DNA of 64,000 bases. It comes from Antrodiella citrinella (taxonomy: Eukaryota; Basidiomycota; Agaricomycetes; Polyporales; Steccherinaceae). A model generated the notes under the pieces. The model saw nothing but the letters and a program-made list of their open reading frames with translations. It was not told the origin of the DNA and searched no databases. The translations under genes and the position numbers were made by a program. The stretch is taken from assembly GCA_004802725.1 (NCBI GenBank), contig SGPM01000117.1, forward strand, positions 1-64,000. The letters are read 5' to 3'. Of this stretch, positions 1 to 64,000 are shown piece after piece (position 1 is the stretch's first letter; the number at the start of each line of letters is the position of its first letter).

Positions 1-508
1 CGTGCGCTGTCTCCGCCGCCCGGGAGGAAGGTGAGGCAGGCGGCGGGGTGGAGGGGCTTGTCGGTGGATTTGATCACGAACCCGGAGGTTGTAAGGACGT
101 CTCCGCCCGAGTCGGTGAGGGGGTCTTTGGATCTGGGTGCTGGGAGCGGGGAGGGTGACGGGCAGGAGGTTGTGGGGGTGGAGGAGCGGTTGGATGGGCG
201 GACTGTGGGTGTGCTGTGGAGGAAATCGCGGTTGGAGGGGACGAAGTTGAGGGAGATCTGGTGCGCTTCGTGTTCCCTTCTTCTGGGCCTTCTCATGCTC
301 ACATAGTGCTTTCTTTTGGTCTCGTAGGACGGAATGCGACCCTACGAACTTCGGCAGCCTCGACAGAGTCGCGTTCGTCAAGGGGATGTGGCGCATCGAC
401 GAGGAGCTGCGACGCGTGCAGCTCACGCGACGCCACCGTCCCAGTGCGAGTTTGAGCCCGACGATCCGACAGGCGCATCGCAAGCCGTCGAAACCGATCC
501 TCCGCTGA
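1..508 (+). CDS. C-terminal fragment of a probable EH-domain protein (partial)
   Basis: The reading frame is open from the left edge, so the 5' part lies outside the window. Exon sequence 1-260 joins 328-508 across a 67-base intron (261-327, GTGCGC donor, CTCGTAG acceptor), and the split Trp codon rejoins cleanly. The joined end contains a stretch with the pattern RLEGTKLREIW, then D-P-T-N-F-G-S-L-D, then FVKGMWRIDEEL. This follows the second half of an EH domain: a helix ending in IW, an EF-hand-like loop, and a hydrophobic helix. EH domains bind NPF peptides in endocytic and vesicle-traffic proteins. A C-terminal EH domain would suit an EHD/EH-containing trafficking protein, but the rest of the protein is not visible. 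The upstream part is low-complexity and Pro/Gly/Glu-rich. The family assignment is inference from a short motif; the exon structure is firmer. Confidence 0.55.
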
Positions 509-887
509 CGCGAGTGTTTTTTTGTAGATTAAGATCAATTCAATCTCTTGTGTATTTTGCTTACGAACACGTATACCCTCGCTTTCTTTGCAGCCGTTTA
601 GGCTTAACATACCCACCACACATACACGCACGCGCACAGACGTCTCTCGATCTTAATGCGATGGAACTTTCCTTGACGTTTGCGATGGGCTTCAGCGTTT
701 GAAAGCAACACTACAACAAGGGTAGGTACACAGCAACCAAGCAGCGATAACAACCGACCAAGCAAGCAAGACTCTACAATCCTCCAAGTAAATACGTATT
801 GTCTCAAAGTTCTTCAGTGTTCACAGTCCTCTGTCCGCACATCCGCTCACGATTTCACAACCCTAATCCACAGCCCGCACCCAGCAC
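509..887. other. convergent intergenic spacer
   Basis: These 379 bases separate the 3' ends of the EH-domain fragment and the methyltransferase gene. I see no supported gene, RNA or repeat. The stretch is relatively AC-rich and probably holds the two 3' untranslated regions. Confidence 0.6.
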
Positions 888-3800
888 TCAATACGCATCC
901 GAGTCGTACATCTCGATTTCGGGACTCGCCGCCCGCTCCCGTTCCTCCACGCCCTCCTGCGCCCTCCACATCGTGTACAGCGCCTTCCCGAGCTCCTTTC
1001 CTAGGGCGAGGCCGAGCGGGATGGGCACTGCGTTCCCGATTTGTTTGAGTTGCTGCGGGTGGGGCACGGTCAGCGAGTGTGCAGAGTCACTGTGAGCGGG
1101 ACTCACGTCGTTGATCTGCCCACTCGTCGAGTTCTGCAACGACAGGAACTGGTAGTGGTCCGGGAACCCCTGGGACCGCGCGCACTCCCGCACGGTGACG
1201 ATGCGCTTTTGCTAATGGACGCGGCCCCGCTCAGCGATCGGCGTAGGTTCCTAGAGCGGAATGGACTTACCGTGGGGTGGAGGACGCTCCCGCCTTTCGC
1301 GCCCGGGTTCACCTTGGTCAGAGCCGTCCTGAAGTGGCCGTCCCCGTCGATCCGGCCCAGTACAGCTGAGGTGCGTCCGCGTTAGTGCGTGTCGTAGAGA
1401 CGAGAGATAGAGACTCACATTTATACCCAGATCCTTTCTTGCTCGGCATCGAGAGCTCGGGAGGCAACACTGCTCGACATCGCGTCAGCGTACGTTCGAA
1501 AACAGCAAACAATCCACAGCTACTTACGTTCGTGGTTCGCCTTGGGCTCCATAGGTATATTCGTCACCCTGCGCACAACAGTGTTCATCAGCTCGACGTC
1601 CAAGTCCAACCAGCACGACACCACGAAACCCACGACTCACCGCTCCACCATCAACGCGCTGAACTTCGCCGAATAATGATACTTCACGCGCCCGCGGTCG
1701 CCCATCTGCCGGCGCATGAACAGCTGGTAGCGGTTCGCCGGCTTCCGCGCGTACGCCACCGCGTTCTCGTACCCCGCGCACGACGTCCGGTCGTTGATCG
1801 CGGACACTTGCGCGATACCGTGTGCGCGCCGCCCGGCGGTCTCGCGCGCGTCGGCGGCGGTCTTGCGCAGGACTTCGTGCGGGTTGATCCTGCGGGCGTC
1901 GTGTGGCGGCGTCAGGTGTTGCGTCGTGTCGCGAGAGGCGGATGGGTGCTTACCAGTCGAAAGCGGGCTACGAAGAAACCAAACGTCGACGTCGGGTTTC
2001 GAATACACAATAATGCGTTTGTTTGCACTCACCAGGTCCGAGATGGCATCCATGGACGTGACTGAAGGCATCGGAGCACATTGGTGGTGAATCTTGGGGT
2101 CGTCGGAGCCGTCGTCAGAGCCGTTCACCCAGCTGACCCGTGTAGGCGGCTTCAACACATCCCCGTGCGGGAGGTTGATGTTCTGGGTAGGCTCAGAGAA
2201 GAAGTGTGTCGGGACCGGGAACTTCGGGAGAGGCAGATCCCGCCTCGCTCCCCAGAAGATGACTCGCAGTCTGCCTTGGGGGGCGCCGTATTGGCCTGCT
2301 TGCAGAAGCTTGAACCTCGCTTGATACCTGGAGAAAAATAAAAAAAGTCAAAGTCAGAAAAGAGGGGTGATGTGGGAGAACGGGGGAAGGGACTCGCCCA
2401 AGACCGATGAGAGACCTGAGGATGAACTTGATCACGCCCATCCTCACAGAGTACTTCTCTCCTCCATTCTTCTGCTGCTGTTGCTGGGAGAGGGTGTGGT
2501 ACACCATGCCTTTGACATTCTCCAGCAGGAAGTACTGGGGCCTGTAGAACTCCACATAGGAGAGCATGTTGGCAGGCATCGTGCTCCTAAGATGCAAGGA
2601 TTAGTGAAGAGGAGAAAAGAGATAAGCAGCAGTGCACACCTCATATCATCTGCTTTCTGTTAAAATAATAATAATAAGCAAGGGACATGTAGAATAGACA
2701 ACAATCACATACCTTGTTGTGGTTCATCCCAGAGAAACTCTGACATGGTGGGCCTCCAAAAATGAAATCCACCTCTCCAGGCATGGGCATTGAGGGCAGC
2801 TCCTTGGGATCAGCCTTGTTCAAGCTTGTCAAGGGTGATGGCTTCTTTCCTTCAAATGACAAGATAGCATGCGCTAGTAGAGCATTAGAGCACTGGTTGT
2901 ACACCACAGTGTTCTTGTGGTTGGCACTGCAGAGACCTCAGCACAACAGGTACAATATAGTAAAATAGTAAAAACAAGGTACTCACCCATGAGTGAGAGC
3001 AATAACAGGCTCAAATTCAACAGCCCACTTGGTCTTGACAAATCCAGAGAAATTGAAGCCAGTTGAGAGTCCTCCAGCACCAGCAAAGAGTTCCAAGCCT
3101 CTCAGAGGACCATGCTCAGCAAGCAGGGATGCCTGCTCTTCTAGTGCAGCAGAATGCTCAGCTAGACAATCTGGACAAGGCTTCAGAATCTTGGCAGACA
3201 GAGGGGTGAGCTCATCAAGACTGTCTGGGTCTGGAGAATCACAGAGCAAATCAGCATAATAGTGATCATCATGCTCCACCCATTTCTCCAGTTCTGAGTG
3301 AGAAACTGTACTGGGATGAATGACAAAGATCCTGTCATCAATGACTTCCAGAGGTCTAGCATACAACATCTTGGATGTCAAGTATAGCCTCCTCTGTGTA
3401 CAACATTAACACAAAACAAACAAAGATCATGAACAGCACTCACATCATCAGCAACCACACCCTCTTTGGTGGAATCCTTGGCCAGCAGACTGTATCTTGC
3501 AAAAAGCCTGAGATGCACAAACCATTCCTCTTCATCCTTGTAGAACTCCACAATCTGGGCCACCTCATAGAGACCATGAAAGGACAGTGAAGGCCTAACA
3601 TAGACAAAATCTCCTTGATGATAAGCATGGTCGACATGCGACATGCCCCCATCTGGGAGAGGCAACCACTTGGCAGCTTCTTCTTCCAGTTTCTTGACTC
3701 CACATGAATAGCAAGGTCGCAAGGGCTCACAGGCTTTGATAGCTGCCTGGTGCTGTTCAGGAGTGATCTCCATAAAACAGGAGTCATCTTGATCCCAACT

Positions 3801-5889
3801 CAGTCTGCAAACATCATCAGCAAGAAAGTCAAAGTTCCAGAATAAAACTCACCCAGTGAAAAAGTCATTATCATCATATGCAAGGTTGGGAAGAGGCTCT
3901 TCATCTGAAGGCTCCAACACCCTCAGATTGCACTTCTGATAGATGCAATCCAAGTCTAAATCATCACACTCATTCATGAGAAAGAGTGCTTGAGAATGGG
4001 CAGTCTCTTGCAGAAGGATCTGGGATCCAGGCTGATACCATTGGGCATGGAAAAGCTTCCTACCCTCCTCCTCAAAGAAGTAACATATCTTGGCAAACCT
4101 ACAACAAGTCAGAGGTATACAGAAACCAATTTTAAACTGAGCATACCATTTGGTGTTTACAAGATGATTTGTGCTTGTTGACTCAACCATCTGGGCATTC
4201 TTCATCCTGGTATCATTAGTGTCTTCTCCAGGAACTATAATCACAGAATCCCCAATCTATAAAATCACATGAGTTCACTTCCAAGTTAAACAAGATAAGA
4301 TAGCACCTTATAGAGCACACCATCAATTCTGACAGACTGGTAGTGCCCAGAGCCCATCTCAGTCTCTTCATCCCACTGAACATCTCCATGGTTGCTTGTA
4401 TGAATAGTAGTGACAGGAGGCCCCTCTTGGATTTGCTCCAGATTGAGAGGTACCTTTCCAGTCACTTGCATGGGCTGAATAAACAGATTTCTTGCAAATT
4501 GGCGGACTCTGTATGTGACCACAGTCCGCTTGGCCTGAACACTAGGCCTAGCAAGAACTGAGGGGCTCACTCTCATACCCTCATTACTCAAAAGGTGGAC
4601 CAAGAGGGGCACATTCTCCAGGACACTGTGCAGTTGGTTACTCTCAGCAAATAGATCTTTGAGAGACTGCACAATGAAAGCTTGCTGTGGAGCTATGAGT
4701 TACAGAGAATCAAACTGGAACAGCCACATAAGCACTTACAGTGTTGTCATCCACAAAATCAGCTACAGAGACAGTTTGACCTGTGACCTTTTCAGCTTCA
4801 CCATTCATATCTTGCACCAGAAGGTCCTGGAACTGTATGACATCTAGTTCAGGGTCATCAAGAGATGAGGACACCACCAAATGAAATAAGTGGTGCCTTC
4901 TCCAGAACTCTGCAAACAGTGGGGCATAGGAAGCTGAAGGCACATCTAAAATGTACCAAGCAAATTCTGTCCTAATGTAGATTTTGCTGTGCACTGACAG
5001 TCAGCTCTGTAAACAAGGAGAACAAACCAAGAATTACCTGTCCAGAGTATCCTCTTCCCCAGCTTCACTGACATAGTTGACATCCACCTCCAGGATGTCT
5101 GTCAATGCCACAACCAGCTCATCATCATCCTCCACTACCCCAAGGTCTTCTCCATCATCTATCCAGGCAGCAACGATGCCACTGGCACCAATCCCATGAG
5201 GGCCATCTCCAGCACAGTATAGATCATGAAACGAGACCATCTCGTTACCATCCAGACGATAGACTGTAAAGTCCGAGAGCACACGGACAGGAACATATTC
5301 TGGAGAATTGTCCTCTTCCGGCAGCAGTTCACCGTAAACCTCAAGGTCGTACGTCTCCGGAGTTTCATCCAGCTCTGGGACATATATCTGAGCAGATGCT
5401 ACAAACCAGAGTCAACAACCCATGCATGCATACAATGATGACAGCTCACCCAAATTTTCACACTCTTGACTGTCATATTAGAGTGAGAAATTGAAACATG
5501 TCAAAAGGTAAGAGGTCTGACGTACCCAACAACAGTACGAGAACTGTTGGATTGATGCTCTTCATCCATCAACATATCACCATTGTCCAAGACCTCCTGT
5601 TCATCTCCTGATGCAGCCTGTTCCCCGTCGTCCCAGTCATTCTCCTCTCCACGTCCGGAGGATGTCTCGCTACCGCGGCGAACTTTACGGGCAGCGGGCC
5701 TAATGGGACGGAATGATCAGAAGCATGGTAAGATTTGCTGTGTTGCGGTGCTTACCTTGGATGCTTCCCTATGAAACCTGCCTTCAGGGTCTCTTTGCTC
5801 CGCGTCCTGTACCGGACGGGTGACCCGCACCACCATGAGGAAGTCTTGCGACGTCGGATCGCGTCGAATTTGGAGCTTACGCTGACCAT
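888..5889 (-). CDS. DNMT1: DNMT1-type DNA (cytosine-5) methyltransferase with RFTS and two BAH domains
   Basis: The gene spans 5.0 kb with many short introns, and the protein is roughly 1,250-1,300 residues (estimate). Reading on the minus strand: a basic N-terminus, an acidic linker, an RFTS domain ([12 protein letters not shown] near 5270), a first BAH domain (about 4300-3850), a second BAH domain (about 3770-3240), then the catalytic domain. The catalytic motifs are all present: motif I ([12 protein letters not shown], about 3080), motif IV ([10 protein letters not shown], about 2745), motif VI (LLENVKG, about 2520), motif VIII (QGRLR, about 2260), motif IX ([10 protein letters not shown], about 1180) and motif X (QIGNAVP, about 1035). 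No CXXC zinc finger is seen. It should methylate CpG in the nucleus, probably as a maintenance enzyme. The start at 5889 was chosen because only that frame joins exon 1 to the next exon across the intron at about 5696-5755; the longer open frame beginning at 6112 does not. The middle of the gene is almost free of CpG. Confidence 0.93.
2582..5173. other. CpG-depleted block inside the methyltransferase gene
   Basis: By direct reading, this 2,592-base stretch has only six CpG dinucleotides (cytosines at 2872, 3632, 3639, 3718, 4503 and 4527). GpC, TpG and CpA are all common in it. Immediately outside, CpG is frequent: 5221-5280 alone has four, and the 900-2340 segment is dense in them. The block covers exons and introns alike, from the RFTS domain to catalytic motif VI, and the reading frame is intact throughout. 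The pattern fits long-term CpG methylation with deamination, but methylation itself cannot be seen here. Confidence 0.95.
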
Positions 5890-6311
5890 GATAGGTCCCC
5901 GCGCGAATCAAGAGGGGACTATGGACGACGGCGACTCGAGTAAGGACCTGTGAGAACTTGAACGTTTGAGGGTGAGACCGTTGAACAGGGTTCAAAAGTA
6001 GAGAAGAAAGGTAGGATTTCTCCGTGACGGCGAGTTGTAAGATATGCTTGGCGAAGGAGGGGAATGGGTGATGAAATCTGACTATCACTTGACGGTGAGG
6101 ACGAGGGGCCACGCCAGAAGGTATCGCGGAAGTCAGACGACGGAACGGAAAATGCTGTCGCGTCGGTGAAGGGTATCAGAGGTGGAATGGTGTGCGCAGG
6201 TCACCGAAAGCGGGGCACCAAACGGAACGGGCGTAGGACTCGACGTATTGTCGAAATTCGGCCAAGAGTCAACTAAGAGACTCGCGTTCAACAAAGTTCA
6301 GGTCGCGTACG

Positions 6312-6325
6312 GTCACATATGTGAC
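6312..6325. promoter_or_regulatory. 14-bp perfect palindrome between DNMT1 and MCM7
   Basis: GTCACATATGTGAC is a perfect inverted repeat in the divergent promoter, 78 bases upstream of the MCM7 start codon. A third GTCAC half-site follows at about 6331. This looks like a dimeric transcription-factor site; the factor is unknown. Confidence 0.4.
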
Positions 6326-6341
6326 ACTTGGTCACAACAAG

Positions 6342-6347
6342 ACGCGT
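6342..6347. promoter_or_regulatory. MCB-like element (ACGCGT) upstream of MCM7
   Basis: ACGCGT is the MluI cell-cycle box bound by MBF-type factors at G1/S in yeasts. It lies 56 bases before the MCM7 start codon. Replication-licensing genes are classic MBF targets, which makes the site plausible; one hexamer alone is weak evidence. Confidence 0.4.
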
Positions 6348-6402
6348 CGGTGGTTTGACTCTTAGCCACCTCTTCTCCGTTCCTTCATCCCGTATTCTGG
6401 CC

Positions 6403-9189
<2,787 letters not shown>

Positions 9190-9450
9190 CTCGGCTAGGA
9201 CGTGTAACAACGCTGCTTTGCTCACTCGTCTGTTGAATAATCGGTCGTATACCCTCATCTCGCTCTGCTTGTCGTGCTGCGTCTCTACTATTTGTAAGGT
9301 ATCCGTGTTGTGTATTTTCATTGTCATATAAATATTATCACTTGCGAAAGATTATAGAAAACGGTATCAGCATAAATCTCCAACAACAACACCGCCAATA
9401 TGAGAAATAAAAGCTACATGCGAGACGTGAAACCAAACCGCTCACAAGGG

Positions 9451-12334
9451 TCACCGCGCATCCGACGCATGTTCCCAGCTCTCCCCACTGTTGTTGCTAC
9501 CAGTCCCCTCAGGACTGGGAGCACGCTCTCGTAATGGTCCTGGTGTCACTTCTTGGGTTTGAGGTGAATCTGGCTCATCTTTGTAACGCGAAGGAGCAGG
9601 TGTCAGGCCTGCAGCTGTCGAAGGATCGTCGTCCAAGAAGCCGGCATGATAGGTCAAGCCTTCCGACTGCTGCATCCCGCTCCTCAACCCGGTCTCTTCA
9701 TCAGCATCGTCATCCGAAACCTCGCCAAAGGCGTCGTACAGCTCCCTCGTCCGTGGTCTGCCACCGACAGTGCTCATGGGGAGGTTGTCCGTAGGTAAGC
9801 TGCTGTAGTTCTTGCGACGGGCGACACGTCTGCGCCAGAAGAAGATGGCTGCGGCGATACCGAAGAGAGCGACTACACCGATGGCGACGAAGAACCAGAC
9901 TTGGGTGGTCACGAGGGTAGATAAATCTGAGAACCAACCCTGGTCCGGTGTTGGCGTCGAGGTGGTACTCGGGGAGCTGGACGGGGTAGGAGGTGTAGCA
10001 ACGTCGTCGCCGCCGGGGAAGGCGGGCTTGTCAGCATCACCTTCAGCAGCACCAGGATCACCGAGGTGCTCGGTAGGCTTGGGATGCTGCTTGCTTCCAG
10101 TGGCAGTGGGGAGGTCGATGGTTGGGCTGGGGGCACCTGCCTCGAAGAGTGGTGGAAGGGTCGAGTCGAGTACAGGGACGTCATATACAGGAATATCCTT
10201 CGATGCGTCAATGGCGGATCCCCACATGGTCATAGTCCAGCCGAGGAACGTCCCAGTCTCATCCTCCTTGTTCTGGTCAGATACACGAATAGTCCATGTA
10301 CCAACAGGGTTCTCGTCCCTGATCAGAGGTGCAATCAGAATATGTACCGTATTATCCACCTGACGAACAAGACTCACCAATGCTTGACAGTCATGAATAC
10401 CCAGCCCGGGAAACCAGTCTGATCTGAGTCTTGATAACGCTTGGCAGCCAATATACTCTTGACACCGTTGGGACTGACGAGCTCAACCTCAACATCACCT
10501 CGGCGGGTATGGGTGATCCACACTTTGACGGTGATATGTTCAAGCTTCTCGAAGTTGCGACGGGAGAGACCGTCTTGGCTGACCTGAACAGTGCTAGTTA
10601 CGCCACCAGCAACGATTTCAGTGCCGCCAGAGGTGGAAAGGAAAAGGTCCATGGTACCACCGTTGACCTGCACGACGGGAAGGTCCAACCAGACTTGCGG
10701 CTTCACCGACGTCCACTCTTGAGCAGCCTTGACAAACTGGTATCCGTTGATGGCCCCGTAACCGTACTTGTAGCTGAACGGTCGGCCAGCTGCTGTTGTT
10801 TCCCAGTCAGGATCGTCAGGGTTGACCTGAACGGCAGATTGGACACAAATATGTTGGATATCGCGCCAAGAGAGATCCGGACTAAGACACATCAATAAGT
10901 CACAAAATACAATGAGAAGTGACATGCAGACTGACCGTGCACTCATGCCAAGAGCGATGACACCAGCCGCGTTGGGTGCAGCAGCAGAGGTACCACCGTG
11001 ACTCGACGAGCACTTGTTCTTGCCGATATCCGTCGTGACCTTGAAGTTACAATCAGTAAAGCGAGGAGATCAGCCATTAACATCAATGACTCACAATATG
11101 ATTACCGCTACCAGACGAGTATGCGACCACCATGTTGGCTGCACATGCCTCGGAGTAGTCGGGATGAAGACCTTTATAATCTAGTGCAGCTACGGTGACA
11201 GAGAAGATAGAGTTGGTATATCCATCGAAGTTGCATTGGTCCCCGTTTCTACCACCATTTCCGCTGGCGAAAACAAACACGGATCCTTTCCCTCCACGAC
11301 CATTCTGAATGCCATTCACCATGGACTTCTTGATGAGGTATCCTGGACCCTCCATAGCCCGGCCATTATCTGGAGGACCCCAACTGCAAGAGAAGATAGA
11401 AGTGTTCTGGAATCCATAGTTGAGCGCTGCAGCCTCGTCTACATCGGAGATAGGCCCCGAGAGGATACGTATACCGGCGACTTTTGAGTCGTATGCAATA
11501 CCAACACCACAGACATCGTTTTTGACGGCAGCAATCTGTCCTGCACAGCGTGTACCGTGGTGGTCGTCGAAAAGAACGGGGGCAGGCAAGTCCGTGTGAT
11601 CGTTGTAGTCGTGAGAACCCTCTGCGTCCTGCGGATTCCTTGGTCAAAAATTTTGTGGAACGGATTCAGGGAAACACACGTACGAAATTGGCAGCCAAGT
11701 CGTCGCTGTTGTAGTCTAAGCCATCATCTACCAGCGCGGATATGATACCGTGACCCGTGATACCCATGTCCCATACACCGGTAACATTCATCATATGCTG
11801 CGGGTAATCGTCGTTCACCAGATGCCACTGGTTGGTGAACTCTGGGTCCAAAATTCTCATCCGCATCGCGACAGCCTCTGAAGTCTCTAACCCAACTGCA
11901 TCCGGCCCTGGTATTGGAGGGGGCGCACGCTTGACCCGCTGCCGCAACTCCTGCCGTTCGAGATACTTGACTGAGTGAATGACCCGTCGACTATGTTCGA
12001 CCTCCTCCGAGCGAGAATAAAGCGAAGATGAGGCTCTGGATTGCAGGTCCTCGAAAGCTCGTAGGACACGGTCTTGAGGTTCCCCCCGGGCAGTGAGCTG
12101 CTGCAATGGTGGCTTCGGTGAGCGCACCAGCCAATGATCCCGAAGTTCCCCTGCTTGCTCTACAACCTCGACCCCTAGTGAGCGCGCGACCTCGGCCAGC
12201 GAAGCACCAGCGGCGGTGGGTACGTGTTCGATAACATAGTAGTCGTGAGTAGTGTAATGGCGTTTCGCAGGCCGTGCAGCGAGGACTTGGTCGTGAAGAA
12301 GCAAAGCAAATAATAAAGCAAAAGAGAACCTCAT
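9451..12334 (-). CDS. KEX2: kexin-type proprotein convertase (KEX2)
   Basis: Golgi membrane serine protease that cleaves secretory precursors after dibasic sites. The N-terminus is a signal peptide (MRFSFALLFALLLHDQVLA) followed by a propeptide. The subtilisin-like catalytic domain has Asp in ALVDDGLDY (about 11720), His in DDHHGTRCAGQ (about 11550), the SCSWGPPDNG oxyanion region (about 11380) and Ser in HGGTSAAAPN (about 10980). A P-domain follows (about 10720-10270, HTRRGDVEVELVSP). A Ser/Thr/Pro-rich stalk leads to one transmembrane helix (VWFFVAIGVVALFGIAAAIF, about 9840-9900) and a cytosolic tail. This is the full kexin layout with nothing missing. It converges on MCM7 with 261 bases between the stops. 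Confidence 0.95.
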
Positions 12335-12648
12335 TGCACCAGAGGCTTGCAGACGAACGGGGTCGTCGTCTGCTACGATGAAGAAGAGAAAATAGGAAAG
12401 AGTGATGGAATGGAGGAGGACGGTGTCAGCGGGGAGATGAGAGCGAATTGCACGCGCGGTGGCGGTGGTATCGAGTGTCTCAAATTGGGAGCGCTTTCAT
12501 CAATCCTTGATCCACATCAGAGTCTCACCGCGGTCTGACCTATCCTCAAATATTCAGCTGCAAAACCGTCGCAATGTGCATAGCATACATAGACACGTCT
12601 TGCTACTGAACTAGCTAGTACTGGACCCAATTACATTCGTCGTGGCAC
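12335..12648. other. spacer between KEX2 start and POT1 stop
   Basis: These 314 bases should contain the KEX2 promoter and the POT1 3' region. I see no gene, tRNA or repeat. Confidence 0.5.
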
Positions 12649-15600
12649 CTACAAATCGCCCGACAGGACCGTATGGTCCAAGAGCATATACTGACGCTCA
12701 CCCGACTCCGACTTCCCGCTCAGCACAATAACATCTAGCCAAGGCGTATTGCATGGAACGTCGTCCTTCACCTTGCCTTCGTGCTTGTCTATCAAATCGC
12801 CAACAGCAGGCGCAAGGCGTTTCCTGAACTCCTTATAAGTATCCTCGTCTTCTCTGAGATCGGCAGCTTCCAAGCCGCTCAGCATTGTACACTGATCAGA
12901 CACTGAGCCCAAACCAAGTGACTTAAAACGTGAACACATACTGCACCATTGATGCCCACGCGGATGACATCTCCATGTTCGTCCTCAAGCCTGAAATAGA
13001 AACGGAATGTGGGCTGGAGGAAACTGTCTGCCGTATCTTCGACGCAGGCCGGACAGTCGTTCATGTTCGCCGGAATGCTACGATTCGTGATCAACAGCGT
13101 GCCACATCATATAACAGTGTATCATACGTACTCTTCCTCGCAGTTCGTGCAGTATAGGCCGACACAGTTTACCGGATCCATCGGCCAGAAATCGACGACC
13201 CGAGCCACGATGCGGAAACGACAGGGACATCGTTCGTGAGCCAGCACCTTCTTGATAGGTAAAGGCCTGGGCAGTGGTCCCTTTTCATTTGACGTGGGGA
13301 GCCTTCTCTCCGGGGGTGGCTTCAATGGCTGCGGCAGAGCTTTCGGTTCAGCGGCAGCCTGCTTACGGCGAGAGGGAGCGCCAGGCTTAGCAGCTGCAAG
13401 CTGCTTGGCTTTGTACTCCTGTTCGCACGCTTCCTTGCGCCTGTAGCAAGACCGATGAGTCAGGATGGGAAGCGGCGAGACAAAGAGAGAAGACATACTG
13501 CAGCAGTTCGATCAACTCCTCGTTTCCACTATTCTGGGGCTGCAATTTGCAAATTAGTCTTTCGTTGCCACCCAGACGACCAGCAATGTTTCCGTCTACG
13601 CCTGGAAGGGATGGCTTTAGCCTCAAGTTCTTGATAGAGATGTAATTTCCAAGCTCGAGGCCCTCCGCCACTTTACTCTGTTCGTCAAAGAGAGTGATTT
13701 TCACAATACGATCGACACCTATGAGGTGCGTGACCTGGGAATCGATATACACGGGCGCAAGGTCGGGACGCGATGTATAGTCGGTGACGTATATGTACTT
13801 GCGATCTTCCTTTGCAGAGATGGCGAGCAGCTACCATGGCTAGGTCAGGGTGCGCTTACGGTGTCAATCAGAATGCAATATACCTGAACGGTACAACTGA
13901 AGTGTTTCTCTGGGATCGCCTCTGAGAACAGGCGATGCGGAAACTCATTGAGTCCTGCCGCTTCCGAGTCCTGTTCCCATTTAAGCTTCCGACTACGGCC
14001 GAATTCTCAGCTGATCACGACCAGAAAAACAACAACGACGTACCTCAACAGGTCGCTCAGACGAGGTGACTCTTCCAGCTTGTCCACGTCCAGTTTCTCG
14101 AATTTCCACGACTCCGAGATACTTCCCTCGTAGTATCCTGCCGAGTCCGTCTTGATTCTCGCGTTTGGCAGCGAGAAGAAATCACCCCGTTTCATGTCAG
14201 TTTCAGCGTACTCTGCAGCATGTTTCCATGTTTCGATCTTGAGCACCATATTAGAGAGCGAGGGCGGACACCAGTTGGCATCCACTATGGGGAGGTTTTC
14301 GTTCGTGGTATAGTCGGTGACGTAAATGCTGTAAACATTCGGAGTGTTGTTTAGATGACCATGGAGAATCTATAGAAGTCTTTCAGCGTGATTCTCGTAG
14401 AGTGTATATTCAGATTTCTACCTCGACAGTACAGTCAAAATACCCATCAGGAGGTGCCATGGGAGATACATCCTTGATCAGTCTATGCACCCTCTGGACT
14501 CGTCTAGTGGGCGCGGGGAGCGAAGCGTCGATATCTCCCCCTATTTGCACAACTACAGCCTTGCTCAATTTCTCATTGTGCTTGTGCACCACATCGCACC
14601 ACCAACTGCCCAGACGAAGGCAGTATCGTTGTTCGACTTGGTCTAACTTTGGCGGACTGCCATTTGCAGACAAGGAGGCTGGTCCGCCGTGCCTGATTTT
14701 ACCGGTCTTCGGTTCGTAGACAGACCAAAACCAAGGTTTGAGCGATTGACATGCGCCATTTACACCTCCATGCCAGTCCAATATCTTATTACACAGACGT
14801 CCGTACGCGTCAGCACTTGACTATTCCACGACCAGTCAATGCACTCACCTTCACAGTGCGTAACATAATTACATTACCAACATCGACGTCGGGCAATTTC
14901 TCCCGATCCGTGAAACACATTACTTTGAATCCATGAGTGATATCACTTCCATCTACGTTGGACGGGTCGACTAGAGTGAGCGTTATCTTCCAGTCTGATG
15001 CAACTATACATGAGTATGCAAAAATTGTGGAGACGACTAGGCGCACCTTTCGCTGTCTTAGACAACGATGTCGTTGCTGCTACGATACCGATGACATTGA
15101 CAAATTTATTACCCGCGACCAGATCGTTCAGCGGAGTATATGTAAGTCCCTTGTCACCTCATCAGCCAATGCAAGCTTGGAACAGTAGACATAGTAACAT
15201 ACCGCTGAACCTACGCATCCCGCTTCGAGTTCCGAACCCGTCTCAGAAGTCTGAGCAACCTTTTGTGACGCACTAGGAGGTGGTAAGACTGTCTGGAATT
15301 CGACGGCAGCAAGAGATGTTTGAGAAGAAGATCCCAGAGGATGTGCAGAAGATGTAGACTCCGTCAAAGATGAGGCGTCCCTAGGTGCAACACCATTAGA
15401 AGCGTCACCACTGGACGTCCGAGCCAAATTCTCCACGTACTCTGCACGAGGTCCGCAATTTTTCACGTCTGACTGGGCTTTCAAAAGCGCAAGCTCACGT
15501 GCTTCCTTTCCTGCCCTTCTTCTCTCGCGTTTCGCAGTCTTCTTGCTCATTTGCTCGGGGTTGAGTTTTGGCGGGGGTGCGGACAGTTCACGACTATTGC

Positions 15601-16476
15601 TTCGACTAACGTCATTCGCGACAGTCTCTAGTATACGACTTTGATGATGTGGGGATATCGTCGTAGCGTTGGCCGTGTTCAGGCAAGGGGAAGGAGCCTC
15701 GTTTGGTTGCGACACTCGAGAGGGTGGTTCCTGCTGGTGGTTGTCAGTGGGAACATGGATGGAATGATTGCCATTGGACGGAGGTCGTTCTGGGACTTTT
15801 TCTGGGCGTACCTTCTCCTTCACGATATCCATGGGATCAGCAATGGCTGCCGTCTGAGGTGTTGAGAACCAATCCATCTGGAGAGGGCCCAGAGGGGCAT
15901 CTCCACCGGCTCTCGCTCTAACGACAGTCCTTTTGTTCCGGGCCTGGTCTGTAAACCAAATGTCATGAGTGAACACGGGGTAGCGTCTTCGTGCTCACCT
16001 TCCCAAAAGTCCACGGTCATACCGGTAGTCGGCGGTGTCTTCTTCGTCAGGAATTTGAGGCGAACACCGTGTTCGTAAGTCAGTTTCAAGGGCAAGTAAT
16101 TTGGTTTGGAGCTTGCGACGGTCTCTGCAGATGCACTCTCCAATGATAGTAGTAACGTGTCACCTATCTCCAGCTTGAGATCGATAGCCTTGAAGAAAAG
16201 GTAACACGCTCCTAAGAACGTGACTTCGAAATGTCTGTGTCTTCCATCCTCAGTGACTTCCAGTGTCGCATTTGCGCGTCCACCAACGGGAGGCCATTTC
16301 ATGTGCACCCTCGCTTGAATAAATCCAGAGTTATCGAGGCCATCCACGGATATTCTTGAAGCTTTGCGTTGAAGAGAATCGCGGAAAGGGTCCGAGTTCG
16401 CGTCGATGGCCGGGGGATCCTCGTATCTTGGCCGTTTGGCATCGGCAAGTTCAGAGCCTTCCGCAGACCGTTTCAT
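12649..16476 (-). CDS. POT1: POT1-like single-stranded telomere-binding protein
   Basis: Probable shelterin subunit that binds the single-stranded G-rich telomere overhang. After a charged N-terminus with KRPRYEDPP comes an OB-like segment (about 16330-16000), then a Ser/Lys-rich linker (about 15900-15250). The telomere-binding OB fold follows (about 15120-14400: FVNVIGIVAAT, WKITLTLVDPSNVDG). Two segments contain the POT1-type (Y)VTDYT signature: YVTDYTTNENLP (about 14300) and VTDYTSRPDLAP (about 13770). A late segment has CPC, LYCTNC (about 13150) and CPAC (about 13055), arranged like a zinc ribbon inserted in an OB fold, as in RPA1 and the POT1 C-terminal region. MKRSAEG at 16476 was preferred as start over an in-frame ATG at 16632, because it leaves a 215-base promoter shared with TAP42. 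Many introns; estimated length about 1,000 residues, long for the family. Confidence 0.8.
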
Positions 16477-16691
16477 ACTGTAGCATATAAGATATTCGAA
16501 AGATGAAGGATGTTGTCGAAAAGAGAGATGGTCAGGGTGACATTCCAAGTTACGATGAGCAGAGACGCGTCGACGTCGAGATGGACGCGACTGGGACCCC
16601 GGACCGGCTGAGACGCGATGCCGGATCGCCACCCATTCTTCATCCCGACTGTGACCCAGAACGGCAACCCCGACAGCTCTTGCTCGTCACC
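16477..16691. promoter_or_regulatory. divergent POT1/TAP42 promoter with an MCB-like box
   Basis: Only 215 bases separate the two start codons, so the genes must share control sequence. ACGCGT, an MCB-type hexamer, lies at 16565-16570. G1/S expression of POT1 would be sensible, but this is inference from one hexamer. Confidence 0.35.
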
Positions 16692-18147
16692 ATGGACGTC
16701 CCCCTCCCAACCCTCTTTCAACGCGCACTGGAAACGGCGGGCAAAGCCGTCAATCTACCCACTATACAGGACGATACTCAGGTTCATCCCAGTCGTCTCC
16801 TCCTGCATGGTGTGCCCCCTCGCTGATCACGAGTGCGTGTAGGAACTTATCAAGCATGCTCTCTCGGACTTACAACTACTTGCATCTTGTGTCAATGCGC
16901 TCTCCTTGTTCAGTCCGAATGAACTCCTGGAGGACATAGCGACCAAAGATTTGGTGTATCTGTTTGTACCATTTGCATGGGCTGAGGCGCAAAATCGTGC
17001 CAGGACCTCTGATCGAGAAGAGCGCATGGTCATCATACAACGCATTCGAGTAAGTTCATGTTTGTTGTCAATCGTCCTTGTCGTATTTGATCCACAACTC
17101 AGAGTCTGTACCGATCGTTTGTAACGATGCTGGAAACCTACCATATTATTCCAGAGGCGGAAAAGACTTTGTTCGAGCATCAGTCTGCCCCCTCAAATGA
17201 TGCTGCCAAACGACGCGAGCTGAAGATAAAACAGTGGAAGCAAGAGAAAGAACTCAAGACACGGATTGAGGTCATTCCTCAGCCTCGCCTATTCCTTGCA
17301 TGGTGCTAATGCCGTTCCCTAGGTCATTCGGAAACGTCGGAATGGTTCTACGTCAAAACCTGACCCTACCTCCGATTTTGACATCATTGCTTCTCTGCTA
17401 CCCTCGAGTTCTTCCACCCAACACGACGACGACGATGAAGAGGAGGACTCAGATACGGATGATCTTCTGCGCGAGGTCACCCTTCTGCTCTTGCGACTCG
17501 TCTATGCACAGAGTCGAGCGCAATTGGATAGCTTGAATCAGGAGTTACAGCTACTCATGAGTGCACCGCCTTCACCTCCGAAAGAATCCTCGGATGACCC
17601 TAGGCAAGCCAAAGCGCGAGAGGAGGACAGTATGTGGAAGCTGGATGCGCCAGTGCAGCGGGGTGGGCCAGACGGGAAAGGCCCTTTGTTAGATCCTGAA
17701 GGCAAAGTAAGTATATCCGATTTGTCTATACTTCGTACGCTCATACGTCAATTGTGCAGCCCTTACGTCCATTCACTATCCTTCCCGCTGGCTCGAGCGA
17801 CCGGCAAAGACTGCAAAACCAAGTGTTTCAACCCGATCATCGACTGCCCACCATGAGCATCGATGAGTACCTCGAGATTGAAGACCAGAGAGGCAATATC
17901 ATCAGAGGCGGAGGGTGAGGGATATTTAAAGTTGCTCCAGCGAGCTCATCTATCTGACAACTCCGTCTACAGGGCACAATCGGAAGCGGAACCAACGACA
18001 TCTGAACAGCTTGCTCTTGACGCTGAGATGGATGGTACGGTGTTTGGACGGGATAAGGAGGAGCAGAAAAGGCAGAAGGACGAGAATTGGGCGCAGTATA
18101 CGGACAGTCACGTCAAAGGAGCTGGAAACACGACGAACAGGGGATAA
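16692..18147 (+). CDS. TAP42: TAP42/alpha-4 family PP2A-associated protein
   Basis: Cytosolic regulator that binds PP2A-type catalytic subunits and acts downstream of TOR. The protein starts MDVPLPTLFQRALETAG. The helical TPR-like N-terminal domain includes the family segment DLVYLFVPFAWAEAQNR (about 16950-16995) and a basic helix of the form AAKRRELKIKQWKQEKEL (about 17205-17255). After a Ser/Asp-rich loop comes LLREVTLLLLRLVYAQSRAQ (about 17460-17520), and the conserved C-terminal part has LRPFTILPAG (about 17760), TMSIDEYLEIE (about 17850) and a final WAQYTDSHVKGAGNTTNRG. Exons join in frame across short introns. The end converges on the MTHFR gene with 154 bases between stops. Confidence 0.92.
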
Positions 18148-18301
18148 ACAAGGACCAAAACTCGCAGTCATGAATAGTGTAATGTATGTGTTACAGTATA
18201 TTGATGGAACTTTTGACAGTAACATTGCTGAGGTGTGTTCCACTTTGGAAGATTGTACATTGTTGAAATTGTACATTGAGCATGTCGTCTAAGCTTTAAT
18301 C

Positions 18302-20689
18302 TCATGCTCGTCCGACAAGAGCCTTCTCGCCATCGAACAGGAATGACCACAAGGCGTCGACCTTCTGGAAATCATGGTGGATGATGCTCACTAGCCATCG
18401 TTTCTCCCTCACGTTGTCCAACAGTGCTCGGACATCCGAGTCTGGTGGATAGTATGAGGCCCACTCTGCCCAGAATGAGAACGCTTCCTCCTGTGTAATT
18501 GTTATTAGCAAATCATGCAAATCGAGACGAGTGACCAAGCGTACCTTCCAGGCGAGGAATGATTCTCTCTCAATGATCGTGGATTGTGCAACCTCTTGAC
18601 CTGGGAAGACACCCCACGTCACTGCGTTGCGACCATCGACCGGTACATTCGTTCTGCATTCGCCCTGAAAGACCCATTGAGACTCTCGAATCATACGGTT
18701 ACTCACAAAAAATCGACTCACATTAAGGTTAGCTGCAAAATAATCCACCCATCCAGATCCATCTTCCGCGACCTTCTTCTCAATCTTTTCCACATCCTCT
18801 TTCTCCACAAAAAACTCCACAAAGCACTTCTGATACACGTACCCGCCTTTCGGACCCCATCCAACTACTTCATCTGTGGACGGAGCGCCGTTCACAGCTG
18901 GCTGAGATCCGACGGTCCACCATCCTTTCCGTGTGAGTCGCTCCAGATGCGGGAAAATCATCACAGACTCCGGAGATAGAGGTGTAGGTGAGAACGGAGT
19001 AGATGCGAGCTTTGAATGAAGATATCGCAGGAACATATCGGTCAGATCGTTGACAGTCTTTGGATGGCCCCAATCATTGAGAGCTTGATCGCGCTGACGA
19101 AAAATAGATAAACATGAGCGTATTCACGCGTACTCGAGGAAACGGTGCACACCGAAATGTTTGAAGCTCCCCATGGGTTAGGATCACCGAACGCGGGACT
19201 TTTGAAGTCACCAAAGCGACCGTTCGGGAAGTCGTCCCAGCTTGAGGCGTTGTTTAGCTCACCCTTCCCTGCTTCTTGTTGTGGCAAACCGGCGACAACA
19301 AGTCCACTTGTCGCTGAGTCTGCTGCACGATGAGGATCAATGACGCGTTCGGACGTCTGCAATAATTCCGCTGGTGTCTCCTGATTGCAACGCATGAGGA
19401 TTGAAGTATGCCTACTTTAAACAACCAGAATGACGTACCGCGATCAGTCTGTTAGGACGAGACGGTTTTCCTGCCCACCCAAGGCCTTCGGTTACTCGAT
19501 GTACACTCTTCTCGAGGTTCAGAGTACAGAAATGTACGCCTGGCACATTCCCTTGGTCAGTAAGCTGCTTGATCATCTTAATGGCTAAGGTGACTCCGTA
19601 ATCTTTCACGAGCTGATCATCGTGCTGTCCAAAACGCATGTCAGTAATGGGGTTGCACCTCCATACTGATTCATGACATACTCTGATGGGTACCAGGTCT
19701 GACATCAAACTATGAGGTACCTTTGTTCCACACAGTTTCGTCAGACGTAGAAATGAGGCGTAGGTCTGTATGGGCATGATGCCGGGAATAATTGGGACCT
19801 GGATGCCTACAGATATTTAAAAAGTAGTACAAATATCGTTGAAAATATGAACGGACCTTTTGCTCTGACTTTCCTCTGCCACCGCAAGAATCCTTCTACG
19901 TCATAAAATAATTGTGTGACAATGAAGTCCGCGCCGGCATCAATTTTGGCTTTCAGATACTCGATCTCCTGGTTCTCCCCCGCTTCGCTTCCAGCGTGAC
20001 CATCTGGATATGCTGTTCAAATCTGTGAGAATGAGTCCAACTCTAAATATGTGTGTTGGAATAATCATTCACCGGGAACACCGACACAGAAATGGGAGAA
20101 CTCCGGCGTGGTCTTGATGTAGGAGACGAGGTCAACCCCATGTCTGAATCGAGGATCGGTAGGTATCCAATGTTCCTCTCCTCGTGGAGGATCTAATTCG
20201 GCGAACAATGAGCCTATGCAGACAGTACACATGGCCAAAGGCATACCTCCTCGTAGCGCAAGAATGCTTTCAATCCCGCGTTCCTTAGCGGCCTGCAATG
20301 ATCATTTAGTGAGACATGAAAGTCAAAAGCGGGAAAAGTGCGTACACGTAGTGCCTCATCAACCGTCCCTTTCTCCATGTTTGTGCAAGTCAAATGCATG
20401 ATCGTATCGATCCTATGCTCTAACTGGGTCAGTCCAGCCAGCTCGAGACTGCGCTCCATCGTGTTTCCTCCTGCACCCCATGTGACGCTAACAGCAAGCG
20501 GTTGCAGCGCCGAGAGACGGGCGATACGGGACTGCAAGTTCTCAAAACCCTGTAGATCTGAAGATCAGCCATGAATGGAAGGTAGGGCTTCGGAATCACA
20601 CGAGCCTGGTCGGTTTTGGGAGGGAAGAATTCGAGAGTGAAGAATGGTCGACTGCCTGTGTAGTCTGCTATCTTGTCGGAGAACTTCAT
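18302..20689 (-). CDS. methylenetetrahydrofolate reductase (MET12/MET13 family)
   Basis: Reduces 5,10-methylene-THF to 5-methyl-THF, the methyl donor for methionine synthesis. The N-terminal TIM barrel starts MKFSDKIADYTGSRPFFTLEFFPPKTD and includes VSVTWGAGGNT (about 20490), HLTCTNMEKG (about 20390), ILALRGG (about 20265) and GADFIVTQLFYD (about 19910). VPIIPGIMPIQTYASF is at about 19795-19750 and VPGVHFCTLN at about 19530. A C-terminal regulatory domain follows, with NEEAFSFWAEWASYYPP near 18480. The ATG at 20689 begins the conserved segment; 24 upstream in-frame residues are probably leader. Fungi usually have two paralogues, and I cannot tell which this is. It is divergent from the Rab6 gene. 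Confidence 0.94.
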
Positions 20690-21142
20690 GGTTGGTAGTA
20701 AGTGCAGAGGGTACAACGGTGGTCGCCGATGGTCTTCAGGCTGTATAAATGAATTCCGCACCCCGTCGGTGGTCCGGTCGGTGATGCTTCAGGTTGCACA
20801 ATGAATGTGAAATAGGATCGTCGATTTTCGGCGCGTGAAAGACAAAGCAAACAGAGCAGGTATCCTTCAACAAGATCTCCGTGACGATGTTTTCCTTGAC
20901 TGCTGTGGTAGAACCAAATGTTCACAGCGGTATATAGTGGACGGAAAAGGAATATGCAGTCCCGTTATGGCAATTGCTTGACCAACGTTAGCCGGGCCCA
21001 GTCGGCGTCGGCTTTCCTGCCAAGTTATCATCACATACCACCAGCGAACTCTCCCTTCCAACGAATTTGAGATCTGCCACCTATTGTTATAGTCTTCGTC
21101 TCTCTATAATACTTTACATTGCACCAAAATCGACGGTTTGCC
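20690..21142. promoter_or_regulatory. divergent MTHFR/Rab6 promoter region
   Basis: The 453-base region lies between two start codons. A TATAAT sequence at 21105-21110, 33 bases before the Rab6 ATG, may be a core element for that gene. No coding sequence is supported. Confidence 0.35.
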
Positions 21143-22096
<954 letters not shown>

Positions 22097-22378
22097 GCTT
22101 TTGTGCTGAGCATGGAGTTTTCGAAATGTTGTATTACATGTTGGATAGCTTGGCGGATCCATGGCCTGTACATGGTCGACTCATTGCCCTATGTCTGGAA
22201 GCACGTAGATTGTGCTACTATTTCCCTGGGGTTATGCACGTTTACTAGCGTAGTAGTAGTTTTGATATATTTGTCCGAAGTGGAGGAACGCGTCCTGCGG
22301 GCGTCATTTACGTTGACAGAACTTGCTCCGTTCCACGATTCGGACTCGGACACAATCCTTTGTCCGCTGGGTGCAACC

Positions 22379-22979
22379 ATGTCGTTCGCATCGCCAACAA
22401 TTCTGCCCGCGAGCCCTACGTTCCCGGTGCTTCTGCCACAGCCTCCATTGCATCATCCTACACCATTACCACCGTACCGCAGTGAGCCCGGTGGATTCAA
22501 GTACCGGCGCAACTTGAATCGCGAGATGGATGATTTGAGCGACGAGGAGGACGAACTAGACGAACTAGTCGGTCTTCCGTGTTTGTCTCTTTGTGCTGAC
22601 GGCTGAAACCATTTACAGAACTCAGAAATTCGACTCCGAGGAACGAGCTTCCTTGTACCTATAGGTCGCGCCCTCACACAAACAGAGGAAAAGAACGACG
22701 TACGTGACGCGTCATTTATTCGCTTCTTCACCTACTCATACGTCTCAGGCTGATGAAGCGTCGGACGACGACGACGACGACGATGACGACGACGACGATA
22801 CCGGTCCTTCAGATCGTGCGCTTTCGGGGGACGACGAGGACGAGGACACCGAACAGGATTTAGATGCCGAAATGGACGACATGGACGAGGATGGAAACGG
22901 GGACACTACTAATGGAGAGGCGGACGAAATGGACGAAGACGGAGATGTCAGTCGAGAAGCTCAGTCTTCGGATATTTGA
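22379..22979 (+). CDS. APC15: APC15/Mnd2-like subunit of the anaphase-promoting complex
   Basis: Small protein, about 150 residues, with a Pro-rich N-terminus (MSFASPTILPASPTFPVLLP), then MDDLSDEEDELDEL, then an IRLRGTSFLVPIG segment. The last third is almost pure Asp/Glu with Met. The order of short N-terminal motif, L-V-P-I-G and long acidic tail matches APC15, the APC/C subunit that promotes turnover of the checkpoint-bound Cdc20. The first intron can be spliced in more than one way (donor near 22568-22572); one choice gives DELVEIRLRG, another DELNSEIRLRG. The acidic run is encoded by a (GAC/GAT)n tract at about 22765-22800. An upstream in-frame ATG exists at about 22103 but overlaps the Rab6 3' end, so the later start is preferred. 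Identification rests on a short motif and composition. Confidence 0.6.
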
Positions 22980-23341
22980 GGGCGCGTTGGACAGAGGTAC
23001 GTCCCCGTATCTCTCTTTCAGAGTGTACTCTCATCACCCTTTGCAGATAATATGTATCTATAGGCTGGCCAATTGTATCACTACTGCTTGAATCACAGTT
23101 CGACTATGTGGCGGACACCTGAGTTCCCAGATCTCCAAGGTCAACCAACTGTCATGAGGGAGGTACTGTGATTGCTGTCTTCCACCGATCCTGGTCTTGA
23201 GGAATCGCTTCAAGACAGAAGGGCCAGCACCCTGCTATTCCTCCTCAATAGATTAGATCACCGAGATGCCGATGGGTTCTATAAAGGAAGCTGGTTTTGG
23301 GTGGGCCTCCTAGTAATAGTCAGGGCCGCTGACATCTTGAG
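22980..23341. other. spacer between APC15-like gene and tRNA
   Basis: The 362 bases show no supported gene. A short open stretch of about 55 codons occurs around 23180-23340 on the plus strand but has no recognisable motif or start, and an open stretch of this length is expected by chance. Confidence 0.4.
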
Positions 23342-23463
23342 GGCACTATAGCCAAGTGGTTAAGGCGGTAGATTCGAACTTCGTTATGTAAGCACTGCTT
23401 ATGTGATGGATTGTAGAACATCTACTCCCATCTGGGTCGCAGGTTCGAATCCTGCTGGTGTCG
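23342..23463 (+). tRNA. tRNA-Ser (anticodon CGA) with a 41-base intron
   Basis: A full class II tRNA can be folded. Acceptor stem 23342-23348 pairs with 23456-23462 (two G-U pairs) and the discriminator is G73. The D arm is GCC/GGC at 23351. The anticodon stem GTAGA (23368-23372) pairs with TCTAC (23421-23425). The long variable arm has CCC/GGG, and the T arm is GCAGG-TTCGAAT-CCTGC. The loop reads TTCGAA then A after removing 23379-23419, giving anticodon CGA at 23375-23377. The intron sits one base after the anticodon, the standard nuclear tRNA position. G73 and the long variable arm agree with serine. Confidence 0.92.
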
Positions 23464-23465
23464 AC

Positions 23466-23470
23466 TTTTT
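23466..23470 (+). terminator. RNA polymerase III T-run after tRNA-Ser
   Basis: TTTTT begins three bases after the mature 3' end, followed by another T-run at about 23472-23476. This is the usual Pol III termination signal. Confidence 0.8.
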
Positions 23471-23609
23471 GTTTTTCAGCTCACGAAAGCATCTATTGAC
23501 TTGAGTCATTACAGAAACCTTCGCGTTTCTGTTTCCATCTTAGAAGTAACCACAAGAGTTGGTTTTGTACTTATTGTCACTACACACCGTCCCTGCTATA
23601 TAGTCCTGC

Positions 23610-24878
23610 TCATGCCCTCCGATCTACACGCACAACCCATCTAGTCAAGATATTCGCTCTCACCAAAGCAGCCTCCCAGACAGACACAAATTGCTCCTCT
23701 CGCCATCCTTCCATCCCCCACGTCTGCTGAAACTTCGTACGAACCTGCGACTTTGTCGCGAGATGTTCGGCGTGCGCGTCCAAATGGGTGGCATAGTCAT
23801 CAGAGACGTTCTGGATTAACTTGATGGTGAATGGTGTCGAGCCAGACGTGAGTACGGCGATGATGTTGTCCAGGGTGGTGTGGATAGGTATCTGGGTGCG
23901 TAACGCGGTACGCGGAAGAGCTTGACCAGGAACCGAAGAACTGGAGGTATGCGCTGGAGATATCAAATATAGGCGTGGAAGAAAGGGCAGGGCTGCGAGC
24001 ATGTATAAATCATAGCTTTTGTCGGAAGGAAAGCGAGGTCCGCGCGTAGTAAATCCCAACAACGTGGAACCTCCCACTGGCGTGGACGATTGCAATGAGT
24101 GTATGCAGGTAGCCAGCTCCTTAGGAAGGATTTGGTCCAAATACGCCACCGCGTCTCCTGCATCGGGACCGGACGTGCGGGAACCTAAAGTCGATGCTCT
24201 TAAGTCAAACCTCTCGGATATAACGCGCGCATATACATACGAAGCAGCGAGTCCTGAACACGCGTATTAGCGTACATTCGGCCACCAAACTGTCTGAACA
24301 CTCACCATATTCGACGCATTGCGCTCGACGACGTTCAAGCGAGTGCACAAAGTGGATTCACACTCGAGCTGCACTTGGAGACCATCCACCACCAAAGAAC
24401 CCATAATCAAACACGGAAAATCTCTAGCAGGATCCCGCAGCTCCACTTCTCCCTTAGCAATGTCGTCCACGAGCGTCCCAACAGACAGCTTGTACACTCC
24501 AGACTTGACAGCTTCCTGAGCAAGCACCCAATACCGCTCTGGCCATCGGGAGCAGGTCGGGGTCAAGATGGTGAGCAGCTTCTGTAGGACAGCACGTCTG
24601 CGGTCTTTCTCGCCCTGCTCGACCTTCAGAGCATGTTGTCGGCGAGATCTGGACGTCGCTGCGTGATGAAGTATAGCGACGACGCAGGGCAATAGAGTAA
24701 GGACCAAAGGAAGCCTGAGGAGCTGACGTAGAGCAGGGTCCCATAGTACAATTGAATCTTCTTTGCATGTATGGTACGCGTTGACCAGTTGTAGATGAGC
24801 TTCTGCAAGTAATTCGCGAGCATAAACACGGTATGTGAGCAGATGAGCCTGAGTATCTTCCTGGTTCAAGTTGGACAT
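23610..24878 (-). CDS. unrecognised protein, basidiomycete-type
   Basis: Two long exons are apparent. The first starts MSNLNQEDTQAHLLTYRVYA at 24878 and runs to about 24304. The second runs from about 24250 to the stop at 23610 and includes VAYLDQILPKELATCIHSL and a C-terminus near WGMEGWREEQFVSVWEAALV. The protein would be about 400 residues, leucine-rich and largely helical, with one hydrophobic stretch (LPLVLTLLPCVVAILHHAA). I recognise no family motif. The exon junction is not resolved: the good donor ATG|GTGAGT and the acceptor TTCAG leave the second exon one base out of frame, and only a weak donor (A|GTGTTC) fixes it. The continuous open frames on both sides still argue for a real gene. 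Confidence 0.6.
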
Positions 24879-25254
24879 GACAGCAGAAAGATCCAGGAAA
24901 CAAAGATTCCAAGTTAGAAGACGCAGACAAACGCGTGTTTGAGGTAAGGCAAAGTCGAAATGCAGCTCCGAGATGGAAGAGGTGCAGGTCTAGGAGAACG
25001 CGAACGCATGAAGCAACATGCGTAAGTATTCACGGCACACGCCCTGTTGTTTTCATAGGCGCTCGCCGAATGTGCTATGCCAGCCAGAAATATAACGAGC
25101 AAGCAGAGGGTATAGATGACTGAAAGATATGGAACAACAACTGTCCTAGATACTACATCTTCCGGAGACATAAGGAATAAGTTATCGCACACAAGATAAA
25201 CCCAAAGTAGATCAGCGCCGAGTCTCCACAGCAAAAGACTGTCGGTCGGCGCAT
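24879..25254. other. spacer upstream of the unrecognised gene
   Basis: The 376 bases hold the promoter of the gene at 24878 and the 3' region of creC. No gene is supported; open frames here overlap neighbouring exons and have no motifs. Confidence 0.45.
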
Positions 25255-27528
25255 CTAATACATCCAGTCCACACCATCTGGACCACCGCTCGTGCGGTTT
25301 GCAGTCCGATTTTTGATATGTCGCGAGGGATTGGCAAGAGGTCGTATCCAAAATTTGACGTATCCCGTCTTGGTCGCCGTCAGTAGGCCTTTGGGGAGGA
25401 AGAGCACGTCCGTCAGGATGTCGTTTTCAATGTGTTTTATCTGTGTATATTGCTTGTCAGAATGCATGTCTCCAAAACGTGCTGTGTCGACGTACCAATA
25501 CAGGTTGGACAACTGCTACTTCGTTTCTTGACGGAGAGGGATGGTATCGCGGAAGGGGAGGCTCGATCCCAGGAGAACCAAGTGGGGGTAGATATACAGT
25601 CGATTCGCCTCGTCGTCGAAGGGCCAATGAGAGTGTAGACGTCATAGACATGCGTTGGTGTTGAGCAGGCTGCCTAAAATTCAGTTGAAGTGAGATAGAC
25701 CGAAGATAAGTGCTCACGTTAAGCTTAGGACGATGCAAAGCACCACTGGAGAAATCCCACAAGATCAACTTGTTGTCTTCTCCCACACTACCGAAACGAT
25801 ATGTTCGGCCGTCACATCGAATGTCGTCGAAAGCTACAGCTGACACGAAGGAGGAGTGGCCCTGGCATCGGGCAACCACACGTTGCTCCCAGGGCGAGTA
25901 GATAGTAACAAGATCATCTTGTCCACCGGCCTAAACAAGAGTCAGATGTTCAGAAAGGTGCCTGGGAGGGTTCGTGTAAGTCTTACCAGGATGTATCTGC
26001 CATCAGGAGACCAAGCCACACAAGTCAAGGCACCGAAATACGCAGCATAGCAGTCAACAAGTCTGCGGAGGTATCAGTGTCAGCTCTACGCGCATCAATG
26101 TGAGCGACGCACTGTTCAGCGATGGCATCAATAACTCGAAGACACCCGTCCTCCGAGATAGCCGCAACATACTTGACGTCCGGAGAAAATACGAAATCTA
26201 CACATGATAATCAGGATAGGTGCAATGAAATATGTTGAGCATGGCATACCTATGATACTTTTCCTTGATACCCGCCAATGACTTACGGGGTTCTTGGCCA
26301 CCTTATCCTTATCAGCTTTTCCGCCGCCATTCATCGAGCCCACGGTCACAGGGTGCCATGGGGGCATAGTAACCAATATGTTATCCAGAGGATTCCACTC
26401 CGCTGAAGGCGACTCCTGTGAGTAGCCATTCTCCGGTGGTGGCATGAATGCAGGGGACGCTCCAGATGGGTCTTGAGGCGTAAACGTTCCATCTTCGCGC
26501 TCTTTGTCGTACACGATGATGGTACCATCGGCGTGGGACACGAGAAAAAGGTTTGGGGAAGAAGGCACCCAACGTATCGCCGTGCACGGTGAGCTACATA
26601 TTCTGCCCTGCAGACACAATTGAGTTTACTTGATAACAAGGTCGAAAGTCGATCCGACGTACTTGTTTGTTCAGTCTTCCATACCGAGAGGAAATGGGAT
26701 CTATCAGCATAGTCAGCATCTCTGAAGGCGACATTCAACAGGCTAAACTCACCAAACCACAGCAGATCACCGGTATTGAAACCTATGATAATGTCGATCC
26801 GGTCATGGGAGATGGTTGTCGTATTCACGTCATGGCACGTAGGGTATGACGAGAAGAAGATTTTTGCCAAAGGTTCCTGCGCTGGGTCAGAACGGACATC
26901 GGTGAGGGCAGGGATCATAAGCACGCACCTTTGGTTTCGACCCGGCCTCTGTCCATATAAATGTCTTTGCGGTGTTGTAAAACAAGAACGTCGTCTCTCC
27001 CGTTTTCGACTGCAATATTCGGTGTACATTATCGGCATTCTGGAGACGCGTAATGAACGTGGAAGACGTTGTCCGCATGTTGTGCTTCGGACGCATGATC
27101 GTCTTCTTCTTCCCCAACATCGTAGGACTCTGAGAGAAGATAGTGTTCTCGTGGGGGATCACTGGACTGGGCAATGATGCATCTCCAACTGGCGTAACCG
27201 GCATCTCTGGTGAACCAACCACCAGTGGGGGGTCGTCTGGAGTATCACTGCTGGATACACTGAGCCCATCCTCGCGCTGCTGCGGTTGGTCCTTCAGAGT
27301 TCCCTTGTCCTTCTTCGCATCCTTCTCCCTGTTTCCTCCCAGAAGCTGTGCGAAACCCTGGTTGAACCCTAGCCTGTTTGCTGGAAACTTGACGACAACG
27401 CTGGTGAGCCGCGTAGGGTGCAGATGGGGGAGGGCGGTCGCGGAGTGGACGCCGAGGAGAGAAGGTTTGTGCTCTTCAGTGACTGAGTAGACACCCTCCG
27501 GAGCGACAAACGTAGATTCATTCTCCAT
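25255..27528 (-). CDS. creC: CreC/WDR20-type WD40 protein
   Basis: Partner of the CreB deubiquitinase in carbon catabolite repression in fungi (known from Aspergillus); human WDR20 is the related USP12/46 activator. The N-terminus begins [20 protein letters not shown] and carries a long Ser/Pro/Asp linker. WD40 repeats follow: EAGSKPK and [14 protein letters not shown] (about 26740), [21 protein letters not shown] (about 26560), [20 protein letters not shown] (about 26160), [20 protein letters not shown] (about 26000), [15 protein letters not shown] (about 25840) and [16 protein letters not shown] (about 25790). The last blade ends at the C-terminus with [11 protein letters not shown] (about 25350). 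Several short introns interrupt it. The start codon is only 148 bases from that of the divergent BCKDH gene. Confidence 0.87.
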
Positions 27529-27676
27529 TGCTCACCGCATGAAGTCAAGAAATCGGTTCGCCGGGTCTCATGAACGTCGGGCTTGACGACGTGGTGGAGG
27601 TCGGAAAGCAAAGGCTGTAAGCGCGAGCCTGATGACCCGGATCTTGCAGAGGATGGCTTGTTCACTTTCAACGACC
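27529..27676. promoter_or_regulatory. short divergent creC/BCKDHB promoter
   Basis: Only 148 bases separate the two start codons, so both genes must be driven from this stretch or from overlapping 5' sequences. No specific element was identified. Confidence 0.4.
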
Positions 27677-29323
27677 ATGTTCGCCCCTTCGAAGCTCGCT
27701 CGAGTCTCTCGCAGGGTTCTTCAAGTGAGTGTCTCTTAATAAAACATTGTGTTCGTACGAAAGGTAGAGACCTGCGTTACTTTACAGAATCCTGCTACTC
27801 GTCGTTGGGAGTCTACCGCCGGATCGGCTCCGCCAGCCGAAGGACACTCCCCATCCATCGCCACCTCTGCTCTCTTGCGACAAACGCGAGAGACTTCGCT
27901 GCGCACGCCTGGAATATGTTGGACAGATGGCGACCACGCGGGCCCTCCGAGCAATGCGCTCGCGGGACGCGAAACAAGGAAGATGAATCTGTACCAGGCA
28001 GTTCGAGATGCTATGAGGTGCGTTTTGATCAATCGGTCTCAGGAACCATTGAATCTGACTGGTTCTACCACTTTATTAGCATTGCATTGACGAAGGATGA
28101 CACTGCGGTCGTCTTTGGTGAAGATGTTGCCTTTGGAGGCGTGTTTCGATGTACTATGGTGCGCCCGATCCTCTCAGCCGAATGGGCTTCATTCATATTG
28201 CACACAGGGTCTTGCGGAAGAGTTCGGTCGAGAACGCGTCTTCAACACACCATTGACGGAACAGGGTATTGCAGGCTTTGGTATCGGCATCGCGTCAATG
28301 GGTCAAACCGCTATTGCTGAGATACAATTCGCGGATTATATCTTCCCTGCATTTGACCAAGTACGTCGCCCTCTTTCCGCTTTCTTCCGCCCCGATTGTC
28401 GTGCTCATATCTGTTCCAGCTTGTGAATGAAGCAGCCAAGTTCAACTTCCGGTCGGGAGGCAACTACAGTGCCGGTGGTCTCACCGTCCGTTGTCCGACC
28501 ATGTCCGTAGGACATGGGGCCCTGTACCACTCCCAGAGCCCCGAAGGTTTCTTCATGGGTGCATCCGGCTTGAAGGTAAGATTAGCGGATATGTTGCCGT
28601 ACACTAATGCTGATGAGCTTCCCGCGTAGATTGTCATCCCTCGGTCACCAATACAAGCAAAAGGTCTGCTCCTCGCAGCTATCCGAGATCCCAATCCTGT
28701 GATTTTCATGGAGCCAAAGATCTTGTATCGATCGTCTGGTGAGTCGTTTTTCTTATGGGTGATAAAAGGACCGCTATTGACCCAGTACCTAGTCGAGCAA
28801 GTTCCGATAGACGACTACGAGATCCCCCTTGGACGTGCCGAGACCGTTATCGCTGGATCCGACCTCACTGTCCTGACCTGGGGCACGCCTACCTACTCGT
28901 GCGAGACGGCTATCCACATGCTTTCGAATCCACCCGTATCTATCGCAAAGCATGTGCCCGCTTCCCTGCGCAAAGCCAAGGTGGAACTGATCGATTTGCG
29001 TACGATCTTGCCTTGGGACGTCGAGACGGTCACGGAGAGTGTGAAGCGGACTGGACGGCTTGTCGTAGTACATGAGGCGAGCAAGACCGGCGGTGTGGGG
29101 AGTGAGATCTGCGCGGAGATACAGAAGCGCTGTTTCTTGAAGTTGGATTCGCCGGTGAAGAGAGTGACTGGCTGGGAGTGAGTGATTTGTTTGAACTGTT
29201 GCAAACGCTGGAAAGGCTGACATATTTTTCTATAGCACACCTGTCCCGATGACGTACGAAAAGTTCTACATTCCCGATGCTCTGCGGGTCCTGGATGCCA
29301 TGGTGGAGACTCTGTCGTACTAG
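27677..29323 (+). CDS. BCKDHB: branched-chain 2-oxoacid dehydrogenase E1 beta subunit
   Basis: Mitochondrial E1-beta of the complex that oxidatively decarboxylates the 2-oxo acids of Val, Leu and Ile. The start [15 protein letters not shown] is Arg-rich and acid-free, as expected of a mitochondrial targeting peptide. Conserved segments are [12 protein letters not shown] (about 27985), [16 protein letters not shown] (about 28110), [18 protein letters not shown] (about 28240), [15 protein letters not shown] (about 28315), GGLTVRCP...[15 protein letters not shown] (about 28475-28555), [11 protein letters not shown] (about 28640), FMEPKILYR (about 28705) and [11 protein letters not shown] (about 28990). 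The protein ends with [16 protein letters not shown]. Introns split codons cleanly, for example AG|C at 28017/28080. Confidence 0.94.
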
Positions 29324-29671
29324 ATCACGTTGGAATAATCGCAAACTACCCTGTATGATACACACATTGGATACAATATCGGGCATTTACAGTAATGCCA
29401 AAACCGATGTGGTTCTTACATAATTCTACGATCTCTATCGAAGGGAGGACATTAAGTAATGATACAGAACCTCTAGCACAATAAATTGGGACCAAAAAAA
29501 GATACAGAAGATGTGGTGTGAATCTATGAGAGAAAGTACATGAAGAGAGTATATCAATGATTGCTCGTGTAAGTTGAATCGTGACGTGGAGGTATATGTA
29601 AGATGAGTTCGACCACAGTAAAACCAATGAATGAAAAGAAAATGAAGTGTGCGAGAAATGAAAGGAAGAGT
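29324..29671. other. convergent spacer BCKDHB/MFS
   Basis: The 348 bases lie between two stop codons, are AT-rich, and show no supported gene. They probably hold both 3' untranslated regions. Confidence 0.55.
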
Positions 29672-31816
29672 TTATGCGCCACTGGCACGTTTTGAGGTCG
29701 ACCTGATCTGTTTGCCGTAGATGTAGAACATGTAAGGTATCGGGATCATGGCGAGGGAAATGAAGCCCCAGGTACTCGCGGCCCACTGTGTGCCGAGATT
29801 GTGGTACATGGCCGTGATGAACAAGGGCATGGCAGCACCGCTGCCTGAACGAATAACGGTCTTGGCAGCGAGCGCGGAGGCGACACAACCCGAGAACGTC
29901 TCGATGAGATAGGCGTTGGCAGAGAAGTAGACAGTGACCACTGTACGAGTACGACTATCAGCGAATGTCTAAGTAGATGAGAGGAGCGGTATACTCACTG
30001 CCAAAGCCAAAGGGAATACCGGAAGCAACGGGGCCGACCCAGTTACCTCCTCCGGGCATGACGATCGGGGGAGAAGTCCAACCGAAGATAAACATGGCTG
30101 TAGAAGTAATTCATCAGCAAGGAACTCATCAAGTAGAAAACGAACCGCTACTCACACATTGGGATGAAGGGAGCACCGACCATCATACCGATCAGTCTGT
30201 CCTCGGGGTCAGCCTTTCCGCCCTTGGCCTTCTTTTGCCTTAGGTAGCTCCCTTCGAAGAACGGAGTGGAGGCGAGAGCTATGAGGAGGCCGACCCAGAT
30301 GGAGCACAGAGCTACACCGGTTTGACCCTCATTCCAGTGGTAATCCTCAAGGAACGTAATAGGGAAACTGAAGAAGAAAGCGTACTGTGGGTCTTGTGAG
30401 CGGAGGCTCTTGGGCAGTAAATAGTGGAAGGACTTACAAGAAGTCCATAGATAAGTGCGATGTACATGGACACCAGGAGCAGAATTGGCTCAGTCACGAT
30501 CATGGCTGTAAACCGTGTCAGAAATGTACAGGAACGCATGGGTGTCCGAATGAATTTACCAAAAGGTCTGATCATGTTCTCCTGAAGCATCTCGGCGAAA
30601 GAAGCTTTGAATAGCTCTTGCTCGGTCGTAATGTTTTCATCACCAGTCTCCTTACGAAGACGTTCAGCACGTCTTCTCAGGATGACAGGAGCATAGGTCT
30701 CAGGGAGCGTGCACTCCATGATAAAGACGGCTCCAGCAAATATCATGTTGACCTGAAGTACGAATGTAGATCAGTAGCTGTGCGAAGACGATGTATGCAT
30801 GTTTTGCATACCCAGAAAATCCATCGCCAGCCGATGGCGTCGCCGACGAATCCACCGACAATGGGACCAAGGACTGGTCCGCCGTAAGGCGCAGCGGCAA
30901 ACAGTGCAATGGCAAATCCACGCTCGTCGTTGTCCCAAATGTCAGCAATGGCACCGCCAGCGATAGCGAATGGCGCAGACGAGAAGACACCGCAGAAGAA
31001 ACGACAGATGAGGAGTGTCTGAATATTTGGTGCCACAGCGCAGGGAATATTGAAGACTGTAGAACGATCAGCGGATGGTCTGAGAGCCGATCGAGAAAGA
31101 TGGCACTTACTGACGTAAATAAACGCAGGGATAATCCAAAGGGGTCTACGCCCATAAAGCTCGCTCTATGGGGGCAATTTTAATCATCTGGACGCATTCA
31201 GATTTTTTCGAACGCCACCTACCAGAGGAGCCCAAAGGAGTGGTCCAACACCAAACCCGCATACCATGAGACTGACACTCAATGATGTGACGACCAATCC
31301 GACATGAAATTCGACCTCTACGCCCTCGAAATCTCCCGTAATCACAGCACTTGCGAATGCGGCGGAGACTACGGAGATACCAAAACAGGCGGTCAACCCT
31401 ATCAAATCGAGTGGATCAGTACGGGTAGAAGAGATGCGGTGACACTAGTACTTACACCATTTATAAGCATTGGAAAAATTTCGAGGATCTTCAGGATCAC
31501 TATCGAGGAATGTGACGAGCTTGACGTCCCGAAGATGTTTTGCTTTCTCAGGATCTTGTAGGACCGTCGGAATGGCAGAGAAATGCGACGGTATAGGTCG
31601 TAGAACGAGGTCTGCAGAAACAAGACCTGTCTCTGAGGTGACACGATATTCGTCCGTAAGACCACCTTCTGCGACATTGGTGGTCCCGTAAGGGAAACTG
31701 AGATCGACTTCATCTCGGTCATGGGACTTCGGCTCGTGCGGTGGCGAGACAGGTGAGAAGGGGACGGGAATATTGTTGAGAGTAGGAGTCCTGCTGGGTG
31801 TCAATGAGTCGGACAT
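29672..31816 (-). CDS. major facilitator superfamily transporter, DHA1-like
   Basis: Plasma-membrane drug/polyamine-type H+ antiporter by family. A long hydrophilic N-terminus (MSDSLTPSRTPTLNNIPVPF) ends in the typical D-S-D-P-E-D-P-R-N-F motif before TM1. Family motifs: GPLLWAPLVELYGRRPLW in loop 2-3, CRFFCGVFSSAPFAIAGGAI in TM4, AAPYGGPVLGPIVGGFVGD in TM5 (motif C), GWRWIFW before TM6, and a central loop with PETYAPVILRRRAERLRKET. The C-terminal half ends in SLAMIPIPYMFYIYGKQIR. Twelve transmembrane segments can be counted across the spliced exons. The start at 31816 is preferred over an in-frame ATG 21 bases upstream because it begins the usual MSDS leader. The substrate cannot be told from sequence. 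Confidence 0.9.
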
Positions 31817-32811
31817 GATGAAGATATGAAGGACCAAGCTAATGGGGAGGAATAAGTGGAGGAGGAGATTTTATATGAAGAGGAAGACGCAGACGCGTCA
31901 GAACGGTGAGAAGGGATGGAAGAGTGAGGTCCATAACCGCTTCTGACCGCAGCTTTGTATGTTCTAGGATACGGGCGAGTACAGACGCCACTGAAAATAT
32001 GTTCTACACGAGTGTTTTGGCGAATGTCGGTAGACAGTGCGACTTTTCCTGCACAGGTGCGATGAGTCCCGGTTTGGAACCGCATCGAACCAGATGCGAT
32101 CGACTTGACAAAGCGATCGGGGCCGACGTTGACCCAATAAGGCAGTTGGGCGCTCCTGGGAGTGCGCACGGGAGGAATAGGATCCTGGACTCAAACTCGA
32201 GTGCATGGTCCAAGACAGTCCGATCAAATTCCAGTCTCCGGTATAGACTTCGACGGGACCCTCACTCGATCTAGACCTGTGACTTTCAGGTCAGGACACG
32301 AAGATAACGGTGATGAACAAGACACTCACACCCGATTGGAGCCTTGGTATCAGCTACGAGACATGATAGTGTGACAGAGGCTCTCGACTCGTGCATGTAA
32401 CTCGAGGCATCGTAAATGAGCCTGAGATGAGTACGACGTGTGCAGCAGCATCTATGGTAGTGTTGGTCGCAGTGAGAAATTTACTCGTAAGAGAAAATCA
32501 AGAATCTCCGTGAACAGTGGACACAACGGATTCATCCGTTGGTGAGACCGGTAAGCAAGATTTGTGGACAGGGTACGAACGTTTGCAAGTTACGCTGTGC
32601 CACGGTTGCGGTATCGGGAAGGGAGGGTTTGCTTCCGGCAGTCTCCCGACGTTTTCCTCCGAGTCTGCCACCGTGCCGAGATGAGATAAGATCCAGATCT
32701 TGCCTGATCATCGGGCCCGTTGGGCGCTTCTACAACACTCCTCGCAACTTCTTACCGTCTGTGCACGGTGTTGTTATAGTCGTTGTCTTCTGAGTTCTCT
32801 AACGCGTGTCA
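31817..32811. promoter_or_regulatory. 995-base divergent region between MFS and STT4
   Basis: This is the upstream region of both flanking genes. I found no coding sequence with splice or motif support. ACGCGT hexamers occur at 31891-31896 and about 32801-32806, just before each start codon, but the hexamer is too short to carry weight. The stretch is long for this compact region and may hold upstream regulatory sites for the transporter. Confidence 0.4.
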
Positions 32812-35800
32812 ATGGACTGGTGAGTAATAGCAGTACTTAGCCCATATCATGCTAATAGTTATGTTAGCTTGGAATTTAATATACATCAACTTATTCTCTC
32901 GGACATTGCTACGAATATCGGCGAGTCTAAAGAAGATGCAAGTACACCGGAAGTCTTGACTACAATCGATAATGTCACGTCGAAAGTTGCAACGCGAGCC
33001 GAATACGCGGAGCAGGATGAGGGCACAGAAGGACATACACAGAATGATGTAAAGCATGCCACGGAGCAGCGTGTGTTCATGGTGCGTCATGGTCTCTTGA
33101 TCCTAGCACGCCGTCCTCTTGAGCACATACAGTCGAATTCCAGGGTTCATTGCAACATTGGGTTCGCTGAATTGGCCGTGAACCTACCAGATGCGCATGT
33201 AGACGCAACTGTTCCAGTATTGATCGACATTCTGCGCGACATACCCTACATTGATTTCGACCGCTGCTTCACCTGGGACGGTAAGATCCATTGTCCGTAC
33301 GATGGTCTTCTTGGGCTGATATCTTTCGTTAGAATGGGCTCTACCTGATCAACTGGTCTTTGCGACTGTTTCTGCTTTACTCCGCATTGCTAGTACCCAT
33401 TCGGGATACCGCGCAGCTGCGACCCGCGCTATTGTGGCCTTTGCTGGACAGATCGTCGCTATGTTGAAAACTGGAGACGGTGATTACTCTTTCTCTCTCT
33501 ATGAAGATACCGCGTACTGATTCAATGAATAGTGGAGGACATCCTGGCACAGTTCGCTCCTGCTTTCCATGGGTTCTACCGCTCCATCATCTCAATCCCC
33601 TTCGCCTGGTCTCTTCAGGAATGGGCCCTCCTTGCTCGGCACTTGAACGACCTATTCGATCCTCAAGTCGTGGACAGACTCAATCGACTTCTCATTGATG
33701 CCCTTCATTGTGAAGATACCGATATGGATAGGATTCACTTTATTCAGACCCTCCTTGCTCGCTACGTCGCTCGAGGCCGCCCATTGAGCGGCTACTTCAC
33801 AGTATGCTGTGTCATTGAAGCGTTGTGGACTACTTTGGCGCAGGCGTTGCTGCCTTCACAGACACCGCAAAGCGCCAACCACCCTGTGTTCGCTGAGGCT
33901 GCTGCTGCAAACAAGGCCTGGTCGTCATTACTCAATCATACGATTGATGAGATCACTACTCCAAATGAAGATTTCAGTGAAGTTGCTTCGCTGACCATGG
34001 AGAACGCGATGCAATGTTTTACGCATCTACTAGTGCAGATCGAGGAAATGGACGCTGAGCCTTCGGAGGATACGTATGCTTGGGAAACGATGTCGGAAAG
34101 CTTGGTGCGTCCTGTTGTTTGTTTACGCGCGAATCATGTTACTGATATTCACCAGAAACTTGCGTCGGTTTGCTCAGTTGCCATAGGCCAACTGGACAAG
34201 AAAGTATATGCCCGAGTCAAACTTCTGTTGAGCGAAGAATCTCCCATATCGGACAATCTCGTTCAAGAAGCTGCCCTCAAAGCTACTGCTGTTCTTGTGA
34301 GGAAGTACGTTGCATTGATTATTTTTTTGCCGGACTGCCATACTCATAAACCTCAGCTTTCCCGACATTGCGTTCAAGATGGCGGGTCACATCCGCAAAT
34401 TCATCACGTCACCATTGCCAATATTCGAGTTGGACTTTGCGCCTGGCACAAGGGTTCCTCCACCACTTACCGCTGCCGCGCGATGCTTGGCTTTGTGCAT
34501 TGACGTGAGTGCATTTGCTATGAGTCATACCCACCGACTGAAAGTGCCGTGGCCAGCTTGCACCAGGAGACGATCTGGGCATGTCATACATGTATTCTTT
34601 GCTGAACTACATCGCAGCTACCAGCAAAGACACCCACGATACTGCGCTTTTGACGAGTTCCACTCTGACTGTCCCCGCTGATCAGCAGACCATTCGCTCA
34701 ACAGACGCTGGACTTCGTGGACTGACCGAAGACGAGAAACGACTGGTCGGAATTAGTACTATCTCGGTAGTGACGCGTCTAGCTCTAGAGTTCGATTCCG
34801 AGGAGGTAAGGGGTTCGCACTTGGTTCAGTAGTCTGTTGCTTATCGTATCTCAGGTGACTCGACTGACAGTATCAATGCTCCTGCAACGTCTTCGTTCGG
34901 CCGAACCTACCGTGGAAGCCGCCATCGCGTACAACTTGGTGGACCTTGCGCTCGCGGCTCCAGAGAGCGCATTCGTGGACATCATCCGAGTTTTCTCCAC
35001 CATCAACCGCTCTGCAAACCCAGATGATCCTAGGTTATCCAACAACATGGTACATTTGCAGCTTTTCTCTCGCGATATAACGTCGCTAAATCCTTACAGG
35101 TGCTTGCGGCTCAGACAAGACTTGCCCGGGACTTGCATCGACGTCCGGAGTTGTACGAGCCGTACTTGATCGAGCTACTGACTCTCTTTGCGGACAAAGG
35201 GGTCGCTATCCAGAACGCATCAGCACTACACCATCACTCCAAGATGGAAGACATGACGGAGCAACTTGCGTCACTGCTACTCCCGATCGACGCGCTTCTA
35301 GCCCATTCAGACGTGTACATGAAAGAAATGTCTCCGGCCTCGATCTCGTTATTCCGCAATATGTGGTTCCTATGCATCTTGTTCCGTTTTACGGACGGAG
35401 ATGGGAAGGATCAGACTGCGATGGCGTGGCAGAGACCCGCCTTGGCGCGGATCGCTGTCAAGACCCCCATCATCGTACTTGAGGAGGCTCGAGATACGAT
35501 AGTAGGTGATCTGGACTACAACCCTGTCTTGCGACAGGAGTACGTGGAAACTGTGAGTCCTATGATGCGTATGTGAGGTGTCACTACTGACCCAAGCACT
35601 GCAGGTTGTCAACACCCATCGTTCCGTTCTTCAGAAGCACATCCCTCTACGAGTTACCGAGTTGCGCGGTCTGTCTCCAGGACAGGTCATCTTCTTGTTG
35701 TGCATGCACGATCTGGAGAGTATGCGTGCTGCTTCGGGTCTTCCTTCGTCGTTGGTCTCATACTTCACGAACAACAGCTTGAACCGGAATGCCGGATTGG

Positions 35801-38800
35801 TGCTGTGCATGGAAGCCGTCGCTGAGAATGTCAGTCCGTCATAAATGATGCATTGGTTATTGTTTTGACTCATTGTTGTCTACCAGGTCATTCGTGAATC
35901 CGTCAGCGATTTGAACAGCCAAGCGTCACAACAGTGCCTTCCCTTGGAGCTCTCCAAGGAACTCCAACAGCTACTTGTCTGCAGTACGCACAGGATTGCC
36001 AGAGTGCGAGAAGTTGCCTCCAAGTATCTCAACCGTCTAGTGCAATCTTTCCCATCCCTTATGTGCGACCCTCCGTTCGTCATTGCCATACTGGAAGTCC
36101 TAACGCTGCTTCGACGAGCGTGTGAGAACGAGTTCAGCAATGAAGTACTTCTGTTTTGCTGCTTTGCTGCTTACATTTCACTGATGAGCCATACAGGACA
36201 ATCCGATCTACACCTTCCATTCTGAACGAGCCGGCGTTACCCTTCACCTCACAGACGACTATGCTGCCCGCAATGCCATGCTCTCACAGACCCAACGTGA
36301 CGCCGACCGTTGGTTTGAACTTGCGTTGGGTCGTGCGCCTATAGAACTATATTCTACCCTCCAGGTACGTTCAATGGTTGTCAGCAGAAACAACTCAAGA
36401 AGCTTACCAACTATAGAAATACCTTGCGGTCACCCAAGTTACATCTATCGCGGATGCATCAGACCTCGGTCCGTCTGTCGCGCTGCACTTCGGGAAAGCC
36501 ACTAGTCCTGTGGACCGCAACTCATGTAAGCTTTCGCTTCTCAACATTTCCTATGTCTCTCATTCCTGTGACAGCATCGGCCTCGCACATGCTGGACACA
36601 AAGTTCGATCGCTCCAAACTATTCGTGAGCCAGCTTGCGTCGAAGGGATATCATATAGGTCAAGCTGTGCAGTTCCACCATGCCCATACAGCTCGTGAGT
36701 CGTGTAGTCCTCTGAAAAGTAGCATTATATTGACTCGTCGACAGCTGGCTATAGTCTGGACTTCAAGTCACCTCAGGAGATCCACGGCCTGAAGAAGACC
36801 GTGAAGGAAGCCATTCGAGACATTCGGGAGAAGAAGAGTACTCTGACCGTGCAGCACCTCAAGCGCCTCTTGTTCCGTGTTGCTGCCATAATCATTTGTC
36901 TTCCCAAAGTGAGTAACAGAGCATTTAGTCTCATCGCTCTGTCTAACAACGAGCCTCAGTGCGACTACGACCTGCTGCATTACCTGGTTGCCTTACCATT
37001 TGAGTCATTCAGCCCAACAGCCATCTCTGCTGGTTGTGAAGTCTGGTCGTGGGTTATCGCTGAGAAAGCTGAGCATGAAGTTGTCCTCATGGCTGAAATC
37101 GCATCTGCGTGGAACAACACGATCAAGCACGAGAGAGGCATGTTCTCCAAATCATTGAAGTGAGCTCCATCATCTTTTTTCTTCGTGCCAAGTGGCAAGG
37201 ATACTAAGGTGATAAAAGCTATTCAGACCCCTTCGTTCATCCCGTGGAATATAGCCCTTCAGAGAGGGAGACAGTAGACAGATCTTCCGCTCAAGCGAAG
37301 AGGCTGCTTTCTCCTCATACGATGGTTTTAGCTATGCTAGTCAGCAGATTACAGGCTGCAAGGTACCGTAAGCCTAGCTTGATGCTGCTGGTACAGCGAA
37401 TCGCGTTGGCCTCTGCCCAAGCGTACAAACACCTCAGGTGCGCCAAGATCCCTCTCTTACTCGTCGCAGATGTTCTAAGTTTTACCTCAGCACTCACCCC
37501 TTGGCGCGCGAAGCCCGGTTCTCATTCTTGCTCTTTGGCTTTGAAACCTTGCGAAGCTCTTACTTGGACGTAAGCTGTGAGAACAAATTGCGAGAGAGTT
37601 TGTACACAGCAGCTCTATCCTGGTTTAGCGTCCGTCCTCAGTACGTTCAACCATTCGTGTTCGGTCGCAAGTTCTCACTTGCATATGCAGATGGTCCTAT
37701 GGTGCCAATCGTGTACAGATAGATGCAGACATCAAGCTACTGTCGGAGTTCCTGTCATATCTCCAGGCGGACGCTGTCAGGGGTTTTCCTGCGATATCCA
37801 GCATTGCTTCTGGCCAAGCGAATAGGGCCAGTCGTGAGTAGTTCTCAATGGTAGTAAGATGGCATCGCTCATAACCCGTCAGATTACACGTCGGCACTGA
37901 AGACTCTGAACATCCCAGTGCGCCTATTGGTGGACAACGAGATCTACCGCCTCACAGTTTGGACGAACCCCACGAGCGATGCCAAGCGCGGTGTTGATCA
38001 TTTTGGCACCATTGAGAAGACGATGACGGATGTGAGTTCTTTCCAACTTTGATATAACATTTTATTGAATTTTGTATAGACTGCTTGGACAAGTACTGTC
38101 AGAAAGGCGTGGCAAGTCGATCCTGCTCTTGCAGTGTATCTAACAGAGCGATTCAATGTACCCATCGTTCATCATGAGGTGGGCCGTCTGGTCCGTTCGA
38201 GGACCCGGGATGTCTTGGATATTCCGGAAGCCCTCCGGTTCCTTGTTGGTGATAGGATAGGAACCGAGGTAAGGCGGGACCTCAAGGTGAGAAGAATGAT
38301 AATTATCGAGTGGACATGCTTCTCACTTTCCGTCAGTATCTGTCGATATGGGCCCCTGTTCCGCCCGTCATCGCGGTCACATTCTTCGAAAAACGATACA
38401 GGAGCGACCCACTCCTTCTGCAATACGCGCATCGCGTTCTGGAGCAACACCCAGTCGAACTCACATTCTTCTTTGTACCACAAGTGGTACAAGCTCTACG
38501 CTATGACGATTTCGGTCAGTGAAAGAAATGAGGCTCCCCAAGTCGTATCTCACCCTTTTTGCAGGCTATGTCGCACGCTTCATATTTGAGACGGCGAAGA
38601 TCTCACAGCTGTTCTGCCACCAAATCATCTGGAATATGAACGCCAATTGTTACAAGGACGACGGCGCCACGGTGGTACGTTAGATACCTTCGCACTGAGA
38701 TATTTTCCTCTAATTTCTAAGGATACATCCAGGAAGATCCCTTGAAGCCGACACTAGATAGCCTGACTGCACTGCTGGTCGAATCGCTCTCCGGAGAAGC

Positions 38801-40371
38801 AAGAGACTTCTACGAAAGAGAATTCAGTTTCTTTGGCGAGGTCACGTCAATTTCGGGCAAGCTCAAGCCTTATATCAAAAAGACCAAGCCAGAGAAGAAG
38901 GTTTGTTCGAGGTCACCCTTCGATGCATCCGCGTTCTGACCGACAATTTGTCTAGGCTAAAATCGATGAAGAGATGGCAAAGATCCAAGTCGATGTCGGA
39001 GTATACCTTCCAAGTAATCCGGATGGCAAGGTAGTGGACATTGACAAGAAATCGGGCCGGCCACTTCAGAGTCACGCGAAGGTGAGTGTGAGCATCTCGC
39101 TGTACTATACTGGCTAATCATACGTTGTTAGGCACCGTTCATGGCCACGTTCAAAGTGAGAAAGGAGCGGGTCACACTCATTACTGAGGGTATCGAGACG
39201 CTTGGCGATGATGCCCAGGAGAAGGAGATCGTCGAGGAGTACGATATGTGGCAGCAAGCCATCTTCAAGGTTGGAGACGACTGTCGGCAAGACGTCCTCG
39301 CGCTTCAGATCATTGCCATGTTCAAAAACATCTTCAATGCCGTTGGGCTCACTGTATACCTGTACCCATACCGAGTCACTGCGACTGCTCCAGGGGTACG
39401 TCTGGTCTCTTCCTTCCTCGTGCAGTACATGACTGACGAGAATGCAGTGTGGTGTCATTGACGTCGTTCCAAATGCGACATCGCGAGACGAGATGGGACG
39501 TGCCAAAGTGAACGACCTGCTAGACTTCTTTGTCGCCAAGTACGGAGGCGAGGACACCGTTGAGTTCCAAAAGGCGCGATTAAACTTCATCCAATCAATG
39601 GCGGCATATTCTGTGGCGTGCTATATCTTGCAAATTAAAGATCGTCACAACGGGAACATTATGATAGACGGTGAAGGTCATATTGTTCATATCGGTAAGC
39701 CCCAGCAGAGCAGTATGCGCGCGAGATACTCTACTCATGATCTGCTAGACTTTGGCTTCCTCTTTGACATTGATGAGTGATTCGTTTGTGTGATGCTAAT
39801 CTCAAGCTAATCTTGTTTATGTTTTGATATATCTACGTCCTGGAGTGAGCACATTACTGTTGTCGACCGACTTGATCCATATGCTAACGATTGGCTTCGA
39901 AGGGTGTCAAATTTGAACCAAACTCTTTCAAGTTGACTCACGAGATGGTTGTCCTTATGGGCGGACGATATTCTCAAGGCTATCAGTTGTTCCAGCAACT
40001 CACAGTCAAGGCCTTCCTGGCGATTCGTCCGCATGCTGACCAACTGATCAGTACTGTGCAGCTCATGCTTGACACGAGTCTGCCCTCATTCAAAGGAGAG
40101 CCTACTATCAAGAGGCTGAAGGATCGATTCACGCTCGATTTGACCGAACGACAAGCCGCTGATCATATGATGGCTACCATCCGCAATGCACATGAGAACG
40201 TCCGCAGCACTGCGTACGATGAATTCCAGAGGGTGAGTTATTCAATTGTCTTCGTATCTCGCGCATCGTCTGATCCAATCGACCACAGCTTCAGAATGGT
40301 GGGTGTATCTTGATCTTCTCTGACTTCTCGAAGCTGATACAGATTTTCTTGCAGGTATTCCGTACAAGTAA
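32812..40371 (+). CDS. STT4: phosphatidylinositol 4-kinase III alpha (STT4)
   Basis: Makes PI4P at the plasma membrane and is an essential scaffolded kinase. The gene is about 7.6 kb with many introns; the protein is around 2,000 residues, as usual for STT4. The first exon is tiny: ATG-GAC-TG at 32812-32819, then an intron to 32867, giving MDCLEFNIHQ. A long helical N-terminal and middle part is followed by the PIK helical/lipid-kinase-unique domain (about 37850-38940), with SGRPLQSHAKAPFMATF at about 39060. The kinase domain has KVGDDCRQDVLALQ (about 39270), the catalytic loop DRHNGN (about 39640), DFG at about 39749 and then PGGVKFEP. The C-terminus LQNGIPYK ends at TAA 40369-40371. The region after DFG needs an unusual AT-AC intron and an 8-base exon to give the conserved motif. 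Confidence 0.94.
39773..39836 (+). other. candidate AT-AC spliceosomal intron in STT4
   Basis: The exon reads ...FDI plus one G (39772), then ATGAGTGATT, and the next bases that continue the conserved protein follow CTAC at 39833-39836. The 64-base intron therefore begins AT and ends AC. It holds two GCTAAT branch-like sequences (about 39794 and 39806), at normal distance from the 3' end. The donor ATGAGT is the ordinary GTGAGT with G1 changed to A, and is not the U12 consensus ATATCC, so a U2-type AT-AC intron is more likely. No GT-AG pair in this stretch restores the frame. Confidence 0.72.
39837..39844 (+). other. 8-base microexon in STT4
   Basis: GTCCTGGA completes the Gly codon and encodes Pro-Gly. 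It is followed by a standard intron (39845-39902: GTGAGC donor, TGCTAACG branch, GAAG acceptor) and then GGT GTC AAA. Together they give G-P-G-G-V-K-F-E-P, the motif that follows DFG in type III PI 4-kinases. Without the microexon the conserved Pro-Gly is lost. Confidence 0.72.
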
Positions 40372-40813
40372 ACCACACAGCAAAGTACATCGCTGGAGTC
40401 CACTGGAGATCAAAACCTTGTTGGTATACCCATCACGGACACAAAAATTGCTGTATCTATACTAGACATATATAGAATATCGTTGTGAATTAGCCAGGTT
40501 GCAAACGCATGCGCAAGCATGTGGCAGGGTAGGATATAAGCTCGCGTCTGACTAAAACGGATGGGAACGAGCCTAGTGGCACTAGTACTGGCAGGGCGCC
40601 AATCTCGTGTCTGCAGACTCTGCGGAAATCTCCACTCCAACCATGCACCTTCCATACACCATTGAGTGGTCTCTAATATGAACCCTGTCTGCGCTTTTTT
40701 CACTGCGAGTCTTATCCGGCGACACGTTGTTTATACTGAGGGCTGTGCTTACACATAAGTTGCCTTTAAGTTGGATAGCTATCACAGTCATTATTTGAAT
40801 CCTCAATCTCGCC
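40372..40813. other. spacer between STT4 and the RdRP gene
   Basis: The 442 bases contain the STT4 3' region and the RdRP promoter. Small open frames here have no motifs or splice support. Confidence 0.5.
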
Positions 40814-43800
40814 ATGGAGCTCGCACTTTCCTATGTTGACCGCACAGCTACGGTCTGGGACGTAAAGAGAGCCATAGGTACCGTCCTCCATGGGGATGAG
40901 TTCTACGATCCTGAAGATCCGAAGGCTCGTCGTATGTGAGTGATGATATTGTACGCCACTCTACAGGTTACTGACTGGCGATTCATTCACTGATAGAAAT
41001 TTTCGAGTCGTGCTCAACGAGGGTATCACAGGTGTTCGCAACGATGGCACTGGCATGTTGATATTACCTACGGCGAGGATTGGAGACATGTTCATGAAGT
41101 TGGTCTATGGTCGGAAGAGGGCTGTGACAGTCAATGGTCGCAAGCTTGGCTTCCGAAAAACCGGGACGGTCAATATTCGACTCGCAAAGGAACTCAATAT
41201 CACTCCCTACCTTTCGCCTGATCTGGAGGAAGCACGCGAAGAAAAGCTAGCGAAACTTGATATCGCGTTCCACATAGATAAGGTCCAGTTCGGCGTGTTT
41301 TATCGCGACCCAACAGATCCGCCCAATGCTTCCCGAAGGTTCTCCAATGAGTATGAACTCAGTCACAAGGATAAAGGTGCTGGGCGAGTGTGGATTGAGT
41401 TCGCTCACAAGCTGATACGCATCCAGGTCGGTGTCGCTTTTCATTTTTGTTTAGTTTGTCCATTGGCTGACTTCTCGTCAAGCTTGGAGATCCAGGATTG
41501 GATACCATAGCGCACAATATAGCAGTCAGATTTGTGAACATACGTCGATTTGCTGTCGGCGAAGACTGGGGCAGCCCCTGTAAGTCCACGTTCATACCCT
41601 GTATTCCGTTTCTGAGCGTGTTATAGTCATATGCTTTGAGCTATGGACTCCGCCAATTTTCCAACGAGAGAGCTTCCACCGAACCCTCACTGGCAACGAA
41701 CATGAAGACGGCCGGAATTTTCGTCAGCGCATTGACAGTATCAACCCGAGTCATGCGGTGGTCGCCCCGTATGCGCACCAGCTACGAATCATACTGCACC
41801 ACGAAAATGACCTGACGTACTTTGCAAGTTTGTGTCAAGTTGCAGGATTGCAGCGTCCGTTCTCTGCACGTGTTGAGGCAGAAGCGAAATCCTTTTTCAC
41901 AGCCAAGGAATTGTACAGGCTTGACAATTGGTTCAGGACCTTTCCGTGGCCCGTTGCTTTCCAGATGGAGGCTTGCCTCCGCAATGGATTGTTGACGACC
42001 CCAGAGCTTTGGAGTCTTCAAAAACCACTCCAGCTACTCACCGAGTCCGACCCCGAGACCGCCGCTGATATCTTGCGTCTTTTTGTCGAAGTACTAGGCA
42101 AGCGTACCAAAAGTCAATCTCCTTTGGACTGTCTACAACAAGCTCAACAAAAGAAGTCTTCTCTGATCGAAAAAAGGCCTGGTGCCGGTACTTTTTTATG
42201 CCATCACGTCACTGTCACCCCAACTCGGTATTTGCTGGAAGGCCCGTACGTGATACAATCCAACCGGGTGATACGCAAGTATCCAGAGCACCAGACAAAC
42301 TTCATTAGAGTCGACTTTCGTGATGAGGACCACTTGCAGTATCGATGGGAGCGGGATGTGAGTCACCCAAGACATTCTATGCATAGGCTAACATCAATCT
42401 TGGTTAGGTCGACGGTAAATCTTTGCTGGAAGATCGCGTCGGCGGTATACTGAAAAAAGGCCTGACCATCGCTGGACGACACTTTCAATTTCTTGCCTAT
42501 TCTAGCTCAGCTTTACGCTCGCACGCCGTGTGGTTCGTACGCGATCTTCAGCATTACACTCGTCCTTTTATCAACGCTGAAGTCATTCGCAACGGGCTGG
42601 GTGATTTCTCCGGCGTAATCAAGTTTCCTTCTAAGTATGCGGCTCGCATCGCCCTCGCATTCACTGGGACCGACCCTTCCGTTTCCATCAAACGGGATCA
42701 GTGGGAAGAGGTGGACGATCTCGGTCAAGACCCTTATCTGTTTACCGACGGTGTTGGCACTGTCTCGCCCAGACTCGGTGACATGATTTGGGCAGCACTG
42801 TGCAGTGCTGGTGAAGGCTTCCGCCGAGAACAGGTACAACCCTCTGCAGTGAGCACTGATTTTGACAATTACTACGTTATAAGCCGACTCAAGCGTCCTC
42901 ACAGTATCAAATCCGTTTCTTGGGTAATTTTGGATCATTTGTCTAGATATATATATTGACTGCGTCGGTCCCACAGGTTACAAAGGTGTCGTCAGTGTTG
43001 ATCCTGAACTGCAAGGCATCAAAATGCGTCTCCGTCCCTCTATGAATAAGTTCTCCGTGCCGCAGGAGGAAGAGGAGGCTGAAATTGAGATTGCGAAGGC
43101 ATTTGAACATGCAGGGAGAGCGCATTTGAACAGGTAGGCATTATCTACTTGTTTCTTATCTATTACTCACCATTTGACAGGCAACTCATTATGATTCTTG
43201 AGGACAGAGGTGTCATGAAGTCGGCGCTTGTTAAGCTTCAAGCAGAGGCTGTCCAGACTGTTCTCACCGCCAGCGATGACCTCGAGAAAGCGAGCGAACT
43301 GCTCAAAACCAATTCTCTGGGTCTGAGTTACGGTCTTCACTATATCATCCAAGGACTGCGAGCAATTGGTATGGGCACTGAGATTGAAACTAATAAGACA
43401 CATGTACTCTCCGACGTGTTCATGGATCGCCTCATCACTTTTGCGAAAAATCACGTTCTCCGTGATATCAAACATAAGGCCCGGATCCCGATACCTGGAA
43501 GCTATAACATGGTCGGCATCGCAGACGAAGGTCCTGCGTACGAGGCAGAGGGGAGGAAGAATGTGTTTAAGCTCGCGAAGGGAGAGATATTTGGTAAGAA
43601 CACATATTCTGATCCATATGTCGAGTTTCGTGTGCTTATTATCCATTCAGCATGTGTGCAGATGGCCGGCAAGGAGCCTGAATATATCACAGGTAACGCA
43701 CAATCATATGCGATTTCTGTTTTCGCAATTCATTTGTATTCCATTATAGGCCCGGTTACTATTTCCCGAAGCCCTACAGTCCATCCTGGGGACGGTAGGT

Positions 43801-45284
43801 CTTCCTTTGGCTTCACCGTCGTTATGAAATGACCTATTCGACGCAGTGCAACGAGTGCGGGCCATTGGGGAACCTCCTAAGGACAAAGTGTGTTCGTTCC
43901 GTAATTCGAGGAACGTTGTCGTTCTACCTTCCGTGGGTCAGTCCATACAGTTATACGTATCACAGACTATGCCGACTCACGCAAATGCAGGAACCCGATC
44001 TCTCTCATCTTGTCTGGGAGGTGGTGATCTTGATGGGTGCGTGAACACCACCCGCGATGTTGTCATGCGGCTTGACTGTTCTTCGATAGCGACGAGTACC
44101 AGATCATCAGAGAAAGCACACTTTTGCCTCCCGACCAAGTTGATCCTGCCGATTACAAAGGTGCTGGAACGCGCAAATTGAACAGGGAAGGGGACAGTAC
44201 AATCGAGGATATCTGCGATTTTGTGGTGGAGTACATCAATTCGGACATCCTGGTATTTACATCCATTGGTAGTTCCCAACACGCCCTTCTAACTTATGAA
44301 TTCAGGGACTTCTCTCTGATACTCATCTGGTCATTGCCGGTAAGTGTTTAGAACTAGTGGTCTCGTTTGCTTGGCTGACCAGCTCGCATAGACCAGTCTA
44401 AAGTATGTGCATAATTGACATTTTAGAACCTGCATGTCCAGAGTACTAACGTCGAGCGATAGCACGGGACTCGAGACAACAAATGTCTGACGCTCGCTAG
44501 ACTCTGCAGTCAGGCAGTGGACTATCCGAAGAATGGGATCCCAGTCGATGCCTCAGAGTCTCCGCGTAGACTGATGCCTTTCAAACCGGACTGGAAACAA
44601 GCCGATCACAAGTTTATCGAGAGTACCGACTACTACCAATCTACTCGGGCACTTGGAGAACTCTTCCGAGGCGTTACGCTCATCGATAGACCCCGCCCGC
44701 TCGCAGAGGATGTCAAAAAACGAATCGCCTCTCAGCCTACCCTCTCCGACAACATATCGCAGGCCCTGAAGCCATACATTGTGAGGCACCTCGGTGACTT
44801 CGTCAACAAAGACGCCGATGTTGCGCAAGTTCAAACCCTCTTCTGCGGTTACGTTGATGAGCTATCGTACACCTGCTTGACCCATTCCATCTCAGAGTCT
44901 CCCGACAGCCGGCTCGAGGAGGAGGAAATCGTGATTGGTACTATCCTTGCAGATTGTACTCAATCACGCTATAGGAGCGATTTGGCATATCGTATGCGCA
45001 TGCATGCGGATATGGTGGTCAGGAGCATCAAGAGGAAGTTGTACCAGCCCAATCTGCACGCCGAGCCCTTTGATGCTGGCGCTGCTCGGTACGGCCTTTC
45101 ACAGGCGTGGCTGGCATGGGACTTTGGGATGCGTAACAGGGCGTCTTTTGGTGCGAATAGCTTTTCGTTCATCGCATTGAATGTGATGCTAGACATTCTG
45201 GAGCGGTTTGGAGACATCAACATACGCAAGGGTCGGGAGGTTCGGGATAAGGAAGATGCACAGGATGGTGACGATGTCTGGTGA
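40814..45284 (+). CDS. RNA-dependent RNA polymerase of the QDE-1/RDR type (RNA silencing)
   Basis: Makes double-stranded RNA from aberrant transcripts for Dicer/Argonaute silencing. The protein begins MELALSYVDRTATVWDVKRA and is roughly 1,250 residues after splicing. Family blocks are FRVVLNEGITGVRNDGTG near the N-terminus, DPYLFTDGVGTVSPRLGD (about 42730-42785), KMRLRPSMNKF (about 43020), MILEDRGVMKSAL (about 43190), GPVTISRSPTVHPGDVQRVR (about 43750-43855) and the catalytic GGGDLDGDEY (about 44020-44100). The catalytic Gly codon is split by an intron at 44037-44089 (GG|C). The C-terminal head has YGLSQAWLAWDFGMRNRASF (about 45090-45150). All catalytic aspartates are present, so it should be active. 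It lies directly after STT4 on the same strand. Confidence 0.94.
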
Positions 45285-45494
45285 GAATCGCGATGAAGTA
45301 ACGCTTGTCAAGTCGTCTGTTATATATTTTGGACCGTGTCGATTGTACTTCATCGAAATCCAGGATCGTTACACCATTACAGTAGCGGCAGGTAGCATCC
45401 GGAAGGCAACGTAAGAGAGGAGCAAACACAATACAGTCCAGGTCCTCAGATCCAGTTATAGGCGCACAAGAACAAAAAACCCAGAGATAAAGAT

Positions 45495-46569
45495 CTAAGA
45501 CAGCAAGAGTGACTTATAGTGCTTGATGAGGGCAGAAGCATCAGTAGCGACCTAATAAAGGGTATTGGCAGGTGCATGCGAGAGATCTAATATAGAGCAC
45601 GCACCCGTTGTTCCTCTAGCTGCTCTTCCATTCGCGATTTGGCATCCCTGATAAGCCTGCGACGGGATAGCTGTCGGTCTGCAGAATGTTTCTCAACTAT
45701 TCACAAAGTCAACGTGAGTTATGCAAGGGTATCAGACGCAATGGCACACATACTCGTTCCGCATGCTTCATTGATGTCCGTGGCTCGTTTGTGTGAAAGC
45801 TCGTCGAACATCAGAGCGAAAAGAGAAAAGGTAGCCTCTACCGGGTCCTGTAAGCGAGATTAGCCATTGTCATGAGTATAGTTGAGCGTAGACAAAAATA
45901 CATCGAAACTCGTTGATATGGTAGACAATTCTCGCATCTGCTGTTCTTCAGAGGCTTCGCGAGCCTTGATCTCTATGATCGTTTTCTTGTAGTGTTCACT
46001 GTGTGCGTGTTATAGGCAAACAATAATGCTTATCGGAAAGACATACATGTAAGCAACACCTTCAGTGACTGTAGCGTCTGCATTCTTCCGAGCCTCTGCG
46101 TATATAGCTTGCTTTTTATTTTGAAATGCTGTAGCACGCGCGGACGTCTTGGATGCTTTGCGTTCTAGAGTATATGCGTGTCAAATTTCCACATTAGTGT
46201 CAAACAGTCATATCGAGACTTACTTTGATACTCTTGGAGCATAGAAATCATCTCCAACATGCTACTATCAACCACCCTCAGCCGTCAGCTTTGACGGACT
46301 CGAATGATGGGCAATTCCTGCAAATGATGAAGGTCACCTGTCTTCTTCTCCAGCTTCCTCGCCATATGGTTTTTCAAGCTCATCGTCGCTGTCTACATAT
46401 ATGCTGTCAGTTTGTGGCGGAAATAATCTCACATAGACCGTGAAGGGTGAAGGACCTTCAACTTGAATTTGCATCGTGGCCACTACATATCAATGACGAA
46501 CTTGATGTTAGAGATCGATTCAGGAATGATCTAATAAAACTTACGTTTCTTGTCAAGTTTCTTGGGCAT
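45495..46569 (-). CDS. small coiled-coil protein, unrecognised
   Basis: I reconstructed short exons on the minus strand that join in frame: an acidic piece DSDDELEKPYGEEAGEED, then SMLEMISMLQEYQKRKASK, AIYAEARKNADATVTEGVAY, IEHYKKTIIEIKAREASEEQ, DPVEATFSLFALMFDELSHK, IEKHSADRQLSRRRLIRDAK, and the C-terminus VATDASALIKHYKSLLLS. The result is about 220 residues, mostly charged helix of coiled-coil type. The probable start, MPKKLDKK at 46569, is followed by a GTAAGT donor, but the join to the acidic exon is not settled, so the 5' end is tentative. Two ACGCGT boxes lie just upstream, which would suit a cell-cycle or meiotic protein. No family was recognised. Confidence 0.6.
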
Positions 46570-49500
46570 TCTGAGTAGCGTTGAATGATAAAAGGAAGGA
46601 GGTGTGGGTTCTGGTGAGAGGAAGCGTATGTCGGAGTCCGAAATTCCGACGCGACGCGTCGTCAACATGTCACCTGACCGCGACGCGTTTTTTAAGCTAA
46701 TGGCTAAAAAGGCTTGAGCTTCTCTAGGCTGTCTCTTCAACCGTCTCGCGCTTCAGGCTCGCCTGTGGGATCGTTTTGTCGTTGGAGTGAGTATCAAACT
46801 TCTTCTTCTAGGATTGTCTTGTTGATGAAAGCTGGTGGTACGAAGAAGACAGTCGTTTCGTATTGACGACGAGCTCTGGCTCATCAGCGCGTTGCAACTG
46901 TTGTCCGTTATTCTGTTCTGCTCGAGAACGATACCGTCTCGAGTTTTAAGCTCGACGGAGATACCACTTGGCATCATAAGACAAAGCGCTCTTCGGATCA
47001 CAGCATGCCAATTCCATGAATTTCCATCACGTTCCACCTCAGCCTGATTCTGGGGTCATAGCCTCTTCAAGCTCTTGTGTCTGCGAGGCTCTGCCCTATA
47101 ATCTGTTACCCGGTACGTACTATATCACAGCTTGTCTTAGAATATGCAGAATCTCCCAGGATATCCCTAGGTTCTACATGGCTCTCGCCCTCGACCTCTG
47201 GTACTACCGCATTCTCACTGCTTCTAATCTTCGCAGTGAATGCCAGGGGCCCGGACAAAAGAACGAGACCCCTTCTTTTAGGTGAGAGATCTTCTATATT
47301 TCTATCATTATGTTTCGCGAGAATTTCCGTAACTTCACATCAGGCGCTCTCAAGTGACTGAATAAACTCACAGTAGGTGTCGTGGAGCCCGATGGGGCTC
47401 CACCGGAACTCCACTGTGCTGCCTCGAGTGTTTCCAGCTGCTTCCATTGGAACTCGGGGATATGGCCGCATGTCTTATATAACGTGCTTCGCCTGCGATA
47501 TGTGAGTGCACCGTATATCTGAAAGTGATGCTGAGGAAGCCGACAGGTTGGAGCTGTGCTTCGTCGACTGAGCTTGAGCGTGCACATCGATGCGATGCAA
47601 AGTATGCTTCCGTAAAGCACACTTGTCGACCGCCTTGGTGATCACTTCACTGACAAGTCCCGATAAGACAGCGACCCTCATTCCCACTCATCTATCGACT
47701 CTCTCACAATCTCTACTTCCTTCCTTGTGTCAACACACGACCGTCCTCACGGATGTCGTTGTCTCACGAGTGACGACTCTGCATGCCAGTGACCTATCAA
47801 GTCGCAGAAGAAATGACCACGCAAATGGTCGACGCACTCGCGTGTCGCTGTATTAATCCGACACGAAGCAAAACGCCGATGCAGCCCTACACATTGAATG
47901 GCACGGTTGCTTCTGAGGAAGTCTTGGATCTCATGCACCTCAGTTGATGATGATACCAGTAGTCTGTCGATTGAGGTAAGGTATCTTAGTTTATTCTGAC
48001 ACAATATTACGCTAAGCATGCTTTCTACGTTGTTCGTGTTCATTCTGACGGCTGGCCGACGCGACGACAGTCTATCAACGTGTTGTCCAAGCAGCACAGT
48101 GGCAATAGTGACAGTACTGCGAGCTTGACGATCCCTTCTACTTTCCTTATCCGGGATAGCCCTTGAAGCATTGCCAGCGAATAGTTGGGCCGCGAGCCGC
48201 TCGTCTGTCTTGACCCTCAAGTTCCAGACCTGGGCGAAGTACAGAATATGTCTAGGCCTGTGACTGATGCATTTTACGGCCCCGATACGGACAGAACCGA
48301 TACGAACAGACTCCCGGATAGTTGTACCGCACAGAACGCACTGGTCGCGCAGAGACTGGTGAGACTTCACGTCAGGTTTCATATCCGTCCCTAATGCCTA
48401 ACTCGGAAGATTGGAACGTGCCTAGGAACTCAATGTTGAAGTGCGGGCATATGGTTCAGGTGGTTGTTTTAGATGAATCAGCCTCTGCAGCAGAGCATCC
48501 GGGAGCTCACGGGTTTACTCGCAGGGCCGCAACCTCACCTCTTCAGACTTCCTATGTGTAACAACACGTGGACACATCTGCTAAGCGATGCAGCCAAGGC
48601 AAATCCTCCGCTCACCCAATTCGATCGCATGAGCTATACTTTGTCAAAGTTTCGATTCCGTTATCCCAAGTCACCTCTAGACCGTTGCAATTTCAGAGAC
48701 CGCAGTTCATCACGAAAGGTAACATTGAGTTTCTCTTCAAGCGGTTGCTCAAACCCAATCACCGCAGGAACAGAAATACGTCGACGACTGACCCCGACCG
48801 CTGAAAGTGTGCGGCGTAAGCAATCTCTAGCGAACGCCCCGACATAGGTCTCCCATCCTTGGGTTTTGCATGGTCTAGGCTTTTGTGAGCGTAGTGATTA
48901 TGTTTTAGTTCTTCCGAGTCCGACCGGTGGTGTCTGGGCTTTCCGTCCATCCCGGTATGTGATGATTTCTCGCACTCAAATGAAGTAGGGACTGAACACA
49001 TCTATCCCGCTCAGTATCCATGGTCCAGTCTCAAGTCGCCCAACCTTAACATGTCTGCTTAGCCGCCGATTTCGTACGGCGCCAGCCTGTGGCCCGGCGA
49101 CAAGTGCGAACCTTCGACATCTGATGGCCAGGCCCCACATCCCGTATATATACCACCAACGGATTGACCGGCGTTGACTGGGGACGACACAAATGCGTGG
49201 GACTACTGTCCACTGTTGACCAGTGGGAAAGGCTAGTGGAATTTGGAGACTTCGTCTTCTCATTTATTCAGCGGCAGGGTGGATTCTGCGTTCTGCTCAG
49301 TGGACTCGACATACATATGTCCGTATATCCTGACTAGCCAAACTCGATTGACGCGGTCGACTCTCCCTTCGTACCACGGGCGCAAATGGTCACTCGCTCT
49401 CCGAATCTATGCGTCGGCGGTTGGGAACGATTGGCGAGATTTGATTTCCCGATTGCAGGTATTGTAGCCTGCCCTGAATAGCGCAGGATAAAATGGGCAA

Positions 49501-50135
49501 AGGATCCTCGTGTTTTCTTCATCCGCTCATGATTTATAACTCGTCGGACCTTGTAGTCTCACGGCCGACGATCTGCATCGTGGGGACTCGCAGGAGATGA
49601 ATTAATGGTGCAAGGCATAGACTATACCTCCGTATCTCCTTGGGACCGCATACAACACGGTCTTGGGGCTCGTTAGAGTGGTACACATCCAATCCCAGTC
49701 GTGGTTTTTGTTTCTTCTATACGCAGCGGCTTCCGCAGATTGTCCGTGAAATATACCTTGTTATCCGCATCTAAAGTCCGACTCCCAATCTTGATGGCGA
49801 GACCCAAGAACGTCTGCTGTAGCGCCGCCCGACTCCACTGCACCGAGATTCAGAGGAGCCTGGCCAGTCGTGATAATCGTTCAAATGGTGCTGCTCACAG
49901 ATACTCACCAGTAGATATATCTTACGATGAGAGATGCAGGAAGTTTAATACATGTTGTGTGAGATTTGAGAGACCCAATTCGAGTCAGTCGAAGAAAGTT
50001 CTAGAGCTCTTGACTGTCGCCCAGTACCATCTCCATCATAAATCCTTTTCTCTGGGTTGCAAACCGCCTCTCTATAGACCTCTATCAGCATCTCCTTTGT
50101 ACGACCCTCGATTTCACGACCTTCCAACGTCTTAA
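46570..50135. other. 3.6-kb region without a supported gene
   Basis: Both strands carry many short open frames, but I could not join any of them through plausible introns into a recognisable protein. The longest, 211 codons on the minus strand (47747-48382), has no motif and an unusual Arg/Ser-rich composition. A TATATATA sequence sits at about 49145-49151. There is no visible reverse transcriptase, transposase or terminal repeat. The stretch may be decayed transposon or gene sequence, or hold non-coding transcripts. Confidence 0.5.
46654..46688. promoter_or_regulatory. paired MCB boxes (ACGCGT) upstream of the coiled-coil gene
   Basis: ACGCGT occurs at 46654-46659 and again at 46683-46688, 85-119 bases before the proposed start codon. 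Two copies within 35 bases are unlikely by chance and resemble the paired MCBs of MBF-controlled G1/S genes. The first is embedded in a longer run of GACGCG repeats. Confidence 0.45.
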
Positions 50136-53100
50136 ATGCCAATGTCATACAAACTCTCTGCAAATCTTGCAGCACACACGCTTGATGTTCGTGCCACAGT
50201 CTCTTTCTCCCGCTGCAGATAGCTTGACACCTCCTAGGTTCGCGCAGTTTGCTCCCCCACGGACAATCTCGTTCTCTCAGCATCGCGCGATACCACCGCG
50301 ATCTCCTGGAGAAGACCCTCGCCATCGGTACCGTTTGAGAAGCAGGGAGTATTACGGGCAGGCAGTCGGTTTGTAAACACCGTCACGTACATCCCTCCAT
50401 CGCCAGATGCACCAGAAGGTGAGTGATCCTCTCGCAAATCGTGCGACGACGGCCTTGAAGAGCTGCTAAGCTGGAATGAAGGGTACGCGGTGACTGGTGG
50501 GCAGGATACCATCGTCAATGTCTTCTCCCTCGCCAGCGCCTCCGACGAGCCCGATTTCTCGCTCCTGGGCCACACGCAGAATGTATGCGCCTTGCACGCG
50601 ACTTCCGATGGAACGATTATTTCAGGTTCATGGGATCAGTGAGTTTTTTTTGCCCAAGACTCCAATTATTCGCTGACTCGGAAGCGCCGTCGTGTCAAGA
50701 ACGGCGAGGGTCTGGAAGAAATTTGCGCCGGCTTATGAGTTGATTGGGCACCAACAATCGGTCTGGGCAGTACTGGCCATTGACCCCGACCAATTTCTGA
50801 CCGGTACGTTGCTTTCTGTATACCTCGTCCAAAACACTGACGCGGCCTCGTCGTTCTGGAGGTTCCGCCGACAACACTATTAAACTGTGGAAGACACATA
50901 AGACCGTGAAGACATACACCGGGCATACGCAAGCCGTTCGTGGTCTAGCCCTCATCCCGGATATCGGTTTCGCGTCATGTTCCAACGACAGGTACGTGTG
51001 ACACCTTCCATAGGAATGCATGGTCTAGACGCAGGCACGTATGGATTGCAGTGAAATCCGTATTTGGACCTTGGAGGGCGACGTTGTGTACACGTTGTCG
51101 GGACACACATCCTTTGTGTACAGTCTTTCCGTTCTAGCGAGCGGCGACATCGTGTCCGGCGGTGAAGATCGGACGGTCCGCATCTGGCGAGGTGAGTGGC
51201 GGGAACCATCTTAGCTTCGCGGGAGGATGACTCGGCTGTGATATCTGTCACTTAGATGGTGAATGCGCCCAGACGATAGTTCATCCTGCCATCTCAGTCT
51301 GGGCCGTCTCCACGATGCCCAACGGCGACATCGTTACTGGCTGCAGTGACGGTGTCGTGCGGGTGTTCAGCGCATCAGAAGATCGCTGGGCACCTGCGGA
51401 AGAAATCAAGGCTTACGAGGATCAAGTGGCAAGCACGTCATTGCCCTCACAACAAGTGGGAGATGTAAAGAAATCAGATCTTCCAGGAGTCGAGGCTCTA
51501 TCACAACCTGGTAAGTATACGCGTCAGAAGACATCGATGCTGCGTCCTTATTTGCTGTATTGGTGATCTAGGCAAGAAGGCCGGAGAGGTCAAGATGATC
51601 AGGAATGGCGATTCTGCTGAAGCGTATCAGGTGAGGCCATTCATGTATGTCGGCGATTTCTAACAGCCGCCTGAACGTCGGTATGTCAGTGGAATAGCCC
51701 ATCTGGTCAGTGGCAAAAGATCGGCCAGGTCGTTGACGCAGTAGGAGCGGGAAGAAGACAGCTCTATCAAGGCAAAGAGTACGACTATGTGTTTGACGTA
51801 GATGTTCAAGAAGGGGTACCACCGCTGAAGCTTCCGTACAATGCCAGCGGTACGTATCTTCTATGTGTCAACCTCATCGGTCTAACAACCTATTTCTTCG
51901 CCAGAGAACCCTTATTCAGCAGCTACGAAATTCCTAGAGAGCAATGATCTTCCTCTCAGTTATCTGGACGAGGTTGTGAAGTTCATCGAGAAGAATACAG
52001 CTGGTGTACAGCTAGGCGGTGGCACGGCGGAGTACTCAGACCCTTTCACCGGTGCGTCCAGTAACCACTCACCTGACCCGCCTTGTACTTTGTTCTCACT
52101 TTTTGAACCCCGACGCCGTCCAACGGGCCGTGATTCACAGGTGCATCCCGCTATCGAGCCGCACCAAGTAACTCTTCCGGCGGCGGCTCCGACTTTATGG
52201 ATCCCTTCACTGGTAGGTGAACGGCCTCATCTCGGTCTCGGTCCCCATCACAGCCGTGACACACATATCTGATCACCCTTCGTCATGTTTTATTCTGTCT
52301 TCTATGAAAACTCGCAGGAGCTTCTAGATACCGTGCTCCCGTGGCCCCTGCGCCGGCGCCTGTTGCCGCATCCAGCGATCCTTGGACAGGTGCCAGTCGT
52401 TACTCGGGCGGGCCATCTGCACCTTCATCTCCCCCACCATCTCAGCCGCTTCCGATGCAACCGATGGCTCTTCCAGTGGTGAGTGATCTGAGTTATCTAC
52501 GCAGCTCGGATGTTGATGACCGTCTCATCCGATAGAAAACCCCACTCACATGGCGCCAAGCCAACGTATCTGCTATGCAAGGGAAATTGTACCAATTCGA
52601 CGAAGTGTTACGGAACGAAATTGTGAGTGATCTAGATTGTATCGGTGAGCCCGCTGCTGAACATCCCTCGCCCTCCTGGACAGTCTACATCATCACTCTC
52701 AATGTATAACCAGGAACTCAATCTTATTGACGAAACATTTGTGTATCTATCTCAAGCTGTAGCAAAACCAGACGAAGCATCCCACTCTCCTCCTCCGGGA
52801 GCGGACCACATTGACGCTATCATGGCACTACTGGAACGCTGGCCTACGTCACAGCGATTCCCAGGTACGTCCTAGAAATCTCGATATGGTTCTCGACTAA
52901 TCTTGCGTGGTGCAGTCATTGATCTCGCAAGGCTCGTGACAGGGTTCAGTCCCGACAGCTACGCCAATCCAGATGTGCGAAGACGCTTCTTCGACGCGCT
53001 CTTCCAGGGTGCAGAATGGCACGAAAAGTGGACGATGCCGATCCCCAAGATGCGCGAGACGAACATGTTGTTGTTACTGCGGGCGCTGGCGAACGCGTTC

Positions 53101-53765
53101 CAGGAACACGCGACTGTTGGGGACGGGGCGTGGGTGCAGCAGGTAGGCAGTGAAGTTTATCGGACAGAGGTAGTTCGCTGATTGCGTTCCCGGCAGATAT
53201 TTGACAAGCTTGGTGAGGCTCCCTACATGGTCTTCTCGAAGCAGCCACGCATAGCCTTGGCTACTATCCCCTTCAAGTGCGCTTCTTTCCTTGTTCTTTC
53301 TTGTTCTAGCACTTCTGCTTCGTACTCAAGACCGTTCCAATGCTTCTTCTAGCTTCTCGTGCCTTTGTCTCCGCGAGCCCGTGGACGCCAACCTTCGGAC
53401 GACCCACTTAGCGCTGATACTGGAGGTACGGTGTCTTTCTTCCTGCCTGTCATTCACCAGGTTCTGACCAGAAGGTTCTGTTTACCGTCGCTGTAGATCC
53501 TGTCAACTGAACGGACCGAATCAGAAGCAGCCTACCGTGCCCTGGTCGCCCTAGGCAACGTTGTTCGTACCCATTCTCATCGTCTATTCATCCCCTCTTC
53601 CTAACCTGCATATCCGATGTACAGGTCTACGTAGCTTCGACGACCTCGAACCCGCTGTCCAGCGTTCAAGTCGAGCAGGCGAAGCAAGCCCTCGCGAACC
53701 TCCCGACTGCGTTCAAGGAGGACCGGATCCGGGCTATGGCGAGCACAGTCCGGAGCATGCTTTGA
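50136..53765 (+). CDS. DOA1: DOA1/PLAA ubiquitin-binding WD40-PFU-PUL protein
   Basis: Cdc48/p97 adaptor in ubiquitin turnover. The N-terminus MPMSYKLSANLAAHTLDVRAV is completed by an intron at about 50193-50239, giving SPTDNLVLSASRDTTAISW. WD repeats continue: VTGGQDTIVNVF, ISGSWDQTARVWKKF, GSADNTIKLWKTHK, SCSNDSEIRIWTLEGD, VSGGEDRTVRIW and VTGCSDGVVRVFSASEDRW (to about 51385). The PFU domain has AYQWNSPSGQWQKIGQVVDA (about 51620-51740) and YDYVFDVDVQEG. A Pro/Ser linker contains three SDPFTGASRYR-like repeats (about 52035-52420). The PUL armadillo domain runs from about 52700 to the end, with FPVIDLARLV and PRIALATIPFKFSCLCLREP. The ATG at 50136 is followed in frame by a second one at 50142. 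Confidence 0.94.
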
Positions 53766-55935
53766 TCCCTCACCCCTCCCGCTCATCAAGTTCTTTCTTC
53801 TCTCCTGTCTTCTACCCTTTCTTCATGCGTTCTACAATTCTCCACTCTTTCATCCCCCCAACGCTCAACCCCAATGCTCAACCCCAATGCGTTCAAGACC
53901 CCCCTCCCGTTCTTGGATTTCTGTTTGGTGTTTTTCTTCTGATGTGTGACTGAAAGTCGTGTTGTTTGGTGTTTTGGTGTGTCATAATCAGCCCTTCAAA
54001 AGGACAGACTCGATTCGACCTCGGCGTAAAGCTTAAAGGGTAGCAGATACGGATACGGATAAGTAGCCTTTTCAGCGGTGGCATTGGATCATGTTGAAAG
54101 ATGCGAGAGGTAGGGAGCTGCAGTGTGTATATGTGTATGTGTTGTGTAGACAGGACCCACGGTGAGTAGGGTAGGTTGAAACGCTGAATGCATCGATGTT
54201 ATGATGGAAATGCACCGTGCTGAACACGCTCGTAGCAAATTTGAACGTTTGAACAGCGTTGAACGCCTTGTACGTAGCTCGTACCTTATAAAGGACACAA
54301 TGAGCCAGGGCAGGCAGCACGACCAGTCGTTGTCTTCTACTGCAACAAGCTTAAGGTGCGGGACTGCACTAGTACTGTCATCGGCTTCTCCTCGTCTTCT
54401 CTGACGTCTCCCGCAGTCCCCAACCATGGCCCGACCCGCTCTTGAGCCTGCATCCATTTTATTCTCTCGAGGAGACCGGACGTTCCATTGGTCGATCTGC
54501 GCCGCCATAGATGCCAGCAATGCCATAAAAATGCACGCCACAAATACGCAGGGCTACTAGGCATACGAGCAGAAGGTGGAGAACGTCATCGAGAACGTCG
54601 CAGCCTGTGTCGCAGTGAAGATTGGTGAGAACATCTGTTACCTCGTTACTGCATGTTCGCGTCGGACTCGTGATCATCGTTTGTCATGATCATTGTCAAA
54701 GGCGAGCTTTCATCGACCGCAGACATCGATTCGCGCGTCTCCAGCCTGAGCATACTGGCGACGATCCCGATGTCGATCCCCGCCGTGGACCAGTCCATCG
54801 AGGGCAGGTTCACGTGCCGTGTCTGGGTTCAAGCAGGCTCTCCGCGTCTTGACGGCCAAGGGCGTCATCGCCTGTCCCGACGCGGCTGCGTTTGAACGCG
54901 AAATGAAAGAGTATGGCGATGAGCAGGACGAGAAGACCATTCATGGCCACCCGCTCGTCATTTACACGTCTTCTAATACTGTTGCCTCGGTCTAGGTGAC
55001 CGCAATCCATGTTATCCTTTCCCGTGCACTAGTAGGTAGATGTGTCTCTCCTGTTTTCATCGTTTCGTACGCTCCGTGAAGCGGAGCGGCGTTTACTCGT
55101 CACTTCTTCACCGTACGCGAACAGATCCGTCTAGACGTGGATGAGATGTATTATTGCACTGCAAAATGACAAATCGGTATATACGGAGGGTAACCTACAC
55201 AGAACGGAAGCCAACATCTATCCATACACGAAAAATGGAGCACTTACTGCGTCTAAGCAAGGGAATACGAGTCTGTCGGAGGCAGGGTTGACGACAAGAA
55301 CCAAGCAGGCCCGTGTTCAACTTCGTCAGGGGGATCGGGGGTCGAAAGAGGTGACGAAGAGAACGAAGCACTACACCGACACAACCTCGCTGCGCTCACA
55401 AGGTGAAGAAAGAATGACATGAAGCGAGATCAGGATGTGTGAGCATCATAACAAACAAAACCGAAGCAAGCAAACAATAAAGTAGTCCATAGAGACTTCG
55501 ACGCACAACCGCCCCCGACCACAAACCAACCTCTTGCGCGCAAATCGTGCCCAATGGACACGGAAGCGGGAGACCGGAGAATGAGGCATACGGGGGGTCT
55601 AACGTGGTAGCTGCAGAAAATCAGGGTAGCTGCGGATATGGTAGAAGGGAGGGGGGTAGCGCAAGTTCGGGGTCGGAGGAGGGTGGTACGACGGCGCCCG
55701 TGATCAGAATAATCATACACGAGGGATTCTTCGAGATATGGCCGCCGGGGCAAGGGTGACGCTGGCGAGGCAATGGGGTATAACGCAGACGAGGGGTGCC
55801 GGTGAGCAGGTGAATATATCAATCAGGTGGAGGACGGATGAAGCAAGGGGGTATTTGAAAATGGGTGTATGGTCGGTGCGATAGATGAGGGCAGATGTTG
55901 GCGGGTGAGTCGATTTCGTAGTGCTGCGTGAGAAT
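53766..55935. other. 2.2-kb intergenic region with one probable pseudogene
   Basis: Apart from the damaged open frame at 54426-54995, I see no supported gene. The parts next to DOA1 and VCX1 are probably 3' untranslated sequence. The open frames at 55141-55422 (plus) and 55430-55822 (minus) have low-complexity composition and no motifs. Confidence 0.45.
54426..54995 (+). pseudogene. possible decayed small gene with in-frame TAG
   Basis: An ATG at 54426 opens a frame reading MARPALEPASILFSRG. It meets TAG at about 54558-54560 and then continues in the same frame as AYEQKVENVIENVAACVAVK. A GTGAGA donor follows, and a CAAAG acceptor gives GELSSTADIDSRVSSLSILA. The far end, FEREMKEYGDEQDEK to VIYTSSNTVASV and TAG at 54993-54995, lies in another frame and needs a second intron (GCC|GTGGAC to AAGCAG). 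The bias and helix-like text suggest former coding sequence. I recognise no family, and a wrong exon model could explain the stop. Confidence 0.35.
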
Positions 55936-57937
55936 TTATGATACCCAGACTGGATAATGCTTTCAACAACATGATTACTGAATGAGAAGAGGGGGACTTA
56001 CAGGCCAGAGCGATGACGAGGTACAAGGTGACCAGCCTATGAGGGTAGAGAATGAGTCAAAAACAATTACGAGTGAGTAATGAGACTTACATGAGGCCTT
56101 CCATGTAATTCGATTTTCCATCTCTGTAGATTGCGGTCAGAAACCATAACAGTTGAGAATAAATCAAAGTACGCACTGGATCAGGAAGTTCACAAGGAGC
56201 ACAGACACGAACAGGACAATCGTCTCAAAGTCGGCAAAGAACAAGGTGAGATCATGGTGAGTGATCCATCCGACAATAACTAACAACGGCACGACGAAGG
56301 TTGAGATTTGCTATACACACGCAATCAGCCAAAAATATTTGTTGCACGGATAACAAGGACATACGATGGAGCTGCCAACGCAAATACCGATAGTCAATTC
56401 CATCTTGCCCTTGAGTGCCATCCACACCGAGGTGACATGTTCAGCTGCATTCGCCACGATCGGGAGGAGAATGAGACCGATAAACGCTTTTGGGATATTA
56501 TACCGATCTGCTGTCTCTTCAATCGATGCCACCACTGGTGGTGAAAAGTTGTCAGAAAGAACGTATAACAGATGATGAATAGGAACTGACAGTAGTCCGC
56601 GCAGAACGAAGTGACGACGGTTACGAGTAAGAGCCTGTTAGAAACCGGTAAGTGAAGGTCTCCATAGCGTGGTCAGACGGTGACTCACGCGAATCCGGCT
56701 GAGACCGTGTTCATCTCCGCTTGCTCGGGTTCCTCGTCTTCTTCTGCAGTGAAAAGAAACGCATGCGAGCGCAGCTGCACGTGGCATTATGATGAGCTTC
56801 TCACAGCTTCTCGCAGCACACAGAATACGCACCTGGAAGTAGAGATACGCGATGTATACAATCAACAGCAGAATGGCTGTACCACGTGAGATGAACTTGA
56901 GTCCGTCAGCGTAGATGTTCTCAAGATCGGATCCGTCGTAGATGAAATCCATCCCACTGATGAGCGCAAGGGTGGTATTATCCACACCGCCTGCATGAGA
57001 CTTGGCGCTGTGGTATGCGGCGGGAATGACCAAGGCTATTCAAACGTTGGTCAGAAGTCAATAAGCAGGTTTAGGGACGACGCGGCGTACTGATACAAGA
57101 CAATGTCATCAGCTGCGGGCGAAGTACTCGTTAGAACTCAAATGCACAGGGATTTCCGGAAACACGGGCAAACGTACCGAACTTGAACTGTCAAAGTGCG
57201 TGTAGGGTCAGTGGATAGAACGTCGAATAGAATATGAGTACACGTACGCCTGGGCCGCGGTGACTTGGAAATTGCTCTCTGGGAATTTGAGACCCCCTGT
57301 GGCACGAATACAGCGTGAGTACAATCCACACGCTCCACTGACGGTATACACCACATACCAGCCAAGAAAGAGCACCCAAGGACCAAGAGCAAGTTGGAGA
57401 GGATAGAACCAAGGAGCTGCTCTGCGTAAATGGTCTGGTTTCACTAAGGACGAAATTTGCGCTTACAGAGGTCTGCACGATGCGCACTTGGCCTTGCATA
57501 AGAGCAGTGACACCGACGATGATTTCAACCGCATTTCCAAACGAAGCATTAAGGAGACCAGACAGTGTCTGGCCGAGCTCTAGAGATAGCTGTTCTGTCG
57601 CGGTTCCAAGGAGCTAGGAGGGGTAGAAATGGGTATAGGTGATATTATTGGTATAAAATGGAGATGTACATACAGATGCGAGGGGCATGATTGCGATGAA
57701 AGAAAAGATGAAGCGCAGGCCTGCATCCCAATTCAAGTAGTGTGCTGTTGCGCTGAGAGGCACAAAGAGTAAGAACAGGTTGAACCAGGAGCCAAAGAAG
57801 AAGAAGTTGTAGGATTTGAGCCAGGATGGTTGACCAGGTGCTTTGAAGAGATCGAGTACACGGGAGGCAAACGGTTTCGGAGAGTGATGACCATTGCCGT
57901 TCTCGAGTAATGGAGAGCTCTCTGTGGGTAAAGACAT
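55936..57937 (-). CDS. VCX1: vacuolar Ca2+/H+ exchanger (VCX1/CAX family)
   Basis: Moves cytosolic Ca2+ into the vacuole in exchange for H+. The N-terminus starts [20 protein letters not shown], with an ESSPLL dileucine-type motif common in vacuolar proteins. Eleven transmembrane segments are expected. The two CaCA repeats are clear: [20 protein letters not shown] (about 57545-57490) and [20 protein letters not shown] (about 56475-56415), the latter with the catalytic His region. An acidic loop ([14 protein letters not shown], about 56750) separates the halves. The last intron removes 55947-55996, giving the end [12 protein letters not shown] and TAA at 55936-55938. It is divergent from nothing close: the PGM-like gene ends about 250 bases upstream. 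Confidence 0.93.
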
Positions 57938-58214
57938 GTTGTTGAAGAAGAAAAGATGGTTACGAAGATGAAAGAGTGGTTGATGAGGAGGAGGTAGGTT
58001 ATATGGAGAGTTGAAGTTGAGTGGGAGCCATTACGCCATGATTACGTAAGCACACCGCCTCAATGCCAAGAACATGCCAAGAGGGTTGCACTGTGCAGGC
58101 ACGGCCCGGGCGGGTCCCGACCGTCCTTCATTGTCCCGAATGCCCGACGCGTCTACCTACCTCCGTCGCTGCCCGACCCTACCTCGTCAACGTTCACCAC
58201 GACCAGCTCGCCCT

Positions 58215-59105
58215 TCAAGTGCCGTCGTGTCCCCGTAGCTCACCAGCACGCCCTTCCCACTCGCCCTCAACTCTCACCACACTGATCCCCGCGTTCATGC
58301 ACCGACCCACCGCCACGCCTTCTGCGCTCCGGAGCTGCCGACTGCCCAGAAGTCCCACAGCCAACGTGCCTATGAGCCCTCCGTGTGAGACGACAAGGAT
58401 GTTGACCGTCGTATTTGTCTGCGGTGACCCCACGATTGCTCGGCCTGCATCGCCTGTATTGCTGACCAAGTCTTCTGCTCCCCCCTCAAGCTCTTGAGTT
58501 CCCAACGACGATGCACCTGATTCCCTCGCCTGAACGTGTCGCTGAACAACCGTCTTCTTCCACCACGAGAGCGCGCGGCTCGAGAACGCGTCTGTCGCCT
58601 CTGCGTTCGCCGGGATCACCCACATTTCCCGTTCGCCCATCTTCTTGCCTTCCATGTCGCCGAAATACTAACATCGGGTAGCATCGCAGCAGTTCATGAT
58701 TAGCGACGACACTCAGGACTCGGGAAGCGCAACGACGAGTCATCCCCGGCCAGTCAAAATCACAAAAAGGCTCACCCGTTCCCGGAGGTCCTTGCATTGC
58801 TGCAGCGCCACACCGGGGTGCTTGCTCAGTATAATCTCAGCCGTCTACACCCACCCTTCGTATCAGCTCACAGTTACTCATCATCTCTCCTCAGCGCAGT
58901 AACGCACTTTGACAGCCCTACTCAAATCACTCGTATACGCCGCCCCGAATTGCACCCCTTCTAACGCCCTCGCCGCCTCCCAAGCCTGTGCGACCCCCGC
59001 CTCGTTCAGCTGCGTGTCCATCTGCCCTTGCAGGATCCCCGTCCGGTTCGCCTCCGTCTCGCCGTGCCGCACGATGTAGATCCGGACTACGACGTCTGTG
59101 TCCAT
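58215..59105 (-). CDS. histidine-phosphatase (phosphoglycerate mutase-like) protein
   Basis: The start MDTDVVVRIYIVRHGETEANRTG contains the RHGE catalytic signature with its nucleophile His. GILQGQMDTQLNEAGVAQA and FGAAYTSDLSRAVKTAEII follow, the usual second block, then YFGDMEGKKMGEREMW, and the second catalytic His in ILVVSHGGLIGTL (about 58410-58380). Short introns interrupt the first half. The protein is about 250 residues and probably acts as a small-molecule or protein phosphatase, not as a glycolytic mutase. The open frame ends with VEGEWEGRAGELRGHDGT. A different frame of the same bases reads GKGVLVSYGDTTAL before a stop at 58187, which looks more like the family's usual C-terminal end, so a one-base indel near 58240 is possible. 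Confidence 0.85.
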
Positions 59106-59733
59106 CGCCTCGAAGTCTGAAAGGAGAGAAGAGGGATGGTGGTGGTCAGGAAAGAAAAGAGATGGGTTATGGGTGGTTGTAGGGTTAGTTAGGTATGCCG
59201 ATGCCGGCGTATTGGTGGAATTGCTAGAGGGGCGTGCATATGGAAGGAGTGAAACATGCCGATGGATCCCGAGATTGGGATTAGAGTAAATGCATCAATA
59301 GCCAGTAGCATGCCCTGTACGTTACGGTAATGCAATTTCCTGTACTGTAGGCTGTACGTGTCATACTACGTGCGGACGCGCGTATGGTGATAGATTGAGC
59401 TGAGCTTGGGTTCGAACGTGCGCCCAAAACGAATGAGAAACTCGGTCTCGAAATGACATAGCCTGGTACAAGTACATACACTATGGTACATGTGCAAGGC
59501 TTTCTTGCTTTTGAGGGATCTATAGTACGACATGTTACAAGAAAAGAAGGTAGAGCCTGACCAAACCAAAAATAGCCCCAGTTTATAGCAAATCTCGTTT
59601 TCTCTAAATCGCGACCCAGACCTACCAGCAACCCATCCTCCATTCACCGATCGCCTTCTCAGCGCAAATCAATCCAGACGGGGCAAAGGCGGACGCCTCC
59701 CATACGCATCTCTCACAGGTGCTCGGACCTGCA
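59106..59733. other. spacer upstream of the PGM-like gene
   Basis: The stretch holds the PGM-like promoter and the 3' region of the next gene. Its right end (59669-59733) still encodes, in another frame, the rest of a third copy of the neighbour's proline-rich repeat. Nothing else is supported. Confidence 0.45.
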
Positions 59734-60050
59734 TCACAGTGGGTGTCCACTCGATCGGCGGGAGAGGAGGGAGGGGTTCAAGCGACGACGCAAACGAGGA
59801 AAGTTCTCAAACCCGAGTACCCTGGGTAGGGGTGTGCGACCGTACGCATCTCGGGGACCGTGGTTCACGACAGTATCATCGTCGAGGAGTGGAAGAGGCG
59901 GTAGAGGCTGCCGACGAATTGGACGGGGAGCAAGGTCTTCGAACCCGAGCACTCTGGGGAGAGGCGTACGACCGGATGCGTTTTGTGGACCATGGTTGAT
60001 GAGAGCATCATCGTCAAAGGGTGGAAGAGGCGGGAGAGGCTGTTGAACAC
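59701..60050. repeat. tandem 132/140-base repeat units in coding sequence
   Basis: Three related units are visible on the plus strand. The first two are spaced 132 bases (tgcgaccg at 59835 and tacgaccg at 59967), an exact multiple of three. The third (catacgcatc at 59701 versus cgtacgcatc at 59841) is spaced 140 bases, which is not. The third unit is therefore out of frame with the others. Confidence 0.75.
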
Positions 60051-62474
60051 GGGGAGGAGGGGGAGGGGAGCCGACGCCGAGCACTTCGAATAAGGGAGTA
60101 CGTCGGAGCTCTGGGGTTCTCTCGAAGTGGTCTACACCAGGAGTGACTCGAGCGTGCTTTACGACCTGGGAAGTCCCTCAGTACCGAAATGTGGTCCAAG
60201 GAGGTAAATGGAGGTGGACTTACGTGTGCATGCCATACTTCGACTGTCTCTGCCAGTTTGCGCTTCCTAGAGACCGCAGCCTCCACTGTAACGTCCATAA
60301 GGACTGATCCAAGCTCTTGCTCTGATTCTTGCTTGATTGATTGCTCGTCTTCGTCCTTCCCCTCAGCATTTTCTTCTACTTCCTCCGCCTTCGCTTCTTC
60401 TACTTCTATTTCCTCCTCAATCTCTTCAACCTCCACATCAGACAGAGGGTCTGCCATCGCTCTAGGAAGAATGCGAGGTCTTTCAGCACCCGGAAGCGCA
60501 CCCAAGCCCTATTCACCCCAATCAGTCAGCTTCTACGAACAGATAAAGTACAAGGGTTGTTACCGCTTGAGTCCTACGCAAGGACGCAGAGAGCCTTGCG
60601 AACATAGCTGGCTCCTCACGAATGTCGCTCCCAGTCGGGTCGTCGCGGTCGAGGGCGATGGCCCAGGGCTCACCGTCATCGTCCTGGTCATAATGACGAT
60701 CCAAGGCTTCTTCATGGTCGTGGTAGAGGGCGTTGCCCCAAGGCTTGCCGTCATCGTCGTCCCTGCAGTCGTCCATCCGCGAGTACGAACCGCCCCCCGC
60801 ACACTCGTCGCCGATAGGACCGCCATACTGATTCCAACTATCCGGGTCCAGAGAGCACCAATTGTCATTGTCATCGTCGTTGTCGTTATCGTTATCGTCG
60901 GCGGAGAGGGTGTTGAAGCGGTCGCCAAAGCCGGAGAGGACTTCACCCATGTCGCGCGCGCGGAGGACTGCTGCGAGCGGGACGACGCGGGTGTCGCGGA
61001 TCGCGCAGAGGGTGTTGTAGAAGCTGAAGAAGTCGTAGAGGTCGGTGAGGTCGAGTTCGGGGCCGCATGGTCCAAACACCGACTGTAAATCCAAGAGAAG
61101 GAGAACTTGAGATACATGTGAAAGGTAGGAGAGTAGGAACACACTCACCGCCTCTGCCAAGATCGCATTCACGTCCAGCTGATCATGGTCCACCGACCCA
61201 TCATCCGTGCCCAACTCCCTCGTCTCATCCTTCGCACACACCCAGAACTGTACCTTACTTCCCACCTGCGTGATCCCAAACACCGTCGGGTCCTCCACGC
61301 CCCACTCCATCAACACCGCCCGCGCGGTCACCAGCGTATACTCCAACCGCATTTGCGCCGCCTCGGGGTACTCGTCGTCCGCCTTCGCAGATTCTTTAGC
61401 GAACAGGACGAGGGTGCTGTCGAAGTAGCTTTTGGTTTTGTTGAGGCCGGGGAGGAAGGAGTATTTAATGAGGGGGTCGGTGTGGATGACGTTCTTGAAG
61501 GTGAGGGAGGGGTCGGTGATGCGGTGGGTTGAGACGATGAGGTCGGCTCTGGAGGTGTGGTTAGCTGCCATGTAGTCTTCGTGTGGCGTCTGTAGGCGGA
61601 AAGGCTTGTCGAAGCTACGATGTATGCGTAGGATCAGGAACGTGAAACATGACAGATAGGTGAACTTTGAAGAGGTGACTTACGTGACTCTAAAAATCTC
61701 TCCAATAGGACCCGCCGGAAGGTCGTCGCCGAATGCCATCCTCACCATATCCACCACAGCCAACCCTTTGACCGTCTCACCAGTGTAAGGCTCCATGCCG
61801 CATATACCAGCGTAAGCCATCGCAAGCCGGCCCCGATGACGAGATATATCCATAATGTCTCCTTCAGACGTGCAGTTATCCGAAACCCGGTCGCGCAGCA
61901 GGCGAAGCTGGAACCACGCTTCGGCGGTGTTGGAGGGACGGAACGTCTGAATATCAGTCGGACTTGCTTAGTCGTTGTTACAACTTACCGACGTTGCTCT
62001 CTGGGCTTACCTCAAGATCAACAGGGAGCTCCTCCACCTCCGTCAAGTTTGCTATCTCCAAGTGATACCGACGAGCCGCGTAGGTCTCGTCGTCCTCATA
62101 GCCTGAGTACTTCACGAAACGGGAGACCATGTGAATGCTTTCCCAATCCGCATGGTTCCAGAGATTTTTGCGAGCCCAGCTACAAACCCCTTCGTCAACA
62201 ACGAATCCGAACACTATAATACAGACACTCACTCCAGGGGAGTGATCGTTGGTATTTTGAAAACCGTCGCAGGTATTTGAACGGGCTTCACACTACATTG
62301 GCTAAAGTGGGTCATTCCAGACCACGTATGCAGACAACAAAACAGGCCGTACGGTTTTCTTTTCTGGGCGGGAGCCTGAGCCGGTGGCTTCATGAGCGCA
62401 AGAGCATTGTGCCTCTGCTGCCTGTTGTACCGACGCCTTGCTACCTGTTCCTCGGTGCGACGTTTTTTAGGCAT
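59734..62474 (-). CDS. unrecognised protein with C-terminal proline-rich repeats
   Basis: The gene starts MPKKRRTEEQVARRRYNRQQ, a basic nuclear-signal-like N-terminus. It continues through spliced exons with WARKNLWNHADWESIHMVSR (about 62150), TFRPSNTAEAWFQLRLLRDR (about 61945), MAYAGICGMEPYTGETVKGL (about 61825) and ITDPSLTFKNVIHTDPLIKY (about 61515). A Asp/Asn tract (about 60905-60860) and a Glu-rich tract (about 60450-60350) follow. The end has two 44-residue repeats beginning PLPPLP and containing NHGP and GRTPLPRVLGFE. I know no family with this layout. The exon series joins in frame and composition is consistent, so a real gene of roughly 750 residues is likely. The last repeat is broken by a frame change. 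Confidence 0.65.
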
Positions 62475-62838
62475 GTTTTCAAGCTGTTGGTTGACGCGCG
62501 TGAGCTTCTCGGATTATATGCAGTTCCGTTGCGTCCTCCGATCGAGGTCCTGACTTTTGGGGAGTCAGTACACCGGTTCCGCACTGTGATTGAGGGTCAT
62601 GACGATCATTACCGTCAGTCGAAACGAGGCCCGAGGGCACAGAACGAGGGCACAGAGTCAAAATCCAAAATAGCTGGAACACACGCCGGGATCTGAGTCA
62701 AAATAACGAGAATAGATACCGTTTATCCAAGAAAATACATTACGTCGTATAGGGTTGAAAAGCACAAGCCATAGTATACGGTCCTGTGTAATCCGTAGAA
62801 TCCAAGAAGAAATGTTGTGATCCAGAGGCATGAGATGG
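62475..62838. promoter_or_regulatory. region between GTR1 stop and the proline-rich gene start
   Basis: The 364 bases contain the promoter of the gene starting at 62474 and the GTR1 3' region. A short near-direct repeat occurs at about 62629-62650 (gaggcccgagggcaca / gaacgagggcacagag). No gene is supported. Confidence 0.35.
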
Positions 62839-64000
62839 CTATGAGACTATGCTGTCGGCTTGGATTTCCTCGAATTTCTTCCTTGCCAGGCGTATATTCA
62901 TCCGCAGCGCAGCCGTTTCTATCAGTCAATTCCAAGATCAATGATGGGAAATATCACGGAGGTGGATAAGTGTGGGCGCACCGATAGTCGGGTTGTGTAC
63001 CACAACTAACACGTATGTATTCTTCGTCAGCTCGTCTAACACCGCTGTGAAATCCGATAACTCCATCTCTAGGGTATGAAACTCGTCCCTCACACGCGCA
63101 CAAGAGTGCTTGAACGCTTTGATGAGCTCGGACGTGCGCTCGTATCGCGTCGGATCGAGCTGATGCGGGTCTGAAGGTGTAGCTTCCCCGGTGGTGTCTT
63201 GTAGCGCTATTGGCTCCTCGAAACTCAAAGAGGACATCGAAAGCGGGGAAGTAATGGGTGGAGGTGGAGGAGATGTTGTCCGGGAAGTGACACCGAATGG
63301 AGTGGACGAGCCCGAAAAAGCGTTCAAATTCGGGGGTGTTGAAAAGTGAGACGATTTTGGGCTGGGGATCTGAGGTGGGGATATAGGTGGCGGAGGAGTG
63401 GTTGCTGAAGGTGGTGGCGCAGATGTTGCGATGACGAGAAATGTTGTGCGCTCAAACATGACAACCTCGGTAGCGCTGCATGCGTCCGCCAGGGTTGTGA
63501 GGTGTCTCGTCAAAACAGAGACGTTTGGAATCAGGGTGTGAACGATTCTGGACCACGCCTATATTTCCAACGAGTGGAGGTGAGATATGGCATCGAAGGA
63601 AATGGAAGTTGTGCTCACTTTATACAACGTCTCATCGTAGATACTCGTCCCGAACACCGTCGCTACAGTCTCCCCACTCACCTGCCTAAGATCCTTCGCC
63701 TTCTTCTCCAACACCGATCTCTTCTGAGGCGCTCTCACTAGATCCATCTTATGCACGAGCAAAAACACGTTTGCTTCAGGACTATACTTCCGCAGCGCCT
63801 TCAAGCAATCCGTGTAATACTCCAAGTCCTTCTGCATATTCCGCGACTCCACCTCAAAGACGTAGATTAGCACTCCAACGTGCGAGAAGATAGTGGATTG
63901 TTGGGTGGAAAGATATGAGTCCATGAATGCATCCTGACCACCGCAGTCCCAGAGGTTGAGGATCAGGTCGCCCAGGAACCGGACGTGATTTTGCTCGACG
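62839..64000 (-). CDS. GTR1: GTR1/RagA GTPase, C-terminal part (partial)
   Basis: Rag-family GTPase that signals amino-acid sufficiency to TORC1 at the vacuole. The N-terminus with the P-loop lies beyond the right edge. The visible part begins at the switch II region (LNLWDCGGQDAFMDSYLSTQ) and includes ILIYVFEVESRNMQKDLEYY and the NKxD-equivalent LVHKMDLV (about 63750). The TSIYDETLYKAWSRIVHTLI segment leads into the roadblock domain (EVVMFERTTFLVIATSA, about 63445). A Pro/Ser/Thr-rich insert of about 90 residues (about 63420-63150) interrupts the roadblock domain before YERTSELIKAFKHSCARVRD. The last exon ends MNIRLARKKFEEIQADSIVS with TAG at 62839-62841. Confidence 0.92.

Follow-up and report, generated by a model that had tools for sequence, protein, structure and literature searches.

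A CpG desert in the intact DNMT1 gene of Antrodiella citrinella is consistent with long-standing methylation of its gene body

The DNMT1 gene of Antrodiella citrinella has lost nearly all CpG dinucleotides from its middle part, and the gene itself is intact. Dinucleotide counts delimited a desert at positions 2437..5173 of the window (the whole stretch of 64,000 nucleotides that was analysed), with 7 CpG in 2737 bp, in exons and introns alike. The loss is CpG-specific, and no second desert was present in a sample of the genome. The desert is probably the result of long-standing CpG methylation of the gene body, followed by deamination under purifying selection.

The gene lies on the reverse strand at 888..5889 and was delineated from a gene model, Pfam matches and a comparison with the NCBI model P0001. 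Our model of 21 exons and 1290 aa consists of 1290 open codons without stop or frameshift, has GT-AG introns except for one GC-AG, and differs from P0001 (1252 aa) only by 32 and 6 residues. RFD, BAH and C-5 methylase domains are combined in one open gene, which assigns it to the DNMT1-RFD (Masc2-type) enzymes (E-values: PF12047, 6.5e-8; PF01426, 1.6e-18, in two stretches; PF00145, 7.2e-46). Mapped manually through the exon table, and all on the reverse strand, the DNMT1-RFD domain (4863..5291, residues 146-271) starts just outside the desert, the best of the two BAH stretches (3771..4312, residues 437-568) is situated inside it, and the C-5 cytosine methylase domain occupies 987..3102 (residues 775-1258). 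A preliminary description held that every catalytic motif was left intact, and the domain match does cover Pfam profile positions 2-323 of 324; however, the desert takes in the first third of the methylase domain, including the GPPCQ stretch, as well as N-terminal domains, and the remainder is in CpG-containing DNA. A source of the gene in the Pucciniomycotina was rejected, as A. citrinella belongs to the Agaricomycetes.

The recount agreed with the earlier figure of six CpGs in 2582-5173 (CpG O/E 0.046, GC 0.452; whole window, CpG O/E 0.966) and with the accompanying statements that GpC is abundant (O/E 0.975), that TpG and CpA are common (O/E 1.43 and 1.51), and that the block spans exons and introns and begins and ends in coding sequence. 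The nearest CpGs outside are those at 2435 and 5174, and the desert was therefore redrawn as 2437-5173, with its edges inside exons 13 and 4; its seven CpGs sit only at 2580, 2872, 3632, 3639, 3718, 4503 and 4527. The gene ends, described as CpG-rich, keep their CpGs: the 3' coding part (888..2436, reverse strand) is mostly CpG- and GC-rich, with 400-bp windows up to O/E 1.58 and GC 0.66 (888-2580: 171 CpG, O/E 1.12), and the 5' coding part (5174..5889, reverse strand) is of ordinary density (37 CpG, O/E 0.81). From base composition, the CpG count of the desert has a Poisson probability of 7e-48. When the 755 block codons were redrawn with background codon usage, 146 ± 9 CpG were obtained, with a minimum of 115 in 2,000 draws, compared with the 7 observed.

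A windowed CpG scan, as proposed in the preliminary description, was run on 257,549 bp (0.9% of the genome), made up of 20 loci picked by contig number and a fixed offset, not at random, and of positions 6001-64000 of the window. No further desert appeared there. Among 4,080 overlapping 2,592-bp windows the median was 172 CpG and the poorest held 127, and none of 2,491 overlapping 500-bp windows had an O/E <0.5. The longest CpG gaps in the desert measure 785, 760 and 647 bp, against 163 bp for the longest in the sample. Many equally depleted single-copy genes, previously named as an argument against methylation, were not encountered in the sampled 0.9%.

Within the block, C is the last base of 2 of the 138 NNY codons that precede a G (1%; background 0.54, from 31 long ORFs with 12,283 codons), whereas it closes 164 of the 283 that precede a non-G base (0.58; background 0.58). 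A general AT-bias was rejected because C before non-G is at background and GpC is normal. Of the 25 arginine codons, 22 are AGR (background 27%). Relative to the expectation from the sampled genome, CpG lies 176 below and TpG plus CpA 127 above, and CpG loss alone predicts the drop in GC (0.449 expected, 0.456 observed). AG/CT is 99 above expectation, an excess for which CpG decay gives no direct prediction. NCA amounts to 0.25, below the 0.46 ± 0.04 predicted by symmetric synonymous decay, a misfit of the simplest decay model. As no build-up of NCA from NCG was found in the block codons, a recent burst of deamination is disfavoured.

All nine introns of the desert (4987-5037, 4685-4739, 4257-4306, 4099-4146, 3805-3852, 3394-3443, 2927-2986, 2657-2712 and 2587-2639 in the gene model, reverse strand) contain zero CpG. 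They hold 56 TpG and 14 CpA, a TpG fraction of 0.80, compared with 0.59 in 142 motif-defined introns elsewhere, a set in which 32-35 such matches are expected by chance from reversed or shuffled sequence. Resamples of nine introns gave 0.59 ± 0.06, and 0 of 5,000 reached at least 0.80. Codon structure accounts for total TpG and CpA in the block CDS (z 1.4 and -1.7), and a strand bias derived from these totals was dropped, since symmetric synonymous simulation gives the same counts; the strand argument is thus limited to 435 bp of intron and the NCA deficit. The intron skew suggests that the loss occurred in a transcribed gene, and the TpG excess on the coding strand points to methylation of an expressed gene body.

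We infer that methylation caused the CpG loss and that it is ancient. The earlier reading of a locus methylated over evolutionary time is supported in part, in that a CpG-specific scar resembling methylation and deamination, in a single-copy intact gene, is well supported by the sequence. CpG methylation would have lain on the middle of DNMT1 over long evolutionary time, in nuclei passed to the next generation, and deamination of 5mC to TpG or CpA would have removed nearly all CpGs. Purifying selection would have preserved splice sites and protein by shifting Arg to AGR codons and NNC|G to NNT|G. The 5' coding part and the 3' third of the gene would have escaped this decay, and deamination would have taken place during transcription, in a methylated expressed gene body and not at a silent locus. 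Judged by its domain matches, the genome encodes a putative CpG-methylation kit: PF00145 matches fall in three loci, namely DNMT1, a second DNMT1-like gene with an RFD-like stretch (C355) and a DNMT5-like locus with methylase and SNF2 in adjoining open frames (C164), and SRA-domain and TET/JBP-domain matches are present. The two further DNMT genes are CpG-normal.

The best 120 of 438 protein matches were aligned, with P0001 (the same gene) and P0024 excluded; removal of 10 of the 120 with a short block or C-terminal part left 110 proteins, which include metagenome proteins and are neither 110 certain species nor established orthologues. Block Arg is at most 4.0% in 22 of the 110, including A. 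citrinella, that is in 21 of 109 others; a bimodal distribution, the first impression from 11 proteins, gave way to a wide distribution with a tail of low values. Low-Arg blocks are those of Steccherinum ochraceum, Cristinia sonorae, Abortiporus biennis, Cerrena zonata, Dentipellis, Neolentinus and Russula, and high-Arg ones those of Sparassis, Obba, Suillus and Armillaria. Compared with 48 high-Arg proteins (at least 5.5%), the 22 low-Arg proteins, a class defined by the block itself, gain Gln (+0.98 points), His (+0.60), Trp (+0.21), Asn (+0.51) and Ile (+0.73) in the block and lose Asp (-1.12) and Val (-0.47), and no significant shift of any of these residues was found in the C-terminal part. 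The block also gains Phe and Leu, without a gain of Cys, and Arg is lower in the C-terminal part too (-1.09, p 0.001). The trade-off of Arg against His/Gln has r -0.56 in the block and -0.41 in the C-terminal part. After phylogenetic correction, Arg covariation within the block (r 0.19-0.25) is not clearly greater than that between block and C-terminus (r 0.19). In a tree of 23 proteins the low-Arg members are dispersed and form no clade (6 changes; as few sufficed in 107 of 500 shuffles). Replacement of Arg by His, Gln or Cys at conserved columns was not used as evidence because the high-Arg set has a similar spectrum. The ratio of block to C-terminal divergence is slightly greater in low-Arg proteins (1.205 vs 1.172, p 0.003). 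Conservation of the A. citrinella block is average, with a mean identity of 0.398 to the 48 high-Arg relatives and 60 of the 110 proteins lower; this comparison replaced an earlier one, in which the block was at least as close to the outgroups as that of Steccherinum in 8 of 9 cases, since Steccherinum is also low-Arg. A search for the DNA of relatives in IMG/VR yielded contigs of that viral collection; their methylase matches, at 21-51% identity, were of no use for the comparison. Viewed through protein sequences, the 21 of 109 may reflect a mark kept across species, and the same block loss may recur in other Agaricomycetes, a signal that weakens after phylogenetic correction.

Among other explanations, RIP- or MIP-like CpG hypermutation, with a 2.7-kb piece duplicated, both copies mutated in the sexual cycle and the other copy lost, appears unlikely. 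A partial duplicate could account for the sharp edges within exons, and in Neurospora RIP a strand bias is possible per event. CpG-biased RIP-like mutation is described from Agaricomycetes (PMC4457147, PMC4014442). However, a whole-genome DNA search, which passes over simple repeats and highly frequent words, matched the block only to itself, a result compatible with a lost duplicate, and the nearest paralogue, CpG-normal, matches at 32-56% by stretch. Frames are not broken in any of the 21 exons, although a burst would strike NCG codons and the CGN codons of Arg. The block is of average conservation and shows no turnover of NCG into NCA, and no RID-like gene was recognised among 11 PF00145 candidates scored in the 602-contig draft. 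RIP is thus disfavoured, in line with the suspicion voiced earlier.

Selection against CpG, through harm from methylation of the gene body such as DNMT1 silencing or for an RNA-level reason, would fit the near-complete loss in exons and introns and the fact that NCG did not mainly become NCA. It is nevertheless distinctly unlikely, since introns are hit as strongly as exons, TpG and CpA rise alongside the CpG loss, and the adjoining coding sequence at 888-2436 retains its CpGs. About 170 separate weakly selected changes would be required, and the Gln, His and Trp gains of low-Arg relatives resemble mutational products.

Spread of repeat heterochromatin from a transposon within or next to the gene, ancient or since lost, that attracted methylation over the block is very improbable. 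The contig end is only 2.4 kb away, but the intervening DNA is CpG-rich (about 40 per 400 bp vs about 28 in 6001-12000), no other genome match of the block's DNA was found by the search described, and gradual fading would be expected instead of a stop inside an exon. Two of seven TET/JBP places (C577, C234), AT-rich members of a dispersed TET/JBP-like family, are low in CpG, which would fit such a spread and also the methylation reading preferred above. The other five lack the scar, as do all eight reverse-transcriptase loci sampled from 47 matches; the scar is therefore not general on repeats, a point against the preferred reading. A mosaic gene, whose block would stem from a CpG-poor allele or genome through gene conversion or introgression, is scarcely credible despite the abrupt shift of GC and CpG near 2436, because FastTree phylogenies of the block and of the C-terminal part agree: in both, the protein groups with those of Steccherinum and Cristinia (support 1.0 and 0.98), which also makes a chimera unlikely.

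Gene-body methylation is commonly gauged from sequence by CpG O/E, and the DNMT1 block resembles that of animals and plants in its CpG-only footprint in mid-gene, its intact gene and its spared 5' and 3' parts. It differs in being known from sequence alone and in affecting one gene, depletion of many expressed genes being absent from the 257.5 kb sampled (0.9% of the genome, where a minority class is possible). In fungi, some exceptions aside, gene-body methylation has reportedly disappeared for the most part, and its mutational cost is offered as a possible reason (PMC13297926). A parallel to the methylation proposed for DNMT1 is the Arabidopsis 'epigenetic rheostat' ROS1: this enzyme acts in the methylation pathway, and its gene is itself methylated and reacts to how much methylation there is (PMC4380477), but it is a demethylase controlled via a TE 5' of the gene, whereas the footprint in DNMT1 covers the coding body of a methyltransferase. 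The plant sensor IBM1 is a chromatin enzyme with methylation in its gene body, as DNMT1 would be, and its intronic heterochromatin is reported across species although the underlying sequence changes (PMC11265718). In Arabidopsis IBM1 a repeat in the 7th intron is involved; in DNMT1 the 2.7-kb block comprises nine short introns and exons, with no repeat found. CpG-biased RIP-like or MIP-like mutation of basidiomycete transposons shares the C-to-T loss at CpG, ascribed by one group to Masc2-like methylation and deamination (PMC4352252; see PMC4457147), but it hits repeats, and for the DNMT1 block the search gave a single copy, which is open and spliced. In the agaricomycete Rhizoctonia solani AG8, CpG to TpG hypermutation is described in coding genes (PMC4014442) as widespread heterozygous SNPs, unlike the fixed, bounded desert in one gene of A. 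citrinella. No CpG-depleted or methylated fungal DNMT1 gene was found among the matches listed in a literature search.

That gene-body methylation tunes DNMT1 dosage is speculative. It is a tentative and rather doubtful proposition that the Agaricomycete DNMT1 gene is a built-in methylation sensor, with DNMT1 or DNMT5 methylating the transcribed middle and limiting dosage, and that this arrangement has either arisen repeatedly or been retained in different mushroom orders. Should it be true, long persistence would have mutated the block to its last CpGs and rewritten the protein Arg-poor, and the residual CpGs would mark a sensor nearly out of substrate. For A. citrinella, 110 individuals were sampled in a SNP study, 12 of them later dropped for low coverage (PMC12878558), and the pattern in relatives can be checked in genomes already sequenced. 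DNMT1 would be a lone gene that apparently pays the mutational cost of methylation almost fully and itself encodes a CpG methyltransferase, and its desert may serve as a natural test of DNA methylation self-regulation and of protein evolution under saturating CpG decay.

The DNMT1 gene of A. citrinella (Agaricomycetes, Polyporales, Steccherinaceae) lies on contig C21 (73,549 bp) of a draft assembly of 30.0 Mb in 602 contigs. The gene model runs on the minus strand from position 5889 to 888 and comprises 21 exons encoding 1290 residues without a stop; it is 97% identical to the NCBI protein EUX98_g4594, with differences of 32 and 6 residues. The protein has a DNMT1-RFD domain, two BAH stretches and a nearly complete C-5 methylase profile. 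Between positions 2437 and 5173 (2,737 bp) only 7 CpGs were observed, compared with 183.5 expected from the sampled genome. The preliminary description had counted six in 2582-5173 and the recount gave the same number, while the lowest count among 4,080 equally long (2,592 bp), overlapping windows across 257,549 bp elsewhere in the genome was 127. Recoding the block protein with background codons predicts 146 ± 9 CpGs. The edges of the desert are sharp and fall within exons 4 and 13, which agrees with the earlier statement that it begins and ends in coding sequence and covers exons as well as introns. The nine introns inside contain no CpG, the eleven outside contain 50 in 614 bp. Positions 1-2436, the 3' third of the gene and the contig end near the desert edge, have a high average GC and CpG content (in 400-bp windows GC reaches 0.66 and CpG O/E 1.58), perhaps as a result of biased gene conversion or as a never-methylated domain. 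Two neighbouring genes, assigned by eye from translations as MCM-type helicase-like (about 6930-9088) and kexin-type protease-like (about 9451-12496), showed a CpG O/E of 0.70-1.26 per 500 bp.

The parsimonious reading of this pattern is that the desert represents a scar left on the methylating enzyme's own gene by gene-body methylation. Third-position C was found before G in 2 of 138 cases within the block codons, and before other bases in 164 of 283 (0.58, the background value). GpC was normal, and CpG loss alone predicts a GC content of 0.449 (observed, 0.456), so that low GC was rightly dismissed as an explanation in the preliminary description. Low GC, codon bias or a general C-to-T process does not account for the strict CpG context, the normal GpC and the background level of third-position C. 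TpG and CpA together exceeded expectation by 127. In 2437-5173 there was also an excess of 99 AG/CT dinucleotides relative to the sampled genome, which does not follow directly from CpG decay. A RIP-like process, already doubted from the first inspection, acts on duplicated targets and breaks frames; a search of the whole genome with the block's DNA matched only the block itself, and its frame is unbroken.

Arginine, the sole amino acid directly constrained by CpG loss, served as protein proxy in relatives. From the best 120 of 438 matches, which were aligned, 110 proteins including that of A. citrinella were usable. Block arginine ranged from 2.3 to 7.7% and was at most 4.0% (low-Arg) in 22 proteins: besides that of A. 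citrinella, 21 further ones including representatives from Steccherinum, Cristinia, Abortiporus, Cerrena, Dentipellis, Russula, Rickenella, Neolentinus, Pholiota and Galerina. Over the 110 proteins, arginine covaried among the block thirds (Spearman 0.50, 0.35 and 0.32), compared with 0.21 between the block and the C-terminal part beyond it and 0.01 between the block and the N-terminal part. Relative to the 48 high-Arg proteins (at least 5.5%), low-Arg blocks were enriched in Gln, His, Trp, Asn and Ile and depleted in Asp and Val, the expected products of CpG-to-CpA/TpG missense change; none of these seven residues differed significantly in the C-terminal part. In phylogenetic contrasts, the residues negatively correlated with arginine in the block were His/Gln (-0.56) and Ile/Asn (-0.43), and Lys showed no such relation (-0.14); in the C-terminal part they were His/Gln (-0.41) and Lys (-0.44), and Ile/Asn showed none (-0.15). 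Against a shared scar, the same contrasts lowered the arginine covariation among the block thirds to 0.19-0.25, which is no stronger than that between block and C-terminal part (0.19). Low-Arg proteins were also arginine-poorer in the C-terminal part (-1.09), their blocks contained more Phe and Leu without raised Cys, and the low-Arg label was scattered over a 23-protein tree. From these protein sequences, the desert is likely common to the Steccherinum-Cristinia-Antrodiella clade; its recurrence beyond this clade is plausible.

We argue that the desert arose over a long time under purifying selection and not in a burst, because the reading frame and the splice sites have been preserved, the block shows average conservation and NCG was not simply turned into NCA. 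The mean block identity to the 48 high-Arg relatives was 0.398, with lower values in 60 of the 110 proteins, and the block-to-C-terminal distance ratio of 1.19 is mid-range (larger in 60 of 110). The NCA fraction was 0.25, compared with 0.46 ± 0.04 under symmetric synonymous CpG decay. On the coding strand of the nine block introns, TpG outnumbered CpA by 56 to 14. The TpG fraction was 0.59 in 142 motif-defined introns elsewhere, and none of 5,000 nine-intron resamples reached 0.80; as reversed or shuffled sequence yields 32-35 motif matches, about one quarter of the 142 would arise by chance. Coding-strand-biased deamination during transcription would account for the intron skew as well as the NCA deficit; total TpG and CpA counts of the coding sequence required no strand bias. 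For E. coli, raised deamination of the non-template strand is reported (PMC2927911).

Elsewhere in the genome (G000), CpG density was ordinary at a divergent second DNMT1-like gene (C355, 5600-10000), at a DNMT5-like locus with methylase and SNF2 domains in adjacent open frames (C164, 23700-30000) and at two places matching the SRA domain (contigs C1 and C542). The scar was absent from all eight reverse-transcriptase loci sampled among 47 matches. Two of seven TET/JBP places examined were low in CpG (O/E about 0-0.4) and five were without a scar. The two are open frames in AT-rich stretches of contigs C577 (77513-80400; loci L031 and L047) and C234 (30000-31500; L032), with matches to PF12851 below the curated cut-off, and belong to a dispersed TET/JBP-like family of nine matching places, with no stops within the matches. 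TpG and CpA were about equal there (197:219 and 105:124). Such a scar on enzymes from the opposing arm of the 5mC pathway would be worth a look. Non-ACGT letters, through ambiguity or masking, gave X in translations of the TET/JBP-like places on C577 (L031, L047) and C506 (L044); the first 900 bp of L044 lack both G and C and probably consist of N. The background sample is non-random and covers 0.9% of the assembly, and thus leaves room for a minority class of further genes with deserts.

Gene-body methylation of animals and plants is marked by its breadth across genes. The sequence footprint of the DNMT1 block is alike, but the A. citrinella sample showed no such breadth. The literature matches listed, mostly papers accessible without subscription, contained no description of a fungal DNMT1 gene that is CpG-depleted or self-methylated. 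CpG is reported to hold 98.7% of the methylated cytosines of Ganoderma sinense (PMC4457147), and expression to be negatively correlated with gene-body methylation in two Pleurotus species (PMC5974365). Given both observations, methylation of the block would plausibly damp DNMT1 and so provide a negative feedback comparable to the ROS1 rheostat (PMC4380477) and the IBM1 sensor (PMC11265718).
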